This document shows positions 1-64,000 of a stretch of 64,000 bases of DNA, piece by piece. The position numbers were made by a program, and so were the translations under genes. Within the stretch, counting starts at the first letter, position 1. Each line of letters opens with the position of its first letter. The notes beneath the pieces were generated by a model, which worked only from the letters and a program-made list of their open reading frames with translations, made no database searches and was not told the DNA's origin. Source of the stretch: Candidatus Acidiferrales bacterium (lineage in GTDB: Bacteria; Acidobacteriota; Terriglobia; Acidiferrales; UBA7541); contig DASYYH010000011.1 of NCBI GenBank assembly GCA_035934015.1, forward strand, positions 124,001 to 188,000, written 5' to 3'.

Positions 1-776
1 AGAACGGCCGGAGGTTCCAGGATCGCCGTATATCGTCCCGGCGGAATCTCCCGCGGCGAACGCGACGCGGCGCATTTTTCGCTGGCACGCTGCGCCAGCG
101 CTTCCGAATCGATATCGCCGACGCGGGCGGATGTGGCCTTGGCCCAGCCGGAAGAATCTTTTTCCAGCATGGTCACGGAAAATTCCGCGCGCGTGTCTTC
201 GTAAAATTCGAAAAGCCCGCGCGAGTTTGCCAGAGCGATTTCCGAGAGGCCGGTGGAAAAAATCCCCGCCGTTGTTTGCTTGTTCTTGTCCGACATCTGG
301 CAGACGCGCGCCACGGCGCGAGCGCGGTCCGCGGGCGTCGCATTGGCGGTGGCTTCGATGAAGCGATTCACTTTTTGAATTTTCTGCGAGCCGAGGATGG
401 GCAGCAAATCGGGATTGCGCGGCTGAACGCGGGCGAGATCCAAAGCGGCGCGAGCGACGCGGCGCAAAGACTCATCGTCGGTTTTGTTTGTGGAGGCGCG
501 AGCCGTGCGGCCGTCCACCACGGCGCGAACGGAAATGGTGAGGCCCTGTTCCGCGACATTTTGATGAATGGTGTTATTGGCGAAGCGCGTGAGCGCGCTG
601 GTCACGGCGGTGACGTCGACTTCGGTTTCATCGGCCTCGCTGAACTTGATGATTTTTTCCGTGATGCGGTGAAGCGCCGAGGCGCCGAGGCGATGGCCGG
701 CGGCGCTGATGTGGCCGGCGCGGCGGCTCTTCGCCGAAGCACGATGCGCAGTTCGCGATTTCTTTTTCTTGCTCAT
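1..776 (-). CDS. TldE/PmbA-family metalloprotease subunit (3' end cut by window edge)
   Basis: Reading leftward from an ATG at 776, the frame stays open to the window edge and gives about 258 N-terminal residues. After a basic leader (MSKKKKSRTAHRAS) comes sequence typical of the TldD/PmbA fold, including LTRFANNTIHQNV and later SEIALANSRGLFEFYEDTRAEF. The ATG overlaps the stop of the upstream tldD gene as ATGA, so the two are translationally coupled, as expected for TldD-TldE partners that form a heterodimeric zinc protease (microcin maturation and CcdA degradation in E. coli). TldE partners normally lack the zinc motif; the C-terminal half that would confirm the subunit type lies outside the window. 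Confidence 0.85.
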   Translation of the reverse strand, partial: MSKKKKSRTAHRASAKSRRAGHISAAGHRLGASALHRITEKIIKFSEADETEVDVTAVTSALTRFANNTIHQNVAEQGLTISVRAVVDGRTARASTNKTDDESLRRVARAALDLARVQPRNPDLLPILGSQKIQKVNRFIEATANATPADRARAVARVCQMSDKNKQTTAGIFSTGLSEIALANSRGLFEFYEDTRAEFSVTMLEKDSSGWAKATSARVGDIDSEALAQRASEKCAASRSPREIPPGRYTAILEPPAV

Positions 777-2233
777 GACTTTGATGATGCGACTCCCACT
801 TTCACATTACGGAAACGCGCCGGCGCGGCGCCGTGACCTGTACCCATAGTCTGCATGGGCTGGCCTTTGCCGCAATTCGGCGTGCCCCAGAGCGTCCAGT
901 AATCCCGCGAGCAAATCGCATCGCAACTGTTCCAGAATTCCGTGGTGATGCCGCTGTAGCTCGGCGTTTTAATCATGCGGCCGCGCTTGCCATTTTTGAT
1001 TTCCCAGCCGATTTCGGTGGAGAACTGAAAATGATAGCGGCGATCATCAATGGACCAGGAGCGATTCGTTTCCATGTAAATCCCATCGTCGGTGTCGGCG
1101 ATGAGGTCTTCGAATTTGCGGTCGCCGGGAAGAATGCTGATGTTGGTCATGCGGATAATCGGCAAGCGGTTCCAACTTTCCGTGCGCATAGTGCCATTGG
1201 AGCGCGGCTGGCCGATGGCCGCGGCGGTTTCACGATTTGTCAGATAGCCGGTGAAAAGGCCGCTGGAAATAATCGGAGTGCACTGCGCGGGAACGCCTTC
1301 GTCGTCGTAAGCGAAAGTGCCGAGGCCAGGGCCGTGCGCGAGACGCGCATCGGCGACGACGTTGACGATGTCCGAACCATAGCGCAGAGAATTCAGTTTT
1401 TCTAAAGTGAGGAAGCTCATGCCGGCGAAATTCGCTTCCATGCCGAGGACGCGATCGAGTTCGATGGGATGGCCGATGGATTCGTGAATCTGCAAACCGA
1501 GCTGCGAGCTATCGAGAATGATGGTGCGCTTCCCTTCCGGGCACGGAGCGGCGCTGTGCAACGCGACGCATTCTTCAGCGATGCGCGGCGCGTGGCGGAC
1601 AAGATCGAGTTCTTCAATTAATTCGTAGCCGCGGAGCATGTGCTGGCCGCCAAAACTATTCGGATACGAACGCTTTTGAATTTCTTCTCCGGCAAAACTG
1701 GTGGCGACGATTCCTGCGCCCGATTGCATTTTCACCTGATGAATTGCGGAACCAATGCTGGAGACAAAAAGTTGGTCGATTCTACGAAATGACATGGAGC
1801 CTTCGGCGAGCGTCACACCCTTCACTTTGCGCATTTCCGCGTCGGCCGCGAGGAGCACGCCGATTTGCGTTTCGATGGGAATGCGAAATGGATCTTTGAT
1901 GAAGGGGTTCTGCCACGTGTCGACGCAGGGCTGCTCGGGAGCCATGACCACGTCGTGGCGCTTGGCGAGAGCCGATGCTTTGGCGATGGCCACGGCTTGG
2001 GCAACGCAGGCTTCGACTCCCTCGCGCGTCAGGCGATCCGTGGAGGCAAATCCCCAGGAACCCTGTGCGATGACGCGAAGGCCGAGGCCGAGCGATTCGC
2101 TTTCGCTGGCGCGGCCTACCTGGCCATTCTTGGTGGAAACGTCGCGGTGGCGAATATCCATGACGCGCACGTCGGCATAGGTGGCGCCGCGGGCGAGCGC
2201 CTTTTCGATGGCGAGGTTGGCCCAGCTTTTCAT
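773..2233 (-). CDS. tldD: TldD-like zinc metalloprotease
   Basis: The 486-residue protein carries the TldD zinc signature IHESIGHPIELDR at about residues 249-261, which supplies the His and Glu ligands, and a C-terminal segment with NCGKGQPMQTMGTGHG that is characteristic of TldD proper. TldD cooperates with TldE/PmbA in a cytoplasmic heterodimer that degrades unfolded peptides. The ATG at 2233 is preceded by TTAGGA at a suitable distance. The gene is first of a two-gene unit and overlaps the TldE-like gene by ATGA. Length fits the family (about 480). Assignment to the TldD side of the pair is firm; the physiological substrate in this organism is unknown. Confidence 0.95.
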   Translation of the reverse strand: MKSWANLAIEKALARGATYADVRVMDIRHRDVSTKNGQVGRASESESLGLGLRVIAQGSWGFASTDRLTREGVEACVAQAVAIAKASALAKRHDVVMAPEQPCVDTWQNPFIKDPFRIPIETQIGVLLAADAEMRKVKGVTLAEGSMSFRRIDQLFVSSIGSAIHQVKMQSGAGIVATSFAGEEIQKRSYPNSFGGQHMLRGYELIEELDLVRHAPRIAEECVALHSAAPCPEGKRTIILDSSQLGLQIHESIGHPIELDRVLGMEANFAGMSFLTLEKLNSLRYGSDIVNVVADARLAHGPGLGTFAYDDEGVPAQCTPIISSGLFTGYLTNRETAAAIGQPRSNGTMRTESWNRLPIIRMTNISILPGDRKFEDLIADTDDGIYMETNRSWSIDDRRYHFQFSTEIGWEIKNGKRGRMIKTPSYSGITTEFWNSCDAICSRDYWTLWGTPNCGKGQPMQTMGTGHGAAPARFRNVKVGVASSKS

Positions 2234-2650
2234 TTATTCCTAAGCCTCGGCGTTGAGCAATTTTCGCATCTGACCGAAATCCCAAAAACCATAACCGTGT
2301 TTTGCAGCCAAAATTAAAAATGCGTTATCTCAGTCGATTAGAAATGCACCGCATTGTTTATTATCAACGAGTTAGAGCGATTTCTAATTTCGCGTATGTC
2401 GATTAAAAAAATCATAGATTGATGCCGCGGACATTGCGAAGGCGCAGAGCCAGAGGCTTTTCTAGGCAAGCCGACCCCTGACTGGGAAAGAAGATGGCCG
2501 CCGAACATTTTCGTTGTGCGTCATAGTGACAAAAGGCATTTTAACACGGGAGTCAATGGGTTCTGGAGGCTGGAGATTGGAGGCTGGAAGTTAGAGGAGA
2601 AGCAAAGTGGCGGGGAGCGGGCACTCCTAGGAATGACAATGAAAGTGCGC
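2234..2650. other. Gene-poor AT-rich upstream region of tldD
   Basis: I see no convincing gene here; the only frames are short and unlike known families. The 2300-2420 part is clearly AT-richer than its surroundings. It contains a 9-bp inverted repeat, ATTAGAAAT at 2337-2345 and ATTTCTAAT at 2380-2388, and two direct copies of GTCGATTA (2333-2340 and 2398-2405). These could be operator or promoter elements for tldD, but no clean -35/-10 pair was found on the minus strand. Confidence 0.4.
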
Positions 2651-2665
2651 CGGGTAAAACTGCAG

Positions 2666-2706
2666 CGCGACTCGGGGAGTCGCGACGGGCGCAGCAAGCA
2701 GCGCCC
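2666..2706. repeat. Two small palindromes at the left edge of the repeat cluster
   Basis: Two perfect hairpins lie back to back. CGCGACTC / GAGTCGCG has an 8-bp stem and 3-nt loop (2666-2684). GGGCGC / GCGCCC has a 6-bp stem and 8-nt loop (2687-2706). The second is followed by CCCTACGAAGGCAAA, which resembles the CCCTACAAAGGCAAA found after the hairpin in the two larger units downstream. It is therefore a diverged third member of the same element. Confidence 0.7.
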
Positions 2707-2735
2707 CTACGAAGGCAAAAACGATGCGTTCGACA

Positions 2736-3010
2736 GCCCGATAAATGCAATCGGGCCCTACAAAGGCAAATGCATCGGGACCACCCCACCCTTTGCGGCT
2801 TCTTCATGTTGGGCTGCATGCCGCAGCCCGGGCGCAAAGGATGGGCCACCCGGCGAGCGAATCGAAAGGATTGGTTGCGCGCTACGCGCGACGGCCCGAT
2901 AAATGCAATCGGGCCCTACAAAGGCAAATGCATCGGGATTACCCCACCCTTTGCGCCTTCTTCATGTTGGACTGCATGCCGCAGCCCGGGCGCGAAGGAT
3001 GGGCCACCCG
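2736..3010. repeat. Tandem direct repeat, two 117-bp units with internal palindromes
   Basis: Positions 2736-2852 and 2894-3010 are the same 117-bp sequence with 5 mismatches, at a period of 158 bp. Each unit begins with a palindrome, GCCCGAT, 7-nt loop, ATCGGGC; in the second unit the stem extends to 8 bp. Each then has CCCTACAAAGGCAAATGCATCGGG and a second hairpin, GGGCTGC / GCAGCCC (perfect in unit 1, one mismatch in unit 2). No protein is encoded. A reverse-oriented copy of the first palindrome and its CCCTAC flank occurs at 44024-44060, so this is a dispersed element rather than a local duplication only. It lies just downstream of the kinase stop codon. Confidence 0.9.
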
Positions 3011-3039
3011 CGGTTTGCAGCGTAAAAGCCAAGAAGAGA

Positions 3040-6000
3040 TTAATTGGCGGGAGGGAGTTTGGCGTATTCGGCTTGGGCTTGCTTGTAAAGAGGAATGGCG
3101 GAGTCGGCGTGCTGCCAGAGAGCGAGGAAATCCTGATAGGCCTTGCGGGCGTTGGCACGGGCGGTGTCGGCGTCGGGGCCTTGCGAAGATTGGGCTTCAA
3201 GGGCATAGGCGCGGGCGATTTGCAAATGGGCGAGGGCACCGATGGGAGCGTTTACGACAGCGCCGCGATGGTCGAGAATTTTTTGGTATTCGGCAACGGC
3301 CTGCCCGGCCTGATTTAATGCTAGATAGGCTTCACCTCGGACATAAACCGGGTAGAGCGCAAAGGTCACACCTGAACCGAGAGGCTGGCCCAGCTCATAA
3401 GGCGCGGAAGGCTGGAGAGCTTCGAGGGCTTTTGCAGGGTCGCGGCGGGAAAGAGCGAGTTGCGCTTCCAAGGAGGGCAAATAGTTGAATTTGACGATGG
3501 TGTCATCTGGGAAGCCCTTCAAATATTCGTCGATAACGGCTTGGGTTTTTGCGGTATTTCCAGCGAGGGCATAGGCCAAGCCTGCCAAGAACTGGACGTC
3601 ATGGCCAGTGGAGAGTTTCAGCGCCGCATCGGCGTCCTTTTCCGCCTGGGGTAAGTTGCCGAAGAGCGCTTCGCGCAAAGCGGCTTCGGCCTCGTAGTCA
3701 GCGGCGGTTTCCTTTTCGCCCGCTTGCTCGGCGGATGATTGTGCTCGCGCCGAAAACTGCTCGGCACTGCGGAGCTGGCCATAATAAGCGGAAGTATCCG
3801 ACGCCATTCCGAGCATCACGTCCTCGACTCCCGGTTTGCCCGTGGCCCAAGCGACTTGCTGGGCCATGCCGGCGGCGTCGCTGCGGAAAAAGGCAAGCTG
3901 ATACAGGAAAAGGCGAAGGTAGCTGGAGTTGAGCTTCTTTTCCTGGGCCTGCTGGGCGACGGCCTGCGCCTCGTCAAAACGATTTAGAACAATGAAGGTG
4001 CCCACGAGATTCGAGTAGCTCAGGCCGCTGGGATCCAACTGAAGAGCCCTCTGCGATTCCACGAGGGCATTCGTGTAATCGCCGAGGAAAGTGTCTACGG
4101 AGCCCAGGTCTGTGGGCGGAGCTTCGTCACGAGGATAATCCTGGGCCCAGTTTTCAAGAGCCTGCCGAGCCTTATCGGCGTCGCCAGCGACATACATGAA
4201 ATAGTGAGAATCGATATAGAACTTTTCTCGCTCGCTGACGCGATCGCGCAACTGATAGGCTTTCTGCGCGTACTGGGCAGAGAGGGCCGACTCGCCCATA
4301 TTGCCGACGGCGGTGCCGAGCGCGGCATAGGCCACGGCAAAGTTGGGGTCGAGAGCGACGGCCTGCTGAAGCGGCTGGACTGCGCCGACCATATCACTGG
4401 CGGCAATCATTTGCATTCCGCGGCTATAGGCTTGAAGAGCTTCGAGGGAAGAGGTGGAGGCCTGCTGGATGGGTGTGTCGAATTTTTGAATGGTTGTGAG
4501 GGATTCGCCGAGCCTGGCGCGAATGTCAGAGGCAGCCTTGCCGAGGGCGTCGAGGACGTGATTTTTGTCACCGGCCTCAGCCTCGGCGCTGGCGATGGAG
4601 TTGCCATTGGCGCAGTCCACAGCTTTCAGAATTAAATCGTATTCCGCACCGATTTGCGCGATGGAGCCATCAAGGACCGCAGAGCTGGACGTGCGCTGGC
4701 AGACTTCGCGGGCGATTTCTGGAGTGAGGCGGGCGTCGGCGGACTGCTCCATCAATTTGAGGGTCTGCTGGATGTGGTCGCCAGCGAGGATGTTGAGGAA
4801 TGGCGACTGTTCGAGCTGGACTTCGAGCGCCTGGCGCAGAGTGCCGTCGAATACGGGGTCGCCTGTGGTGTTGACGAAATCGGCGAGGACGACGGTGTCC
4901 TTGGAGGTGAGCGCGGGCGCGCGATGGAGAAAGGCGTAAACGCCGTACGATGCGGCGGCGATGACGACGAGTGAGATGATGACGATGTCGGGACCGCTGA
5001 ATTTATGGCGGCGGGCAACGGCGACGACTGAGGAGCCGGAGTGATGGTCCGCGGGTGGCGCGACGGCGGCGGGCGATGAATGGCCGGATTCGCCTGCTGT
5101 CGCAGGCGCGGGCGGGGCAAGCCCCGCCCCTACGGGAGGTACATAGCCGGGCGCATTTACCGCACCGCGGCTCGAATCACTACCGCGCGCAACTCCAACC
5201 GGGACGGTGGAGTCATCGGCAGCGATGACGCGGTGGCTGGAATCAGTGTCGCGCTTGAGGCGACGAAGATCGGCGCGCAAATCGGAGGCGTGCTGATAAC
5301 GGAGCGAGGCGTCCTTTTCGAGAGCTTTCTGAATGATCTCTTCCAGCTTTGGCGGCAAATCGGGATTGAGGCGAATGGGAGGAACGGGAGTGCGGTTGAG
5401 AATGGCTTCGGTGATGAGTCCGGAACTTTCCCCGCGAAACGGGAGGAGGCCGGTGGCCATTTCGTAGAGGACGATGCCGAAAGAAAAAATGTCGGTGCGC
5501 GAATCAAGAGGTTTGGCGCGGACCTGCTCGGGCGACATATAAGCGACCGTGCCAACCGCTGTTCCCGGACTCGTAAGATGAGCTTCGGGCATTTCGCCTC
5601 TCGTTGTCGTATCGCCATCGGCGCCTTCGGACTGAAATTTGGCGAGGCCGAAGTCGAGAACTTTGGCGTGGCCGCGCCTGGTGACAAAAATATTGGCGGG
5701 CTTAATGTCGCGATGGACGATGCTTTGCGCGTGCGCGGCATCGAGCGCGTCGCTCACGTCGATGGCGATATCGAGGAGGTGATCGAGTTCCAGAGCACGA
5801 CCGGTAATGAGGTGCTTGAGCGTGGCTCCCTCGAGATACTCCATGACGATGAAGGGATGGCCGTCGCCTTGTTCGCCCGGCTGAGGAGGGACGCGACCGA
5901 TTTCGTGAATGGTGCAAATGTTGGGATGGTTCAGAGCAGAGGCGGCGCGAGCTTCGCGGCGGAAACGTTCGAGCGTTTGCGGATCCTGCGAGACATTTTC

Positions 6001-6141
6001 AGGCAGAAATTTAATGGCGACGAAGCGGCCGAGTTCGAGGTCTTCGGCTTTGTAGACGACGCCCATTCCGCCGCCCCCAAGCCTTTCGAGGATGCGATAA
6101 TGCGAGACGGTTTGGCCGGTGAACGAAGGAGATTGGGGCAT
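3040..6141 (-). CDS. Ser/Thr protein kinase with transmembrane segment and TPR region
   Basis: Residues 15-290 form a Hanks-type kinase domain: glycine loop [12 protein letters not shown] (21-32), catalytic Lys in VAIK (44), HRD in [12 protein letters not shown] (143-145), DFG in VLDFGLAKF (163-165) and [10 protein letters not shown] in the activation segment. A Pro/Ala-rich linker (about 300-380) and one transmembrane helix (about 384-405) follow. The remaining 620 residues are rich in Ala and helical repeats typical of TPRs (for example [18 protein letters not shown]). The kinase should be cytoplasmic and the TPR part periplasmic. I start at 6141 ([10 protein letters not shown]) because the 18 residues above it are not family-like. 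Linker residues 335-350 are encoded by a palindromic repeat. Such kinase-TPR fusions are common in Acidobacteriota; substrates are unknown. Confidence 0.93.
5110..5129. repeat. Perfect 9-bp hairpin inside the kinase linker
   Basis: GGGCGGGGC, AA, GCCCCGCCC forms a perfect 9-bp stem with a 2-nt loop, followed by CCTACGG like the other dispersed palindromes. On the minus strand it is read in frame as part of the [16 protein letters not shown] stretch of the kinase linker. It looks like a small palindromic element that inserted into a tolerant disordered region and kept the frame. Confidence 0.75.
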
Positions 6142-6292
6142 TGGTGGCCCATTGTAGGAGCGGGCGGCGAGGGAAGTCAACGCGAGAAGTTGCATCGGAA
6201 AAACGCGGTGCGCATCCGATATGAAGTCTGGGCCAGAAGCTGGAAAAGTTTACCCGCATACTTGAGAGACGAATGCTTTCCAGGAGGAAACG

Positions 6293-6808
6293 ATGGCGAT
6301 ACGCGACATGATTTTACCCGAATTTGACCACGAGGTAGCAACGACGCGAAAGGTGCTGGAACGCGTCCCAGAAGGAAAAAACGACTTCAAGCCGCATCCG
6401 AAGTCCATGCCGCTCGACCGGCTGGCGGGTCATGTGGCGGAGATCCCCGGCTGGGCCAAAGAGACCGTACTGCAAAATTCCGTGGAGGTGAATCCATCGG
6501 GAAATCCGCCGCCGCAAAACATGTCCCTGAAAATGACTTCGCGGAAACAACTGCTGGAAGAATTCGACAAGCGAGCCGCTGCCGGACGCGCGGCGATTGC
6601 GGGAGCCAGCGACGAAGAACTGATGAAGCCGTGGTCGCTGATTGCGAATGGAAAGGCGGTTTTCACGCTGCCGAAGAGTGTCGTGCTGCGCGGATTTGTG
6701 ATGAATCACATGATTCATCATCGCGCACAACTGAGCGTCTACCTGCGATTGAACGATGTGCCGGTACCGTCGATTTATGGGCCGTCGGCGGATGAGCAGG
6801 TGTTTTGA
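6293..6808 (+). CDS. DinB-family metal-binding protein
   Basis: The 171-residue protein has the four-helix DinB/YfiT layout with a metal-binding His triad: H47 in LDRLAGHVAEIPGW, and the C-terminal NHMIHHRAQLSVYLR (H139/H143 region). The family binds a divalent metal and includes thiol-dependent transferases and hydrolases; most members have no known substrate. A strong ribosome site, AGGAGGAAACG, precedes the ATG at 6293. The gene is divergent from the kinase across a 150-bp gap and stands alone. Function beyond the fold cannot be told. Confidence 0.88.
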   Translation: MAIRDMILPEFDHEVATTRKVLERVPEGKNDFKPHPKSMPLDRLAGHVAEIPGWAKETVLQNSVEVNPSGNPPPQNMSLKMTSRKQLLEEFDKRAAAGRAAIAGASDEELMKPWSLIANGKAVFTLPKSVVLRGFVMNHMIHHRAQLSVYLRLNDVPVPSIYGPSADEQVF

Positions 6809-6927
6809 AGGCAGTGATGAGTGACAAGTGATGCGTGACGAGAAAAGGCCAAATGCTTCTCGTCACTCGCGGGCGGCCGCTCCCGCAGGATATGGTTAGC
6901 GAAAAGGCTCTGCGCGAATTTACTTTG

Positions 6928-7158
6928 CTACGAAATGCGGGAGCGGCGCTGTTCGCGGCGGCGTTCACTGGCCCAAGCGATGAAGCGGCGCATGCGCGCG
7001 CGTTCGCGCCACATGAGACGAAAGAAACGACGCGCGTCAAGTTCGCCGGCTTCCGCGCCAAAGAACGTTTCCATGCGCCATTGGATATAGGGACTTTTCC
7101 AAGGCCGCAGACGATAGCCTTTCGAGATCGTCCAGTAGTAACGCACAGCGTTCAGCAT
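6928..7158 (-). CDS. Small conserved-looking hypothetical protein
   Basis: This 76-residue protein begins MLNAVRYYWTISKGYR and continues with a Trp/Tyr/Arg-rich sequence (LRPWKSPYIQWRMETFFG), then a basic helical tail ending RRREQRRSRIS. The aromatic composition and balanced codon use look like a real protein and not a shadow, and I have the impression of similar small proteins in Acidobacteriota genomes. The frame is open upstream only to a TAG with no better start and no obvious Shine-Dalgarno. Its role is unknown; high basic charge could allow RNA or membrane-surface binding, but that is a guess. Confidence 0.6.
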   Translation of the reverse strand: MLNAVRYYWTISKGYRLRPWKSPYIQWRMETFFGAEAGELDARRFFRLMWRERARMRRFIAWASERRREQRRSRIS

Positions 7159-7306
7159 GGTCGAGATGCTGGAGATTTCGAGGAGACGCAGGCTCGGACG
7201 CGCCGTTTGAGCGTTTGCACAAACGGAATTCTAGCAGAAGAAGTGACATACTGCCCGGAAAGGCCGCCCTACCAGCAGCAGTCCACCGCGACGAGAGGAA
7301 AAAAGC

Positions 7307-7346
7307 AGATCCTCCGCTCGCCGCTTCCAGCGGCTTCGCTCAGGAT
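7307..7346. repeat. Copy of a dispersed GCAGATTCCTCGCT-type element
   Basis: The stretch starting GCAGATCCTCCGCT and ending CTCAGGATGA encloses a 5-bp palindrome CCGCT / AGCGG (7321-7333). Its ends resemble those of the element around 12172-12214, whose ends read GCAGATTCCTCGCT and CTCGGAATGACA. I treat both as members of one short palindromic repeat family. It separates two small minus-strand genes. Confidence 0.5.
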
Positions 7347-7369
7347 GAAAACGCGCTGTGCGCGTTTTC
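7347..7369 (-). terminator. Probable rho-independent terminator of the 7368-7688 gene
   Basis: GAAAACGCG, CTGTG loop, CGCGTTTTC makes a perfect 9-bp stem. On the minus strand the stem starts at the TGA stop of the small secreted protein and ends in TTTTC, giving the GC-stem and U-tract shape of an intrinsic terminator. Confidence 0.6.
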
Positions 7370-7688
7370 ACTTTGCGGCGGCGATCGAGGCGACGTCGAT
7401 CATGTCGCCATTAAGCGTGCCGGTGACTGTGACGTTCTCGCCCGCGAAGGCGCGCGGCTTGGCCTGATCGCTCAGCTTATAAATTTTCCCCTTGGCATCC
7501 ACGAGGATGAATGCGCTGCCGCCCGCGACGCACTTGAGGGTGCAATCTTTCGCCGTGCCTTCCATCATGTGCGATGCGCCGCACATGCTGTCGCTGATGG
7601 CGCCGGTGAAGGTTTGCGGCTTTGGAGCTGCAAAAGCGAGACCGGCGAGAATCACTGCACTGCCTGCGAGTATTCCAGCTTTCTTCAT
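7368..7688 (-). CDS. Small secreted protein, DUF5818-like
   Basis: Starting at MKKAGILAGSAVILAGLAFA the protein has a standard Sec signal peptide (cleavage after AFA) and a mature part of about 86 residues. The mature part contains GAISDSMCGASHM, CTLKCVAGGSAFILVD and a final VTGTLNGDMIDVASI. The pattern of three Cys and an OB-like end matches small exported proteins of Acidobacteriota that I associate with DUF5818; the family name is from memory. The start at 7688 is chosen over the in-frame ATG at 7703 because AAGGAG sits six bases before it. The Cys/His/Met residues could bind a metal, which is inference. Confidence 0.75.
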   Translation of the reverse strand: MKKAGILAGSAVILAGLAFAAPKPQTFTGAISDSMCGASHMMEGTAKDCTLKCVAGGSAFILVDAKGKIYKLSDQAKPRAFAGENVTVTGTLNGDMIDVASIAAAK

Positions 7689-7761
7689 GACACGCTCCTT
7701 CATGAATTGAGTTTGACCGCTATTCCTTTTACGCTAATCCGAACGGAATCGGATGGCCGGG

Positions 7762-8211
7762 CTAGGGTCCGGCGCTCTTCTTCAATTCGGCGGCGGCGGC
7801 TTCAAAAAATTGCTGGACGATTTTTTTCGCCGCGACTTCGATCATGCGCTGGCCAACGGAGGCGATGACGCCGCCGACCTGCGCTTCGCCATCATACTTC
7901 ACTACGGTATGCCCGGCCTTTTCCTGCAGCGCAATGGCGCCCGCGCCTTTCAGGAAGCCGGGAGCGCCGCGGCCCTCGACAAGCATCTGAAACGATTCCG
8001 GCGGCTTTTTCTGCGCGAGTTCGACGCTGCCCTGAAAATTTCCGGAGAATGCGGCGATGCCGAATTTCATGGCGACTTTGTACCGATCAGGGCCATCGGC
8101 TTCGAGCTTTTGCGCGCCGGGAAGCAATTTGGCGAGGCGCTGCGGGTCCGTGAGAAGCCGCCAGACCGCTTCGCGCGGCGCGGGCAGCGTCACGCTTCCC
8201 TGCAACTTCAT
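7762..8211 (-). CDS. coxG: CoxG-like SRPBCC protein (carbon-monoxide dehydrogenase subunit G family)
   Basis: The 149-residue protein starts MKLQGSVTLPAPREAVWRLL and contains DPQRLAKLLPGAQ, the usual signature of the CoxG branch of the START/SRPBCC fold, then ends in an amphipathic helix. CoxG proteins are encoded with aerobic CO dehydrogenase-like enzymes and help recruit the enzyme to the membrane. Its ATG overlaps the stop of coxM by ATGA (8208-8211), so it is the fourth and last gene of the coxS-L-M-G unit. Confidence 0.9.
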   Translation of the reverse strand: MKLQGSVTLPAPREAVWRLLTDPQRLAKLLPGAQKLEADGPDRYKVAMKFGIAAFSGNFQGSVELAQKKPPESFQMLVEGRGAPGFLKGAGAIALQEKAGHTVVKYDGEAQVGGVIASVGQRMIEVAAKKIVQQFFEAAAAELKKSAGP

Positions 8212-9122
8212 TTCCGCTTGCCTTTGGCGGGCGCGGGAGACGCGGCGGCGGGAGACTGGGCGCGCTCGATGGCAAGGACGATAGCGCGGCGTGCAAAAAC
8301 GCCGGCCATTTCGCGACGATACGCGGCGGAAGCGAAAATGTCGGAAAGAGGCTCGACACCCTGGGCGGCCCTGGCGCAGGCATCGGCGATGAGTTTCTCG
8401 CTGGCCGCTTTGCCGCGCAGCGCTTTTTCGACAGCCGAGGCGCGATAGGCCTTCGAGCCGACGCCGGTCATGCCGAGCGCGATGTCTTCGATTTTGCCGC
8501 CTTTGCCGACGACTACGCGCGCGGCGGCTCCGACGATTGCAAAGCCGGAAGCGGGCTGATGGAATTTGCGATAGGCCGCGCCTTCGCCGGCGCGCTTCAC
8601 AGGTACGCGAACTTCGGTGAGGATTTCGCCCGGGCGAAGCTGCGTGGAAAGCAAATCAATGAAAAATTCCGCGGCAGGGATGGCGCGCTTGCCGCCGTCG
8701 CTGGATTGCGCAACGATTTCGGCGTCGAGAGCGAGAATGGCGGCGGGATAATCGGCGGCAGGATCGGCGTGAGCCAAGCTGCCGCCGAGCGTGCCGCGAT
8801 TGCGGACTTGCATGTCGCCAATTTCGGAAGCCGTCTCCGGCAACAAAGGGCATTTCTCCCGGAGCAATTCGGAGACAACGACCTGCGCATGCGTGACAAG
8901 CGCGCCGATGGCGATTTTGCCGCTCTCTTCGCGAATGTAATCCATGCCGCGCAAGCGGCCAATGTCGATGACATAGCGCGGTGAAGCGAGACGAAGCTTC
9001 ATCAGCGGAAGAAGACTATGGCCTCCGGCGAGGATTTTGGCTTCGTCGCCGTGCCGGCTGAGGAGGCGCAGAGCTTCGTCGAGAGTCTTTGGCGCTTGAT
9101 ATTCAAATGCGGCGGGAATCAT
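8208..9122 (-). CDS. coxM: FAD-binding subunit of a CO-dehydrogenase-like molybdenum hydroxylase
   Basis: The 304-residue subunit has the CoxM FAD motifs AGGHSLLPLMKLRLA near residue 32 and RNRGTLGGSLAHADPAAD near residue 105, followed by the CO-dehydrogenase flavoprotein C-terminal domain. It passes electrons from the iron-sulfur subunit to an acceptor. The start at 9122 (MIPAAFEYQAPKTL) gives an ATGA overlap with coxL and matches the family N-terminus. The 154 residues of open frame upstream of it are Arg-rich out-of-frame coxL sequence and are not translated. The extended C-terminus (SPAAASPAPAKGKRK) is unusual but harmless looking. Confidence 0.93.
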   Translation of the reverse strand: MIPAAFEYQAPKTLDEALRLLSRHGDEAKILAGGHSLLPLMKLRLASPRYVIDIGRLRGMDYIREESGKIAIGALVTHAQVVVSELLREKCPLLPETASEIGDMQVRNRGTLGGSLAHADPAADYPAAILALDAEIVAQSSDGGKRAIPAAEFFIDLLSTQLRPGEILTEVRVPVKRAGEGAAYRKFHQPASGFAIVGAAARVVVGKGGKIEDIALGMTGVGSKAYRASAVEKALRGKAASEKLIADACARAAQGVEPLSDIFASAAYRREMAGVFARRAIVLAIERAQSPAAASPAPAKGKRK

Positions 9123-11479
9123 CGCACCCTCCGAGACTGCGCTTTCGCGCTGCCAGCGCTTTTTTGCAGAAGCTGCCAGATTTTTTCGCGCTTGATGGGC
9201 AAATCCACGTGGGTGATGCCGAACGGCGCGAGCGCGTCCACGACGGCATTGACGAGCGCGGGCGTTGCGCCGATGGTGCCCGCTTCTCCGACGCCTTTTA
9301 CGCCCATCGGATTCACGGGAGTCGGCGTGACGGTGCGATCGGTGACCAAACGCGGGAGATCGGCGGCGCGCGGAATGGCGTAATCGGTAAGTTCGCCGGA
9401 GATGAGCTGGCCATCCTTGTCGTATACGGCTTCTTCGAAGAGCACCTGTCCGACGGATTGCACGATGCCGCCGTGAATCTGGCCATCCACGAGAAGCGGA
9501 TTGATGACGTTGCCGCAATCGTCGACGGCGATGTATTTCGTGAGCTTCACTTCGCCTGTGTCGCGATCGATCTCGACGACGCAAACATGCGTGCCGAACG
9601 GAAACGTGAAATTCGAAGGCTCGAAGAACGTGGTGGCTTCGAGACCGGGTTCAACACCGGGCGGAAGCGTCTTGGCGACGTAGGCGGCGCCGACGGCTTC
9701 GCCGAAGGCGATGGATTTTTGCGGATCGGATTTGGATTGAATTTTGTGGCCAGCGAAAACCAATTTCGCCGGATCGACTTCGAGGATGTGGCCGGCGATT
9801 TTGGCCAGCTTGTCGCGCAGTTTTTCGAGCGATTTATATGCAGCCGTGCCGCCGACGGCGGTCGCGCGGCTGCCAAAGGTGCCGATGCCGTAGGGAACCT
9901 GGCTCGTATCGCCGTGAACGACGAGAACGTCTTCCGGAGCAACGCCGAGCATGTCCGCGCCAATCTGCGCGAAACTGGTTTCCTGGCCCTGGCCGTGCGG
10001 CGAAGAGCCGGTGAGGATTTTCACTTTGCCTGTAGGCTCGATGCGAACCGTGCCGCTTTCCCAGCCGCCGGCGGGCATGGCGCTCGACGGACCCATGGCG
10101 CAAATTTCCACGTAGCTGGAGACGCCAATGCCCATGATCTTGCCGGCCTTGCGCGCGGCCCCCTGTTCTTTGCGCAATTTTGCGTAAGCGGATTTTTTCG
10201 AAGCGGCTTCGAGGCAGCCCTGATAATTCGCCGTGTCATAAATCAGGCCGGTCGGCGTGGCGTAAGGAAAATCTTTCGGTTTAGGGAAATTCTTGCGGCG
10301 AATCTCGAGCGGGTCTTTCTTCAACTCGGCTGCGACGATGTCCATGGCGCGTTCGATGAAATAGGTCGCCTCGGGACGGCCCGCGCCGCGATAGGCATCG
10401 GTGGCCATTTTGTTGGTGAGCGCGCCGACAATTTCGATGCGCACGGCAGGAATTTTGTAGGAGCCGCAGAGCATCAGCGCGGTCAGGGTGGGGATCAGCG
10501 GCGTGAGCAACTGATAGTAGGCGCCCAGGTCGCCGATGATTTTGTAACGCGCTCCGAGAATCGTGCCATCGCGCTTGACGGCAAGCTCGACGTAGTTGAT
10601 GAAATCGCGGCCGTGAATCGTGGCCTGGAAATTCTCGCGGCGCGATTCGATCCATTTAACGGGCTTGCCGACTTTCATGGCCGCGTAAGCGCAAAGAGCC
10701 TCTTCGGCGTAGACGTTGAGCTTGCTGCCGAAACCACCGCCGACTTCTGGCGTGATCAAATGGATGGAAGTCTCCGAAAAGCCGAGCATCACGCCGACTT
10801 GCGTGCGGACGAGATGAGGGATTTGCGTGGAAGTCCAAATTGTGAGCTTCGGCTCGCCGGGATCGAAATTGGCGACCACGCCGCGCGGCTCCATGGCCAT
10901 GGGAATCAGGCGCTGATTGACCATGCGCTGTTTGATGACTTTGTCGGCTTTCTTGAATGCGCCAGCGACGTCGCCGCCTTCGAGCTCCCAACGATAGGCG
11001 ACGTTATCGTCGAAGTTGTCGTAGAGCTTGGGGGAGCCTTTGGCGATGGCTTTTTCGGGATCGACGACGGCGGGCAGAGGATCGTAATCCACTTCGACGA
11101 GATCGGCGGCGTCACGCGCGGCATATTTTTCAGAAGCGACGACAACGGCAACCGGCTCGCCGACGAAGCGAACTTTATCGGTGGCGAGGACGGTGCGCAT
11201 GGCGGGTTTCATGTCCGGAATTTGCGCGGCACACGGAACCGGGCCAATCACACCGCGAACATCTTCGCCGGTGAAAACGGCCACGACGCCGGGGGCGGCT
11301 TTCGCTTTCGAGGCGTTCACGGAACGAATTCGCGCGTGGGCATAAGGACTACGCACGACGACCATGTGGCACATGCCCGCCAGTTGAATGTCGTCCACAT
11401 AATGCGCGAGGCCCTGAATGAGACGCGGGTCCTCTTTGCGCTTCATCGGCCTACCGACGTATTTGTTTGCGGTTGCCAT
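9119..11479 (-). CDS. coxL: Molybdopterin-binding large subunit, form II CoxL-like
   Basis: The 786-residue large subunit of a xanthine-oxidase-family enzyme binds the molybdenum cofactor (GGGFGSKLNVYAEE, HGQGQETSFAQIGADMLG, GVGEAGTIGATPA). The active-site loop reads AYRGAGR, the form II (BMS) signature, whereas proven CO dehydrogenases of form I have AYxCSFR. It is therefore a CODH-like hydroxylase whose substrate may not be CO. The start at 11479 (MATANKYVGRP) has GGAGGAG directly upstream; the open frame continues 37 residues further but these are not family-like. The gene order S-L-M also fits form II. No coxD/E/F maturation genes are visible in the window. Confidence 0.93.
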   Translation of the reverse strand: MATANKYVGRPMKRKEDPRLIQGLAHYVDDIQLAGMCHMVVVRSPYAHARIRSVNASKAKAAPGVVAVFTGEDVRGVIGPVPCAAQIPDMKPAMRTVLATDKVRFVGEPVAVVVASEKYAARDAADLVEVDYDPLPAVVDPEKAIAKGSPKLYDNFDDNVAYRWELEGGDVAGAFKKADKVIKQRMVNQRLIPMAMEPRGVVANFDPGEPKLTIWTSTQIPHLVRTQVGVMLGFSETSIHLITPEVGGGFGSKLNVYAEEALCAYAAMKVGKPVKWIESRRENFQATIHGRDFINYVELAVKRDGTILGARYKIIGDLGAYYQLLTPLIPTLTALMLCGSYKIPAVRIEIVGALTNKMATDAYRGAGRPEATYFIERAMDIVAAELKKDPLEIRRKNFPKPKDFPYATPTGLIYDTANYQGCLEAASKKSAYAKLRKEQGAARKAGKIMGIGVSSYVEICAMGPSSAMPAGGWESGTVRIEPTGKVKILTGSSPHGQGQETSFAQIGADMLGVAPEDVLVVHGDTSQVPYGIGTFGSRATAVGGTAAYKSLEKLRDKLAKIAGHILEVDPAKLVFAGHKIQSKSDPQKSIAFGEAVGAAYVAKTLPPGVEPGLEATTFFEPSNFTFPFGTHVCVVEIDRDTGEVKLTKYIAVDDCGNVINPLLVDGQIHGGIVQSVGQVLFEEAVYDKDGQLISGELTDYAIPRAADLPRLVTDRTVTPTPVNPMGVKGVGEAGTIGATPALVNAVVDALAPFGITHVDLPIKREKIWQLLQKSAGSAKAQSRRVR

Positions 11480-11511
11480 ATCTCCTCCGCGAGGCGCGGC
11501 GCCAGAAATTT

Positions 11512-12018
11512 CTAGTGGCCGTTGGCGGCCATTTTTTTGGCTGCGTATTGAATCGCGTCCACAATGTGCTGATAGCCCGTGCAGCGGCACAGATTGCCGG
11601 AAATTGCGGTGCGAATTTCGGTTTCACTGGGATCGGGATTTTCGTTCAAAAGCGCGGTTGCGGTCAGAATCATGCCGGGCGTGCAATAGCCGCATTGCAG
11701 GCCGTGCTTCTCCCAAAAACCTTCCTGCACGGGATGAAGCGAAGCGCCATTCCCGGAGCCATGAGAATTGCACGTCGCAGCGAGGCCTTCGATGGTGGTG
11801 ATTTCGGCACCGCTGGCCTGCGCGGCGAGCATGGTGCAGGATTTGACCGCTTTGCCATCGAGGAGAACCGTGCATGCACCGCAGAGGCTGGTTTCGCAGC
11901 CGATGTGAGTGCCGGTGAGGCCAAGGGTATCGCGGAGGTAATGCACCAGAAGCAAGCGCGGCTCGACCGAGCTTTCGTGCTCTTTGCCATTCACGCGAAG
12001 CCGAATCTGAAGTGCCAT
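11512..12018 (-). CDS. coxS: [2Fe-2S] small subunit of the CODH-like hydroxylase
   Basis: The 168-residue protein has both cluster sites of the family: the plant-ferredoxin type [10 protein letters not shown] (about residues 39-48) with a further Cys in VKSC, and the C-terminal pair CGYCTPGM and LCRCTGYQ. It transfers electrons between the molybdenum centre of CoxL and the FAD of CoxM. GGGGAGG lies before the ATG at 12018. It is the first gene of the unit, 32 bp upstream of coxL, and a candidate promoter lies at 12075-12103. Confidence 0.95.
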
Positions 12019-12074
12019 AGCGCCTCCCCGCGAAAAATTCTGTCCGAGTAAGCTGTTTTAGAGATGGGAGAGGA

Positions 12075-12103
12075 ACGTTACTCCCGAGGAGTGAAAATAT
12101 CAA
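12075..12103 (-). promoter_or_regulatory. Candidate promoter of the cox operon
   Basis: On the minus strand TTGATA (12098-12103) and TAACGT (12075-12080) are separated by 17 bp. The spacer holds a small palindrome, ACTCC CGA GGAGT, that could serve as an operator. The -10 is a weak match. Confidence 0.4.
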
Positions 12104-12171
12104 GCGCGGGACATTTGCCGATGACTATCGCGACGGCAAAATGAGCTTGCTGCTACAGTTTCGGGGAACAG

Positions 12172-12214
12172 CAGATTCCTCGCTCTGCCTGTCGGCGACA
12201 GGCAGGCTCGGAAT
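12172..12214. repeat. Dispersed palindromic repeat with 9-bp stem
   Basis: CTGCCTGTC, GGC loop, GACAGGCAG (12185-12205) is a perfect 9-bp hairpin flanked by GCAGATTCCTCGCT and GCTCGGAATGACA. The flanks resemble those of the element at 7307-7346 and the AGGAATGACA at about 2629. It sits between the CBS-domain gene (stop at 12242) and the cox promoter and might also act as a transcript end. Confidence 0.6.
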
Positions 12215-12241
12215 GACAACAATCCTCTTCCAACGAAATGA

Positions 12242-13534
12242 TTAAGCCGTATATCCGGCTGCGGCGCGCCCCTCGGCCTGGCGGCGGGCGCGGAGGCGGA
12301 GGACCTTTCGCTGATTGGCTTCGAGAACTTCGAACTGCAACCCATCGAAGGCGATTTTTTCTCCTGCCACGGGCACATGGCCAGCGATGTGGTTGAGCAG
12401 GCCGGAAAGTGTGGCGGCGCTCGATTCCGGCTCGTCTTCGTGGACTTCGACGCCGAATAAATCCTTCAGCTTTTCAACCGAGACGCTGCCGCGCAGAACC
12501 ATGCTGCCGTCTTTTTCGCGGACGACATCGGGAGCCAGATGGCGATCCTCTTCGCCGATTTCGCCGACGATTTCCTCGACGAGGTCCTCGGCGGTGACAA
12601 TGCCGGCCACGGAGCCGTATTCGTCAATCACAATGGCCATTTGCTGATTCTTGCGCTGCATCTCCTTGAGAAGACTCGAACCCATTTTCGCTTCGGGCAC
12701 GAACAGCGCCGGGCGGACGATCTCGCGGACCGTCCGGCGGGCGGCTTCACTTTCGCGAATCTGCAAAATATCGCGCGCGATGACGATGCCGATGATTTCG
12801 TCCAGAGCGTTTTCATAAACCGGCAAGCGCGAGAATTTCGTTTCCACGGCGAGGCGGCGCAATTGCTCAATCGTGGCGCTGGCGGCGATGGCGACGACAT
12901 CGGGGCGAGGAGTCATGACCTCGCGGACGCGCTTATCGCTGAACTCGACGACCTGCTCGATGAGCCGCGCTTCGTCATGCTCGAGAATTCCCTCTTCGGT
13001 CGCGGCTTCGACGATGGCTTCGATGGCCTGCTGATCATCCGGAGGAGCACCCTCTTCGGCTTCGTCGGAAATATGGAGCAGCGAGATCGTGAATTCCAGA
13101 AAAGCCTGAACCGGCCAGATGATCCACGCCAGTCCGCGGACGAGCGGAAGAATCGGAATCAGCCAGCGGCCGCTGGTGCGCGCCAGGAACAGAGCGGGAA
13201 GAAACTGCATCCCGACAATGACTTCGAGGCCCAGGAAAAAAATCATCTCCGCAACGATTTGCCAAGTTTGGCCGGCGAACAGAATCACCGCGCGCGCCGT
13301 GAGTACCGAGACGATGACGAGTCCAAGGCGCGTGAGCAGGCTGAATGTGCCGCCGGCGCGAGCGCGCGAGAGATGCATGCGCGGCTCGATTTCGGCGACG
13401 AAAATATCGAGATTGGCGTGCGCAGGACCGGCGACCACGCGGCCAAGCTGGCGGTAAATGCGATCGAGATAGGCAAGGATGGCCAAGCCCGCAGCGAGAA
13501 CCAAGATGCCGGCCGTATAGATGAGCACGCCCAT
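12242..13534 (-). CDS. CBS-pair / CorC_HlyC-domain membrane protein
   Basis: The 430-residue protein begins with several hydrophobic helices (about 1-25, 65-90, 93-115 and 122-140). A CBS pair follows, starting at VREVMTPRPDVVAI (about 205) and including QMAIVIDEYGSVAGIVTAEDLVEEIVGEI, and then a C-terminal CorC_HlyC domain (DGSMVLRGSVSVEKLKDLF onwards). Family members are linked to magnesium/cobalt efflux and often called hemolysin-like. It follows ybeY by two bases in a phoH-ybeY-corC order that is conserved widely. The ion handled here is not shown by the sequence. Confidence 0.9.
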   Translation of the reverse strand: MGVLIYTAGILVLAAGLAILAYLDRIYRQLGRVVAGPAHANLDIFVAEIEPRMHLSRARAGGTFSLLTRLGLVIVSVLTARAVILFAGQTWQIVAEMIFFLGLEVIVGMQFLPALFLARTSGRWLIPILPLVRGLAWIIWPVQAFLEFTISLLHISDEAEEGAPPDDQQAIEAIVEAATEEGILEHDEARLIEQVVEFSDKRVREVMTPRPDVVAIAASATIEQLRRLAVETKFSRLPVYENALDEIIGIVIARDILQIRESEAARRTVREIVRPALFVPEAKMGSSLLKEMQRKNQQMAIVIDEYGSVAGIVTAEDLVEEIVGEIGEEDRHLAPDVVREKDGSMVLRGSVSVEKLKDLFGVEVHEDEPESSAATLSGLLNHIAGHVPVAGEKIAFDGLQFEVLEANQRKVLRLRARRQAEGRAAAGYTA

Positions 13535-13536
13535 GT

Positions 13537-13986
13537 TCAGCCAATCCCCAGCCGCGCGCGCAGCTTCATTTCAAGGCGCTCCATTTGGCCGTTGTCGGTT
13601 TCATGGTCATAGCCGAGCAAATGCAAAACACCGTGGAGAATCAGCACGCGCAATTCTTCGCTGAGAGTGCGACCCAGTGCGAGTGCGTTTTTTTTCGCGA
13701 CAGCCGGCGCGATGGCGATATCGCCCAGATATGTGCCGTGCGCTGCGCCATTCGGCGAAGGCGAAGGATTTTTTCCGCGGCTTGCGCCGTTTGCCGGAAA
13801 CGACAAAACATCGGTCGGCTTTGATTTGTCGCGGTAGGCGCGATTCCAACGAGCCATTTGCGCATCATCCACCAGACAAACCGTGACAGAACCAGCGGGC
13901 GCGTGAAGCAACGTCATAACGCGCCCGAGGAAAGTCTCCAGGGGAACGGAGGCGACGCGCACACGTTTCTGGCGATTGATTACCAT
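13537..13986 (-). CDS. ybeY: Endoribonuclease YbeY (rRNA maturation)
   Basis: The 149-residue protein has the zinc-binding HGVLHLLGYDH motif (about residue 114-124) that defines YbeY, a single-strand RNase that matures the 16S rRNA 3' end and supports ribosome quality control. DVLSFP and GDIAIAPAVAKKNA are further family blocks. The start at 13986 (MVINRQKRVRV) is taken over the upstream frame, which overlaps phoH and is not family-like. It lies 10 bp downstream of phoH and 2 bp upstream of the CBS-domain gene. The proline/serine loop NGASRGKNPSPSPNGAAHG is longer than in E. coli. Confidence 0.93.
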   Translation of the reverse strand: MVINRQKRVRVASVPLETFLGRVMTLLHAPAGSVTVCLVDDAQMARWNRAYRDKSKPTDVLSFPANGASRGKNPSPSPNGAAHGTYLGDIAIAPAVAKKNALALGRTLSEELRVLILHGVLHLLGYDHETDNGQMERLEMKLRARLGIG

Positions 13987-13996
13987 GGCGCAGAGA

Positions 13997-15031
<1,035 letters not shown>

Positions 15032-15164
15032 GCTGGCAAACCCAAAGCCAACGCATATACGTTAGCGCATGGGGGAGAAGAGGTCAATATGCATGACGAT
15101 AAGCAATTCAATATCAATAAGATAACCGCTACGGCCCCGCTCAATTCCCACGCAGGCAGAGTCG

Positions 15165-17702
15165 CTATTGCTGGCGCAATGCGGTATTGGGGTCGACGCT
15201 CGCGGCGCGCCAAGCGGGCATCCAAGATGCAATGCCGGCAATCAGGAAAAATAGAACCACCATGGCAACGAAAGTAACCGGGTCGGTGGGCTTCACGCCG
15301 ATCAGCATCGAGGTCATCAGACGCGTGAGTGCCGCGGCGGCAAACAAGCCCGCCGCAATGCCGACAGCCGTCAACTGAAGGCCTTGCCCGACGACCAATT
15401 TGAAAATTCTCGACGGCTGCGCGCCGAGGGCCATGCGCACGCCGATTTCCGCCGTGCGCTGGCGCACGACGGTCGAGAGCACACCATAAAGGCCCACGCC
15501 CGCGAGCAGAGCTGCGATTATCGCGAAGACTCCGATGAGCAGCAGAGAAAAACGCGTGCTCGCTTGCGCCTTTTCCACTACCGCGGTCATGGGCAGCATC
15601 TGGTTGACGAGCAACTGCGAGTTGATGGCCTTGATCGCCGCGCGCACCTGGCCCGCGAATCTCTCGACATTGCCATTCGAGCGAATCGCCCATTCGCCGA
15701 CGGCCCCTGAACCGACGAATGAATCCGTAAAGTAGACCTGCTCGCGACCGGGAACACTGAGCGACTCATCGCGCGTGTGTCCGACAACACCAATGACCTC
15801 GACGGGTTCCGCTTCCGGCGTGCGAACGCGAATCAGAATCTGCTTGCCGACAGCCGAGCCATCGGGGAAAGCCTTCTTCGCCAGTTCTTCATCGATGACT
15901 ACAACTTTGCGGCCGGGAATGACTGCGCCCGGCGCCGGATTGCGCAGCGCCCCGTTGGGAAGCGGTGTATTGTCGGCATCCGTGAACGTACGGCCCGCGA
16001 GAAGCGGAATGTGCATCGCTTCGAAGTAGCCCGGAAGAACAAACTGAAAATCCGTGGCCTGAAATTTGCTGGCATCAGCGCCTGCATCGAGATTGCCCCA
16101 CCGGATGGGAGAAAATAATCCGTCCAAAGGAAATGGAGAGGAAGCAGTCACGCTCTCGACGCCAGGAATCGCCTGCAGGCGTTGCTGGATTTCTCTGACT
16201 GCGGCGGCGCGGGAATCGGGCGTGTTCCCCCCGAGGTTCCCCAGCAGCGTGAACGTGAGCATGCCATGGGCGTCGTAGCCGGGATTGATATTCTGGAGAT
16301 CGCGGAAGCTGCGAATCATCAAACCGGAGCCAACGAGCAGCACAAATGAAAGCGCGACTTCGGCGACGACGACGAGCTTGCGCAGAAGACCTCCGCTCGT
16401 GAGGCCTTCGTTGCGGCTGCTGCCGCCCAGCAGCGTGATTATATTCGGCCGCGAAGCGCGCCATGCCGAGATCATGCCGAAAATGGCTGCGGCCACCAGC
16501 GCGGCGAGGACGGTAAAGCCGAGCACAGGCGCATCGATGCGAATCGTATCCACACGAGGCAGATTCGCCGGAGCGAGCGCAAGCAATTCCTGAATCCCCG
16601 CCCAGGCAAGGACAAGTCCTCCCAAAGCGCCCAGCGCCGCGAGCAAAAAAGCCTCGGTCAGCATCTGGCGCGAGAGATGCCAGCGCGTTGCGCCCATAGC
16701 CGAACGTACGGCGAGTTCGCGCTCCCTCAATGAAGCGCGCACGAGCAGCAAATTAGCGACATTGGCGCACGCGATGAGCAGCAGGAAAATCACCGCGCCC
16801 ATGAGCGCCAGAATCGTTGGACGAACTTCGGAGACAAGATGCGCGCGCATGGGTTCCACGCGGATGGCATACCCTGCTGTACGCTCAATCAGGAAATTTT
16901 TGCGCGCTTCGGCAGCCACATTGTCCGCGGCGATTTGCGCTGCGGCGAGAGACACGCCATCTTTCAGCCGACCGACCGCGTGAATCGAGACCGAATTGCG
17001 ATTGGCGTTACCGTAGTTCAAGCGATTGGCGACCCAGATTTGAGGGTCGGTTTCCGTCTCGGCCTCCGGCGGAAAATACAAACGGAAATGAGGAGCGAGG
17101 ACTCCGACAATCACGGGCGCGAACTGGCCGGGCGTATGAATGATGGTTCCGATGATTGCGGGATTACCGCCGTAGCGCTGCTGAAAATATTCATAGCTGA
17201 GGATGACCATCGCGGGCAGACGAGGCGGAGGAGTACCCGCCGGCGCCGCGCCCGGAGCGGGCGGCGGAGGCTGCGGGAGGCCATCCTGCGGCGTGAAATC
17301 GCGGCCCTGGACAATCCTCGCGCCCATCAGATCAAAGAAATTTGTAGTGACTATCGCGGTGCGAACCTGCTGTGGCGTGCCGTCCTCTTGCGGCAGAGTG
17401 AGGTTAAAGGTAAAAACTCCGCCCATATCCTGAAAGACATTTTTCGTGCCATCGCGCAGATCAATGTAGTCCTCGTTGGAAAACGGGAAGTCGCGGACGT
17501 GGCGAACGGTCATGTCGCTGCATGCGACGACAAGCTGATCGGGATTCTTATACGGCAGCGGCTTCAAGATCACGGCATTCATCACGCTGAAGATTGCTGT
17601 GCTCGCGCCGACGCCCAGGGCAATCGTCAGGGCGGCGGTGAGCGTGAAGATGGGACTCTTGCGAAGGATACGGCCCGCGTATTTCAGGTCTTGCAAGACC
17701 AT
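15165..17702 (-). CDS. ADOP-type ABC permease (MacB/FtsX-like, orphan)
   Basis: The 845-residue protein begins [39 protein letters not shown], the hallmark start of acidobacterial duplicated orphan permeases. It has a MacB-like periplasmic domain, then an FtsX core (helices around 295-315, 345-370 and 390-410), a second periplasmic domain and a second FtsX core (helices around 720, 775 and 810). The end [16 protein letters not shown] is typical. No ATP-binding partner lies nearby, as is usual for the group. Transport substrate is unknown; relatives in MacB export peptides or macrolides, or shape the envelope. Confidence 0.92.
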
Positions 17703-17805
17703 GCTCGCCCCCCAGGCAGCACTGCGTCAACGGATTAGATTCGCCCCCGGCCTGGTCCGTTTCGACTTGATTGGAAATGATTCCTGTGCGGTTGGATTCC
17801 CGAAA

Positions 17806-17834
17806 TTGACAAAGGTGAGCACGTCCGTTACTCT
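17806..17834 (+). promoter_or_regulatory. Promoter of rpsT
   Basis: TTGACA (17806-17811) is a consensus -35 and TACTCT (17829-17834) a fair -10, with a 17-bp spacer. It is 35 bp upstream of the rpsT ATG and correctly oriented. Confidence 0.75.
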
Positions 17835-17868
17835 TGATAATTCGATTTTATCTTTGGAGGAACGCTGA

Positions 17869-18174
17869 ATGCCGCAGGGCACGCCAGTCAAGCAAAAGAA
17901 GAGGTCCAAGTCAGTATTCAAAAATATGCGGCAGACGGAGCATCGCACGATCGTGAATCGCGCGAACCGCACGCGCGTGCGCACGGCGATTCGCCAGTTT
18001 CGCGCGTCGCTGGCGTCTGGAGACGCAGCGAAGACGGAAAAGCTCGTCCCGCAGACGTTTTCGGAGCTGGATCGCGCGGTGAAGAATCACTCCCTGCCGC
18101 GCAATACGGCGAACCGGCACAAATCGCGGCTGACCCTCGCGTTGAACCGTTTGCGCCAGCAGAAGAAATCCTAG
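17869..18174 (+). CDS. rpsT: 30S ribosomal protein S20
   Basis: The 101-residue, strongly basic protein has the S20 pattern: KKRSKSVFKNMRQTEHRTIVNRANRTRVRTAIR, then LVPQTFSELDRAVKNHSLPRNTANRHKSRL. S20 binds 16S rRNA in the 30S body. GGAGG precedes the ATG at 17869 and a good promoter lies upstream. The C-terminal end overlaps the end of holA, encoded on the other strand, by four bases, so the two transcripts converge without an intergenic terminator. Confidence 0.97.
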   Translation: MPQGTPVKQKKRSKSVFKNMRQTEHRTIVNRANRTRVRTAIRQFRASLASGDAAKTEKLVPQTFSELDRAVKNHSLPRNTANRHKSRLTLALNRLRQQKKS

Positions 18175-19199
18175 GCGGCAGCTCCGGCGCGCGTGGTGGT
18201 CAGCCGGGCGATCAGGAATTCGAGCATGGCGCGCGGATTCGGCCCGCCAGATTTCAAGGCGCTGTCCGCTTCGGCAAGAGCGACGATTCCTGCCAGTAAT
18301 TGTTCCCTGGGAATTTTGCGGCATTGCGCTAGCGCGATAGCTGCAGTGTCCGGATGCATGCCCAACTCTCGCGCGGCTTGAAATTGATTCGTTCCGGCCG
18401 GGATTTCGCGCGCTTCGATCAGCTTGCGGTACATCCACGCCAGAGCGCCGACGATTCCGGCGGGCTGCTCGCCTTCGCGCAATAATGCATCGAGGAATTC
18501 CATGGCCGCGCGGCGATCGCGCGCGGCAAAGACTTCCGCCAGTTTCCACACGGTAAATTTTCTCGCAGAAACGACCAGCGCATCCACGTCGGCGATTTCG
18601 ATCTTGCGTCCCAGCGCATAGAGCGAAAGCTTTTCGAGCTCGACACGAATTTTCGCCGGTTCTCCGTTGACCGCGACGGCGAGTTCCGCAGCGGCGCGTG
18701 GATCAATTTGCGCGGCCAGTTCACGCGCCATATCCATCGTCAGCGTGGCGAGGTCCTGATCCGCAACGGACAAATCGACGACAAGCGCATGTTCGGAGAG
18801 AATTTTGTAGAATTTGCGCCTGCGGTCGAGCTGGCCTTCGAAAATGACAATTGAAAATGGCGCGGGATTTTTCAAGTAGGCTTCCATCTCGCCGATAATC
18901 ATCTCGACGGTTTTGTCGTCGCCCTGTTCGAGGTCTTCCGCATTTTCGAGAATCACAATCTGATGCGGGGAAAGCATCGGGACGGTCTGCGCGCGGTCGA
19001 GCATTTCGCGCCAGCCGCCGCCTCTTGCAGGAATTTTCGCCACGGCCCAATCGCGCGCCGCCTGCGGAACGAATGCCTCGATGAAAGCGGTGCGGCAGCG
19101 GTCGCGGAGATACGGATCCGCGCCCATCAGTGCGACAGCCGGAATCGCTTTGCCCTTCGCGATTCGCTGCAGCAGATTTTCGAGCGTCGCTTGCGGCAT
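18171..19199 (-). CDS. holA: DNA polymerase III subunit delta
   Basis: The 342-residue protein has the HolA layout: an N-terminal AAA+ like domain beginning MPQATLENLLQRIAKGKAIPAVALMGADPYLRDRC, a helical middle and a C-terminal collar domain (RKLIEAREIPAGTNQFQAARELGM). Delta opens the beta clamp in the clamp loader. The ATG overlaps the lptE stop as TGATG. It ends a run with lptE, as in many bacteria, and converges on rpsT. Confidence 0.93.
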   Translation of the reverse strand: MPQATLENLLQRIAKGKAIPAVALMGADPYLRDRCRTAFIEAFVPQAARDWAVAKIPARGGGWREMLDRAQTVPMLSPHQIVILENAEDLEQGDDKTVEMIIGEMEAYLKNPAPFSIVIFEGQLDRRRKFYKILSEHALVVDLSVADQDLATLTMDMARELAAQIDPRAAAELAVAVNGEPAKIRVELEKLSLYALGRKIEIADVDALVVSARKFTVWKLAEVFAARDRRAAMEFLDALLREGEQPAGIVGALAWMYRKLIEAREIPAGTNQFQAARELGMHPDTAAIALAQCRKIPREQLLAGIVALAEADSALKSGGPNPRAMLEFLIARLTTTRAGAAA

Positions 19200-19717
19200 C
19201 AGAAACCCTCGAGCAATGCGGAAACCAAATCCGAAGCGAATTTGCGCGACATGCGCTCAAACGCCGGGTCCTCTTCCTGAAAAAGCGCATTCACGTCGTT
19301 GGAGACCTGATATTCGTCGCGGAATATGAAATTATTGTTGCGATAGATGCTTTTTTTCGCCGATTCATCCACGAGATTCACTTTCAGCTTCAATGTCACC
19401 AAAAATGTCGTGACGTGGCCGGAAGATGCGTCAAAAAGCAGAGGCACAACTTCGATATCCGTGATGTCGCCGCGGAGCACGGCATTCGCGCCAGCAGGGC
19501 TGGGAACCACGCGATATTTCGTGCGCACCAGCAGCTCGTGAATCACAGCATTGGTGACGCGCTGCTCGATGCGGTAGGCAGGCGTCTGATTCGTGAATAT
19601 GGGAACGGCCAGTGTCTGCCACTCGGCCGGCAACTGGCCGCCGCGGCCAATGACATGATATCCGCATCCGCTGGCCACAAAAAAAATACACGGAACGACA
19701 GCAGCGAGCAATCTCAC
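19199..19717 (-). CDS. lptE: LPS-assembly lipoprotein LptE
   Basis: With a GTG start at 19717 the protein begins MRLLAAVVPCIFFVASGCGYHVIG, a lipoprotein signal with lipobox VASGC. The mature part has the LptE-type sequence LPAEWQTLAVPIFTNQTPAYRIEQRVTNAVIHEL. LptE plugs the LptD barrel that inserts lipopolysaccharide in the outer membrane. The frame runs upstream to an ATG at 19777, but that version would overlap the upstream gene by 44 bp and spoil the signal peptide; GGAAG precedes the GTG. It is coupled to holA. Confidence 0.88.
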   Translation of the reverse strand: MRLLAAVVPCIFFVASGCGYHVIGRGGQLPAEWQTLAVPIFTNQTPAYRIEQRVTNAVIHELLVRTKYRVVPSPAGANAVLRGDITDIEVVPLLFDASSGHVTTFLVTLKLKVNLVDESAKKSIYRNNNFIFRDEYQVSNDVNALFQEEDPAFERMSRKFASDLVSALLEGF

Positions 19718-19733
19718 GCGCCAACTTCCGAAT

Positions 19734-20765
19734 TCAAATCTTCGGCGCAAGAAGTTCCTCGGCGATACGCACGGCATTCACGACTGCGAGACGCAGGTTG
19801 TCCGCAACGCCCCAAAGCCAGATTCCCGCCGGCACGTTTGCATCGCGCTCGACACGCGCCAGTTGAATCCTCTCTTCGCCGGCGACGCTAACGTTTGTTG
19901 GGCTCGGGTCATTTTTTGCGGCGAGATGAATTCCCACTCCCACGAGCGCTTTCTCGATTTTCGCCGCGTCCAACGGAGCGGCAAACTCCGCATAGGCTGA
20001 AAACGCGTAGCCATAAAAAACAGGCGCTTGAATCAGTTGCACGGCGGGAATCAAAGCACGCCCGCTCAGATATGCGGCGATGCGTTTGGCAATCTCGGAG
20101 CGCATTTCTACGAGGCTCGGGCGGCTGGCTTCGCCATATCCGGCGAGCAAGTTGAAGGCAATCTGAGTATCGAATACGCTCTGCGAAAATGGATGCAGCA
20201 TCAGCAAGTCGGCGGTTTGCTTTTCAAGCTCGTCCACGCCGCGCTGGTCGCGTTCCGAGACCGGCGGAAAAAAAACGATCGCCAGCCGCGAGGGCTTGGA
20301 ATCCTGAAGAGCGGCGGCGAGCGCACAGGCGATGAGCACAGCCGGCGGCGGTGAAGAATAGATTTTTTGAGGCGCGGGCCTGCCTCCTTTCGGCTCCGGC
20401 GGAGGCAGGAGCGTCTCCATTTCCGGAATCCACGCAGCGGCGCCGGCGACGCTTTCGAGCGCACCGGTCAAATCGATTATGGAAGCACCCGAATCGTGAG
20501 CCAGCTTCCAATTGGCGCGCGCTTCCTCGCCGGTTCCAGCGAAAAAAACGATATCGGCGCCGGCGAAGCTGTCCGGCTCCATGGGCTTGACGAATGTAAC
20601 TTCGCCGGCAGCCTCGGCAAGCGTCCCCGGAGGCAGCGAAGTATCGAGCAAAGAAATATCAGCGCCGGGAAAATCGCGCTCCTCGACAACCAGCTTCAGT
20701 TCTTTGCCGCGCAGCGAAGACGCTCCGACGATGGCGATTCGAAGAGGGCGATTTTCGGCGGGCAT
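19734..20765 (-). CDS. Aspartate-semialdehyde-dehydrogenase-like protein lacking catalytic residues
   Basis: The N-terminal half has a Rossmann fold like Asd (IAIVGASSLRGKELKLVVEERDFP, then ADIVFFAGTGEEA), and the dimerisation half keeps RGVDELEKQTADLL. At the catalytic site the usual Asn-Cys-Ser/Thr is replaced by SSPPPAV, and the usual Gly-His of the substrate/base motif reads PVFYGYAFSAYAEF. Both catalytic Cys and His are therefore missing, as in USG-1-type relatives. It cannot be a normal Asd, though automatic annotation may call it so. The start at 20765 is one base after the pssA stop. A 9-bp palindrome lies in the coding sequence just before the altered site. Role unknown. Confidence 0.85.
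   Translation of the reverse strand: MPAENRPLRIAIVGASSLRGKELKLVVEERDFPGADISLLDTSLPPGTLAEAAGEVTFVKPMEPDSFAGADIVFFAGTGEEARANWKLAHDSGASIIDLTGALESVAGAAAWIPEMETLLPPPEPKGGRPAPQKIYSSPPPAVLIACALAAALQDSKPSRLAIVFFPPVSERDQRGVDELEKQTADLLMLHPFSQSVFDTQIAFNLLAGYGEASRPSLVEMRSEIAKRIAAYLSGRALIPAVQLIQAPVFYGYAFSAYAEFAAPLDAAKIEKALVGVGIHLAAKNDPSPTNVSVAGEERIQLARVERDANVPAGIWLWGVADNLRLAVVNAVRIAEELLAPKI
20379..20409. repeat. Palindromic element inside the Asd-like gene
   Basis: CCTGCCTCC, 13-nt loop, GGAGGCAGG is a perfect 9-bp stem. Read on the minus strand it encodes the loop PPPEPKGGRPAPQK, a Pro-rich insertion directly before the degenerate catalytic segment. It resembles other in-frame palindromes in this window. 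Confidence 0.6.
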
Positions 20766-20766
20766 G

Positions 20767-21579
20767 TCAGGCGGCTTGAGCAGATGAAGAACGAAGGCGC
20801 AGCTTGCGAAGGATCTCGATGACAATTCCATGAAGGACATAAACCGTGGCTATGGTCAGGAGGGTCACTTCGGAATAACGGAAGATGGCGGCGACGATCA
20901 AGGCCATGCCGACAACGGCCAGCGACGTCCGGCGGCGGCCCCAATTGACGCCCTTGAAATTGTAGTAGCGCACCTTGCTGGCCATCAAAAATGCCAGCAT
21001 CAACACGAGAAGAGCCCAGACCAGCGACTTGCGCCAGTCTTCGATGGGATTCCACATGGCATGGACAACAGCAGCGATCGCGCCGGCCGCAGCGGGAGTG
21101 GGCAGGCCCACGAAGTATTTCGAACCGCCGGCCATGCCAATATTGAAGCGCGCCAATCGCCAGCCGCAGAAGACCAAAAACGCGAAACAGGCCAGCCATC
21201 CCAATTGCACGATGTGCGGCGCGATGACGGAATTGCCGGTCACAACTCCCTTTACGCCCCAGCCAAATGCCAAAAACGCCGGCGCGACGCCGAAGCTGAC
21301 GACATCGGCAATGGAATCGAACTGTTTTCCGAACTCTGAATTCGTGCCCGTGGCGCGCGCGATGCGACCGTCGAGGGCATCGAAGACAATTGCGGCGCCG
21401 ATGGCGCGCGCAGCGTTGTCCATGTCGTTCGCGCCGCCGCCGAGAGTCTCGAGAACAGCGTAAAAACCGCAAAGCAGGTTCAGTACGGTGAAAAAACTGG
21501 GCAAGACATATACGCCGCGGCGCAATTTGTGGTTGCGCGCAGTTCGCGGTTCTGTCATCTCAAAGTCCATCGAGTTCAT
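20767..21579 (-). CDS. pssA: CDP-diacylglycerol-serine O-phosphatidyltransferase
   Basis: The 270-residue membrane protein has the CDP-alcohol phosphotransferase motif FDALDGRIARATGT, then SEFGKQFDSIADVVSFG, and about seven hydrophobic helices. It makes phosphatidylserine from CDP-diacylglycerol and serine. The start at 21579 (MNSMDFEMTEPRTARN) is chosen because it overlaps the psd stop as ATGA; upstream in-frame ATG codons lie inside psd. It forms a phosphatidylethanolamine pathway unit with psd. Confidence 0.94.
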   Translation of the reverse strand: MNSMDFEMTEPRTARNHKLRRGVYVLPSFFTVLNLLCGFYAVLETLGGGANDMDNAARAIGAAIVFDALDGRIARATGTNSEFGKQFDSIADVVSFGVAPAFLAFGWGVKGVVTGNSVIAPHIVQLGWLACFAFLVFCGWRLARFNIGMAGGSKYFVGLPTPAAAGAIAAVVHAMWNPIEDWRKSLVWALLVLMLAFLMASKVRYYNFKGVNWGRRRTSLAVVGMALIVAAIFRYSEVTLLTIATVYVLHGIVIEILRKLRLRSSSAQAA

Positions 21580-22193
21580 TTCGATGAGCGCCATCGCGCC
21601 AGCTGCGTCGCGCCGCCTGCCACATGCTGACCGCACTGAACCAGAATTTCGCCATCTGCCGGAAGCCAGATATCCACGCGCGAACCGAAGCGAATCATGC
21701 CCACGCGCTCGCCAATCTTTACCTCATCGCCGGCCTTTTTCCAAACGACAATCCGGCGCGCTACCCATCCGGCGATTTGCTTAAAGTGCATCTCTCCGCC
21801 CGGCGTTTCGATAGCGATCAGATTCTGTTCGTTCTCGGCGGACGCCTTCCCTTTCCAAGCAGCCATAAAACGGCCATGAGTATATTCCATGCGGGCGATT
21901 TTTCCGCCAACCGGCGCGCGATTCACGTGCACGTCAAAAACCGAAAGAAAAATGCTGACGCGCTTGCCCGATTTTCCGCTATGCGGCTCATCGACAATTT
22001 CCATGACGCGACCGTCGGCGGGCGAAACCACCGCATCGGAATCGGCGGAGATTTGCCTCTCGGGGTCACGGAAAAAGTACAACACAAAAAGGCCGAGCGC
22101 GACCAATATTCCTGCCCACCACCAGTGGAGCGCCAGGAGCGCAATACCCAAAATCAGCGGCGGGAACGCAAACTTGTATCCTTCCCTGACCAT
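21576..22193 (-). CDS. psd: Phosphatidylserine decarboxylase (short type)
   Basis: The 205-residue protein belongs to the short Psd class. It has a hydrophobic N-terminus (LILGIALLALHWWWAGILVALGLFVLYFF), VVSPADGRVMEI, FLSVFDVHVNRAPVGG and the self-cleavage site in MIRFGSRVDIWLP. The Ser of the Gly-Ser pair becomes the pyruvoyl group. It decarboxylates phosphatidylserine to phosphatidylethanolamine at the membrane. It heads the psd-pssA-asd-like-lptE-holA run; a TACAAT at about 22218 on the minus strand may be its -10. Confidence 0.94.
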   Translation of the reverse strand: MVREGYKFAFPPLILGIALLALHWWWAGILVALGLFVLYFFRDPERQISADSDAVVSPADGRVMEIVDEPHSGKSGKRVSIFLSVFDVHVNRAPVGGKIARMEYTHGRFMAAWKGKASAENEQNLIAIETPGGEMHFKQIAGWVARRIVVWKKAGDEVKIGERVGMIRFGSRVDIWLPADGEILVQCGQHVAGGATQLARWRSSK

Positions 22194-22263
22194 GCTCGGC
22201 CGTCCGCACCTCGCCCGGACGCACTGGCATTGTACGCTAGAACTGGCCCGGCGCGGCGAAACT

Positions 22264-22500
22264 CTACCGCGCGGGGATTTCTTTGCGGCGTCGCGCGATC
22301 AGTTGTTGCATCTGGTCTTTGAGCCGGAGCTTATGTTTTTTCAACTGGGCTTCGAGAAGGATATCTTCGGAACTTAGGTAAGTCTGGCGGGTCAGTTGCG
22401 TGAGTTGCTGTTCGTACTGCGAATGAGCCTGGGCTAACTTGCGAAACTCTTCGTCGGTTGACATCAGGTCCCCCGGAACATCCTGAGCCAAATCGGCCAT
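22264..22500 (-). CDS. DUF465 / YdcH-family small coiled-coil protein
   Basis: The 78-residue protein is almost wholly helical. It contains AQAHSQYEQQLTQL, EAQLKKHKLRLKDQMQQLI and a basic end, matching the YdcH (DUF465) pattern in which a heptad-rich hairpin ends in LKKxKLxLKD. AGGAGG precedes the ATG at 22500. Function of the family is not established. It lies between rimI and psd on the same strand but has its own gap on each side. Confidence 0.85.
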   Translation of the reverse strand: MADLAQDVPGDLMSTDEEFRKLAQAHSQYEQQLTQLTRQTYLSSEDILLEAQLKKHKLRLKDQMQQLIARRRKEIPAR

Positions 22501-22586
22501 CGGTTCCCTCCTGATTTGAGTTTGCGTTCACATGCGCAGAAGCTACCACTTTTCCGAACCGCCGCCAAGTGTTTGCTGCGAGAAAG

Positions 22587-23069
22587 TCATGAGCGGCTAA
22601 CCCACGCGGCGAGCAGGATGGCATCGTCCGGCGGATTAAAATAGTAATTTGGCCGCATGCCTATGGCATGAAAGCCATGCGCTTTGTAAAATTCCGCGGC
22701 GCTGTGGTTTTTTTGGCGCACTTCGAGATATGCGCGAGACGCACCGTTCTGTCCAGCCCAGGTGATCGCGGCATTCAATAGGCTCTCGCCGAAGCCGCGG
22801 CGGCGCATGTTAGGGGCGACAGCAAGATTCAGAATTTCGACCTCGCCGGCGATTAACCGCACGACAAGAAATCCAGCAACCTGATCCTCCACCAGAGCCA
22901 CCCAACCGCGAAAACCGGCGCGTTCGAGCGATTCGTAGTCTTTTTTTGGCCACTGCGCGGCTTCGATGCTCTGAGTCTGAATTGTCAATACGGAATCCGC
23001 ATCGGAGGATTGCATCTCGCGAATGGTAATCGCCAAAGCAGCAGGAACTTTGCTTGCCGGGATATTCAT
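22587..23069 (-). CDS. rimI: RimI-like N-acetyltransferase
   Basis: This GNAT acetyltransferase of about 160 residues has the acetyl-CoA loop as VAPNMRRRGFGESLLNAA (motif RRxGxG/A) and the RimI end EVRQKNHSAAEFYKAHGFHAIGMRPNYY. RimI acetylates the N-terminus of ribosomal protein S18; relatives act on other proteins. The start at 23069 (MNIPASKV) overlaps the tsaB stop as TGATG; an ATG four codons upstream is also possible. The tsaB-rimI pairing is widespread. Confidence 0.92.
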   Translation of the reverse strand: MNIPASKVPAALAITIREMQSSDADSVLTIQTQSIEAAQWPKKDYESLERAGFRGWVALVEDQVAGFLVVRLIAGEVEILNLAVAPNMRRRGFGESLLNAAITWAGQNGASRAYLEVRQKNHSAAEFYKAHGFHAIGMRPNYYFNPPDDAILLAAWVSRS

Positions 23070-23806
23070 CAGCCTTTCCATGCCAGTTCCGCGTCAGAAC
23101 GCTGGATGTAATTCGCGTCCAAGCGCAGAGCGTCGGTAAACTCACCGCGCGAGGCATACTGGAAAGCTAGTTCACCGAGAATCGGAGCCAAGACCGGGGA
23201 AGCCTTCAGTACGCCATGGCCAACTGCAGCGGAGAAAAACTTCGAGCGCACAAGAGCGCTTTGAATGACCTCCGGTTCCGGCGAGATGAACTGAACGCGG
23301 CGATTTTTGGCGTGGTCGGCAATGTAAGCGAGGAACTCTTCCGCTGAGCACGCTTGCCCTCGATCCACTGCTTTTAGCTCACTCCCACGGCAATTGTAGA
23401 GCGCGCCGCAAACTTGTCCGCGAGTCGCCCTTACGACCGGTGCGACAAGCAATTCATCGTCATTCTGGCCATTTTCTTTCCAATGACCGCATCGCGAAGC
23501 CTGCGCGGCCACGGCTTCAAGGCCGTTCAGAGGAACAACCGGCTTGGCATAGACTTCCGCCCATGCCTTTACCGCGGTCAACCCGACGCGCAGTCCCGTG
23601 AACGATCCAGGACCGGCAGCAACGGCAAAGACATCGAATTGCTCCATTTTGAGCTGAAGTTCCGCGAGGAGAAAATCCACATGGCGGAAAAGACGCGTGG
23701 AGTGGCCTTCGCTGACATTGCTGGAAACAAGCCCTAACAGCGCCCCGTCGCGAAGGACAGCAAGACTGCCGGTTGCGGTAGCCGTATCAACCGCGAGCAA
23801 AAGCAT
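23069..23806 (-). CDS. tsaB: tRNA threonylcarbamoyladenosine biosynthesis protein TsaB
   Basis: The 245-residue protein starts MLLLAVDTATATGSLAV and has AAGPGSFTGLRVGLTAVKAWAEV, the TsaB signature of the ASKHA fold. TsaB works with TsaD, TsaE and TsaC in t6A modification of tRNAs reading ANN codons; tsaD is also in this window. The open frame extends 200 residues further upstream, but this covers carD antisense and is not part of the protein. A TATACT lies shortly before the start. It is divergent from carD. Confidence 0.93.
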   Translation of the reverse strand: MLLLAVDTATATGSLAVLRDGALLGLVSSNVSEGHSTRLFRHVDFLLAELQLKMEQFDVFAVAAGPGSFTGLRVGLTAVKAWAEVYAKPVVPLNGLEAVAAQASRCGHWKENGQNDDELLVAPVVRATRGQVCGALYNCRGSELKAVDRGQACSAEEFLAYIADHAKNRRVQFISPEPEVIQSALVRSKFFSAAVGHGVLKASPVLAPILGELAFQYASRGEFTDALRLDANYIQRSDAELAWKG

Positions 23807-23899
23807 AAATGATAAGTATACTCCGACTTGTCCCAAATCGCGCCTGCAAAAACAGGCCCAAATTGCAAGGAAAAATTGAGGTTTTTTATGCAGAAAATC

Positions 23900-23928
23900 T
23901 TGACCTTCCCTTGACGCAAGCCTACTAT
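23900..23928 (+). promoter_or_regulatory. Promoter of carD
   Basis: TTGACC (23900-23905) and TACTAT (23923-23928) are spaced by 17 bp and lie 34 bp upstream of the carD ATG. Both hexamers are close to the sigma-70 consensus. Confidence 0.75.
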
Positions 23929-23962
23929 TTTTAATGCAGGTACTGGGGAGGGTACATTCGGT

Positions 23963-24487
23963 ATGGACTTCAAATTGGGCGAAAAAGTTGTCTATCCGAA
24001 CCACGGTGTGGGGGTTATCGAACAAATCAGTTACGGTTACCTGGACGGCCGCTCGGAACGCTACTACATGCTCAAGATCGTATCGAGTGGATTGAAAGTA
24101 ATGGTCCCGCAAGCCAATATTGCCAACGTCGGCCTGCGCCCTGTTATCCGGTCGAATGAGGCCGGTGACGTGATGAGTTACCTCGAAAAGGGCCGCTCCG
24201 CTTCGCATCACGACTGGAAGCATCGCTTCAAGGAGAATTCCGAGCGCATGCGGACAGGGTCGCTGATGGAAGTCGCGGCGGTTCTGAAGGGCCTGGTTTC
24301 CCTGAGCCGCACCAAGCCGCTCTCTTTCCGCGAAAAGAAAATGCTGGAACGCGCCAAGCACTTGCTGGTCACAGAACTGGCCACGGTGCGCAATACCAGC
24401 GAGCAAGCGATGGAGACGAACCTGGTTCGCGCTCTCGCGAAAGCTCGTTTGCAGATGCCTGAGGCGCTGGAAAAGCCCGAAAACTAG
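23963..24487 (+). CDS. carD: CarD-family transcriptional regulator
   Basis: The 174-residue protein has an N-terminal RNA-polymerase-interacting domain (MDFKLGEKVVYPNHGVGVIEQI, then YYMLKIVSSGLKVMVP) homologous to the RID of Mfd. A helical C-terminal DNA-binding domain follows (RTGSLMEVAAVLKGLVSLSRTKPLSFREKKMLERAK). CarD/CdnL proteins bind the RNA polymerase beta subunit and stabilise open complexes, often at rRNA promoters. GGGGAGGG is upstream and the gene has its own strong promoter. Confidence 0.95.
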   Translation: MDFKLGEKVVYPNHGVGVIEQISYGYLDGRSERYYMLKIVSSGLKVMVPQANIANVGLRPVIRSNEAGDVMSYLEKGRSASHHDWKHRFKENSERMRTGSLMEVAAVLKGLVSLSRTKPLSFREKKMLERAKHLLVTELATVRNTSEQAMETNLVRALAKARLQMPEALEKPEN

Positions 24488-24591
24488 CGGATTTTTATCC
24501 GGCTGCGGAAAGTCAATTTGCAGAAAACTGGCGACTTTTGCTGGCGCTCGCCTTTCTATTGGGTCGCCTGCGTTCGTGCGCAGACTTAGGT

Positions 24592-26187
24592 TTACTTCTT
24601 GCGCTTTCTAACGCCTGATTTTGCCCAACCACCACCACCGGGAGACTCGATTCGCACGATCGCGCCCGCAGGAGCATAGAAACTGCCTTTCGCCGCGACC
24701 TTCGTCCGCCGCCCGCCGATAACGACTTCATTCTTGCCCGTCGCGCCGTTAGCACCGCCGGCCAATCCATAAGGCCCGAATCGCCGCCTCTCCGAAAGCA
24801 TTCCGACTTGCATCGGCACGAGCAGCTCGATTTCGCGCACAATGCCATCGCCGCCGCGATATTTCCCTGCGCCGCCGGAACCGCGCCGAATGCCATAGCG
24901 GCGCACACGCACTGGATAGGCATGCTCGAAGACCTCGATCGGCGTGTTCAGCGAATTCGTCATGTGCGTATGAATGCCGCTTTCGCCGTCGCGATCGGGA
25001 CGCGCGCCCATGCCGCCGGCAATCGTCTCGTAATATGCAAAAGGCTCGCCGTTGTGGCCCGGCCGCGTGTCGCGCCCGCCAAACGTCAGATTGTTCATCG
25101 TCCCCTGACTGGCCGCGGGGATGCGATGCGGCAGAGCCTTCGCCATTGCGCGAAGGAGCGTGTCGACGATTCGCTGCGAGGCCTCTACGTTCCCTCCCGC
25201 TACGGCGCAGGGAGGCCGCGCGTTAACGATTGTGCCTTCGGGCGCGGTGATTTTGATAGGACGCAGCAAACCTGAAGTCGCAGGCACCTGGTCATCTACG
25301 AGGCAGCGAAAGACATAAAACACGGCAGAATCGGCGATGGCCTTCACGGCGTTCACACTGCCGGCGCATTCCGGCGACGAACCGGTAAAATCAACTTCCG
25401 CGCGATCGCCGCGAATTCGAATCGCCACGCGAATGGCGATCGGAGCATCCGTCACGCCATCGTTATCGAGGAAATCCTCGCCGCGATAGGTCCCGCCGGG
25501 AATTTGCCGCAGCGTGGCGCGCATCATTTTGGCCGAATAGTCGAGCAGATGGCGGCCGTATCTGTTGGTTTCGCGGCGGCCGTATTTTCGCACGATCTCG
25601 ATCAGCCGCCGCTCACCCACGCGGCATGCCGCGACCTGTGCCGTCAGATCGCCTTCGCGCTCCTGCCTGGTGCGCACGTTTGCGAGAATCAATTCCAGAA
25701 CGTCGCGGACGATGCGGTCGCTTTCGAAGATCTTCACCGGCGGAATGCGAATACCCTCCTGAAAAATCTCGCGCGAAAGGCTCATCGAACCCGCCTGCGC
25801 GCCGCCGACATCGGCATGGTGCGCGCGGTTAGCAACGTAGAACATCGGCTTGCGTTCGCGCGGCAAATAGACAGGCATCACCATGGTCAAGTCCGGCAAA
25901 TGCGTGCCGCCGGCGTAGGGATCGTTGAGCAGAGCCACATCACCGGGTCGCAATTCCATGGCGCGAATCGCGGCATCCACAGACGCTGGCATCGAGCCCA
26001 AATGCACGGGCATGTGATCGCCCATGGCCAGGACTTCGCCTGCGCTGTCGAACACGGCACAGGAATAATCGCGCCGCTCCTTGATGTTTGGCGAAAAGGC
26101 AGAGCGGCGCAGCACGCCGCCCATTTCCTCGGCGACGGAATGGAAAAGATTTTTGAAAATTTCCAGGCGCACCGGATCGAAGCTCAT
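24592..26187 (-). CDS. hyuB: Hydantoinase B / oxoprolinase-family protein
   Basis: The 531-residue protein opens MSFDPVRLEIFKNLFHSVAEEMG and contains RDYSCAVFDSAGEVLAMGDHMPVHLGSMP and LLNDPYAGGTHLPDLTMVMPV, the standard HyuB blocks; it ends in the Gly-rich PGGGG(W) motif. With HyuA it should form an ATP-dependent cyclic-imide hydrolase or oxoprolinase, or an acetone-carboxylase-like enzyme. The start at 26187 overlaps the hyuA stop as ATGA. The substrate cannot be decided from sequence. Confidence 0.92.
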   Translation of the reverse strand: MSFDPVRLEIFKNLFHSVAEEMGGVLRRSAFSPNIKERRDYSCAVFDSAGEVLAMGDHMPVHLGSMPASVDAAIRAMELRPGDVALLNDPYAGGTHLPDLTMVMPVYLPRERKPMFYVANRAHHADVGGAQAGSMSLSREIFQEGIRIPPVKIFESDRIVRDVLELILANVRTRQEREGDLTAQVAACRVGERRLIEIVRKYGRRETNRYGRHLLDYSAKMMRATLRQIPGGTYRGEDFLDNDGVTDAPIAIRVAIRIRGDRAEVDFTGSSPECAGSVNAVKAIADSAVFYVFRCLVDDQVPATSGLLRPIKITAPEGTIVNARPPCAVAGGNVEASQRIVDTLLRAMAKALPHRIPAASQGTMNNLTFGGRDTRPGHNGEPFAYYETIAGGMGARPDRDGESGIHTHMTNSLNTPIEVFEHAYPVRVRRYGIRRGSGGAGKYRGGDGIVREIELLVPMQVGMLSERRRFGPYGLAGGANGATGKNEVVIGGRRTKVAAKGSFYAPAGAIVRIESPGGGGWAKSGVRKRKK

Positions 26188-28202
26188 GTGCCGCGCTCCA
26201 TGACCAGGTTTCCGTACGTGTCCGCGCGAACATTCCACCCCGGGAGGACGACCGTCGTCGCGCTGTACTCGGCCACAATCGCCGGGCCGCGCAAGCGATT
26301 TCCGGCGCGAAGGCGCGCGCGATCGTAAATTCGCGTTTTCGCGGGCTTGCCGCCGAAGAACACTTCGCTCTCGCCCATGAGCGCGCCGGTCGCGTCCGTA
26401 CTGTCATTGGGAATTTTTTCGAGGGATGGCTTCGGCGTCAACCCAATGGCTCGCGCGCGGACATTTACAATTTCCACGGGCCGCGCGGCATCGGCATAGC
26501 CGTAGCGCTTGTCATGCGCGCGGTGAAATGCGGCAATGAAATCTCCGTCCGCCGGGACGCTCAATTCATACGCCTGGCCGACGTAACGCATGTCCAGAAG
26601 CCGCTCGATTTTGATCTTTTGCGCCGGGAAACCTTCGCCGCGCATTTCCTTCACTGCCTGGTTTTCGATCGCCGCGAATTCTTTCCGGAGTGCCCCGCGC
26701 GCATCTTGCAGCGATTGGAGCGCAAGCAAAATCGTGCGCGAAAAATCCGTGCTCACGTCAGCGCGAAGAATGCCCAGGGCCGAAAGGCCGCCGGGAAATT
26801 TCGGCATCAGAACGCGCGGAATTTCGAGCGTTGCCGCGAGTCCGCAAGCATGCAGGCCGCCCGCTCCGCCAAATGCGACGAGCGTGTAATCGCGCGGATC
26901 ATAGCCGCGCTCAATGGAGATGACGCGAATGGCTTTCTCCATATTCGTTTCGACAACATCGAGGATTCCCTGCGCAAATTGCTCCGTCGTTCTCATTGTG
27001 CCGCGCGCGCGGCCCATCCAGTCGCTGGCGCGCTGCCTATCCAGACGGAATTCACCGCCGAGAAAACCTTCCGGCACGATGCGGCCGAGAATCAGATGCG
27101 CGTCCGTGACCGTTGGCCGCGTTCCTCGGCCGTAGCAGATGGGGCCTGGGTCAGCTCCCGCGCTTTCCGGCCCGACGCGCAACGCGCCGCCGCGGTCGAA
27201 CCGCGCGAGAGACCCACCACCCGCTCCGACGGTATGAATGTCGAGCATGGGAACCGCGACGGGAAGGCCGGCGACTTCCGACTCGTTCGTCATACGCAGC
27301 GGACCGTCAATCAACGCGACGTCCGTGGAAGTCCCGCCCATGTCAAAAGTGATGATGCGCGGGAAACCGGCGAGCTCGGCGACGTATTGCGCTCCCAGCG
27401 CTCCACCCGCCGGGCCGGAGAGAATTGTGCGCACCGGTTCGCGCGCCGCCGCCGCCGCCGAAATGATCCCGCCGCTCGACTGCATCACGCGCACGCGCGC
27501 GCTCGCGCTTCTGCGCTCGCGCTGGCTCATGCGCTGCGCCAGACGATCGATTTCATTCAAGTACGCGCTCATCACCGGCAATAGCGCCGCGTTCTCAACT
27601 GTCGTGGCCGTGCGTTCGTATTCGCGAAACTCGGGGAAAATTTCATGCGACGCGGACACTTGAAATCCCACGGCGCGCAATTGCTTTGCGATTTGCTTCT
27701 CGTGCGAGGAATTGGCAAAAGAAAAAAGAAGACATACGGCTACGGCTTCGACATTGGATTTCGTGACTGCACGGACCACGCGTTTCAGTTCGGCTCGCGT
27801 TGGGCGGAAAAGTGGGCGGCCTTCGGCGCTGATTCGCTCTTTCAAGCCGAAGCGCCTTTCTCGCGGCACGAGCGGTTTGGGACGGACCACGAAAAAATCG
27901 TAGAGTCGTGGCCGCGCCTGACGGCCGATTTCCAGCACATCTTCAAATCCTGCCGTCGTGACAAGGGCTACGCGCCCCGCTTTGCCTTGCAATAGCGCGT
28001 TCGTCCCCACCGTGGTGCCACAGGTCAATTCAAACGCGCCGTCATCTGCCAAGTCGGATTCGACAGCGATCTTTTCCAGCGCATCCGCGATCGCCCGCGC
28101 CGGATTTTCCGGCGTCGAAAGCACTTTCAAGATTCGCAGCTCACCCTCGCGCACGAAGACGCAGTCTGTGAATGTTCCGCCGGTATCGATGGCCACACGC
28201 AT
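26184..28202 (-). CDS. hyuA: Hydantoinase A / oxoprolinase-family protein
   Basis: The 672-residue protein has the ATPase-fold start MRVAIDTGGTFTDCVFV, a second phosphate motif ITFDMGGTSTDVALIDG, and VAFGGAGGLHACGLAATLEIPRVLMPKFPGGLSALG, all typical of HyuA. It pairs with HyuB, which overlaps its stop. Known pairs hydrolyse N-methylhydantoin or 5-oxoproline with ATP; related enzymes carboxylate acetone. No transporter or other catabolic gene is adjacent to hint at the substrate. Confidence 0.93.
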   Translation of the reverse strand: MRVAIDTGGTFTDCVFVREGELRILKVLSTPENPARAIADALEKIAVESDLADDGAFELTCGTTVGTNALLQGKAGRVALVTTAGFEDVLEIGRQARPRLYDFFVVRPKPLVPRERRFGLKERISAEGRPLFRPTRAELKRVVRAVTKSNVEAVAVCLLFSFANSSHEKQIAKQLRAVGFQVSASHEIFPEFREYERTATTVENAALLPVMSAYLNEIDRLAQRMSQRERRSASARVRVMQSSGGIISAAAAAREPVRTILSGPAGGALGAQYVAELAGFPRIITFDMGGTSTDVALIDGPLRMTNESEVAGLPVAVPMLDIHTVGAGGGSLARFDRGGALRVGPESAGADPGPICYGRGTRPTVTDAHLILGRIVPEGFLGGEFRLDRQRASDWMGRARGTMRTTEQFAQGILDVVETNMEKAIRVISIERGYDPRDYTLVAFGGAGGLHACGLAATLEIPRVLMPKFPGGLSALGILRADVSTDFSRTILLALQSLQDARGALRKEFAAIENQAVKEMRGEGFPAQKIKIERLLDMRYVGQAYELSVPADGDFIAAFHRAHDKRYGYADAARPVEIVNVRARAIGLTPKPSLEKIPNDSTDATGALMGESEVFFGGKPAKTRIYDRARLRAGNRLRGPAIVAEYSATTVVLPGWNVRADTYGNLVMERGT

Positions 28203-28445
28203 GAACGCGCGATTGTATAGAATTCGGCGGCATCACGCAAAAGCATCGCGCGGTTGCGCGAATGCACGGCGGCGCAATTTTCGCGTAGTACTAAAGTTCT
28301 ATCGGCGACTGTTTTGTTTTGGAAACGGCTGTTTCGCTCTCTGTGGCGGCCTTGAAAATCTTAGGCATACTAGCGAATGTAAATCTTTGCCAGCCTTATG
28401 CGCCTTTGGGCACTTACACATGCTCTGGGGCACAGGCCGGCGCCC

Positions 28446-29228
28446 ATGACGACGACTAAACAAACGCGGAGCACAAAGCCCGAAGAGCGCGAGCTTGCGC
28501 GCAAGCGCCGCGAGCAGGAACGGCTAGAAGCGGAGCTTGCGGAATGTGAGCTGCGGCTCGCAACGCTTCGCGGCGAACTGGGCGCGCTGGAAAGGCGCTA
28601 TTTGAAACTCGTCGGCTTGCCCTATGCCGAGCTCGATGAGCTTCGCGCGCAAATCGCCGAGCGCATGGCTGCCGAGGACCCGCAAAATGAACGCTTGCAG
28701 CGCGCCGCTCAAGAGACCCGCGCTCGTGCGAATGAGACTCGCGGTGCAGCTTCCGTGAAGGAATCCGAGGAGACAAAGCAGTTCACGGCGTCACCGGAAC
28801 TGAAACGCAAATATCGGGAAGTTGCAAAGGCGATCCATCCGGATCTGACCACGGACACGGCTGATCGCGCGCGCCGCCAGGAGCTTATGGCCGAGGCCAA
28901 CGCAGCCTATCAAAAAGGCGACGAAGCGCGCCTCGCCAAGGTCCTCGACGTGTACGAGTCCAGCCCAGAAACGGTGAAAGGCGACGGCGCGGGCGCGGAA
29001 TTGGTTCGCGTGATTCGCAAACTCAGCCTGATGAAAAACCGCCTGGGCGAAATCGAAATCGAGCTGCAAAACCTGTTCAGCTCCGACCTTTATCTGCTGA
29101 AAGTTCAGGTCGAAGAGGCGCAGGAGCAAGGGCGCGACCTTCTTTCCGAGATGGCTGAAAAAGTCCGCAAGCGCATCGCGGATTCGAAGGAACGCATGGA
29201 AATTCTGGCGCCGGGGCGCGTGCACTGA
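28446..29228 (+). CDS. J-domain-like coiled-coil protein
   Basis: The protein of about 260 residues has a Glu/Arg-rich coiled coil at the N-terminus (ELARKRREQERLEAELAECELRLATLRGELGALERRY). A compact J-domain-like segment with the HPD tripeptide follows: LKRKYREVAKAIHPDLTTD, then RRQELMAEANAAYQKGDEARL. The end is a second helical region (LSLMKNRLGEIEIELQNLF). HPD is the motif by which J-proteins stimulate DnaK, so this may be a DnaK partner. The start at 28446 (MTTTKQTRS) is preferred; GTG/ATG starts up to 28398 are possible and no clear ribosome site is seen. The next gene overlaps its stop by one base. Confidence 0.8.
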   Translation: MTTTKQTRSTKPEERELARKRREQERLEAELAECELRLATLRGELGALERRYLKLVGLPYAELDELRAQIAERMAAEDPQNERLQRAAQETRARANETRGAASVKESEETKQFTASPELKRKYREVAKAIHPDLTTDTADRARRQELMAEANAAYQKGDEARLAKVLDVYESSPETVKGDGAGAELVRVIRKLSLMKNRLGEIEIELQNLFSSDLYLLKVQVEEAQEQGRDLLSEMAEKVRKRIADSKERMEILAPGRVH

Positions 29229-30349
29229 TGTCCTCGCGCCTCAAACGCGAAACGCGCGAGATCACGCGCAGCCAGCCCGGCGCGATTACGATTCTCTCGT
29301 CGCCGCTTGTCGTGCGCGGCTTGCGCGAGTTTCCGCAGACTTCGCGCTGGAGCATCAAGCAGGCTTTCACCGGGCCGCACTCGCATCTCTGCATCTCGAA
29401 GCACGGATACGTGGCGGGATATTCCGCCGCGACGCGCGAATTGAGCCAGCGCGTGGAAATCGCCGATCTCGAACTCAGCGCCGCAGCGACGGTAATCAGC
29501 GTTCCCGACGAACCTTTCATCGCGCGGCCTGATTTTCCGGGTTCTTTTGCCTGGGACCCTGCGGGGAGATTCCTCGTGGGTGCGTCCGGAACATGGCAGC
29601 CCGAACTGCACTTTTTCGATGCGCGCGTTGGCCGTTCCGCCGGCCGTTTCGGTCCTTTTCGCGTATTTCCCGCGCATCTCTGCTGGGCCGAGAGCGGCAA
29701 ATATTTCGCCGCGGCATCGGACGGTTCGGAAAATGGCGCGCTGATGCTGTGGATGGCGGGAGATTCGCCGGAAGAGTTCGAAGAACTATGCCAGCTCGAT
29801 AGCGGAAGCTTCCCGGATCTTTCTTCGCCGCAGGAAGAACCCGGCGATCAAGGGCAATTCTGGGGATTCGGCGCGACGGCCTTCCGTCCTGACGAAAAAG
29901 CCCTGGCGACGGTCCTGGAATTCGAAGGCGACTGGTCGGACGATACCATCGCAATCGTCCGCGTGCCGACGCTCGAAACCATCGCTCGATTCGACACCAC
30001 CGGCCACACGACGGATCTTTCGTGGTCCAGCGATGGCCGCCTGGTTCTTTTCTGCGCTTCCGGCCAGGCCTACTCTCTGGATGTGGCGAATGAAAACGTC
30101 GCTTCCCTGCCCTTCGCCGCGGAGCTTTGCGTTTGCCACCCCACGCTTCCGCTTTGCGCGTTCTACAATTCGTGGCTCAAGAATTCCGCGCGCGGCCGCA
30201 TCTTCGTGGCGGATTTGCAGAGAAACGCAATTCTGGAAGAATGCTGGGCCGACGGAATCGCCAGCCTGTGCTGGAGTCACGACGGCCAGATGCTCTACGC
30301 TGCAGCGCAAGATGGCACGGCGTATCTCTTCGAACGCCCCCTCGCGTAG
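29228..30349 (+). CDS. WD40-like beta-propeller protein
   Basis: The 373-residue protein shows repeated beta-blade patterns such as SFAWDPAGRFLVGASGTWQPELHFFDA, LSWSSDGRLVLFCASGQAYSLDVAN and LCWSHDGQMLYAAAQDGTAYLFE. The SxDGxxL repeats are typical of WD40/PQQ-type propellers. No signal peptide is present, so it is cytoplasmic. It is read from an ATG overlapping the stop of the J-domain gene (TGATG), which suggests that the two proteins are made together and may interact. No enzyme motif is visible. Function unknown. Confidence 0.75.
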   Translation: MSSRLKRETREITRSQPGAITILSSPLVVRGLREFPQTSRWSIKQAFTGPHSHLCISKHGYVAGYSAATRELSQRVEIADLELSAAATVISVPDEPFIARPDFPGSFAWDPAGRFLVGASGTWQPELHFFDARVGRSAGRFGPFRVFPAHLCWAESGKYFAAASDGSENGALMLWMAGDSPEEFEELCQLDSGSFPDLSSPQEEPGDQGQFWGFGATAFRPDEKALATVLEFEGDWSDDTIAIVRVPTLETIARFDTTGHTTDLSWSSDGRLVLFCASGQAYSLDVANENVASLPFAAELCVCHPTLPLCAFYNSWLKNSARGRIFVADLQRNAILEECWADGIASLCWSHDGQMLYAAAQDGTAYLFERPLA

Positions 30350-30388
30350 CTTCTAACGCGGAGTTCTTTCCGAAACAACCCGGCAGGT

Positions 30389-31558
30389 TTACTGAGCGGC
30401 TGGCTTGGCGTGCGCCGAAAATCCGAGCGGAAAATTCGGCTGGGCATTGAGCGTGGCATCCGCGCGTTCGCCGGCTGCAAACTTCGGATACGCGGCCGCG
30501 GCGATCATCGCTGCGTTGTCGGTCGAAAGCGCGCGGCTTGGAAAGAACACTTCCATGCTGCGTTTCTGCGATTCTTCTTCAAACCGCACGCGCAACTGGC
30601 GATTCGCCGCGACGCCGCCGGAGACGAGCACAGATTCGACCGCGAACTGTTCCGCCGCCGCCAGTGTCCGCCCAACTAAATCCTCCACGACGGCGTGCTG
30701 AAAGCTTGCAATCAAATCGAGCGTCGCCTGGCCTGACAACGCGCGCAGCGCATCCGCGCTTCGTTCACCGCGCGCCAAGGATTGCTGTCGCGCGTCGATC
30801 TCCGGCTGGAACTCGGGCCGCTTCCGCAAATAATAAAGCACCGCGGTCTTGATGCCGCTATAGCTGAAATCGTAAGGATTGCCGCGCATCTTGGCCGCGC
30901 CAAACCGCACAGCGGACGCATTCCCATGCGCCGCGAGCTTGTCGATAATCGGCCCGCCGGGATAGCCGAGCGCCAGCATCTTCGCCACTTTGTCATAGGC
31001 TTCTCCGGCCGCGTCATCGCGCGTCCCGCCGATGCGCTCATACACAAACTGTCGCGCGCCATTTTCCGCCGCGCTCAGCCGTGTCTCCACGCGATAGAGC
31101 AGCGTATGCCCTCCGGAGACAATCAGGCACATGGCCGGCAATTTCGGCGCGCGTCCAGCAGCGTGAGCCTCGAGCAGCACGGCGTGAACGTGGCCTTCCA
31201 GATGGTTTACGGCAATCAGCGGTTTGCCGAGCGAAAGCGCGAGCACTTTGCCGTACGTCAACCCCACAAGCAGCGCGCCGACCAGCCCCGGCCCTTGCGT
31301 CACACCGATAGCGTCCACGTCGCCGAGCGTGAGCCCCGCCTGCGACACGGCCTCGCGCACCACGGGCACGATCTGCCGCAAATGTTCGCGCGACGCCAGC
31401 TCCGGCACGACGCCGCCATATTTCCTGTGAATGTCCACTTGCGAGGCGACCACGCTCGACAAAATCTTTACACCGTCAGCAACAACCGCTGCGGCCGTCT
31501 CGTCGCATGAAGATTCGATCCCCAGGATTCGCGTTTTCACTTCCTGCTGCTCAGTCAT
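30389..31558 (-). CDS. tsaD: tRNA N6-adenosine threonylcarbamoyltransferase TsaD
   Basis: The 389-residue protein has the TsaD start RILGIESSCDETAAAVV, the metal-binding NHLEGHVHAV and the nucleotide motif GGVAANRQLR. It transfers the threonylcarbamoyl group to A37 of tRNA with TsaB and TsaE. It is about 50 residues longer than E. coli TsaD, mainly through an insertion near EIDARQQSLARGERSADALRALSG and a C-terminal tail. The ATG at 31558 is chosen; another ATG four codons earlier is possible. The open frame continuing to 32191 is galU antisense. Confidence 0.94.
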   Translation of the reverse strand: MTEQQEVKTRILGIESSCDETAAAVVADGVKILSSVVASQVDIHRKYGGVVPELASREHLRQIVPVVREAVSQAGLTLGDVDAIGVTQGPGLVGALLVGLTYGKVLALSLGKPLIAVNHLEGHVHAVLLEAHAAGRAPKLPAMCLIVSGGHTLLYRVETRLSAAENGARQFVYERIGGTRDDAAGEAYDKVAKMLALGYPGGPIIDKLAAHGNASAVRFGAAKMRGNPYDFSYSGIKTAVLYYLRKRPEFQPEIDARQQSLARGERSADALRALSGQATLDLIASFQHAVVEDLVGRTLAAAEQFAVESVLVSGGVAANRQLRVRFEEESQKRSMEVFFPSRALSTDNAAMIAAAAYPKFAAGERADATLNAQPNFPLGFSAHAKPAAQ

Positions 31559-31613
31559 ACCTTGCACCATGTTAGCATAAGCACATGCGCGCGTTTTGCG
31601 CCCGCGCATTCGA

Positions 31614-31652
31614 TTGACTTCTCTTCTTGCCGCACGTAATTTGGCGTGCGGC
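31614..31652 (+). promoter_or_regulatory. galU promoter with overlapping inverted repeat
   Basis: TTGACT (31614-31619) and TAATTT (31637-31642) have a 17-bp spacer. A perfect 8-bp inverted repeat, GCCGCACG (31629-31636) and CGTGCGGC (31645-31652), flanks the -10 with the -10 itself in the 8-nt centre. This is an arrangement expected for a repressor operator, or for a hairpin at the start of the transcript. Confidence 0.65.
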
Positions 31653-31675
31653 GCTTCAGCAAGAACGAGGGAGAA

Positions 31676-32569
31676 ATGACCGACAAGATCAAACGCGTTC
31701 GCAAAGCCGTCTTCCCCGCCGCCGGCCTCGGCACTCGCTTTCTTCCCGCGACGAAAGCGCAGCCCAAGGAAATGCTGCCGGTCGTCGATAAGCCGCTCAT
31801 TCAATATTCCGTGGAAGAGTGCGCGGCTTCCGGAATCGAAAATATCATCGTCGTTACCGGCCGCGGCAAGAACGCCATCGAAGATCATTTCGATTATTCG
31901 CCAGAGCTCGAGCGCTTCCTGCGCGAAAAAGGCGATACGCGCCGCGCCGATCTCGTCCGCGACGTCGGCGCCAACATTCATTTCAGCTACATTCGCCAGC
32001 GCGAGCCGCTGGGCCTGGGACATGCGGTTCTGGTTGCGCGCGAGCTCGTCGGCGACGAGCCTTTCGCCGTTTTGCTCGGCGACGTCATTTGCGATGGGCG
32101 CCCGGCTGCCACGCGTGAGCTCTGCGACGTATACGAAGCCACAGGCGTCGGTGCGATTGCCGTCGAGGCTGTGCCGCGCGAACTCATTCATCTCTATGGC
32201 ATCGTTGACGCGCGCCCTGCGACGGAGCGCAAGTGGGGCGATCGTTTACGCCAGGTGTTCGATCTCGTCGAAAAGCCGGAGGCGGACAAAGCTCCCTCGA
32301 ATCTCAGCGTCATTGGCCGCTACGTTCTGCCGCCGGAAGTCTTCGACATCCTGGAACGCACCGAGCCAGGCCGCGGCGGCGAAATTCAGCTTACGGATGC
32401 GCTTCGCGCGCTCGCGCGCGAACAGGGACTGTGGGCGCTGGTCACAGAAGGAAAAACCTACGATGCGGGAGACAAGCTAGGCTTCCTGAAGGCGACTGTC
32501 GAATTTGCGATGAAGAACCCCGAATTCGGCGACGATTTTCGCGCGTATTTGAAATCGCTAAAACTGTAG
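31676..32569 (+). CDS. galU: UTP-glucose-1-phosphate uridylyltransferase
   Basis: The 297-residue protein has the nucleotidyltransferase signature AVFPAAGLGTRFLPATKAQPKEMLPVVDKPLIQY and later GLGHAVLVAREL and LLGDVI. It makes UDP-glucose for exopolysaccharide and envelope glycans. GAGGGAGAA precedes the ATG at 31676; the GTG at 31646 lies before the ribosome site. It is divergent from tsaD and converges on the FmdB-like gene. Confidence 0.96.
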   Translation: MTDKIKRVRKAVFPAAGLGTRFLPATKAQPKEMLPVVDKPLIQYSVEECAASGIENIIVVTGRGKNAIEDHFDYSPELERFLREKGDTRRADLVRDVGANIHFSYIRQREPLGLGHAVLVARELVGDEPFAVLLGDVICDGRPAATRELCDVYEATGVGAIAVEAVPRELIHLYGIVDARPATERKWGDRLRQVFDLVEKPEADKAPSNLSVIGRYVLPPEVFDILERTEPGRGGEIQLTDALRALAREQGLWALVTEGKTYDAGDKLGFLKATVEFAMKNPEFGDDFRAYLKSLKL

Positions 32570-32586
32570 TTCGCGCTCCTCTGCCG

Positions 32587-32916
32587 TCATTTCTTCTTTT
32601 TTGCCGGCTCTTTTGATGCCGTGGCAGGCGCAGTCTTTGTTTCGGCGGACTTCGTCTCGCTTGACTTCGTTTCGCCAGTCTTCGATTCCACAGGCTCTTT
32701 CGCGCCTTTGCCTTCCTTCGAACTGCCGTCTGAATTCTTCCCCGCGTAGTCCGTCACATACCAGCCCGAGCCTTTGAATTGAATCGCAGGCGCCGTGATT
32801 GTTCGGCGGGCCGTTGCGCCGCACTCCGGGCATTTCTTCGTTTCCGAGGCTGAGACGCTCTCGATTTTCTCGAACCTATGCCCGCATTTCACGCACTTGT
32901 ATTCGTAAAGCGGCAC
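32587..32916 (-). CDS. FmdB-type zinc-ribbon protein
   Basis: The 109-residue protein opens PLYEYKCVKCGHRFEKIESV with a second Cys pair in KKCPECGATARRTI, the FmdB/CxxC-SSSS regulatory protein family. The C-terminal 50 residues are a low-complexity Lys/Glu/Thr/Ser tail with KTGET / KSSET / KSAET repeats. It starts with GTG at 32916, preceded by AGGGG. The family is thought to regulate or bind nucleic acid, but function is mostly unproven. Confidence 0.88.
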   Translation of the reverse strand: MPLYEYKCVKCGHRFEKIESVSASETKKCPECGATARRTITAPAIQFKGSGWYVTDYAGKNSDGSSKEGKGAKEPVESKTGETKSSETKSAETKTAPATASKEPAKKKK

Positions 32917-33057
32917 GTCCCCTGCCCTCTTTTCGCCGATCTTCTCGCCAATCTTCTCTCAAAATCTTATCACGGCCAAAGCACCGCAGCGCTGCGGTTT
33001 CGATGCAGTATCTGTACTGTGCTAGACTCGCAGTCGCGCTTCCTTGCGCGCTTTGCG

Positions 33058-33933
33058 ATGAGAACCTCCGGCGCAGAAACTCCTCGCGGCTGTCTCTACC
33101 TGGTCGCCACGCCCATCGGCAACCTCGAAGACATCAGCCTCCGCGCCCTGCGCATTCTGAAAGAAGTGGACCTTATCGCCTGCGAAGATACGCGGCAGAC
33201 GCTGAAGCTCCTCGCGCATTTCGAAATTCGCAAGCCGCTCGAAAGCTACCACGAGCACAATGAAATGACCCGCTCGGCGGAACTTGTGTTGCGCATCGAG
33301 GAAGGCGCGCGCGTGGCGCTCGTCAGCGATGCCGGTACGCCGGTGATTTCCGATCCGGGCCACCATCTCGTCGCGCTTTGCCTGCGGCATCATCTTCCCG
33401 TGGTTCCGATTCCCGGACCATCGGCCATTGTTGCTGCACTCGCCGCTTCCGGCATGCCCTCGGAAGAATTCACTTTCATCGGTTTCTTACCCGCGCGTCC
33501 CGCCGAGCGCCGCCGCCGCTTGCAGGATCTCTCTTCCGAACCGCGCACGCTCGTCCTCTACGAAGCGCCGCACCGGTTGCTCCCTGCTCTCGACGACGCA
33601 TTGGAAATTCTCGGCAATCGCCGCGCTGCTATCGCCCGCGAACTGACCAAAGTCCACGAGGAATTTCTGCACGGCCGCATTGAAGAACTGATTGCGGCCT
33701 TCAAGAAAAAGTCGCCGCGCGGCGAAATTACACTCCTCATCGCGCCTGCGGAAGCCGCCGCCGACCACGCGATTCACACGAAGAACACCGCCGCTTCGCT
33801 CGCCGATCGCGTCGCGGAAATTGCCGGAGCGCAGTCCATTGACCGCAAAGCTGCCCTGAAAATTGCCGCAAAAGAGCGCGGCCTGACGAAACGCGAAGCC
33901 TATAAGCGTCTCCTCTCCGAAGAAAACTCCTGA
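33058..33933 (+). CDS. rsmI: 16S rRNA (cytidine1402-2'-O)-methyltransferase RsmI
   Basis: The 291-residue protein has RGCLYLVATPIGNLEDISLRALRIL, ACEDTR, VSDAGTPVISDPG and PIPGPSAIVAALAASG, the complete RsmI (YraL) pattern of the tetrapyrrole-methylase fold. It 2'-O-methylates C1402 in the ribosomal P site. The start at 33058 (MRTSGAETPRG) matches the family; the open frame to 32878 runs into the FmdB-like gene on the other strand. The C-terminus carries about 60 extra residues found in many homologues. Confidence 0.95.
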   Translation: MRTSGAETPRGCLYLVATPIGNLEDISLRALRILKEVDLIACEDTRQTLKLLAHFEIRKPLESYHEHNEMTRSAELVLRIEEGARVALVSDAGTPVISDPGHHLVALCLRHHLPVVPIPGPSAIVAALAASGMPSEEFTFIGFLPARPAERRRRLQDLSSEPRTLVLYEAPHRLLPALDDALEILGNRRAAIARELTKVHEEFLHGRIEELIAAFKKKSPRGEITLLIAPAEAAADHAIHTKNTAASLADRVAEIAGAQSIDRKAALKIAAKERGLTKREAYKRLLSEENS

Positions 33934-33984
33934 TTTATCTGAGCGAAGGATTTCTTCGGTTGGCTTCAGATCAAACTAGAAGTT

Positions 33985-34971
33985 CTAATTTGCTGCGCCG
34001 GCGACGCCGGCAAAAAATGTCTCCACGCGCTCGAGCACTTCTTCAGGCGTCCGCGATGAATGCACTTGATGCCGCAACTCTGCGCCGTTGCGCACGCCGT
34101 GCGTAAACCAGCACGAAAACTGCTTCATTTTGCCGATGGCGTCGGGCATTCCGGCGTCGATCAAGCTGCGAAAATAACCGGAAAGCAGCCGATAACGGTC
34201 GGCTTCGCCCGGCTCATCGTACTGGCCGGTCGCGAAATATTGCTGCATCTGGCGAAAAATCCACGGATTCGTCGCGGCTGTCCGTCCGATCATCACCGCG
34301 TCGCATCCCGTCTCCGCAATCATGCGCTCGGCGTCCTGCGGCGCGCGAATATCACCATTGCCGATCACCGGAATTTTCACCGCCTGCTTCACACGCGTGA
34401 TGACGCTCCAGTCCGCCTGGCCCGAATACGCCTGCACTTTCGTCCGCGGATGCACGGCCACGCCTTCGACACCAACTGCCTCCGCCATGCGCGCGACTTC
34501 GACGGCAACAATGTTTTTCTCGTCCCAGCCCGAGCGCATCTTGATGGTCAGCGGAATTTCCACCGCCGCGCGCACGGCCTTCAGCACCGATTCGAGCAGT
34601 TTCAAATCGCGCAACAACCCCGAGCCGCCGCACTTCACCACCTTTTTCGCCGGACAGCCCAGATTGATGTCCACTTCGTCGAAGCCCAGGTCCTGCACCA
34701 GCGATGCAGCGGACGCCATCACCTCCGGATTCGCACCGAAAAGCTGCGCCGCGATGGGACGTTCGTCCTCGTCGTAGTAAAGATACCGCAGTGTCTTCGC
34801 CGCGCTGCGCGTCACGCCTTCAGCGCTCGTAAATTCCGTCATGATCAGTCCGCACCCGCCGAGGCCGCGAATCACGCGGCGAAACACCGTGTCCGTCACG
34901 CCAGCCATCGGCGCAAGCAGCGTCGCGGGCCGCAGCGAAAGGTCGCGGATTTTCAATTCAGCGGGAAACAT
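33985..34971 (-). CDS. dusB: tRNA-dihydrouridine synthase B
   Basis: The 328-residue FMN TIM-barrel protein has LAPMAGVTDTVFRRVIR, the catalytic Cys in DEVDINLGCPAKKVVKCGGSGLL, the substrate motif AVHPRTKVQAYSGQADW and GNGDIRAPQDAERMI. It reduces uridines in the tRNA D-loop. It follows the BlaI-type regulator by 5 bp and is the last gene of the surA-like, exonuclease, BlaI, dusB run. Confidence 0.95.
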   Translation of the reverse strand: MFPAELKIRDLSLRPATLLAPMAGVTDTVFRRVIRGLGGCGLIMTEFTSAEGVTRSAAKTLRYLYYDEDERPIAAQLFGANPEVMASAASLVQDLGFDEVDINLGCPAKKVVKCGGSGLLRDLKLLESVLKAVRAAVEIPLTIKMRSGWDEKNIVAVEVARMAEAVGVEGVAVHPRTKVQAYSGQADWSVITRVKQAVKIPVIGNGDIRAPQDAERMIAETGCDAVMIGRTAATNPWIFRQMQQYFATGQYDEPGEADRYRLLSGYFRSLIDAGMPDAIGKMKQFSCWFTHGVRNGAELRHQVHSSRTPEEVLERVETFFAGVAGAAN

Positions 34972-34976
34972 GGCGA

Positions 34977-35414
34977 TTAATTCGAGCGTTCGCCGGCTTC
35001 AGCGGCAACGCTGGCCGCGCTCGCGGGTTCGTCAGCGGCAGATCGCGCACGAGGCGCGCTCGAGATTTGCGCCAGCAGCGCATCCGTCGAGCCGCCGAAA
35101 AAACTGTCGACGACCTGCTTCACGGCGTGCGCGCGCGCCTCATCCTTGCTGAGATTCGCGCTGTACATCCACGCGCGCCCGACGCGGCGGCGCTCGACGA
35201 TTCCCTTGTGCGCGAGCCGGTCCATGATGGTCATAATCGTTGTGTAAGCGCGCGGCCGGCGCGGCGCGAGCACATCGCGAATTTCGCGCACTGTGCCTTG
35301 GTTCAGCAGCCACAGCGCGGACATGCAATCCAGTTCCAGCGGGGCGAGTTCCAGCAGCGATCGCCGCCTGGCCGCGCGTCCGTCCCCGCCCGTGCTCGCA
35401 ACTTCCTTGTTCAT
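34977..35414 (-). CDS. BlaI/MecI-family transcriptional repressor (orphan)
   Basis: The 145-residue protein has a winged-helix domain with LAPLELDCMSALWLLNQGTVREIRDVLAPRRPRAYTTIMTIMDRLAHKGIVERRRVGRAWMY, the BlaI pattern in which the TTIMT segment is the recognition helix. The tail (after about residue 115) is Ala/Ser-rich and probably disordered. BlaI proteins repress beta-lactamase or peptidase genes and are cleaved by BlaR1-type sensors; no BlaR1 homologue is in the window. Its start overlaps the exonuclease stop as ATGA. Confidence 0.92.
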   Translation of the reverse strand: MNKEVASTGGDGRAARRRSLLELAPLELDCMSALWLLNQGTVREIRDVLAPRRPRAYTTIMTIMDRLAHKGIVERRRVGRAWMYSANLSKDEARAHAVKQVVDSFFGGSTDALLAQISSAPRARSAADEPASAASVAAEAGERSN

Positions 35415-36481
35415 GATCTTTTCTTCTCCGCGCTCGCAACGCGCTCGAAAAGCGTCGCGCCTCCCGAAGGCCTCGCCCCTTGTGCAGTGGATTTTGCCTT
35501 CGGCTCGGCGCTTGCCTCGCCTGGCGCCAGAAACGCCGGTGCATTCAGCAAATTGCGCCGCAGCGCCGCATTTCGCTCGCTCCAGACTTCATCGCTTGCC
35601 GTCTGATTCAAAGTTTCGCGCATCGCTGCCATTTTGGAATCGAGATCGTCAAGATGATGCAGCAGTACCGCCTCGCGCATCGCGGGCAATTTCGGCGAAC
35701 CAAATTCGTATTCGCCATGATGGCTGACGATCAAGTGCTCGATGAGCGTCGCGAGCGGCTTCGGAAAGTCCGGAATCGCATCGATTTTTCGCCGCACCAT
35801 CCCCAGTCCAATGACGATGTGCCCCAAGAGCTGCCCTTCCGTCGTGTAGTTGATCGCGCGCGCGTAGCTCAGCTCTTCCGTCTTGCCGATATCGTGCAGG
35901 ACAATTCCCGTCACGAGCAAGTCGCCATCTACTTCCGGGTAATGCCGCACCACGAGCTTCGCCAACCCGCACAAGCTCACGATATGCTCAAGCAATCCGC
36001 CGAGGTACGCATGATGCATCATCATCGCCGCTGGCGCGCGCTTCAGTTTCGCCGCGCAATCGGGATCCTCTACGAATGCTTCCAGCAATTTCCGCAGCCA
36101 TGGATTGCGCACCGCAGCGATCTCCTCGCGCAACTGCGCATAGAGCTTTTCCACATCCCGTTTCGTATGCGGAAGGAAATCGTCCAATGTGTAGTCCGTT
36201 TCCGCCGCGGGCTGAATCTGCTCGATAGTGAGTTCTTTTTCGCCGCGATACAGTTTCACGCGTCCGCGAACGCGCACGATGTCGTCGGGCGCAAACGTCT
36301 GCGCCAAATCCGCGAAGTTGTCCCACATTTTTGCTTCGATGGTTCCCGTGCGATCGGCGAGCGCCAGCCGCAGCCAGGATTTTCCGGTAGCCGCGGAGGT
36401 GCGAATTTCCTTCTCACGGACCAGAAAAAATGACGCGACCGGCTGTCCGTCCTGAAGGTCCGCGACAAATGCGGATTTCAT
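35411..36481 (-). CDS. OB-fold/HD-domain 3'-5' exoribonuclease (YhaM-like)
   Basis: The N-terminal 95 residues form an OB-fold (SFFLVREKEIRTSAATGKSWLRLALADRTGTIEAKMWDN). An HD domain follows with MMHHAYLGGLLEH and VLHDIGKTEEL, then HLIVSHHGEYEFGSPK, the metal ligands of YhaM-type exonucleases. Such enzymes trim RNA 3' ends. The C-terminal 50 residues are Ala/Lys-rich. It is coupled by ATGA to the surA-like gene upstream and to the BlaI gene downstream. Confidence 0.9.
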   Translation of the reverse strand: MKSAFVADLQDGQPVASFFLVREKEIRTSAATGKSWLRLALADRTGTIEAKMWDNFADLAQTFAPDDIVRVRGRVKLYRGEKELTIEQIQPAAETDYTLDDFLPHTKRDVEKLYAQLREEIAAVRNPWLRKLLEAFVEDPDCAAKLKRAPAAMMMHHAYLGGLLEHIVSLCGLAKLVVRHYPEVDGDLLVTGIVLHDIGKTEELSYARAINYTTEGQLLGHIVIGLGMVRRKIDAIPDFPKPLATLIEHLIVSHHGEYEFGSPKLPAMREAVLLHHLDDLDSKMAAMRETLNQTASDEVWSERNAALRRNLLNAPAFLAPGEASAEPKAKSTAQGARPSGGATLFERVASAEKKRS

Positions 36482-37596
36482 GGATTTTGGTCCTGATCCG
36501 CGTCGTCAGTTGTTTTCTTGACCTTTTTCTTCTTGGTTTTTGCTTGTTCCGCCGTATAGGCCGCCTCGCTAATCACGCTGCCGCCCTCCACGGCCCCTGC
36601 GTCAACATAGCCGGCTTTCACCACCACGTAGCTGTCCTTGCGCAACTGGTCCAGATACTTTCGCAACGCCGGCTGAATTCTCTGCTGATAGAGCGCGTTT
36701 TCAACATCCGGCTCAACCTTCGCCAATGGCTGCAAACCGGCGTCATAATGCTCGTTCACGCGATAAATCTGCATGCCATTTGAGGCCGGAAGCACGTCTG
36801 TAACATCGCCCTTATGCAGGCTAAAGACCAGCTTCGCGAGCGCTGGCGAAAGCTCATCTTTTGGAAATTCGCCGATTTCCCCGCCCTGCGCCGCCGTCGA
36901 ACCTTCCGAAAAGCGCTTCGCAAGCGCGCCAAAATCTTCCCCTTCTTTCAGTCGCTTCAACAAGTTCTCTGCCTTTTGCTTGATTTCGAGCGTCTCGGTG
37001 GGATTCTTGTTTTCCGTGCTCAGGAAAATCACCGACAGATCCACTTCTTCTGGCCGTACGAATTCGTTCTTGTGTGCGTCGTAGTACTTCAGAACTTCGT
37101 CGTGCCCGATTTTGATGTTTGAGCCGACCTGTTCTGAAATCACGCGCTGCCGCAGCAACTCATTCTTCATGCTGTCCTTGTAGTCTTCCCACGAATAGCC
37201 CTGCCCTTCGACAGCCTTCTGCAGCGCATCCATGCTATCGAGGCCATTCTGCTGGCGGATATCGTCGAGCCGCTTGATGACGTCGGTGTCGACGCTGATG
37301 TTCAGGTCCTTCGCGCGCTGCACGAGCAGCGACTGATCAATCAAGTCGCGCAGGAGGTCCTTCTTTTCAGTCGCCAGCATGGCGCTGATCTTGTCCGGCG
37401 CGCATCCCTGGCAGCCTTGCTGCACTTCGCCCGGCAGGGCGTCCAAGGCCTTCTGATAATCGGAAAACGTAATGATGTCGTTGTTGACGCGCGCGATAAT
37501 CTCGTCGACGATTGTGCCAGTGGCATAAACAGCGGTCGGCAGAAGAATCGCAAAAACTGCTGTCCAGAAAATCACTGCGGATCGTTTCATAATCAT
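36478..37596 (-). CDS. SurA-like periplasmic peptidyl-prolyl isomerase
   Basis: A signal peptide (AVIFWTAVFAILLPTAVYA) leads into a SurA_N chaperone region (IVDEIIARVNNDIITFSDYQKAL) and a parvulin domain starting near FVRPEEVDLSVIFLSTE with GEDFGALAKRFSEGSTAAQGGEIGEF. The protein has one PPIase domain, where E. coli SurA has two. It should help outer-membrane proteins fold in the periplasm. A CQGC pair near residue 62-65 and a Lys-rich tail are distinctive. The gene is 12 bp downstream of mfd. Confidence 0.92.
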   Translation of the reverse strand: MIMKRSAVIFWTAVFAILLPTAVYATGTIVDEIIARVNNDIITFSDYQKALDALPGEVQQGCQGCAPDKISAMLATEKKDLLRDLIDQSLLVQRAKDLNISVDTDVIKRLDDIRQQNGLDSMDALQKAVEGQGYSWEDYKDSMKNELLRQRVISEQVGSNIKIGHDEVLKYYDAHKNEFVRPEEVDLSVIFLSTENKNPTETLEIKQKAENLLKRLKEGEDFGALAKRFSEGSTAAQGGEIGEFPKDELSPALAKLVFSLHKGDVTDVLPASNGMQIYRVNEHYDAGLQPLAKVEPDVENALYQQRIQPALRKYLDQLRKDSYVVVKAGYVDAGAVEGGSVISEAAYTAEQAKTKKKKVKKTTDDADQDQNP

Positions 37597-37608
37597 CGGA
37601 TTTTACCC

Positions 37609-40600
37609 CTACGTTTGTAGTTCAAGCAATACGTTTCTTACCGCATCGGTTATTTTTCCCGGTTTATGCTTCCATTGCACCCAGAGCGTTCCGGCCGGAT
37701 CAAGCCTCATATTCTTGCGCGTTCGAATGATTTTCACCAAGGTTTCCGGCTTTACCGGCGTATCTTCATGCCAGCGAATCGCAACGCTTTCGCCGCGTTT
37801 GTCGATGGACGCCACCAGCAATTTTTCCGCCAGCGCCTTCAGCAGCGCGTACTCCAGAAGATTTTCGACGGCGTGCGGCGGAGCGCCGAACCGGTCGCGC
37901 AGTTCCTCCAGCACTTCGCCGCGCATCTCTTCCGTCGAGACGCCGGCGATGCGCTTATACACGCGCAAGCGCGAGCTTTCATTTTCGATGTATTCCGCCG
38001 GGATTCGGATGTCCAGTCCAAGGTTTAGCGTCGCGCGCCGCTCCGGCTGAACGGCTTCGCCTTTGCGTTCCGAGACCGCGCGCTCGAGCATCTGGCAATA
38101 CATGTCAAAGCCGACAGCCTCGATGTGCCCGTGCTGCTCGCTTCCCAGCATGTTTCCCGCACCTCGCAGTTCGAGATCGAGAGCGGCAATGCGAAATCCG
38201 GCACCGAGGTCGCTGAATTCCTTGAGCGCCGCCAACCTTTGCCGCGCCAGACCGGAAAGCGAAGTCTCCGGCGGCACAAGCAGATACGCATAGGCGCGCT
38301 GGTTTGAACGTCCCACACGGCCGCGAAGTTGGTATAACTCGGAAAGTCCCAGGCGATCGGCACGATTGATGAGGATCGTATTCGCGCTCGGAATATCCAG
38401 TCCATTTTCGATAATCGTGGTCGCCACCAGCACATCGGCTTCATGACGCATGAATTTCATCATCACTTTGCTTAATTCCTGCTCGCTCATCTGCCCGTGA
38501 CCCACCACGATGCGCGCCTTCGGCACCAGTTCCTGGACCATCGTCGCGACCGAAGCGATGGATTCCACGCGATTGTGCACGAAAAACACCTGCCCGCCGC
38601 GCGCCATTTCTTCGGTGATCGCGCGGCGAACCAGATTTTTGTCAAACGGTGCAACCACTGTCTGAATTGCCAGCCGGTCTTTCGGCGGCGTTTCAATCAC
38701 GGACATGTCGCGCAGCCCAACCAGCGACATGTGCAGCGTTCGCGGGATCGGCGTGGCCGACATCGTCAGCACATCCACATTTTTGCGCATCTCTTTGATG
38801 CGCTCCTTGTGCGCGACGCCGAAGCGCTGCTCTTCGTCCACCACGAGCAAACCGAGATCATGGAATTTCACATCCTTCGAAAGCAGCCGGTGCGTTCCGA
38901 TGACAATATCAATTTTCCCGGCTTCCAGATCGGCAAGAATTTTCTTCTGCTCGCGCGGGTTTTGAAAACGGCTCAGCATCGCGATATGCACAGGAAATGC
39001 AGCGAATCGCCGGCGGAAAGTTTCGTAGTGTTGATATGCCAGCACGGTCGTCGGCGCCAGCACCGCCGCCTGCTTCGAATCTCCCACGGCCTTGAACGCC
39101 GCGCGCATGGCAACTTCCGTCTTGCCGTAGCCGACGTCGCCGCACAGCAGCCGGTCCATCGGCTGCGAACCTTCCAGATCGCGCTTCACATCCTCGATGG
39201 CGCGCATCTGATCAGTCGTTTCCTGAAATTCAAACGCGTCCTCGAATTCCGCCTGCCACGGCGTATCTGCCGGATACGCGTGTCCCTTCACGGCCTTGCG
39301 CTCGGCATAGAGCTTCAGCAGACGCTGCGCCATGTCGTTGACGGATTTTTTCACGCGCGACTTGCGCGCTTCCCACGCCTGCGCTCCCAGCCGGTCGAGC
39401 CGCGGCGTCGCGCCTCCGAGGGATTGATACTTCTGCACCAGATCCAGCCGCGTCAGCGGGACGTAGAGCTTCGCGTCTTCAGCGTATTCAAGCTGAAGAA
39501 ATTCGCCCATCACGCCGTCCACATTCACTTGCCGCAAGCCCTGAAAACGCCCAATCCCATGATCCACATGGACCACAAAATCGCCCGGCTTCAGTTCCGA
39601 AAAATCGCTGAAAAAACTTGCCGTCTTCGCGCGGCCACGTTTCCGAGCGGCGGGCGCGGCGACCGCCTCAAACAGATCCGAATTGCCAAAAATCGCGAGC
39701 TTCGTTGAGGAAAAGTCCACGCCCTCTTCAAGCGGCGCTTTGATCAGCACCGCGGCAGGAACGCTTCCGCCGCTCGCTTCATCCACCAACCGCGACGCCG
39801 TTGCTCCTTGTCCCAGTTCACCGAGCCGGTACGGCAACTCGTATTCGTGGCTGAGGTCAGCGAGTCGCTCCAGTTCTCCTGTGCTCGCCGCACTCAGGAG
39901 AACCTGCTCGCCTGCCGCCAGGCGGCCTTTCAGCTCGGCCATGAACGCGGCAACATTGCCGCGGTAACCCGTGGTCGGCCGCGTGGGCAGGCTAAACCGC
40001 GATTCACTTTCACCTTCGATGGCCAACTGTTCGAGTTTCAGCGCGGAAACAGATGTTCGGGCGCGGCGCCACTCTTCTTCGCTGAGAATGTAGCTTTCCG
40101 GCGGCGACGCGTTCGGTTCCTCCGCGGCCGCTTCCGCAAAATGCGCGCGATATTTTTCGAGCGCCGCATCGAGCGCTGAAGGCTCATCTTCGATTAGCAC
40201 CGCATTTTCGCTGAGCCACAGCAAATGCGACTCGCGCTCGCCAGTTCGCGATGATTGAAATTCCCAGCCGGGGAAAAATCCCGCAGATGGCTCCGAGCCT
40301 TCCGCGATGGAGCCTTCATGCCCCGCGACAATGAGTTCGCGCAATCGTTCCAGTTGTTCCGAGCTGCGCGGATAATCCGTCAGCGGCAAAAGCGTGATGC
40401 GCTCGAGCGAATTCGTCGAACGCTGCGTTTCCGGATCGAACTCGCGGATCGATTCCAGCGTGTCGCCGAGCAGTTCAAGCCGCACGGGCCGCTGCGCCTC
40501 GGGCGGAAAAATGTCCATGATCCCGCCGCGCACGGCAAACTGCCCGGCCATTTCGACGGTTTCTGCAGCTTCATAGCCGACGCTCGCCAGATGCGCGAGA

Positions 40601-41106
40601 AATTCCTCGCGCGGCACGTCTTCGTCGCGCTCCAGCGTCAGCGCCAGGCTGCGATAAAATTCCGGGCCGCGAAGACGCAGCACCGCCGCGTTCACCGGCG
40701 CAATCACCACATCCGCCTCGCCGCTCGTCAGCCGCCAGAGCGCCGTCGCGCGCGCTGCGGAAATTTCTGGATGAGGCGATTGGTGGTCATACGGCAGCAC
40801 TTCGTGCTCGGGCAGCGCCATAACTTGCGCATCGGATTTCCCAAGCGCGCGCAAAAAATAATCCACAAGCGGCTGGATGCTTTCGGCTTTCTGGTTTGAC
40901 TCGACGAGAAAAATGGCAGGCTTTGCCAGCGCCTGCACAGCCAGCGCGACGATGAGCGCTTTGGCCGAATCCGTCAGTCCCGCCAGCGAAACTTCGCGCT
41001 TGCCCGCTTGAGCGGTTGCGCCTCGCCGCAATCGGTCGAAGCACTCCTCGACCGAGCGCTCGTGGCCAATGCGCGAAAGCAGCTCGCCCGTCAGCGGAAG
41101 GATCAT
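37609..41106 (-). CDS. mfd: Transcription-repair coupling factor
   Basis: The 1165-residue protein has an N-terminal UvrB-like region with inert helicase features. An RNA-polymerase-interacting domain follows near residue 500 (LKPGDFVVHVDHGIGRFQGL), related to CarD. The SF2 translocase core has CGDVGYGKTEVAMRA (Walker A), VVDEEQRFGV, TMSATPIPRTLHMSL and TTIIENGLDIPSANT. The TRCF C-terminal domain ends it. Mfd removes stalled RNA polymerase and recruits UvrA. It overlaps rfaE2 by ATGA. Length fits the family. Confidence 0.97.
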   Translation of the reverse strand: MILPLTGELLSRIGHERSVEECFDRLRRGATAQAGKREVSLAGLTDSAKALIVALAVQALAKPAIFLVESNQKAESIQPLVDYFLRALGKSDAQVMALPEHEVLPYDHQSPHPEISAARATALWRLTSGEADVVIAPVNAAVLRLRGPEFYRSLALTLERDEDVPREEFLAHLASVGYEAAETVEMAGQFAVRGGIMDIFPPEAQRPVRLELLGDTLESIREFDPETQRSTNSLERITLLPLTDYPRSSEQLERLRELIVAGHEGSIAEGSEPSAGFFPGWEFQSSRTGERESHLLWLSENAVLIEDEPSALDAALEKYRAHFAEAAAEEPNASPPESYILSEEEWRRARTSVSALKLEQLAIEGESESRFSLPTRPTTGYRGNVAAFMAELKGRLAAGEQVLLSAASTGELERLADLSHEYELPYRLGELGQGATASRLVDEASGGSVPAAVLIKAPLEEGVDFSSTKLAIFGNSDLFEAVAAPAARKRGRAKTASFFSDFSELKPGDFVVHVDHGIGRFQGLRQVNVDGVMGEFLQLEYAEDAKLYVPLTRLDLVQKYQSLGGATPRLDRLGAQAWEARKSRVKKSVNDMAQRLLKLYAERKAVKGHAYPADTPWQAEFEDAFEFQETTDQMRAIEDVKRDLEGSQPMDRLLCGDVGYGKTEVAMRAAFKAVGDSKQAAVLAPTTVLAYQHYETFRRRFAAFPVHIAMLSRFQNPREQKKILADLEAGKIDIVIGTHRLLSKDVKFHDLGLLVVDEEQRFGVAHKERIKEMRKNVDVLTMSATPIPRTLHMSLVGLRDMSVIETPPKDRLAIQTVVAPFDKNLVRRAITEEMARGGQVFFVHNRVESIASVATMVQELVPKARIVVGHGQMSEQELSKVMMKFMRHEADVLVATTIIENGLDIPSANTILINRADRLGLSELYQLRGRVGRSNQRAYAYLLVPPETSLSGLARQRLAALKEFSDLGAGFRIAALDLELRGAGNMLGSEQHGHIEAVGFDMYCQMLERAVSERKGEAVQPERRATLNLGLDIRIPAEYIENESSRLRVYKRIAGVSTEEMRGEVLEELRDRFGAPPHAVENLLEYALLKALAEKLLVASIDKRGESVAIRWHEDTPVKPETLVKIIRTRKNMRLDPAGTLWVQWKHKPGKITDAVRNVLLELQT

Positions 41107-41579
41107 GACGGAATTTTCTGAATGCGTTCGATGATCGTCGAGGTGGAGTATCCCGGCTCGAGTGGAATGGAAACTACGCGCCCGCCCGCGGCTTCCACTT
41201 CTTCGCGGCCTACGACTTCATTCGGGCCCCAGTCGCTTCCCTTCACCAGCACATCCGGCAAGACGCGCGTGATGATTTCGCGCGGCGTCGGCTCGTCGAA
41301 CAATACGACGTAATCCACTGCCTCCAGTGCTGCAGCGACTTCTGCACGCTCCGCTTCGCCGACGACGGGGCGATTCACGCCTTTGTTTTCGCGGACGCTG
41401 CGGTCCGTATTCAGCGCCAGGATGAGAATGTCGCCCAGTTCGCGGGCAGATTCGAGAAGCCGGATGTGGCCGGGATGGAGCAGGTCGTAGCAGCCGTTTG
41501 TGAACACAATTCGGCGCTGAGCGGCCTTTTCCTCGGCCACTCTGCTGATCAACTCTTCCTGGGTAACTACTTTCCCCAA
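41103..41579 (-). CDS. rfaE2: D-glycero-beta-D-manno-heptose 1-phosphate adenylyltransferase
   Basis: The 158-residue protein is a cytidylyltransferase-fold enzyme with RIVFTNGCYDLLHPGHIRLLE (HxGH) and YSTSTIIERIQ near the end. It makes ADP-heptose for the LPS inner core and corresponds only to the C-terminal half of E. coli HldE; the kinase half must be elsewhere. The start is TTG at 41579. It is first in a unit with mfd. Confidence 0.94.
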   Translation of the reverse strand: MGKVVTQEELISRVAEEKAAQRRIVFTNGCYDLLHPGHIRLLESARELGDILILALNTDRSVRENKGVNRPVVGEAERAEVAAALEAVDYVVLFDEPTPREIITRVLPDVLVKGSDWGPNEVVGREEVEAAGGRVVSIPLEPGYSTSTIIERIQKIPS

Positions 41580-41670
41580 CGATTCCCCAGCGCGGTTTAA
41601 CGCGCATCCACTACAGCTGAGATTTTATCACGTCCACGCGAGACATTTGTTACGTCTCCGCACGAACTTC

Positions 41671-41698
41671 TTGGAACCATGAATTTCGATGTTATAAT
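41671..41698 (+). promoter_or_regulatory. Promoter of the flavin reductase gene
   Basis: TTGGAA (41671-41676) and a consensus TATAAT (41693-41698) are separated by 16 bp and lie 48 bp before the ATG at 41746. Confidence 0.65.
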
Positions 41699-41745
41699 TC
41701 CGATGTTCGATTTGACTCGCCCTTCACATTGCTTAAAGCGGCAGA

Positions 41746-42924
41746 ATGAAACAGATAGCGGTTGTTGGCGGAGGGCCCGCCGGGGCGCTCTGCGGCGAAA
41801 AACTGGCCAGCGCCGGATTCCGCGTCACGCTCTTCGATGAGCATCTGGCCTGGGAAAAGCCCTGCGGCGGCGGCCTGACGCACAAGGCCATCGAAAAATA
41901 TCCCTTTCTCCTCAGCGGCCCGCAGAAGAAGAAGGAAATTTTCACCGCCGAATTGATTTCCTCGCAAGGCCATCGCGCGCGCTTCGAGATGTCGCGCCCA
42001 CTCGTGATCTATTCCCGCGCGGTTCTCAATGGATTGCTTCTCGACCGCGCCGCTGCCGCAGGCTGCGAAACCGTTCATGCACGCGTCACCGCGCTCGATA
42101 CGAACGGAACCGGCGTCACGCTGACTGCCGCCGGCCGCGAACACGCCGCCGATTTCGCCGTCCTCGCCACCGGCGCACGCAATCAGTTGCTGCCGGGCAC
42201 GACTCCGCTCCGCGCCGAAGATCTCGAAGTCACGCTCGGCTATTTTGTTCCCGCCGAAGAAGAAGTCGTAAAAATCAAATTCCTCGATCGCATGAACGGC
42301 TACATCTGGTCATTCCCGCGCGCCGATCATCTTTCCGTCGGCATCTGCGCCAAGATGGCCCAATACACGACGCAAAGCCTTCGCGGCCTGCTCGACGATT
42401 TCGTCCGTGATGAGAAAATCGCCGCGGCCGGCGCGCGCTTTTATAGCCACGTGCTGCCTTCGCCGCGCCTCGCCACTCTGCGCCATCGAAAAATTGCCGG
42501 CCGCAACTGGGCGCTCGCCGGCGACGCCGCCGCTTGCGTCGACCCCATTACCGGCGAAGGATTGTTCTACGCCCTGCGCTCCGGCGATCTCCTCGCCGAA
42601 TCGCTGATTCAAGGCCAGCCGGAAAGCTATCCTGCCGGCCTGCGCGCCGAATTCGTTGCCGATCTCGAAATCGCCACGAGCCTCGTGCGCCGCGTTTTTC
42701 GGGGGAGTTTTCTCGGCGGCGCCGTTACCACGCGCATGGTGCAATTCGCGCAGCGCAGCGCGACGTTCCGCGACCTCCTTCGCGATCTCTTCAGCGGCGC
42801 GCAGGATTACCGCAGCCTCCGCAAACGTCTCTGGGTGCAGTTCGGCGCGACGATCACCGAAGTCGCGCGCGATTTTCTCCGCGTGCCGCGCTCTGGCGAC
42901 GTCAGCGAAAAAGCTACGTCATGA
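41746..42924 (+). CDS. Geranylgeranyl-reductase-family FAD oxidoreductase
   Basis: The 392-residue protein starts with an FAD-binding motif, QIAVVGGGPAGALCGEKLASAGFRVTLFDE. It carries PCGGGLTHKAIEKYPF, the second FAD motif WALAGDAAACVDPITGEGLFYALRSG, and C-terminal helices. These are features of the geranylgeranyl reductase (digeranylgeranylglycerophospholipid reductase) family, which saturates isoprenoid chains; in bacteria such enzymes may act on menaquinone side chains or polyprenols. It overlaps the following thioesterase by ATGA. The precise substrate is not shown. Confidence 0.88.
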   Translation: MKQIAVVGGGPAGALCGEKLASAGFRVTLFDEHLAWEKPCGGGLTHKAIEKYPFLLSGPQKKKEIFTAELISSQGHRARFEMSRPLVIYSRAVLNGLLLDRAAAAGCETVHARVTALDTNGTGVTLTAAGREHAADFAVLATGARNQLLPGTTPLRAEDLEVTLGYFVPAEEEVVKIKFLDRMNGYIWSFPRADHLSVGICAKMAQYTTQSLRGLLDDFVRDEKIAAAGARFYSHVLPSPRLATLRHRKIAGRNWALAGDAAACVDPITGEGLFYALRSGDLLAESLIQGQPESYPAGLRAEFVADLEIATSLVRRVFRGSFLGGAVTTRMVQFAQRSATFRDLLRDLFSGAQDYRSLRKRLWVQFGATITEVARDFLRVPRSGDVSEKATS

Positions 42925-43406
42925 AGCGCAAACCCGCGAAGCGCCACGCGCTCAGGCGAAAATCCAGCGCCAAAAAATCAGCGGCGAAAAACCCTGCTCA
43001 CTCTTCGCGAAGGCCGAATACTTCACACCCACTCCCTCATTCGCTTTCGCTCGGTCTCTCCGCCATTGTCGAACGCGAAGTCCCCTTCGAGTGGACCATC
43101 GCCGCATACGACGCACGCCTGCCAACGATCTTCTCGACTCCCGCAATGATCGGCTTGATGGAAATCGCCGCGGCGCTAGCCATCCGCCCGCATTTGCCCG
43201 AAGGATTCATCAGCGTCGGAACGCGCATCGAGGTGGATCACCTGAAGGCTGTGCCGCAGGGAACACTGATTCAAGCCCGCGCGCGACTCTCTGGAAACGA
43301 AGAGCGATTCCTGATGTTTGAAGTGGAGGCGCTTGCAGGTGAACTGCTCGTGGGTCGCGGAAAAGTCTATCGCGCGATTATAGACCTGGCGCGTTTCCAG
43401 AAATAA
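42921..43406 (+). CDS. Hotdog-fold thioesterase
   Basis: The 161-residue protein has a basic, low-complexity N-terminus (MKRKPAKRHALRRKSSAKKSAAKN). A hotdog domain similar to the fluoroacetyl-CoA thioesterase group follows: TPAMIGLMEIAAALAIRPHLPEGFISVGTRIEVDHLKAVPQGT and LVGRGKVYRAII. The Glu in LMEIAAA and His in VDHLK are in the positions expected for substrate activation. It may hydrolyse an acyl-CoA. The start at 42921 overlaps the oxidoreductase stop as ATGA; the longer frame upstream lies inside that gene. Confidence 0.85.
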   Translation: MKRKPAKRHALRRKSSAKKSAAKNPAHSSRRPNTSHPLPHSLSLGLSAIVEREVPFEWTIAAYDARLPTIFSTPAMIGLMEIAAALAIRPHLPEGFISVGTRIEVDHLKAVPQGTLIQARARLSGNEERFLMFEVEALAGELLVGRGKVYRAIIDLARFQK

Positions 43407-43468
43407 ATTCCTGCCCTATCGCTTATTGCGCCAGTTTAAGTTTTTCGAACGCAGCTCATCAGCCGCAA

Positions 43469-43900
43469 TCAATACGACGCGCGGTGCGACGCGGCGCGCG
43501 ATTTTGGCGCCTGCGCCGCCGCTCGTGGAATCACCGTCGCCATCTTGCGAATCATCGCCAGGACGAGTTTCTTGTCATCCTCGGTCAGTGTCGTGCTGTA
43601 GCGCTTGATCTCCGCCAGAAAACGAATCTCCTCTTCGGAAAGCTCGCCCAGTGCCCGTTTCGTTTCGCGGTCTTGCGCCGTATCCGCGCCCGGAAAGAAA
43701 TCCGCCAGGTTGATGTCCATCGCCTCGGCAATCTTCGCCAGCGTTTCGAGCGACGGCACCGTGTGCCCGTTCTCCACGCGCGAAAGATAGCAGCGCAGCA
43801 GGCCCGTGCGCCGTTCGATGTCCCCCTGCGAAAGCCCGCGATCGTTGCGATACGACCGGATCACCTCGCCAATGTTCACTTTCGGTTTTTCTTTCGGCAT
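43469..43900 (-). CDS. XRE-family DNA-binding regulator
   Basis: The 143-residue protein has a helix-turn-helix near the N-terminus (IGEVIRSYRNDRGLSQGDIERRTGLLRCYLSRVENGHTVPSLETLAKIAEAM), then a helical region (LSEEEIRFLAEIKRYSTTLTEDDKKLVLAMIRKM) and a basic tail. AAGGAGAGCAA places the start at 43900 (MPKEKPKVN). The open frame continues to 44053, but its extra residues come from the palindromic repeat. A candidate promoter is at 43920-43948. Target genes are unknown. Confidence 0.9.
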   Translation of the reverse strand: MPKEKPKVNIGEVIRSYRNDRGLSQGDIERRTGLLRCYLSRVENGHTVPSLETLAKIAEAMDINLADFFPGADTAQDRETKRALGELSEEEIRFLAEIKRYSTTLTEDDKKLVLAMIRKMATVIPRAAAQAPKSRAASHRASY

Positions 43901-43919
43901 TTGCTCTCCTTGAAAGGGT

Positions 43920-43948
43920 ATCTTACTGGGCAACACCCCGACACGCAA
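43920..43948 (-). promoter_or_regulatory. Candidate promoter of the XRE regulator
   Basis: On the minus strand TTGCGT (43943-43948) and TAAGAT (43920-43925) are separated by 17 bp, 20 bp before the start codon. The -35 is weak. Confidence 0.45.
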
Positions 43949-44023
43949 GAGTAAACGCTTGCCAATTTGTGCAATCAGGTACAAAAGAGTAATGCCTTTC
44001 ATCTCGGCGGGATCATCGGGGCT

Positions 44024-44060
44024 ACTGCCTTTGTAGGGCCCGATAGATTTCATCGGGCCG
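44024..44060. repeat. Dispersed copy of the GGCCCGAT/ATCGGGCC palindromic repeat
   Basis: GGCCCGAT (44038-44045), 7-nt loop, ATCGGGCC (44053-44060) has the same 8-bp stem and loop length as the second unit of the tandem array near 2.9 kb. It is preceded by TGCCTTTGTAGG, the reverse complement of the CCTACAAAGGCA that flanks that array. This is therefore an inverted copy of the same element 41 kb away. Confidence 0.85.
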
Positions 44061-44283
44061 CGCTACGCACACCGCGCTTCAAACAAATCCCGCCAAAGGC
44101 CGTCCACAATTCGGTTCACATCAACTCAATTTTAATCGCTTATTCTTATTCTCATGGTTTTTTGAAAAATTTTGCGATTTCGGACACTGCCCAAATATAG
44201 GGCATAGGCCTTGCCTCCAAGCGTGCTCATCCGCAGGCGTCTCATGCGCATCGGCAAACTTTCAGAGGACGGCTGTCAGCAGG

Positions 44284-45165
44284 TCAGCTGGCAGGAGAAG
44301 GCAGAGGGAATGGCATTCGGCGCGGGCCGCCTTCCTTGGCCGCGCGCTTATCGGCATAAAGAGCTTCGTCGGCGCGCTTCAGGAGCTGCTGGGCGGTCTC
44401 GCCCTGCTGATAATCGGCCCAGCCGCAGGCGAAAGTGACCGGAACAATCTCGCCCGGGCATTCGATTTCCAGGCCGCTCACGCGATTCAAGACAATTCGC
44501 ACTTCTTCCGCCCGGCATTCCGGCAGGATCAGCATGAACTCGTCGCCGCCAAGCCGGACCGCGAGGTCGGACCCGCGAATGGCCCGCTTCAGCCGGTCGG
44601 CGAACGTGCGCAGCATCTTGTCGCCCATATCGTGGCCAAACTTGTCGTTGCATTGCTTCAAGCCATCGAGGTCCAGCAGAAGAACTGTCAGCGGACGGGT
44701 ATGCCGCCGCGACCGCGCAATCTCCTCGAAGAGCCGCTGCTCGCCGGAGCGCCGGTTGTGCAGATTCGTCAGCGGGTCGAGAACCGCCAGCTTATAGACC
44801 TCTTGCGTCAGCAATTCGACCTTGGCGACCGAGTCCACCTGGTCGGCAAGCTGGGACCGAATCTTGTTGATCAAATGCTGCTGATAAATCGTGTAAACCA
44901 CGAACAGCAGGACCAGCCCAATCAGTCCGCGCACCGCCTGAGAAAGGAAGAAAGAATACGTGCCTTCTCCCCAGTGCATGATTTCGGGAAACGCGAAGGA
45001 AGCCACTCCAACGGTCAGCAGCAGAATGACGAGCATGGCCGAAGAAGCCATCCACCATTGCCTGTGCTCCAGTTTCCTCAAACCGCGGCGAATTTCATGC
45101 GCGCGAGCAACCAGAGGATCTTCCGGCGGCATTTGGTCGGGCTTGATTGGAGACGAATCTTCCAT
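44284..45165 (-). CDS. Membrane diguanylate cyclase
   Basis: The 293-residue protein has two transmembrane helices (about 38-58 and 76-95), a short coiled coil and a GGDEF domain. The active site RLGGDEFMLILPE is intact (GGDEF at 206-210). RGSD at 197-200 lies five residues before it, so the product-inhibition I-site is also present; DPLTNLHNRR marks the domain start. It should make cyclic di-GMP and be feedback inhibited. The start at 45165 (MEDSSPIKPDQ) is chosen; the longer frame adds non-conserved residues. The next gene upstream encodes a PilZ protein, a possible receptor of the same messenger. Confidence 0.93.
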   Translation of the reverse strand: MEDSSPIKPDQMPPEDPLVARAHEIRRGLRKLEHRQWWMASSAMLVILLLTVGVASFAFPEIMHWGEGTYSFFLSQAVRGLIGLVLLFVVYTIYQQHLINKIRSQLADQVDSVAKVELLTQEVYKLAVLDPLTNLHNRRSGEQRLFEEIARSRRHTRPLTVLLLDLDGLKQCNDKFGHDMGDKMLRTFADRLKRAIRGSDLAVRLGGDEFMLILPECRAEEVRIVLNRVSGLEIECPGEIVPVTFACGWADYQQGETAQQLLKRADEALYADKRAAKEGGPRRMPFPLPSPAS

Positions 45166-45277
45166 TGATTTAGAATCTAAGCACAGAAAGGCTTTCAGGA
45201 CGTATAGTACTTTAGCGAGTGTGTTCTCAGATATAAACGGCGGGGCAAGACACTGAAAACTGTCTGACGAGGGATTA

Positions 45278-45649
45278 TTATTCGCGGCTTTCTGTGGCCG
45301 CTCGCGGCGCGGACGGCGGGAAGGAGATTTGCCAAAAAGTCTCCGCCGGGCTGGTGAACTCAATCCCGACGGCCCACTTCCCTCCAGCCGCTGCTTCGAT
45401 GTTTACGACGCGGCATTCCTGCTGCTCCTGGCTGTGCCGGTTGCGTACGCGCAGCGTCTGACCGTGGCGAACACTGGCTTCGAGGATCAGAAGGCCGCCA
45501 TGGGCGTTAACGTCCATGACTTGCGTCGCTTCACGAAAGGCTTCCGCTTCGCCCTCGAGCGCCGTAACTTCCACAGGGACGGCCAGCTTAAGGCGTTTAC
45601 TGCGGCGAAGCACCCTGCCCGTGGGGCGAACTTGTGACATTACGCTCAT
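45278..45649 (-). CDS. PilZ-domain protein
   Basis: The protein of about 123 residues has the c-di-GMP-binding RxxxR motif as RRSKRLKLAVPVEV and the DxNxxGG motif in QVMDVNAHGGLLIL, then a six-strand barrel pattern. It is a single-domain PilZ protein and probably binds c-di-GMP. The start is taken at 45649 (MSVMSQVRPTGRV); MSQVRP nine bases on is equally possible. The open frame further upstream runs through the tRNA gene and is not coding. It lies next to the diguanylate cyclase. Confidence 0.85.
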   Translation of the reverse strand: MSVMSQVRPTGRVLRRSKRLKLAVPVEVTALEGEAEAFREATQVMDVNAHGGLLILEASVRHGQTLRVRNRHSQEQQECRVVNIEAAAGGKWAVGIEFTSPAETFWQISFPPSAPRAATESRE

Positions 45650-45799
45650 GACGAAATCGCAGAATATTCTCAATCGGCGATTGGCAGCAATGGTACGGAG
45701 GCGCGGTTTGACTGGTACGCTCGTCCTAATTTGCAGCCTGTAAGGAGTCGTCAGCAGCGTCGCGGCGGGAATGCAAAAAGTGAGAAGTTGAAGCAAAGA

Positions 45800-45887
45800 T
45801 GGTGCCGGAGGAGGGGGTCGAACCCTCATGATGCTAAGCACCATTGGATTTTGAGTCCAACGCGTCTGCCAGTTCCGCCACTCCGGC
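45800..45887 (-). tRNA. tRNA-Leu (anticodon CAA)
   Basis: Read on the minus strand the sequence folds as a class II tRNA. The acceptor stem GCCGGAG pairs with CTCCGGC. The anticodon stem TTGGA / TCCAA holds loop CTCAAAA with anticodon CAA (reads UUG). A long variable arm, TGGTGCTTAGCATCA, follows, and the T arm is GAGGG TTCGACC CCCTC. Discriminator A and CCA are encoded (CCA at 45800-45802). The long variable arm fits leucine. Confidence 0.95.
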
Positions 45888-45896
45888 GCAGGGATA

Positions 45897-45925
45897 ATTA
45901 TACAAGGAGATGCGAAAAATTCTCC
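45897..45925 (-). promoter_or_regulatory. Promoter of tRNA-Leu
   Basis: A consensus TATAAT (45897-45902) lies about 10 bp before the tRNA 5' end on the minus strand. A weak -35 (GGAGAA) sits 17 bp further upstream. Confidence 0.55.
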
Positions 45926-46014
45926 ATGCCAGCTTGCATGCGTACACGGGCACTACGGCGAGTTCAAAAAGTCGAGCTCGATCCGCAGCGCGCTTTCGCT
46001 CGATCACAATTCGA

Positions 46015-47088
46015 TCAGAAGATGCCCAATTTCACGTGCAGGAATTTTTTCGGATCGCGCCGAAAATCTCCGATGAGCAGACGCATATCTCCAGTGAGCC
46101 CGGTCATATTGTCATAAAGCTGCGGATCGGTGAAGAACTTGCCGAACGTTCCCTGGCCATTATTCAGCTTTCCTGTGACATCGCGGATGTTCGCCGAAGC
46201 GTCACGAAGATTTGTGAAAAGCGAGTCGTCTGTGAATAGCTTCCCCGCAGTCCCTTGGCCGTTGCGTATGCCGGAAACAAGCGCGTTCGCGTTCGTGAGG
46301 AGCTGGTGCGTTTGGTCGTAAAAGTTCGGATCGTAAATGAACTTGCCGAGGCTTCCTTTTTGCGAGTTTACGGCCGCCGTCATTGACTGGACGTTGTCCA
46401 TTGTGGCGTCGACCTTTTTGTAGAGATCGTCGGACGCGAGCATTTTGCCCACGGAACCCTTGCCCGCCTGAACATCCGCCACCATCGACTCGGCCTTCGT
46501 CGCCATGGTATCAAGATGGTTATAGAGCGACGGATCGTAGATGAATTTTCCAACCGTGCCCTGCCCCCTGCGTACAGCGCTGATAATCTCGCCGACCTGC
46601 TGAGTCAACACGCTCAGGTTCGCCTCCAACTCCACGCCGCGCTCGACGACCTGGGTAACATCTTTGCCAGGATAACCGGGGACATTCCCATTGCTTGGGA
46701 TGACCGAGCCGGTCAGACCACGCGTGATAGTGACATAGCGGTCGCCAAGAAGACCTTGAGTGACGAGGCTAGCTTGCGAATCGCTGCGAATCATGTCCTG
46801 GAAACGCTTGTCGATACTCATATCGATCTCGATGTTGTGCATTTTGTCGGTCGGATGGGGATTGATCTTGATATCCAAGACGTTACCGACACGAACACCC
46901 GCCAGACTGACGTCCGCGCCTGACTGAAGATCCAGTGCTTCCGGCAGAAAGGTTTTAATCCGGTACTTCGCGCCCCAGAAATTGACGCCAGTGACATAAA
47001 AAATCGCGATCGCCAGAACGAACAAGCCCACGAGAACAAACAGACCGACGCGAAGTTCCGTCCAGGTCAACTGTTTTTGCTTCGCCAT
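46015..47088 (-). CDS. mlaD: MlaD-like MCE-domain protein
   Basis: The 357-residue protein has one N-terminal transmembrane helix (LRVGLFVLVGLFVLAIAIFYVTG) and an MCE domain (YRIKTFLPEALDLQSGADVSLAGVRVGNVLDIKI). A long region follows of repeated units such as GQGTVGKFIYDPSLYNHLD, GKGSVGKMLASDDLYKKVD, QKGSLGKFIYDPNFYDQ, GQGTAGKLFTDDSLFTNL and GQGTFGKFFTDPQLYDN. These spaced repeats probably form a helical needle across the periplasm. MlaD binds phospholipid and anchors to the inner-membrane permease. AGGAGG precedes the ATG. It follows mlaE and mlaF. Confidence 0.92.
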   Translation of the reverse strand: MAKQKQLTWTELRVGLFVLVGLFVLAIAIFYVTGVNFWGAKYRIKTFLPEALDLQSGADVSLAGVRVGNVLDIKINPHPTDKMHNIEIDMSIDKRFQDMIRSDSQASLVTQGLLGDRYVTITRGLTGSVIPSNGNVPGYPGKDVTQVVERGVELEANLSVLTQQVGEIISAVRRGQGTVGKFIYDPSLYNHLDTMATKAESMVADVQAGKGSVGKMLASDDLYKKVDATMDNVQSMTAAVNSQKGSLGKFIYDPNFYDQTHQLLTNANALVSGIRNGQGTAGKLFTDDSLFTNLRDASANIRDVTGKLNNGQGTFGKFFTDPQLYDNMTGLTGDMRLLIGDFRRDPKKFLHVKLGIF

Positions 47089-47158
47089 GTCTTTCCTCCT
47101 GAAATTCTAAATTCTGTTTGCTACAAACCGGACTCCCGGCAATCCTTCGCCAGCAAAA

Positions 47159-47998
47159 TCACGCAAGAAATTTTTGGAGATACGGATCGGACGATTTGAG
47201 CAAGTCTGTCGTCGCACCCTGAAAATAAATCTCCCCGCCGCGAAGCACAACGAAATTCGTGGGAGCGAAATGCAAGCCATCCTCATCCTCCCAGACCGGC
47301 ATAACGCGGTTCTCTTTTGGCTCGAAAACAAAATTGGCCAAGCCGAAAGCATCCTGAAGGCGGTGCGTGGCCAAAAGCGACGTGACGCCATTCCGATCTC
47401 GAAGGCGAAGAATGAGCGTGATGATTGTCTGGCTAGTGACCGGGTCAAGGCCGGCTGTCGGCGAATCGTAATAAACGATGGGCGGCTGGTCGACAATGGC
47501 GCGAGCGATGGAGACGCGCCGGCGCATGCCGCCGGAGAGTTCCGAAGGAAACTTGTCATACGCTTCTTCCATTTCCACAAATCGCAAGGCCTCGCGTACG
47601 CGTTGCTCTGTTTCTTCGATCGAAACGGCCTCTTCGCGAAGGCGGAACGAGACATTGTCCGCAACGCCCAGAGAATCGAAAAGCGCGCCCTCTTGAAACA
47701 CAAACCCGATGCGACGCCGGAAATCGAGGAGACCGACTTCGTTCATTTCGGCCAAGTCACGGCCCATGACGAGGACGCGCCCTGAATCCGGGCGCAAGAG
47801 GGCGGCGCCTAACTTGAGGAGAACCGACTTGCCGGAACCGCTTTCGCCCAGAACAACTTTCGTTTCCCCGGGCGCGACTTCGAACGAAATGCCGCGAAGA
47901 ACATCGCCTTCCTCGAAACCGATGCTGACATTCTCGAACCGGATGAGCGGCTTGCCCGGCACGGTCTCCGAATCTTGCAGCGTCTTGCCAGCGCTCAT
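47159..47998 (-). CDS. mlaF: MlaF-like ABC transporter ATPase with altered Walker B
   Basis: The protein of about 279 residues has Walker A (VLGESGSGKSVLLKL), Q-loop (FVFQEGALFDSL), signature (LSGGMRRRVSIARAI) and His switch (LLATHRLQDAF). The Walker B site reads IVYYDSPTAGLDPVT, so Ser takes the place of the usual catalytic Glu after the Asp. The codon is TCG and no frameshift is present. It should power lipid transport with MlaE. The start is placed at ATG 47998 (MSAGKTLQDSE); a TTG at 48016 is possible. It lies between mlaE and mlaD. Confidence 0.9.
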   Translation of the reverse strand: MSAGKTLQDSETVPGKPLIRFENVSIGFEEGDVLRGISFEVAPGETKVVLGESGSGKSVLLKLGAALLRPDSGRVLVMGRDLAEMNEVGLLDFRRRIGFVFQEGALFDSLGVADNVSFRLREEAVSIEETEQRVREALRFVEMEEAYDKFPSELSGGMRRRVSIARAIVDQPPIVYYDSPTAGLDPVTSQTIITLILRLRDRNGVTSLLATHRLQDAFGLANFVFEPKENRVMPVWEDEDGLHFAPTNFVVLRGGEIYFQGATTDLLKSSDPYLQKFLA

Positions 47999-48072
47999 AA
48001 ACGGAATCTCAGGCAAATCATTGATGCTTTCGGTTCACAAAGTCTTCCGATTCGGCCCACGCGAACCCTCCC

Positions 48073-48894
48073 TTACCGAACAAACCAGTACATCAGGAGC
48101 TTCTGGAGGAAGAAATCGAAGATGATAATGGTGATCGAACCAGCCACAACGGCCGACGTCGTCGAGCGCCCAACGCCTTGCGTGCCCCCTTGCGTGCGAA
48201 GACCATAGAAGCAACCGATCGTGGAAATCAGCAGGGCGAAAGCCACGGGCTTCGTTATACCCATGACCAAGTCTCCAAAAGCGAGCGCCTGAATCGCTTG
48301 ATTCCAAAATTGAGGAGCACTAAGACCCAGCATAAAGTGCGAAACGATGTAACCGCCGATGAGGCCGACGAGATCAGCGACGGCAGTAAGCAAAGGCAAT
48401 GCGATCAACGTGGCAAGCACGCGCGGAACCACCAATTTCCTCACAGGATCCACGCCGAGCGCTCGCATGGCGTCCACCTGCTCTGTGACAACCATCGATC
48501 CGAGTTCCGACGCGATGGCCGAGCCGTTCCGGCCCGTGACGAGGAGTCCGGCGATCACCGGCCCAAGCTCACGCACTAACGCAAGAGAAACCGCATAGCC
48601 CGTGATGGCTGTTTCTCCGAAACGCTGGAACTGTTGTGCGGTGTTCAACACCATGACGCCGCCGATAAAAAGGCCCGTCAGCAAAATGATCGGCAGGGAA
48701 CCCACGCCGATGAGGTCCGTCTGCTCGAGGACATCCTCAAAATAAAACGGCGGCGAAAGCATCTTGACGACTGTATCGGCCAAGAGAAAGGAGTAATTTT
48801 GCAGCGAAAGGACGATGCGCTTGAACGCTATATCGAGCGTGGAGATGAGCGAAGGCTGAGAAGGCTCGGGCATCTTTGGAGTGAGCGTCGCCAT
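48073..48894 (-). CDS. mlaE: MlaE-like permease
   Basis: The 273-residue membrane protein has the MlaE core: LPIILLTGLFIGGVMVLNTAQQF, LVRELGPVIAGLLVTGRNGSAIASELGSMVVTEQVDAMRALGVDPV and further helices to the end. It forms the inner-membrane dimer of a lipid transport system between the membranes. The start at 48894 (MATLTPKMPE) is supported by a promoter whose -35 covers the earlier ATG at 48945. It heads the mlaE-F-D run. No mlaB or mlaC is present here. Confidence 0.93.
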   Translation of the reverse strand: MATLTPKMPEPSQPSLISTLDIAFKRIVLSLQNYSFLLADTVVKMLSPPFYFEDVLEQTDLIGVGSLPIILLTGLFIGGVMVLNTAQQFQRFGETAITGYAVSLALVRELGPVIAGLLVTGRNGSAIASELGSMVVTEQVDAMRALGVDPVRKLVVPRVLATLIALPLLTAVADLVGLIGGYIVSHFMLGLSAPQFWNQAIQALAFGDLVMGITKPVAFALLISTIGCFYGLRTQGGTQGVGRSTTSAVVAGSITIIIFDFFLQKLLMYWFVR

Positions 48895-48916
48895 CGTGCA
48901 CAGAGGGTGCAGCGAC

Positions 48917-48945
48917 AGCGTAACGTTCACCGCAGGGGACGTCAA
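48917..48945 (-). promoter_or_regulatory. Promoter of the mla operon
   Basis: On the minus strand TTGACG (48940-48945) and TACGCT (48917-48922) have a 17-bp spacer, 22 bp before the ATG at 48894. This excludes the ATG at 48945 as start. Confidence 0.65.
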
Positions 48946-48988
48946 GGCGTCTCGAAAGGTATTTTCGACGCCGAACGCTTGAGGTTGC

Positions 48989-49017
48989 TTTACGTTAAAT
49001 AAAGTGTCCGGTAGAAT
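48989..49017 (+). promoter_or_regulatory. Promoter of aroC
   Basis: TTTACG (48989-48994) and TAGAAT (49012-49017) with a 17-bp spacer, about 38 bp before the aroC ATG. It lies back to back with the mla promoter. Confidence 0.55.
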
Positions 49018-49054
49018 CGTGCGTCACTTCGGTTGCGCGCGAGCACATTAGAGA

Positions 49055-50227
49055 ATGCTGCGATTTTTCACGGCGGGCGAATCCCATGGACAGGCGCTGA
49101 TTGCGTGGATTTCCGGCTTGCCTGCGGGAGTTGCGGTGGATGTGGAGTTCGTCAACCGCGAACTGCACCGTCGGCAGCTCGGCTATGGCCGCGGCGGAAG
49201 GCAGAAAATCGAGAAGGACCACGCGGATTTTTTGGCGGGCGTGCGCCATGGACATACGATTGGAGCCCCGATCGCGATCCGCATCGAGAACCGCGATTGG
49301 AAGAATTGGGAGAAAGCTCTGCCGGTGGAGGATGTTGACGGCGCGGAGGAAGCGCAGCGGGCTCTGACTTCACCACGGCCGGGACACGCAGATTTGGCCG
49401 GCGCGCTGAAATTCAATTTGCATGATGCGCGCTATGTTCTCGAACGCGCGTCGGCGAGAGAGACAGCGGCCAGGACGGCGGCAGGAAGCATGAGCAAGCT
49501 TCTGCTTCGCGAATTCGGAATCGAAGTGCTCAGCCATACGATTGCCGTGGGACACATCCGGCTGGAGCGCGCCGTGACGTGGCGAGAAATTGAGGCTGTT
49601 TGTGCAAATCTGGATTCTCCTTTGCGCTGCGTGGACGCAGAAAGAGAAACGCAGATGAAGGCTGAAGTCGATCAGGCTTTGCGTGCAGGCGATTCCGTCG
49701 GAGGAATCTTCGAGGTCGTCGCGCACGGCGCGCCTCCGGGACTTGGAAGCCACGCTCAGTGGGATGAAAAACTGGATGGGAGGCTGGCGCGAGCAGTGAT
49801 GTCCGTTCAAGCAGTCAAAGGCGTTGAGATCGGCGCCGGAGTCGCGAATGCCACTTCCTATGGCTCGGAAGTTCAAGACGAAATTGGATATGATAGTAAC
49901 CGGAAGCGTTTTCAAAGGAGTTCGAATCGCGCTGGTGGCGTCGAAGGCGGAATTACAAACGGCGAAGATGTCGTGGTGCGCGGTTATCTGAAGCCGATTT
50001 CCACGCTGCGCCGCGCACTTGCTTCGGCCGATTTGCAAACGAAAGAAAGTCTGAAAGCGGCGTACGAGCGATCCGACATTTGCGTGGTTCCAGCGGCGGG
50101 CGTGATCGCCGAGGCGATGGTATCGCACGTTCTGGCGGAAGCATTCTTGGAAAAGTTCGGGGGCGATTCGCTCGAAGAAACGCGCCGGAATTTTCAGGGC
50201 TATCTAAAGCAACTCGACGACTTCTAA
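49055..50227 (+). CDS. aroC: Chorismate synthase
   Basis: The 390-residue protein opens MLRFFTAGESHGQALIAWISGLPAG and has GHADLAGALKFNLHDARYVLERASARETAARTAAG and an RSSNRAGGVEGGITNGEDVVV block, all typical of chorismate synthase. It converts EPSP to chorismate with reduced FMN at the end of the shikimate pathway. It is followed 32 bp later by def, probably in one transcript with the genes downstream. Confidence 0.97.
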   Translation: MLRFFTAGESHGQALIAWISGLPAGVAVDVEFVNRELHRRQLGYGRGGRQKIEKDHADFLAGVRHGHTIGAPIAIRIENRDWKNWEKALPVEDVDGAEEAQRALTSPRPGHADLAGALKFNLHDARYVLERASARETAARTAAGSMSKLLLREFGIEVLSHTIAVGHIRLERAVTWREIEAVCANLDSPLRCVDAERETQMKAEVDQALRAGDSVGGIFEVVAHGAPPGLGSHAQWDEKLDGRLARAVMSVQAVKGVEIGAGVANATSYGSEVQDEIGYDSNRKRFQRSSNRAGGVEGGITNGEDVVVRGYLKPISTLRRALASADLQTKESLKAAYERSDICVVPAAGVIAEAMVSHVLAEAFLEKFGGDSLEETRRNFQGYLKQLDDF

Positions 50228-50259
50228 GGCAGCCTGGAAACACGACAGGACATGACACG

Positions 50260-50769
50260 ATGATTTATCGGATTACAAAATATCCAGCAGAGATTCTGGA
50301 ACGGCCGACGAAGCCGGTGGAAAAATTCGATGCGGATCTGGCCAAGCTCACCGAGGACATGTTCGAATCGATGTATGCAGCGCAAGGAGTCGGCCTGGCG
50401 GCGCCGCAAATCGGCCTGGGCTTGCGCTTGACCGTAATTGATGTGACGGTTGGCAAAAATCCGGAGGCGAAACTTGTGCTCGCCAACCCGCGGATTCTCC
50501 ATTCCGAGGGCGAACAGCGCGAAGAGGAGGGCTGCCTTTCGATTCCCGGGTTTCGCGGAAGCGTGCTGCGACCCGCTTACGTGACCGTGCGGGCGCAGGA
50601 TGTGGCCGGAAAAGAATTTGAGATGAAAGGCGAAGGCATGCTGGCGCGCGCCTTCTGCCACGAAATTGACCACCTCGATGGCATCCTCTATTTGAATCAC
50701 CTCAGCATGCTGAAGCGCGACCTCATCAAGAGAAAAATCCGCAAACTGATCAAGGCTGGGGATTGGTAG
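50260..50769 (+). CDS. def: Peptide deformylase
   Basis: The 169-residue protein has all three motifs: GVGLAAPQIG, EEGCLSIPG and the zinc-binding HEIDHLDG. It removes the formyl group from nascent proteins and is paired with fmt, six bases downstream. The start at 50260 (MIYRITKYPAEIL) is the family start; the open frame upstream lies in aroC. Confidence 0.97.
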   Translation: MIYRITKYPAEILERPTKPVEKFDADLAKLTEDMFESMYAAQGVGLAAPQIGLGLRLTVIDVTVGKNPEAKLVLANPRILHSEGEQREEEGCLSIPGFRGSVLRPAYVTVRAQDVAGKEFEMKGEGMLARAFCHEIDHLDGILYLNHLSMLKRDLIKRKIRKLIKAGDW

Positions 50770-50775
50770 AAACAC

Positions 50776-51723
50776 GTGCCGTTGAGAATCGTCTTCTGCG
50801 GCACTCCGGCATTTGGACTTCCTGCGCTCAAGCAATTGATCGCCGAGAAAGATTTTTCTATTGAGGCGGTGATCACGCAGCCGGACCGTCCGAGCGGGCG
50901 CGGTCAAAAGCCGGCGACTCCCCCCATCAAGAATGTGGCTGTTGAAGCCGGCATCAGAATTTATCAACCGGAGAAAATTCGGCAGGACGCGGCGCGAGAG
51001 TTTCTGAGAGACATTGCGCCGGATGCCGTGGTTATCATTGCGTATGGACAAATTATCCCGAGCGAACTTTTGCAGATTCCACGCCTGGGTTGGATCAACC
51101 TGCATGGTTCGCTTCTGCCGCGTGATCGCGGGGCTGCGCCGATACAACGCGCCATTCTGCAAGGAGAGACGCGCACGGGCCTGACGACAATGCAAATCGA
51201 CGCAGGATTAGATACAGGCCCGATTCTCGAACAACGAGAGATCCAAATCGGCGCGGACGAAACGACTCCACAGTTGATGGCGCGAATGGCCGAAGAAGGT
51301 GCGCCGCTGATGATTGAGACGCTTCTCAACCTGGATCGCGGTGCCATCGCTCCAAGACCGCAAGACAATTCTCTCGCGACCTTCGCGCCGCCTTTGAGAA
51401 AAGGGGAAGGGCTGGTCGGCTGGCTGCAGCCAGCGCAGGTGATTTACAACCAGATTCGTGCGCTCCAGCCGTGGCCGGGCACATACACACGATTTCGCAA
51501 TCGCATGTGCCACATCTGGGGCAAGCCAGCGGAGAGCCCTTCTGTAACTGGAGCTGCCGAACCGGGCACGATTGTCGCAAACCGCGGCGAAATTTTCGTC
51601 GCGTGCGGCAGCGAAACGTGGCTCAACGTTTCGCACGTGCAGCCAGAAGGGCGGAAGCGGATGACTGCGCAGGAATTTGCGAACGGCGCGCGATTCGCTG
51701 CAAAAGAACGGTTCCTATCCTGA
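50776..51723 (+). CDS. fmt: Methionyl-tRNA formyltransferase
   Basis: The 315-residue protein has the formyltransferase core with LRIVFCGTPAFGLPALK, TQPDRPSGRGQK, INLHGSLLPRDRGAAPIQRAIL and the catalytic Asp in GLDTGPI, then the C-terminal tRNA-binding domain. The loop reads SLLPRDRG where an aromatic residue is usual before RG. The start codon is GTG at 50776. It formylates initiator Met-tRNA. Confidence 0.96.
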   Translation: MPLRIVFCGTPAFGLPALKQLIAEKDFSIEAVITQPDRPSGRGQKPATPPIKNVAVEAGIRIYQPEKIRQDAAREFLRDIAPDAVVIIAYGQIIPSELLQIPRLGWINLHGSLLPRDRGAAPIQRAILQGETRTGLTTMQIDAGLDTGPILEQREIQIGADETTPQLMARMAEEGAPLMIETLLNLDRGAIAPRPQDNSLATFAPPLRKGEGLVGWLQPAQVIYNQIRALQPWPGTYTRFRNRMCHIWGKPAESPSVTGAAEPGTIVANRGEIFVACGSETWLNVSHVQPEGRKRMTAQEFANGARFAAKERFLS

Positions 51724-51741
51724 GGTTTGCTCAAAAAACCA

Positions 51742-53100
51742 ATGGCGATCAGCCCTGCAAGAAAAATCGCATACAGCATCTTGCTGCGCGTCGAAACGCA
51801 GCGCGCGTACGCCTCGGATTTGCTCCACTCACGAGTAGATGCGGACGTTACTGCTCGCGACGCGGCGCTGACTACGGAGCTTGTTCTCGGCGTGCTGCGC
51901 CGGCAAAACCTGCTCGATTTTTTCATTGAACGCTACACGGGCAAGAAGTTTGCCAGGCTTGATGCTGAAATACTGATTGCGTTACGCCTGGGAATTTATC
52001 AGCTGCGGTTTCTCTCTCGCGTTCCTGCGCGGGCCGCGGTCAACGAATCCGCAGAGATAGTCAAGCGTACGAGCAAGAAATCGGCTGTGGCCCTGGTCAA
52101 TGCCGTACTGCGCCGTGCAGCAGAGGAGAAAGACCGCCCCGCGGAAGAACTGATTCCCGCCGGACTACCACCGGTCGAATCGCTTTCGATTTTATTCTCG
52201 CACCCGGCGTGGCTCGTCGAGCGATGGCTGCGGCAATTCGGCGAAACAAAAACCAGAGCGTTGCTGGCAATAAATAATCAGCCGCCGAAACAGGCGTGCG
52301 CGATAACGGACTCGATCGAAAGAGAAGAATTGCTGCACTCACTCAAAGAAACGGGAATCGAATTTGCGCCCGGGAAATTGCTGCGCGATGCAATCATCCT
52401 GAATCGCGGGAATCTGCTAGGGACGCGCGCTTTTCAGGAAGGGAAAGTCGCAATTCAAGATGAAGCCTCTCAGCTAATTCCGTCACTCTTGCACGTATCG
52501 CCGGGGAATTCCGTACTGGATCTTTGCGCTGCTCCCGGAGGAAAAACAATCGCCCTAGGGCGTGCTGCGGGACGAACTGCCATGATTGTCGCTTCGGACC
52601 TGCACGAAAAGAGACTGGGCCAGATGGCTGAGCGTCTGAAGAAGGCCAGTCCGGTGAATGTGAAGCTGGTAGCGCTAGACGGTACCACTTCGCTGCCATT
52701 TGGGCGCAAATTCGATCGCATACTTGTAGACGCCCCGTGCTCAGGAACCGGAACTCTCGCGCGAAATCCAGAGATTCGCTGGCGATTGACTCCCGAGGGC
52801 ATGGCCGAACTTCGCCGGCAACAGGTTGCTCTTCTCTCCTCAGCCCTCGAATGCCTTTCACCCGACGGAGAACTCGTGTACTCGACCTGTTCCCTCGAAG
52901 CCGAAGAGAATGATGAAGTCGTCCGCGAAATTTTGAGAGCGCACCCGGATTTCACGATGAGCCCGATCGAAATTCCCGACAACGCGCTGGCGTCTGGCGT
53001 TGCTGTAGACGACCTGGTTGGCGCCGACGGTGCATTTCGTACGTTCCCGCCCCATGCTCACACTGACGGTTTTTTTGCCGTGCGACTGCGCCGACGGTAA
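51742..53100 (+). CDS. rsmB: 16S rRNA (cytosine967-C5)-methyltransferase RsmB
   Basis: The protein of about 452 residues has an N-terminal NusB-like domain (ISPARKIAYSILLRVETQRAYASDLL) and a methyltransferase domain with SAM motif VLDLCAAPGGKTIALG, DAPCSGTGTLARNPEIRW and the catalytic Cys in YSTCSLEAEENDEVV. It methylates C967 of 16S rRNA. ATG at 51742 is preferred; a TTG at 51727 is also in frame. It sits in the conserved def-fmt-rsmB order. Confidence 0.95.
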   Translation: MAISPARKIAYSILLRVETQRAYASDLLHSRVDADVTARDAALTTELVLGVLRRQNLLDFFIERYTGKKFARLDAEILIALRLGIYQLRFLSRVPARAAVNESAEIVKRTSKKSAVALVNAVLRRAAEEKDRPAEELIPAGLPPVESLSILFSHPAWLVERWLRQFGETKTRALLAINNQPPKQACAITDSIEREELLHSLKETGIEFAPGKLLRDAIILNRGNLLGTRAFQEGKVAIQDEASQLIPSLLHVSPGNSVLDLCAAPGGKTIALGRAAGRTAMIVASDLHEKRLGQMAERLKKASPVNVKLVALDGTTSLPFGRKFDRILVDAPCSGTGTLARNPEIRWRLTPEGMAELRRQQVALLSSALECLSPDGELVYSTCSLEAEENDEVVREILRAHPDFTMSPIEIPDNALASGVAVDDLVGADGAFRTFPPHAHTDGFFAVRLRRR

Positions 53101-53183
53101 CGAGCACGCAGCGGATTGAGCAGTGAACGTTGAACGGAATTTTCTGGAATGCTAGTCTCGCTAGCGCCTGGGAGAACTGCTTC

Positions 53184-53909
53184 ATGGGATTTCGTGAACG
53201 GATCGAATGGGCCGGACGGATGGCGTTGCTGGTTTTTGTGCTGGCGTCCATTGCGTTCTTGAGCGCCATCCTGACGATGCGCTTCGCGATTCAAGGCCGC
53301 GAGACCATCACGCCAAGCCTCACAGGCGTCACATTGCAGCGAGCGCAGGCGCGGCTCGCGGCGTATGGCCTTCATGTGAGAGTCGAAGACCGCATCTATA
53401 GCAATTTGCCGGAAGATTCGATCGTGCGGCAAAGCCCTCCCGCGGGAGCAGAGTTGAAAGAAGGCGAATGGGTGCACGTCGTTTTGAGTCTTGGACCGCA
53501 GAAAGTTGCCATCCCTTTGCTCGAAAACCGCAGTCTGCGTGCCGCGCAGATCGAACTTTTGAGTGAAGGCCTTCAAATAGGCGAGATTTCCAGCGCGTAT
53601 TTGCCGGAATTCCCCGCAGACGTTGTCCTGGAGCAGGATCCTCCGGCCGGTGCGGCCAACGCCACAAGCCCGCATGTGGATATGCTTGTTTCTCTCGGCC
53701 CTGAAACAGTGGCTTACGTCATGCCGGCGCTCGAAGGAAAAACTCTCGCCGAAGCGCAGCAGGAATTGGCGGCAGCAGGCCTGAAGGTTGACAAGATTAC
53801 CCAAATGCCTCTAACGGGCAAACCGGCAGGTACGGTCACGTCCCAACTGCCGTTGCGCGGCGCGCGAGTTGATGCGGACACACCGGTCGAGCTCGAAGTT
53901 GCGCAATAA
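53184..53909 (+). CDS. Membrane-anchored protein with three PASTA domains, no kinase
   Basis: The 241-residue protein has one transmembrane helix (MALLVFVLASIAFLSAILTMRF, about 13-34) and three PASTA repeats (about 41-105, 106-173 and 174-241). Each repeat begins with a conserved P and L..A, and the first two end in a QxPPAG-type motif (RQSPPAGAELKEGEWVHVVLS, EQDPPAGAANATSPHVDMLVS). PASTA domains bind peptidoglycan fragments or cell-division partners. No kinase or transpeptidase domain is attached. GGGAG precedes the ATG at 53184. It lies between rsmB and rpe, the place where PASTA kinases are found in many Gram-positives. Confidence 0.9.
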   Translation: MGFRERIEWAGRMALLVFVLASIAFLSAILTMRFAIQGRETITPSLTGVTLQRAQARLAAYGLHVRVEDRIYSNLPEDSIVRQSPPAGAELKEGEWVHVVLSLGPQKVAIPLLENRSLRAAQIELLSEGLQIGEISSAYLPEFPADVVLEQDPPAGAANATSPHVDMLVSLGPETVAYVMPALEGKTLAEAQQELAAAGLKVDKITQMPLTGKPAGTVTSQLPLRGARVDADTPVELEVAQ

Positions 53910-53946
53910 CAACGCCAGTGCCTGTGCTACAATCCGATTGAGCGAG

Positions 53947-54633
53947 ATGAATCGTCGCCCTCTCGAAATCGCGCCCTCAATTTTGGCCGCTAACTTTGCC
54001 ATCCTCGGCGCTGAGGTTCGCGCGGTCGAAGAGGCGGGCGCGTCGGTGATCCACGTTGACGTAATGGACGGCCATTTTGTGCCGAACATCTCGATTGGCG
54101 TGCCGATCGTGCAGTCGCTGAGCAAGGCAACCCGGCTGCCGCTGGATGTGCATCTGATGATTGAACGGCCGGGGGAGTTTGTGGCTGCGTTCGCGAAGGC
54201 TGGCGCGCACCGAATCATTGTTCATCAGGAAGCGACAGCTCATCTGGACCGCGTGATCGCGTCGATTCATGAGCAAAATCGCGAGGCGGGTGTGGCGATT
54301 AACCCGGCGACACCGGTAAAAACGCTAAGCGAGATATGGGATCGAATCGAGACCGTGCTGGTCATGACTGTCAATCCGGGATTCGGCGGACAGAAATTCA
54401 TTCCGCAAACGGTGGAGAAGATTCGCGAGTTGCAGGATGCACGGTCGCGCTATAATTGCGGGTTTCGAATTGCCGTAGACGGGGGAGTAGTGCTGGAAAA
54501 TACGGCAGAACTGGTAAGCGCAGGCGCAGATACGCTGGTGGCTGGCACCTCCATTTTTCACACGCCGAATCCGGGCGCCGCAGTCCGCGAAATGCGGCAA
54601 GCGGCCAATGAGGCGATTTCGCAAAGGGTCTGA
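53947..54633 (+). CDS. rpe: Ribulose-phosphate 3-epimerase
   Basis: The 228-residue TIM-barrel protein has LEIAPSILAANFAILGAEV, VIHVDVMDGHFVPNISIG, DVHLMIERP, VNPGFGGQKFI and AVDGGV, all Rpe motifs with the metal-binding His and Asp residues. It interconverts ribulose-5-phosphate and xylulose-5-phosphate. The start at 53947 (MNRRPLEIAPS) follows GAGCGAG; an upstream ATG at 53869 overlaps the PASTA gene and is not used. Confidence 0.96.
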   Translation: MNRRPLEIAPSILAANFAILGAEVRAVEEAGASVIHVDVMDGHFVPNISIGVPIVQSLSKATRLPLDVHLMIERPGEFVAAFAKAGAHRIIVHQEATAHLDRVIASIHEQNREAGVAINPATPVKTLSEIWDRIETVLVMTVNPGFGGQKFIPQTVEKIRELQDARSRYNCGFRIAVDGGVVLENTAELVSAGADTLVAGTSIFHTPNPGAAVREMRQAANEAISQRV

Positions 54634-56021
54634 TGAGAATCTTTTCGAAACAATCCATCCTGTGGCTTGGCTCTACGGTATTGATATGCTTTCTCGCAGC
54701 GGGATGCGCTGTCCGCAACAATGCCGCGGCGAAAAACCAGAACTCCTCAGCCGCTCCGGACAAGATCCTCTATGACCGCGCGCTGAATGACTACAAGCAC
54801 CAGCGCTTCATCGAGTCGCGTCTCAACCTGGAAACGTTGATCAATAGCTACCCGGACAGCGAATATCTCGCCGACGCGAAGCTCGCGGTTGCAGATTCCT
54901 ATTATAAAGAGGGCGGAGTCGACAACCTGACGCAGGCAGTGGCAGCTTACAAGGAGTACATCGTCTTCTTTCCCTTCCTCGATCAGGCTGCCTATGCTCA
55001 GCTTCAGGTGGGCATGTCGCACTATCGCATGATGGAGAAAGCGGACCGCGACTCCACACAAGCGCAACTGGCCGAGCAGGAGCTCCAGACTTTTCTGCTG
55101 AAATATCCCAAGAGCCCGCTCGTTCCCGAAGCTGAGCAGCGGCTTCGAGAGGTTCAGGAAATCCTAGGTCAGGGCGATTACGATGTAGCTCATTTCTACT
55201 ATTTCAAAGGGGATTACCGCGCGGCCGTAGCACGGCTTGATGAGGTGACCACGAGGTACCCACTCTTTAGCCAGAGTGATAGAGCCATTTGGACGCTCGG
55301 CGATATTTATCGCCACGCTGCTCGTAACTCGAAAAATGAAACGGAGCGGGCACGGTGGCGCAACCAATCCGATATTGAATATGCGCGCCTGATCAGGGAA
55401 TATCCGCTTTCACCGCTTGTTGGGGACGCCAAGAGGTATCTCACGCAGGATGGCGCCAAAATTCCCGCGCCGGATCCAGAGGCTCTGGCCAGAGCGAAGT
55501 ATGAGGAGAAATTTGCGAGCCAGCATCCGGGGATCGTCCACCGCGCGATGGGAATACTGCATAGTTCGCCAGACGTCTCGACGGCTGCCCACACTGGCAT
55601 GCCGGATTTGAACCCGCCGGGACAAATCGCCACACCGCAAAGCATCCTACAAGGAACAGCCACGACATCGAGCATTGTGGCGCAAGGCGCAAATGGCGGC
55701 GGATCGGCCAGCGAAAACGTCAATACGCAGTCCACTTCTTCGTCATCGGGAGCGGCCGTCGCCGACCCCACCATGACCTCGGACCCGGCAACGACAGCCA
55801 GTCCGTCTGTTTCCGAACCTATCCCAACAAGCAATGCCGCGCCACCGGCGATGAATACGAGCACTGCTACGGACGAGGCAGCAGCCAAAATCGGCCCTCC
55901 AACGCCTCAAGCTAAGGATGCCAAAACGAAGCAAAAGAAAGTCAACGCGCCAAAAGCGAATTCCAAGACCGAATCCACCAGCAAGAAGAAAAAGGGCATC
56001 CGCAAGATTATGCCCTGGTAG
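54633..56021 (+). CDS. bamD: BamD-like outer-membrane lipoprotein with long C-terminal tail
   Basis: The protein has a lipoprotein signal (VLICFLAAGC, Cys about 25). A TPR-rich BamD-like part follows (YDRALNDYKHQRFIESRLNLETLINSYPDSEYLADAKLAVADSYY) to about residue 275. Then come 185 residues of Ser/Thr/Ala/Pro-rich low-complexity sequence and a Lys-rich end (TKQKKVNAPKANSKTES, KKKKGIRKIMPW). The tail is absent from E. coli BamD (about 245 residues). BamD supports beta-barrel assembly in the outer membrane. The ATG overlaps the rpe stop (TGATG). Confidence 0.88.
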   Translation: MRIFSKQSILWLGSTVLICFLAAGCAVRNNAAAKNQNSSAAPDKILYDRALNDYKHQRFIESRLNLETLINSYPDSEYLADAKLAVADSYYKEGGVDNLTQAVAAYKEYIVFFPFLDQAAYAQLQVGMSHYRMMEKADRDSTQAQLAEQELQTFLLKYPKSPLVPEAEQRLREVQEILGQGDYDVAHFYYFKGDYRAAVARLDEVTTRYPLFSQSDRAIWTLGDIYRHAARNSKNETERARWRNQSDIEYARLIREYPLSPLVGDAKRYLTQDGAKIPAPDPEALARAKYEEKFASQHPGIVHRAMGILHSSPDVSTAAHTGMPDLNPPGQIATPQSILQGTATTSSIVAQGANGGGSASENVNTQSTSSSSGAAVADPTMTSDPATTASPSVSEPIPTSNAAPPAMNTSTATDEAAAKIGPPTPQAKDAKTKQKKVNAPKANSKTESTSKKKKGIRKIMPW

Positions 56022-56160
56022 TACTACGTTTTAGCCCTGCTTATACCTGCGGCACGCACCTTTATCGAAGCGATTGACTCGAATCAGAGCGAATGTTCCA
56101 ATGAATTTAGTAAGGGCGCATACTGCGCGGATGGGTGGAAGTTTCTCTGAGGGATAGCTC

Positions 56161-57708
56161 GTGGCAACAATTCTGGTCGCGGACGACAACAGTAACATCC
56201 AGAAGATGGTCTCTCTTGTCTTCGAGGAGAAGGGTGTTCGCGTCGTCGCCGTCGGCAATGGAGAGGCCGCTTGCCGCAAGGTCCCTGAAGTCCACCCCGA
56301 TCTTGTGCTTGCCGACGTGTTCATGCCGGTGCGCAATGGTTATGAAGTTTGCGAATTCGTAAAACACGATCCGCAATTCGCCGGGATACCAGTGGTTCTG
56401 CTTGTGGGAGCGTTTGACCCGCTGGATGAAAAAGAAGCCCAGCGCGTTGGCGCAAATGGAGTATTGAAAAAGCCTTTTGTGCCGCCCGAACCGCTGATTG
56501 CGATGGTCAGCTCGTTCCTGGGCAATCTGGAGCCGCCCGCGGTCGAAGCGCCGCCAACGCCGACGAGAATGGAATCGCCTGTGATGGAGAGCCCCGAAAT
56601 CGCTCCGGCCCCGCCGCCGGTTCGCGTCTCGCGAGTTCCCGTCGAGGAAGAGTCTGAACCCGAGCCTGAAGAGTTTACCGTGGCCATGAATCCACGGGAT
56701 TTTGAGGAAGCCGGAGGAGCTGAGCAAGGCTTTGGCTCACCTGTGGCTACTCCGCCTGCAAAACACGAAGATGAGCTCGCGGCAGAGGACGAAGAGCCGG
56801 AAAACGAATGGCAGCGCCGTCGCGCTGCCGTGGAATACGAAATTCCCGAAGCCGATTCGGATGACTTGGTGAAGCGCCTTTCTGCCGAAGCTCGTGACGA
56901 CGATTCGGATTCGGCTGACGCCGTCGCGGCACCGAAGACGCATGTACATGTGCCATTCGGTGGCGCGGTTATTCCCGAGGGCGAACCCGAACCGAAGGCC
57001 AGACCTAGCCAATCCTCAGCACCCGAGTGGACGGATCAGACGCCGCCCGCGGCAGCCGCGCCTGTTGAAACGGCCAGCGTGCCGCCGCTCGCCAAATCGC
57101 CAGTCATAGAAGAAAGCGCTGCAGCAGAGATTGTCGAAGAAAATTCCCCGGAGCCTGCGGCAGTCGAGGCCGAGGCGAAGACAGCTACTCATCGGGACAC
57201 GTGGGAAAACTCCGTGTCGCAACACGAAGAAACAAAGGCGCAATCTCCGATGGACGCGGCGGAAGAAGAGGACATACAGGAAATGTCACCAGCTTCTCCT
57301 GCCGAGGGGATACCCTTCCGAGCGCCTTCGGGGCCTATACAGTCCTCCGAGTTTGTGCCGCCGGACGCGAATGAACCAGTCTACGAGCGGGAAATTTCTG
57401 ATCCTATCGTGAGCAAGGAAGCGGAGAATTTTGCAGAGTCTTCTCCAGCGGAAGAAGATTCAGCCGCTGCAAAACAAGATAGTGCTCCAACTGAAATCCA
57501 CAGATATGTTGGAATTATTGAAGAAAGCAGCGAGCTAAGCGCTGCATCGGACGGCACATCGAAAGCCCCGGCGAATCCCGCGAACATTGACGACGTAGTT
57601 GCGAAAGTCCTCGAAAAACTCGAGCCGCAAATTCATGAGCTCCTGTCCAAAGGCGTGCTTCGGCCTCTGGTCGAAGACGTGCTGAACCGCGAATCCGAAA
57701 AGAAATAG
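56161..57708 (+). CDS. Response regulator with long acidic linker and conserved C-terminal helix region
   Basis: Residues 1-120 form a receiver domain: ILVADDNSNIQKMVSLVFEEKG, phosphoacceptor Asp 52 in LVLADVFMPVRNGYEVCEFV and Lys in VLKKPFVPPEP. About 340 residues of Pro/Glu/Ala-rich, probably disordered sequence follow. The end is a helical module (NIDDVVAKVLEKLEPQIHELLSKGVLRPLVEDVLNRE). No output domain is recognised; the C-terminal helix is a likely contact site. GTG at 56161 is preceded by GAGGGA. No histidine kinase is adjacent. Confidence 0.88.
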   Translation: MATILVADDNSNIQKMVSLVFEEKGVRVVAVGNGEAACRKVPEVHPDLVLADVFMPVRNGYEVCEFVKHDPQFAGIPVVLLVGAFDPLDEKEAQRVGANGVLKKPFVPPEPLIAMVSSFLGNLEPPAVEAPPTPTRMESPVMESPEIAPAPPPVRVSRVPVEEESEPEPEEFTVAMNPRDFEEAGGAEQGFGSPVATPPAKHEDELAAEDEEPENEWQRRRAAVEYEIPEADSDDLVKRLSAEARDDDSDSADAVAAPKTHVHVPFGGAVIPEGEPEPKARPSQSSAPEWTDQTPPAAAAPVETASVPPLAKSPVIEESAAAEIVEENSPEPAAVEAEAKTATHRDTWENSVSQHEETKAQSPMDAAEEEDIQEMSPASPAEGIPFRAPSGPIQSSEFVPPDANEPVYEREISDPIVSKEAENFAESSPAEEDSAAAKQDSAPTEIHRYVGIIEESSELSAASDGTSKAPANPANIDDVVAKVLEKLEPQIHELLSKGVLRPLVEDVLNRESEKK

Positions 57709-57744
57709 CACAACAACATTGCCATTCTCCGCTTTTCCTGCGAT

Positions 57745-57774
57745 TTGACGGACTGCGCCGTTGCCCCGTATAGT
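57745..57774 (+). promoter_or_regulatory. Promoter of valS
   Basis: TTGACG (57745-57750) and TATAGT (57769-57774) have an 18-bp spacer, 63 bp before the valS ATG. Confidence 0.65.
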
Positions 57775-57837
57775 TGTTTACTTCCCGTCTTTCGGCGCGC
57801 TTTATTGTGCGTTGAGCAAGGCTGGATATAGAAAAGA

Positions 57838-60606
57838 ATGCCGAGCGATATCCCGAAAGCATACGAACCGCAGGAAATCGAGCGGCGCTGGGCGCAGGCC
57901 TGGTTTGACGAGAAGCTTTACCGCGCTGAAGCGCAGACGCCGGGTACAGTTTTTTCCATCGTGCTCCCTCCCCCCAACGTGACCGGGTCAATTCACATCG
58001 GCCACATGCTCGAACACACACAGATTGATATTCTCGTCCGCTGGCGCCGCATGCGCGGATTCAAGACTCTTTGGCTGCCTGGAATTGACCATGCGGGCAT
58101 AGCCACGCAAGTCGTCGTGGAGCGACAGCTCGCAAAAGAAGGGCTGAAACGCGAGCAGATGGGCCGCGACGAATTCGAGCGGCGTGTGTGGCAATGGAAA
58201 GCCGAAAGCGGCGGCAACATTAAGAAACAAATGATCCGCCTCGGCGTTTCGTGCGATTGGACGCGCGAACGCTTCACGCTCGATCCTCCGCTTTATCGCG
58301 CCGTGATGGAAGCGTTCCTCCGGCTGTATCACGAGGGCCTCATTTACCGCGGACGATACATGGTGAACTGGTGCCCGCGCTGCCAAACGGCGTTGAGCGA
58401 CCTGGAAACTGTCCACGAAACGCGCGAAGGCAAGCTCTGGTATATCCGTTACGCCGTTGCGGGATCGGATGAGTCCATTACAGTTGCAACGACGCGTCCG
58501 GAAACCATGCTCGGCGATACGGCAGTCGCTGTGCATCCCGAAGACGAGCGCTACAAGAGGCTCATCGGCAAGAAAGTCATTCTGCCGCTGATGAACCGGG
58601 AAATTCCCGTCATCGCCGATGAATTCGTCGACCGGGAATTCGGCACGGGCGCGGTAAAGGTCACTCCCGCGCACGATCCAAATGATTTTGCGCTGGGCCA
58701 GCGCCACAAGCTTGCGGAAATCGACGTCATGACGCCTGATGGACATATGAGCGCGGCTGCGGGGCCGTACGCTGGAATGGATCGTTTTGCGGCACGCGAA
58801 AGGATCGTGGAGGACCTTAGGGCAAAAGGCTTGCTCGAACGCGTGACGAATCACCAACTTTCCGTGGGCATTTGCGACCGCTGCAAGACGATCATCGAGC
58901 CGCGCCTTTCGATGCAATGGTTTTGCAAGATGAAGCCGCTCGCTGAGCCGGCGGTTCAATCCGTGCAGCAAGGCGTGCTATCCATCGTTCCGGACAATCA
59001 GAAGAAAATTTTCCTGGACTGGCTGACGAACATTCGCGATTGGTGCATTTCGCGACAGCTTTGGTGGGGCCATCGCATTCCGATCTGGCATTGCGGCAAT
59101 TGCGGGGCGATGACGCCGGCCCCGGATTCCCGCGTGGAGGTTGTCGACGGACATGCGCAGATCGCCAGCGTTCCTCAAAAATGTAGCAAATGCGGCAGCG
59201 CGAAACTGACGCAAGACCCGGATGTGCTCGACACGTGGTTCAGTTCCGGCCTATGGCCAATGTCGACGCTCGGCTGGCCCGACGATACCGAAGACTTGCG
59301 CACCTTCTATCCGACGAGCCTGCTCATCAGCGGCTACGACATCTTGTTCTTCTGGGACGCGCGTATGGTCATGCTTGGCTTGCATCTGATGCCACGGCCC
59401 AAAATCGAAGAGCGAATTCCCTTCTCCACGCTTCACGTCCATGGTCTCGTACGCGATCCACACGGCATGAAAATGTCGAAGACGCGCGGTAATGTCGTCG
59501 ATCCACTCGAAATCATCGAGAAACACGGCACCGACGCGCTGCGCTTTGCTCTCGCCGTGATGGCCGCTCCGGGAACGGACATCGCGCTCAGCGAAGAGCG
59601 CATCCTCGGCTACCGCGCCTTCGCAAACAAGCTTTGGAACGCCGCGCGGTTTTTGTTCTTCAACCTCGAGAAAATTGAAGCGATGGGCGTAAGGCTGGAG
59701 GAATTGGCGGCGCCAGAGATTCGTGCGAAGGCGCCCTATCCGACGCACAACGCGCTTGCTCATCAATGGATCTTCTCGCGACTGGCGGCGACGACAGCAC
59801 AAGTAAACGATGCTCTTGAAAACTTTCGCTTCCATGAAGCAGCTCACGTGATTTACCACTTTTTTTGGGGCGATTTCTGCGATTGGTATATCGAATGGCT
59901 GAAGCCGCAACTTGCCGCTGAAGATCGCGAGGAAGCGATCGCTACGTGGAGGAACCTGTTTGCCACATTCGAATACGCTTTGCGCTTGCTCCACCCATTC
60001 ATGCCGTTTATAACCGAAGAACTGTGGCACCGACTCCCGCAAGCAGCGCAGGCGCGGTCTATCTCCCTCGAAACCTTTCCCGAAGCTTCTGTTGCGTGGC
60101 CGAATGCCACAGCCGAGGAACAAATGGCGGAGTTGCAGGAAATCATTGTTGCTGCACGCAACATTCGCGCCGAAATGAAAGTCGAACCGCGCCAAAAGGT
60201 TCCCGCTGAATACGGCGCTGAGAATCCTTTGCGGCGGCAATTGCTGGAAGCAAGCCTTGAACCGATTACACGCCTGGCAGGTCTTTCCGCATTGCACATT
60301 TCAAAGAGCCGTTTGACCGGCGGGGGAACAGCGATGCGTTCGGGTGCAGAGTGGGACCTGCGCCTGGCCGCGAATGCGTCTGTCGATCAACAGCGCGAAA
60401 TCGAAAGGCTGCGCAAAGAAATCGACGTGCTCGCGAAAGCGATTCAATCCAACGATGATCTGCTCAAGAACGAAGGTTTCTTGAGCCGCGCGCCGCAGCA
60501 TGTGTTGGAAAACACGCGGGCAAAGATGGCTGAACGCCAACTGGAGCATCAAAAGCTCGTGAACCGCCTTGCCGAACTCGAAAAATCGGACAGGGCGGCC
60601 AGTTGA
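57838..60606 (+). CDS. valS: Valyl-tRNA synthetase
   Basis: The 922-residue class I synthetase has HIGH at 53-56 (NVTGSIHIGHMLEHTQ), an editing domain (VATTRPETMLGDTAVAVHPEDERY) and KMSKT near 544 (GMKMSKTRGNVVDPL). A zinc-like CGNCG / CSKCG pair, an anticodon-binding domain and a C-terminal coiled coil (QREIERLRKEIDVLAKAIQSND) are also present. Length fits the family. It has its own promoter. Confidence 0.97.
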   Translation: MPSDIPKAYEPQEIERRWAQAWFDEKLYRAEAQTPGTVFSIVLPPPNVTGSIHIGHMLEHTQIDILVRWRRMRGFKTLWLPGIDHAGIATQVVVERQLAKEGLKREQMGRDEFERRVWQWKAESGGNIKKQMIRLGVSCDWTRERFTLDPPLYRAVMEAFLRLYHEGLIYRGRYMVNWCPRCQTALSDLETVHETREGKLWYIRYAVAGSDESITVATTRPETMLGDTAVAVHPEDERYKRLIGKKVILPLMNREIPVIADEFVDREFGTGAVKVTPAHDPNDFALGQRHKLAEIDVMTPDGHMSAAAGPYAGMDRFAARERIVEDLRAKGLLERVTNHQLSVGICDRCKTIIEPRLSMQWFCKMKPLAEPAVQSVQQGVLSIVPDNQKKIFLDWLTNIRDWCISRQLWWGHRIPIWHCGNCGAMTPAPDSRVEVVDGHAQIASVPQKCSKCGSAKLTQDPDVLDTWFSSGLWPMSTLGWPDDTEDLRTFYPTSLLISGYDILFFWDARMVMLGLHLMPRPKIEERIPFSTLHVHGLVRDPHGMKMSKTRGNVVDPLEIIEKHGTDALRFALAVMAAPGTDIALSEERILGYRAFANKLWNAARFLFFNLEKIEAMGVRLEELAAPEIRAKAPYPTHNALAHQWIFSRLAATTAQVNDALENFRFHEAAHVIYHFFWGDFCDWYIEWLKPQLAAEDREEAIATWRNLFATFEYALRLLHPFMPFITEELWHRLPQAAQARSISLETFPEASVAWPNATAEEQMAELQEIIVAARNIRAEMKVEPRQKVPAEYGAENPLRRQLLEASLEPITRLAGLSALHISKSRLTGGGTAMRSGAEWDLRLAANASVDQQREIERLRKEIDVLAKAIQSNDDLLKNEGFLSRAPQHVLENTRAKMAERQLEHQKLVNRLAELEKSDRAAS

Positions 60607-60655
60607 GCGGCTGCTTGTCGTTGCCTCTTTCCTCAAGTAAGCTGGCACACTCCAA

Positions 60656-61669
60656 ATGGTCAGGAAGAGAAAAAGTCCGCTGCCGGGACCAACGGACCGG
60701 CGAATCGACGCTCTGCTCGCGCTTTTGACGGAAAATGGGACGATTGTCATCAGCGGTGCAAAAATCGCGAAGGAAATCGGCGTCAAGCGCCAGACTGTAT
60801 GGCAGTGGATTCAAACGCTGCGCGCCGCCGGAGTTCAAGTAAAAGGCCATCCGCGCACCGGATATCATATCGAGCAGACTCCGGACGTTCTGGCCCCGCA
60901 ATTGCTTTCTCGCCGCCTGCACGGTACGCCATTCGCCAAGCGAATTTTCCATTTTTTCAAGACCGACTCGACGAACTCCGTGGCGATACGCCTCTCGGAA
61001 GCAGGCGAGGCGCACGGCACCGTGGTCGTCGCCGAACAGCAAACCGCCGGACGCGGGCGCAGCGGCCGCTCCTGGATTTCAGAAAAGTCCTCAGGAATTT
61101 ACGCCACGATTCTCCTGCGCCCTTCGATTTCGCCGATGCTGGCTCCTGCGCTGACGATTGTGGCAGGGCTAGCGGCACGCGACGCCATCGCCGAGGAAAG
61201 TGGTCTCCAGCCCGATATCCGCTGGCCAAACGATATTCTGCTGAATGGCAAGAAAGTCTGCGGCATATTGACCGAAATGCAGGCAGAGCCGGATCGCATG
61301 CACTTCGCCGTCGTGGGCATCGGAATCAACGTCAATCAAGCAAAAATGCACGCGGAGCTGGCGGCGATCGGGACTTCCCTGCGAATCGAAACCGGGCGTT
61401 TCCATTCACGCCTGGAATTGCTCGCACGGTTGCTGCGGCACCTCGACCGCTACTACAATCAATTCATCGCCGAAGGCGCTGCGCCGATTCTCCGCCGGTT
61501 CGCGGAGGTATCGAGCTATTTCGAAGGTAAGCGCGTGCGTATCACGACGGCGGCGGAAACATTCGAAGGAACGACCGCAGGGCTGGAGTCGATGGGGATC
61601 TTGCGCGTGATACGCGATGACGGCAAAACCGAGGCGATTCTCTCGGGAACAGTTGCAGAGGCGGAATGA
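60656..61669 (+). CDS. birA: Biotin-[acetyl-CoA-carboxylase] ligase with HTH (BirA)
   Basis: The 337-residue protein has an N-terminal winged helix ([43 protein letters not shown]). The ligase domain has [47 protein letters not shown] and GIGINVNQ, and the C-terminal SH3-like part is present. It biotinylates carboxylase subunits and, through the HTH, may repress biotin genes. No biotin operon is in the window. Its stop overlaps the coaX start. Confidence 0.95.
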
Positions 61670-62520
61670 TGCTGCTGGCGCTGGACGTTGGCAACACAAA
61701 CACAGTGCTTGGAGTATTCAATGGGAAGGAACTCGTCGCGCACTGGCGCTTGACGACGGCGCGTGACCAAACCGTTGACGAGTACGGAATCCTCGCGCGC
61801 GATCTTTTCACGCTCGCTGGTCTGCCCTCAACGGCAATTAAAGGCGTGATGATTGCTTCCGTCGTGCCGTCGCTGAGTCCCATTCTCGCGAAGATGGCGG
61901 AGCGATACTTCAACCTGAAAGCCCTCTTCGTCGAGCCGGGCATCAAAACAGGCATGCCGGTTCACTACGATAATCCTCAGGAAGTGGGCGCGGACCGTAT
62001 TGCCAACGGGGTGGCTGCTTTCGCAAAATATGGCGGTCCGTGCGTGGTCGTTGACTTCGGCACGGCGATTAATTTCGACGTCGTTTCCAAACGTGGCGAG
62101 TATCTCGGCGGCGTACTCGCCCCAGGGATGGGCATCTCTGCCGACGCGCTTTTCGCACGGGCCGCGAGGCTTTTTCGCGTGGAAATTCGCGATCCGGGAA
62201 AAATCATTGGCACGAATACGGCTGCTTCGATGCAAGCCGGGCTGTATTACGGCTTCACGGATCTCGTCGACGGGATCCTCGAACGCCTGAAAAAAGAACT
62301 CGGCTCGGATACACACGTGATCGCTACGGGCGGCCATGCTTCGCTGATCGCCCCCGCCTCGCGGCACATCGAGCAAGTTGACGAACATTTGACGCTCGAG
62401 GGCCTGCGAATCCTCTGGGAACGAAACACAAGTTTAGGAAGCGCTGACGTGCCGACAGCCAAGGAATCCGAACGCTCTGCGACGAGACCGGCAGCAAACG
62501 CTCGAAAGCCAGCGCGGTGA
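61666..62520 (+). CDS. coaX: Type III pantothenate kinase
   Basis: The 284-residue protein of the ASKHA fold has [47 protein letters not shown] and [16 protein letters not shown], the CoaX set. It phosphorylates pantothenate, the first step of coenzyme A synthesis. A C-terminal tail of about 30 residues after LRILWERN is extra. It overlaps birA by ATGA, a frequent pairing of these genes. Confidence 0.96.
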
Positions 62521-62533
62521 TTGCGGCCGCTCA

Positions 62534-63262
62534 ATGGCTCAATTCAACTACTTCAACTATTTCACCGAGATCGAAGAATATTTCTGGCGCAAGCGTGGCG
62601 CGCACCTGCTGGTGTCACCGGTCGATTGGGCGATACTCGAAACCTGGCAGAAAGCCGACATCCCGCTGGATGCCGTCCTGCGCGGCATAGACCGTGCATT
62701 TGAAAGTTATGGCCGCTCCCGCCGTGGGGCCGCCGGCAAACCGCTGAAGAGTCTCGCTTACTGCGTCGACGCTGTGCTCGAAGCCGCCGCGGAAGCGCAA
62801 GAGGCTGCCACGGGAACGGGGCCAGCCATAAGCCACTCGAAAAAAGAAACCGAGCCATTTTCCCGTGTGGAGCTTGCGAACTTCTTGGACGATAACGCGC
62901 GCAAACTTTTTGCTGCCGTGGATAAACACGGAGCGTCATCGCCGGTTTTACGCGAGCGGTTTGCCGAAGTCGCTGGTGCGCTCGAGCAGGCAAAGACCTT
63001 GCTGGATTCGCCGGCAAAACAGGACCTGGAAGACCTGGAACGGCGACTCACCGTGCTCGAGGAAAAACTGACCGCGACTTTACAATCGGGTGTCAGCACA
63101 GAAGACATGCTCAAAGTGCGGCGCGAGATGGACCACGCTCTTGCGTCTTACCGGCGGAAGATGTCCGCCGAACAGCTCGCACTCGTTGAGCGGCAGTATC
63201 TTCAAAAGCGCCTCTTCGAACTTTATGGCCTTTCGCGGCTGAGCCTGTATTATCTGAAATAA
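62534..63262 (+). CDS. Hypothetical helical protein
   Basis: The 242-residue protein starts MAQFNYFNYFTEIEEYFWRKRG and is helical. The N-terminal part, rich in aromatic residues, resembles a small domain (LLVSPVDWAILETWQKADIPLDAVLRGIDRAFESY). A coiled coil (DLEDLERRLTVLEEKLTATL) follows, and the end is KRLFELYGLSRLSLYYL. I do not recognise a named family. It lies between coaX and the methyltransferase gene, 13 bp after coaX, so it may be co-transcribed. No catalytic motif is visible. Confidence 0.75.
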   Translation: MAQFNYFNYFTEIEEYFWRKRGAHLLVSPVDWAILETWQKADIPLDAVLRGIDRAFESYGRSRRGAAGKPLKSLAYCVDAVLEAAAEAQEAATGTGPAISHSKKETEPFSRVELANFLDDNARKLFAAVDKHGASSPVLRERFAEVAGALEQAKTLLDSPAKQDLEDLERRLTVLEEKLTATLQSGVSTEDMLKVRREMDHALASYRRKMSAEQLALVERQYLQKRLFELYGLSRLSLYYLK

Positions 63263-63284
63263 TCTTTCGCGAGACACACCACTC

Positions 63285-64000
63285 ATGCGGGCGAAAATCG
63301 AAAAACTGGTTTACGGCGGCGAGGGCCTCGCGCATGAAAACGGCGAGACACTTTTTGTCCCTTTCGTGCTCCCCGGCGAAGACGTCGAAGTCCAAATTGC
63401 CGAACGGAAAAAGAAATTCGCTCGTGGACAGGTGCGCCAGATCATCGCCGCCTCGGCCGATCGAATTCAGCCCCGCTGCCCGCATTTCGGCGTTTGCGGC
63501 GGATGCGATTACCAACACATTCCTTATGAAATGCAACTTCATATCAAGGAACAGATTTTTCGCGAAACCCTGCATCGCCTTGGGCGCATCGATTGGCAAG
63601 GGCCGGTCACCGTTCACGCGTCGCCGCCGTGGGAATATCGTAACCGTGTGCAATGGAAGATTCGGCCCGGTGCTTCCGAACGCAGCGGCGATAAAAGCGC
63701 CGGCACGGCACAAATCGGTTATTTTCGCGCGCGCTCCAGTGTGCTTTGCCCGGTGGAGCAGTGCTCCATTCTCTCCCCGGCTCTTTTTGCAGCGTTCTCG
63801 TCTTTGCGAAGTGCGCTGGAACACGGGAAGGTCTCGCCGCTGGTTCGCGAGGTAGAGACATTTGCTGATGCCAGCGACGAAACGCTCCTGTTAAACGTCA
63901 CCTGTGCGTCCCTGCCCCGTTCCTCAGATTCAATCGCGCAGGACATTTCCGTGGCAGTTCCTTCCGCGACGAGCATCCTTCTTCGCGATGTCCCCGGCGA
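63285..64000 (+). CDS. RlmD/TrmA-family rRNA (uracil-C5)-methyltransferase (3' end cut by window edge)
   Basis: The open frame starts at 63285 (MRAKIEKLVYGGEGLAHENG) with a TRAM domain. Its [4Fe-4S] Cys motif CPHFGVCGGCDYQHIPYEMQL lies near residues 65-77; EYRNRVQWKIRPG is the next block. These are the TrmA/RlmD/RlmCD family features. The methyltransferase domain lies beyond the window end. It probably methylates uridine 1939 or 747 of 23S rRNA. Confidence 0.9.
   Translation, partial: MRAKIEKLVYGGEGLAHENGETLFVPFVLPGEDVEVQIAERKKKFARGQVRQIIAASADRIQPRCPHFGVCGGCDYQHIPYEMQLHIKEQIFRETLHRLGRIDWQGPVTVHASPPWEYRNRVQWKIRPGASERSGDKSAGTAQIGYFRARSSVLCPVEQCSILSPALFAAFSSLRSALEHGKVSPLVREVETFADASDETLLLNVTCASLPRSSDSIAQDISVAVPSATSILLRDVPG

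Follow-up and report, generated by a model that had tools for sequence, protein, structure and literature searches.

What does a coiled-coil protein with a J-like hairpin do for the WD40 propeller whose start codon shares a base with its own stop codon? The question is posed by a two-gene locus in the window, a 64,000-nucleotide stretch of a contig from a Candidatus Acidiferrales bacterium. Gene A (28446-29228, + strand) encodes, from the ATG at 28446, a 260 aa protein characterized by profile searches, a family alignment and a tree as the apparent constant partner of a wider system (the ORF called by the program begins at 28398 and is 276 aa). Gene B (29228-30349, + strand) encodes a 373 aa protein in which PF00400, AlphaFold and Foldseek place a β-propeller behind an N-terminal tag. 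The two frames meet in a TGATG stop/start overlap (29226-29230, + strand) with one base, the A, in common, an arrangement suggestive of translational coupling. The initial annotation had described this overlap of an HPD coiled-coil gene with a WD40-like propeller gene and had seen no enzyme motif in either product; the overlap is confirmed, and a Pfam-type scan found no enzyme family above the curated cut-off for A or B. That annotation missed the tag at the start of B, which is common to unrelated partners of A's family elsewhere. The pair stands alone between a divergently transcribed gene pair and its downstream neighbor; the flanking genes, named by eye, are presumably a hydantoinase-like pair and tsaD. 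These flanks are stable in the family of the window, with the tsaD cluster a near neighbor in 10 of the 11 loci L060-L070.

B is a WD40 propeller both by its repeats, which score 41 bits against PF00400 (above the cut-off of 27), and by its predicted fold; the AlphaFold model is all beta with a pTM of 0.82, and its top Foldseek match is the bacterial WD40 domain 5yzv (E 2.4e-16). One scan of viral contigs with patterns made from B gave no matching stretch. Among 61 related genomes the A family is present in 17 and B in 11; it had been asked whether the two genes are unlinked in most genomes, and among these relatives B lies directly behind A in 11 of 11. The linkage exceeds chance because every genome with B has A directly upstream. 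A wider sample of 199 genomes of the phylum contains the A family in 27 and B-like matches in five, the window's own included; the other four are weaker, and none lies directly behind J. In G149 the match (E 1.7e-7) is two genes behind J; in G141 and G181 the matches (about 1e-14) are on contigs other than that of J and no clear tag was seen; G128 has a match at E 9.9e-4 and no J match. The chaperone-adaptor pair proposed in the initial annotation holds in part: the pair is conserved and A and B probably form one complex, but the propeller is not a fixed partner, and appears to be one of several that are interchangeable.

The exchange of partners is seen in a set of J loci comprised of 38 from the genome samples and 80 more, the best of 100 found when 84,980 species were searched with one genome each; dropping nine duplicates leaves 109 different loci, 108 of them with a readable J stop. 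The taxa given in the record titles are Acidobacteriota, Cyanobacteria, Chloroflexi, Nitrospirales, Nitrospinota, Methylomirabilota, Desulfuromonadales, other Deltaproteobacteria, Bacillota, Planctomycetota, WOR-3 and a Longimicrobiaceae; most records are MAGs, and a taxon name is no more reliable than its record. One record titled as a Bordetella parapertussis MAG (L158) contains the G187 locus (L072), assigned by the search to the window's class, and its title looks wrong. Upstream genes of J are common to close relatives; in 20 named loci examined by eye, no third gene 5' of J is common to distant lineages.

In 88 of the 109 loci an ORF on the same strand, here termed the partner, begins between 70 bases before and 100 bases after the J stop. 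Pfam analysis of 47 partners, drawn from those other than the acidobacterial WD40 proteins, identifies WD40, Sel1, TPR, LRR, ankyrin and WG repeats, GAF with GGDEF, FGE-sulfatase and the OB-fold of NAD-dependent ligase; the partners of L117, L123 and L178 have no Pfam family at threshold, and those of L137 and L141 match TPR and propeller models alike. Labels were assigned by similarity to scanned members, in place of an own Pfam scan, for L061-L070, L103-L112 (the WD40 ones), L119, L130, L138, L177, L084, L085, L088, L092 and L099. When partner type is mapped onto the J tree (105 proteins, 80 with a partner label; a quick method with several long branches), 21 changes are counted, where the least possible is 10 and the shuffled mean is 45.8; the starred branches force at least five changes for WD40 and at least six for TPR. 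Two pairs also occur within one set of records: JASHPG01 has a GAF-GGDEF pair (L101) and a WD40 pair (L105), which differ in receptor, and JAHFUH01 has L123 plus an ankyrin pair (L132). Eight loci of Geobacter type encode J and an LRR region as one fused protein, the LRR part being similar, at a best E of 4e-23, to the LRR partner that carries the tag in L133; the RG motif of the tag is absent from the three fusions inspected, and the Pfam scan covered one of the eight (L161). On sequence grounds, the constant parts of the system would be J and a short tag.

This tag is found near residues 20-40 of most partners and is built around S-S-x-L-V/I-x-R-G-L. The window's version of the motif is SSPLVVRGLREF. 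The tag occupies about residues 8-41 of B (29249-29350, + strand; profile A3, E 5.7e-10, at G000:C11:153249-153350), with the core LVVRGL at residues 27-32 (29306-29323, + strand); B is one of the 46 rows of that profile. Of 61 tag rows the spurious L116 was dropped from A3 and from the training sets, and A3 holds 46 of the other 60; L151 was skipped. One Arg is invariant in the 46-row alignment, and the Gly that follows is kept in at least 90%. A strict pattern, written after the partners had been viewed, occurs in 56 of 88 partners and, within these loci, in 53 of the 3684 remaining ORFs that are 80 aa or longer; the tagged partners are 25 WD40, 14 Sel1, nine TPR, two LRR, two OB, one WG, one ankyrin and two others. 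The strict pattern is absent from 32 partners, many of whose repeat-protein members carry variants by eye; the GAF-GGDEF and FGE-sulfatase partners likewise have variant tags. Nine of the 56 start at the window's TGATG offset and 22 overlap J by four bases. Strict tags are present in records named Acidobacteria, Cyanobacteria, Deltaproteobacteria-type and WOR-3, while in other phyla only variants were seen.

Lineage-held-out profiles provide a fairer test than a pattern written with the partners in view. At 6 bits these recover 24 of 56 acidobacterial partners (missing 32) against 3 of 3868 other ORFs, 9 of 13 cyanobacterial partners against 1 of 367, and 7 of 20 partners from the remaining lineages against 0 of 1199; the training tags were chosen by a loose form of the strict pattern, with L179 added by hand, and L164 is counted as a partner here (89 partners) but not in the strict-pattern count (88). 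Across 256 genomes, the different ones among the 199 and the 61, the tag profile matches in 22 genomes at E≤2.5e-5, in every case directly downstream of a J-family match; the matches lie within about 150 bases 3' of J, and each of the 22 genomes has one at E≤0.001. A scan of 30 genomes gave 14 matches at E≤3.8e-6, all J-linked, with the next best at E 0.007. The sole J-unlinked match at E≤0.001 in the 256 genomes is in G116 (E 4.3e-4), where by eye the ORF has the look of a ribbon-helix-helix antitoxin and neighbors a VapC-like ORF. The match of the tag profile to the ribbon-helix-helix antitoxin-like ORF L210:6211-6541 (TESELVRRGLRLVA) hints at a possible likeness between the tag helix and the first helix of that fold. 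J can exist without the tag, since 16 of 27 J genomes of the phylum sample and 4 of 17 among the relatives have no tag match at E≤0.001; eight of the 16 belong to genus g41 and one (G139/L092) carries a visible variant tag, and three of the four are L073-L075. Between pairs of unlike domain types, tag distance correlates with J distance (r 0.42; 0 of 1000 permutations as high); this is not proof of binding, because plain co-inheritance would give the same correlation.

Structure prediction is consistent with docking of the tag. A chain of the L112 J protein, a linker and the tag was folded by AlphaFold with 48 alignment rows, nine of which hold both parts. J is confident except for residues 91-100 and the end from about 241, and the 34-residue stretch 254-287 has pLDDT <50; behind it the mean pLDDT rises to 87 in tag block 291-300 and to 73 in block 301-310, residues 293-305 form a helix, and the final residues drop back below 50. 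In the window's B folded alone (23 rows), residues 1-37 have pLDDT <50 (28-46 in the tag) and the helix is absent. The tag is thus predicted to become ordered in a chain with J, the pattern that docking would give; the comparison spans two proteins (L112 and the window's B) and draws on pLDDT, not on contacts or PAE, and a helix may score well in AlphaFold without docking.

The reading that best accommodates these observations, and to which we give about an even chance, is a J-like core that serves Hsp70 through interchangeable, tag-docked receptors, in a layout like that of the F-box proteins. A, as the J-like co-chaperone, would hold the receptor B by its short N-terminal tag, which is predicted to be disordered alone and to form a helix on binding A; the HPD hairpin of A would engage DnaK, and a client of the receptor domain would thereby be passed to Hsp70. 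The receptor in the source genome would be the WD40 propeller; in other lineages Sel1, TPR, LRR, ankyrin and WG repeats or a ligase-type OB-fold would take its place behind a strict tag, and GAF-GGDEF or FGE-sulfatase behind variant tags. The steps differ in strength. Linkage, a common tag, domain exchange, the J-LRR fusion and HPD conservation are seen directly at the level of sequence. Physical docking of the tag on A is likely, and the recruitment of DnaK by A is somewhat favored, in a genome that has two full-length Hsp70 genes and a third, partial match. A third-party substrate falls a little short of an even chance; the receptor may read either a client or a signal, and presentation of a client to DnaK would be the corresponding outcome.

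The tag and its partners also bear on an unlikely alternative, in which A would serve the tagged protein alone, as its private chaperone for folding or assembly. The tag would then be a delivery signal for DnaK and J, and the client would be the repeat protein and not a third-party substrate. The genetics would be the same, namely linkage in relatives with A upstream and the frames overlapping. The tag, with its hydrophobic core and basic residues, resembles DnaK-binding peptides, and strong matches away from J were not found in the 30- and 256-genome scans, both of which suit a private signal; the invariant Arg and at least 90% Gly of the 46 tags are, however, more specific than a generic DnaK site. 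The partners include GGDEF, OB and FGE-sulfatase folds, for which we know of no need for a dedicated chaperone. The Geobacter-type fusion makes the pairing permanent, and is tagless in the three inspected, features more in keeping with a stable complex than with a transient folding step.

In the tag-docked receptor reading A would be a working J protein. The hairpin spans residues 116-156 of A (28791-28913, + strand), with the HPD codons, residues 131-133, at 28836-28844 (+ strand). The match of this region to Pfam DnaJ (PF00226) is weak, at E 0.0018 and 18.7 bits where the curated cut-off is 27.8; 17 of 26 family members match PF00226 at E≤0.01, the best at 6.1e-5. In the L112 model a helix at 106-119 is followed by the HPD loop and a helix at 127-146; long helices flank the hairpin on both sides, block 91-100 has a pLDDT of 60 and helix I of the J fold is not evident. 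Foldseek with the J model returned nothing at E≤0.001 (HscB ranks 23rd, E 0.79); long helices dominate both the VIA-align and the Foldseek lists, which hold no usable J-domain match. The weak score, the lack of an evident helix I, the long flanking helices and the Foldseek result would all fit a coiled-coil scaffold that has ceased to cooperate with Hsp70 and instead oligomerizes or localizes the tagged sensor. We consider such a scaffold distinctly improbable in view of the conservation of the hairpin: HPD is kept in 107 of 108 J loci, distant lineages included, and the one exception, L178, appears frame-broken and was read as a 112-residue piece; R113, H120, P121 and D122 are invariant across 48 aligned sequences; and 13 of 15 matches in a PDB profile search are J domains, although the top match is a designed repeat protein.

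The modules of the chaperone-based ternary systems described by Kaur and colleagues are said to include WD40, TPR or LRR. A conflict or defense sensor with diversifying recognition domains of this type, in which chaperone cores pair with effectors that vary by acquisition of diverse modules as described in Kaur et al. 2020 (PMC7159879), is very unlikely here, as neither window gene has an effector domain, PADLOC gives two marginal matches for A (JetC E 0.0018, PbeC E 0.078) and none for B, and the flanks are stable in the window's family; modules are exchangeable in both systems, but the core of the ternary systems is MoxR-vWA or a GTPase, whereas here it is a J protein.

The receptor reading has its nearest likeness in layout in the F-box proteins, in which a short N-terminal motif docks onto Skp1 while a WD40 or LRR domain picks the substrate. 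The likeness, a docking motif joined to an exchangeable receptor, is an analogy and homology is not claimed; with a J-like core, the machine served would be Hsp70 and not a ubiquitin ligase. Bacterial class C J-domain proteins similarly have an HPD hairpin without the DnaJ body, but the receptor here is mostly a separate tagged protein. The nearest working precedent is AtcJ-AtcC of the atcJABC operon of Shewanella oneidensis, in which a short dedicated J protein and its operon-encoded partner are joined by a 21-residue peptide (Kd of 7 nM for the whole J protein and 80 nM for the peptide; PMC6715715). In AtcJ the peptide is on the J protein, in an architecture described as a canonical J domain with a short C-terminal docking peptide; here it is the partner that carries the short tag, and its main domain differs from lineage to lineage through exchange. 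A second precedent is CbpA-CbpM, in which the specific partner is likewise encoded directly downstream of the J gene (PMC8215388); CbpM binds the J domain and inhibits, and its family is not among the best 25 families listed by Pfam for the window's B and the 47 partners at E cut-offs from 1 to 1e-10. The pair and the tag are not described in the accessible literature searched, which included PMC7159879, PMC3710099, PMC8215388 and PMC6715715.

The A-B pair is best classed with the J proteins that have a dedicated partner. There is a real chance of a general plug-in system for Hsp70 targeting; in its full form, that of an F-box-like Hsp70 receptor system in several phyla, with a constant J-like core, a docking tag of ~30 residues and at least seven receptor types (WD40, Sel1, TPR, LRR, ankyrin, WG and OB-fold, plus GAF-GGDEF and FGE-sulfatase with variant tags), the proposal is tentative. 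The direction of a bacterium's one or two Hsp70s to particular jobs is largely the work of J proteins. If the full proposal is true, a J core with plug-in receptors would be a general route to this targeting, new targeting could arise by domain exchange behind one tag, and many WD40, Sel1 and TPR proteins that lack an assigned function would acquire a role. J and the tag would form a peptide-dock pair that is directly open to test, and the AtcJ precedent indicates that a peptide-held J pair can matter to the cell.

Several loci depart from the simple pair. In L077 (G149:C6) the J ORF (6509-8143, - strand) has a Ser/Thr protein kinase domain N-terminal to J (E 1.8e-35); downstream of this ORF come first an LRR gene with a tag and next a WD40 gene, and both starts are tag-like by eye, although that of the WD40 gene has no tag-profile match at E≤0.001. 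L073, L074 and L075 have a tagless J of the window's own family 5' of secA-like genes (by eye), and in L078, L082, L086 and L089 the gene behind a tagless J encodes a protein of 566-568 aa that is apparently of potassium-channel/TrkA type (by eye). In L071:6788-7747 the tag is ahead of an NAD-dependent DNA ligase OB-fold with a zinc finger and helix-hairpin-helix; in L135:1860-2819, from a lineage distant from L071, it is ahead of a ligase OB-fold scoring just under the curated cut-off. L117 features two tagged genes in a row in one apparent operon, the second of which (7504-8244) has a PEGA domain.
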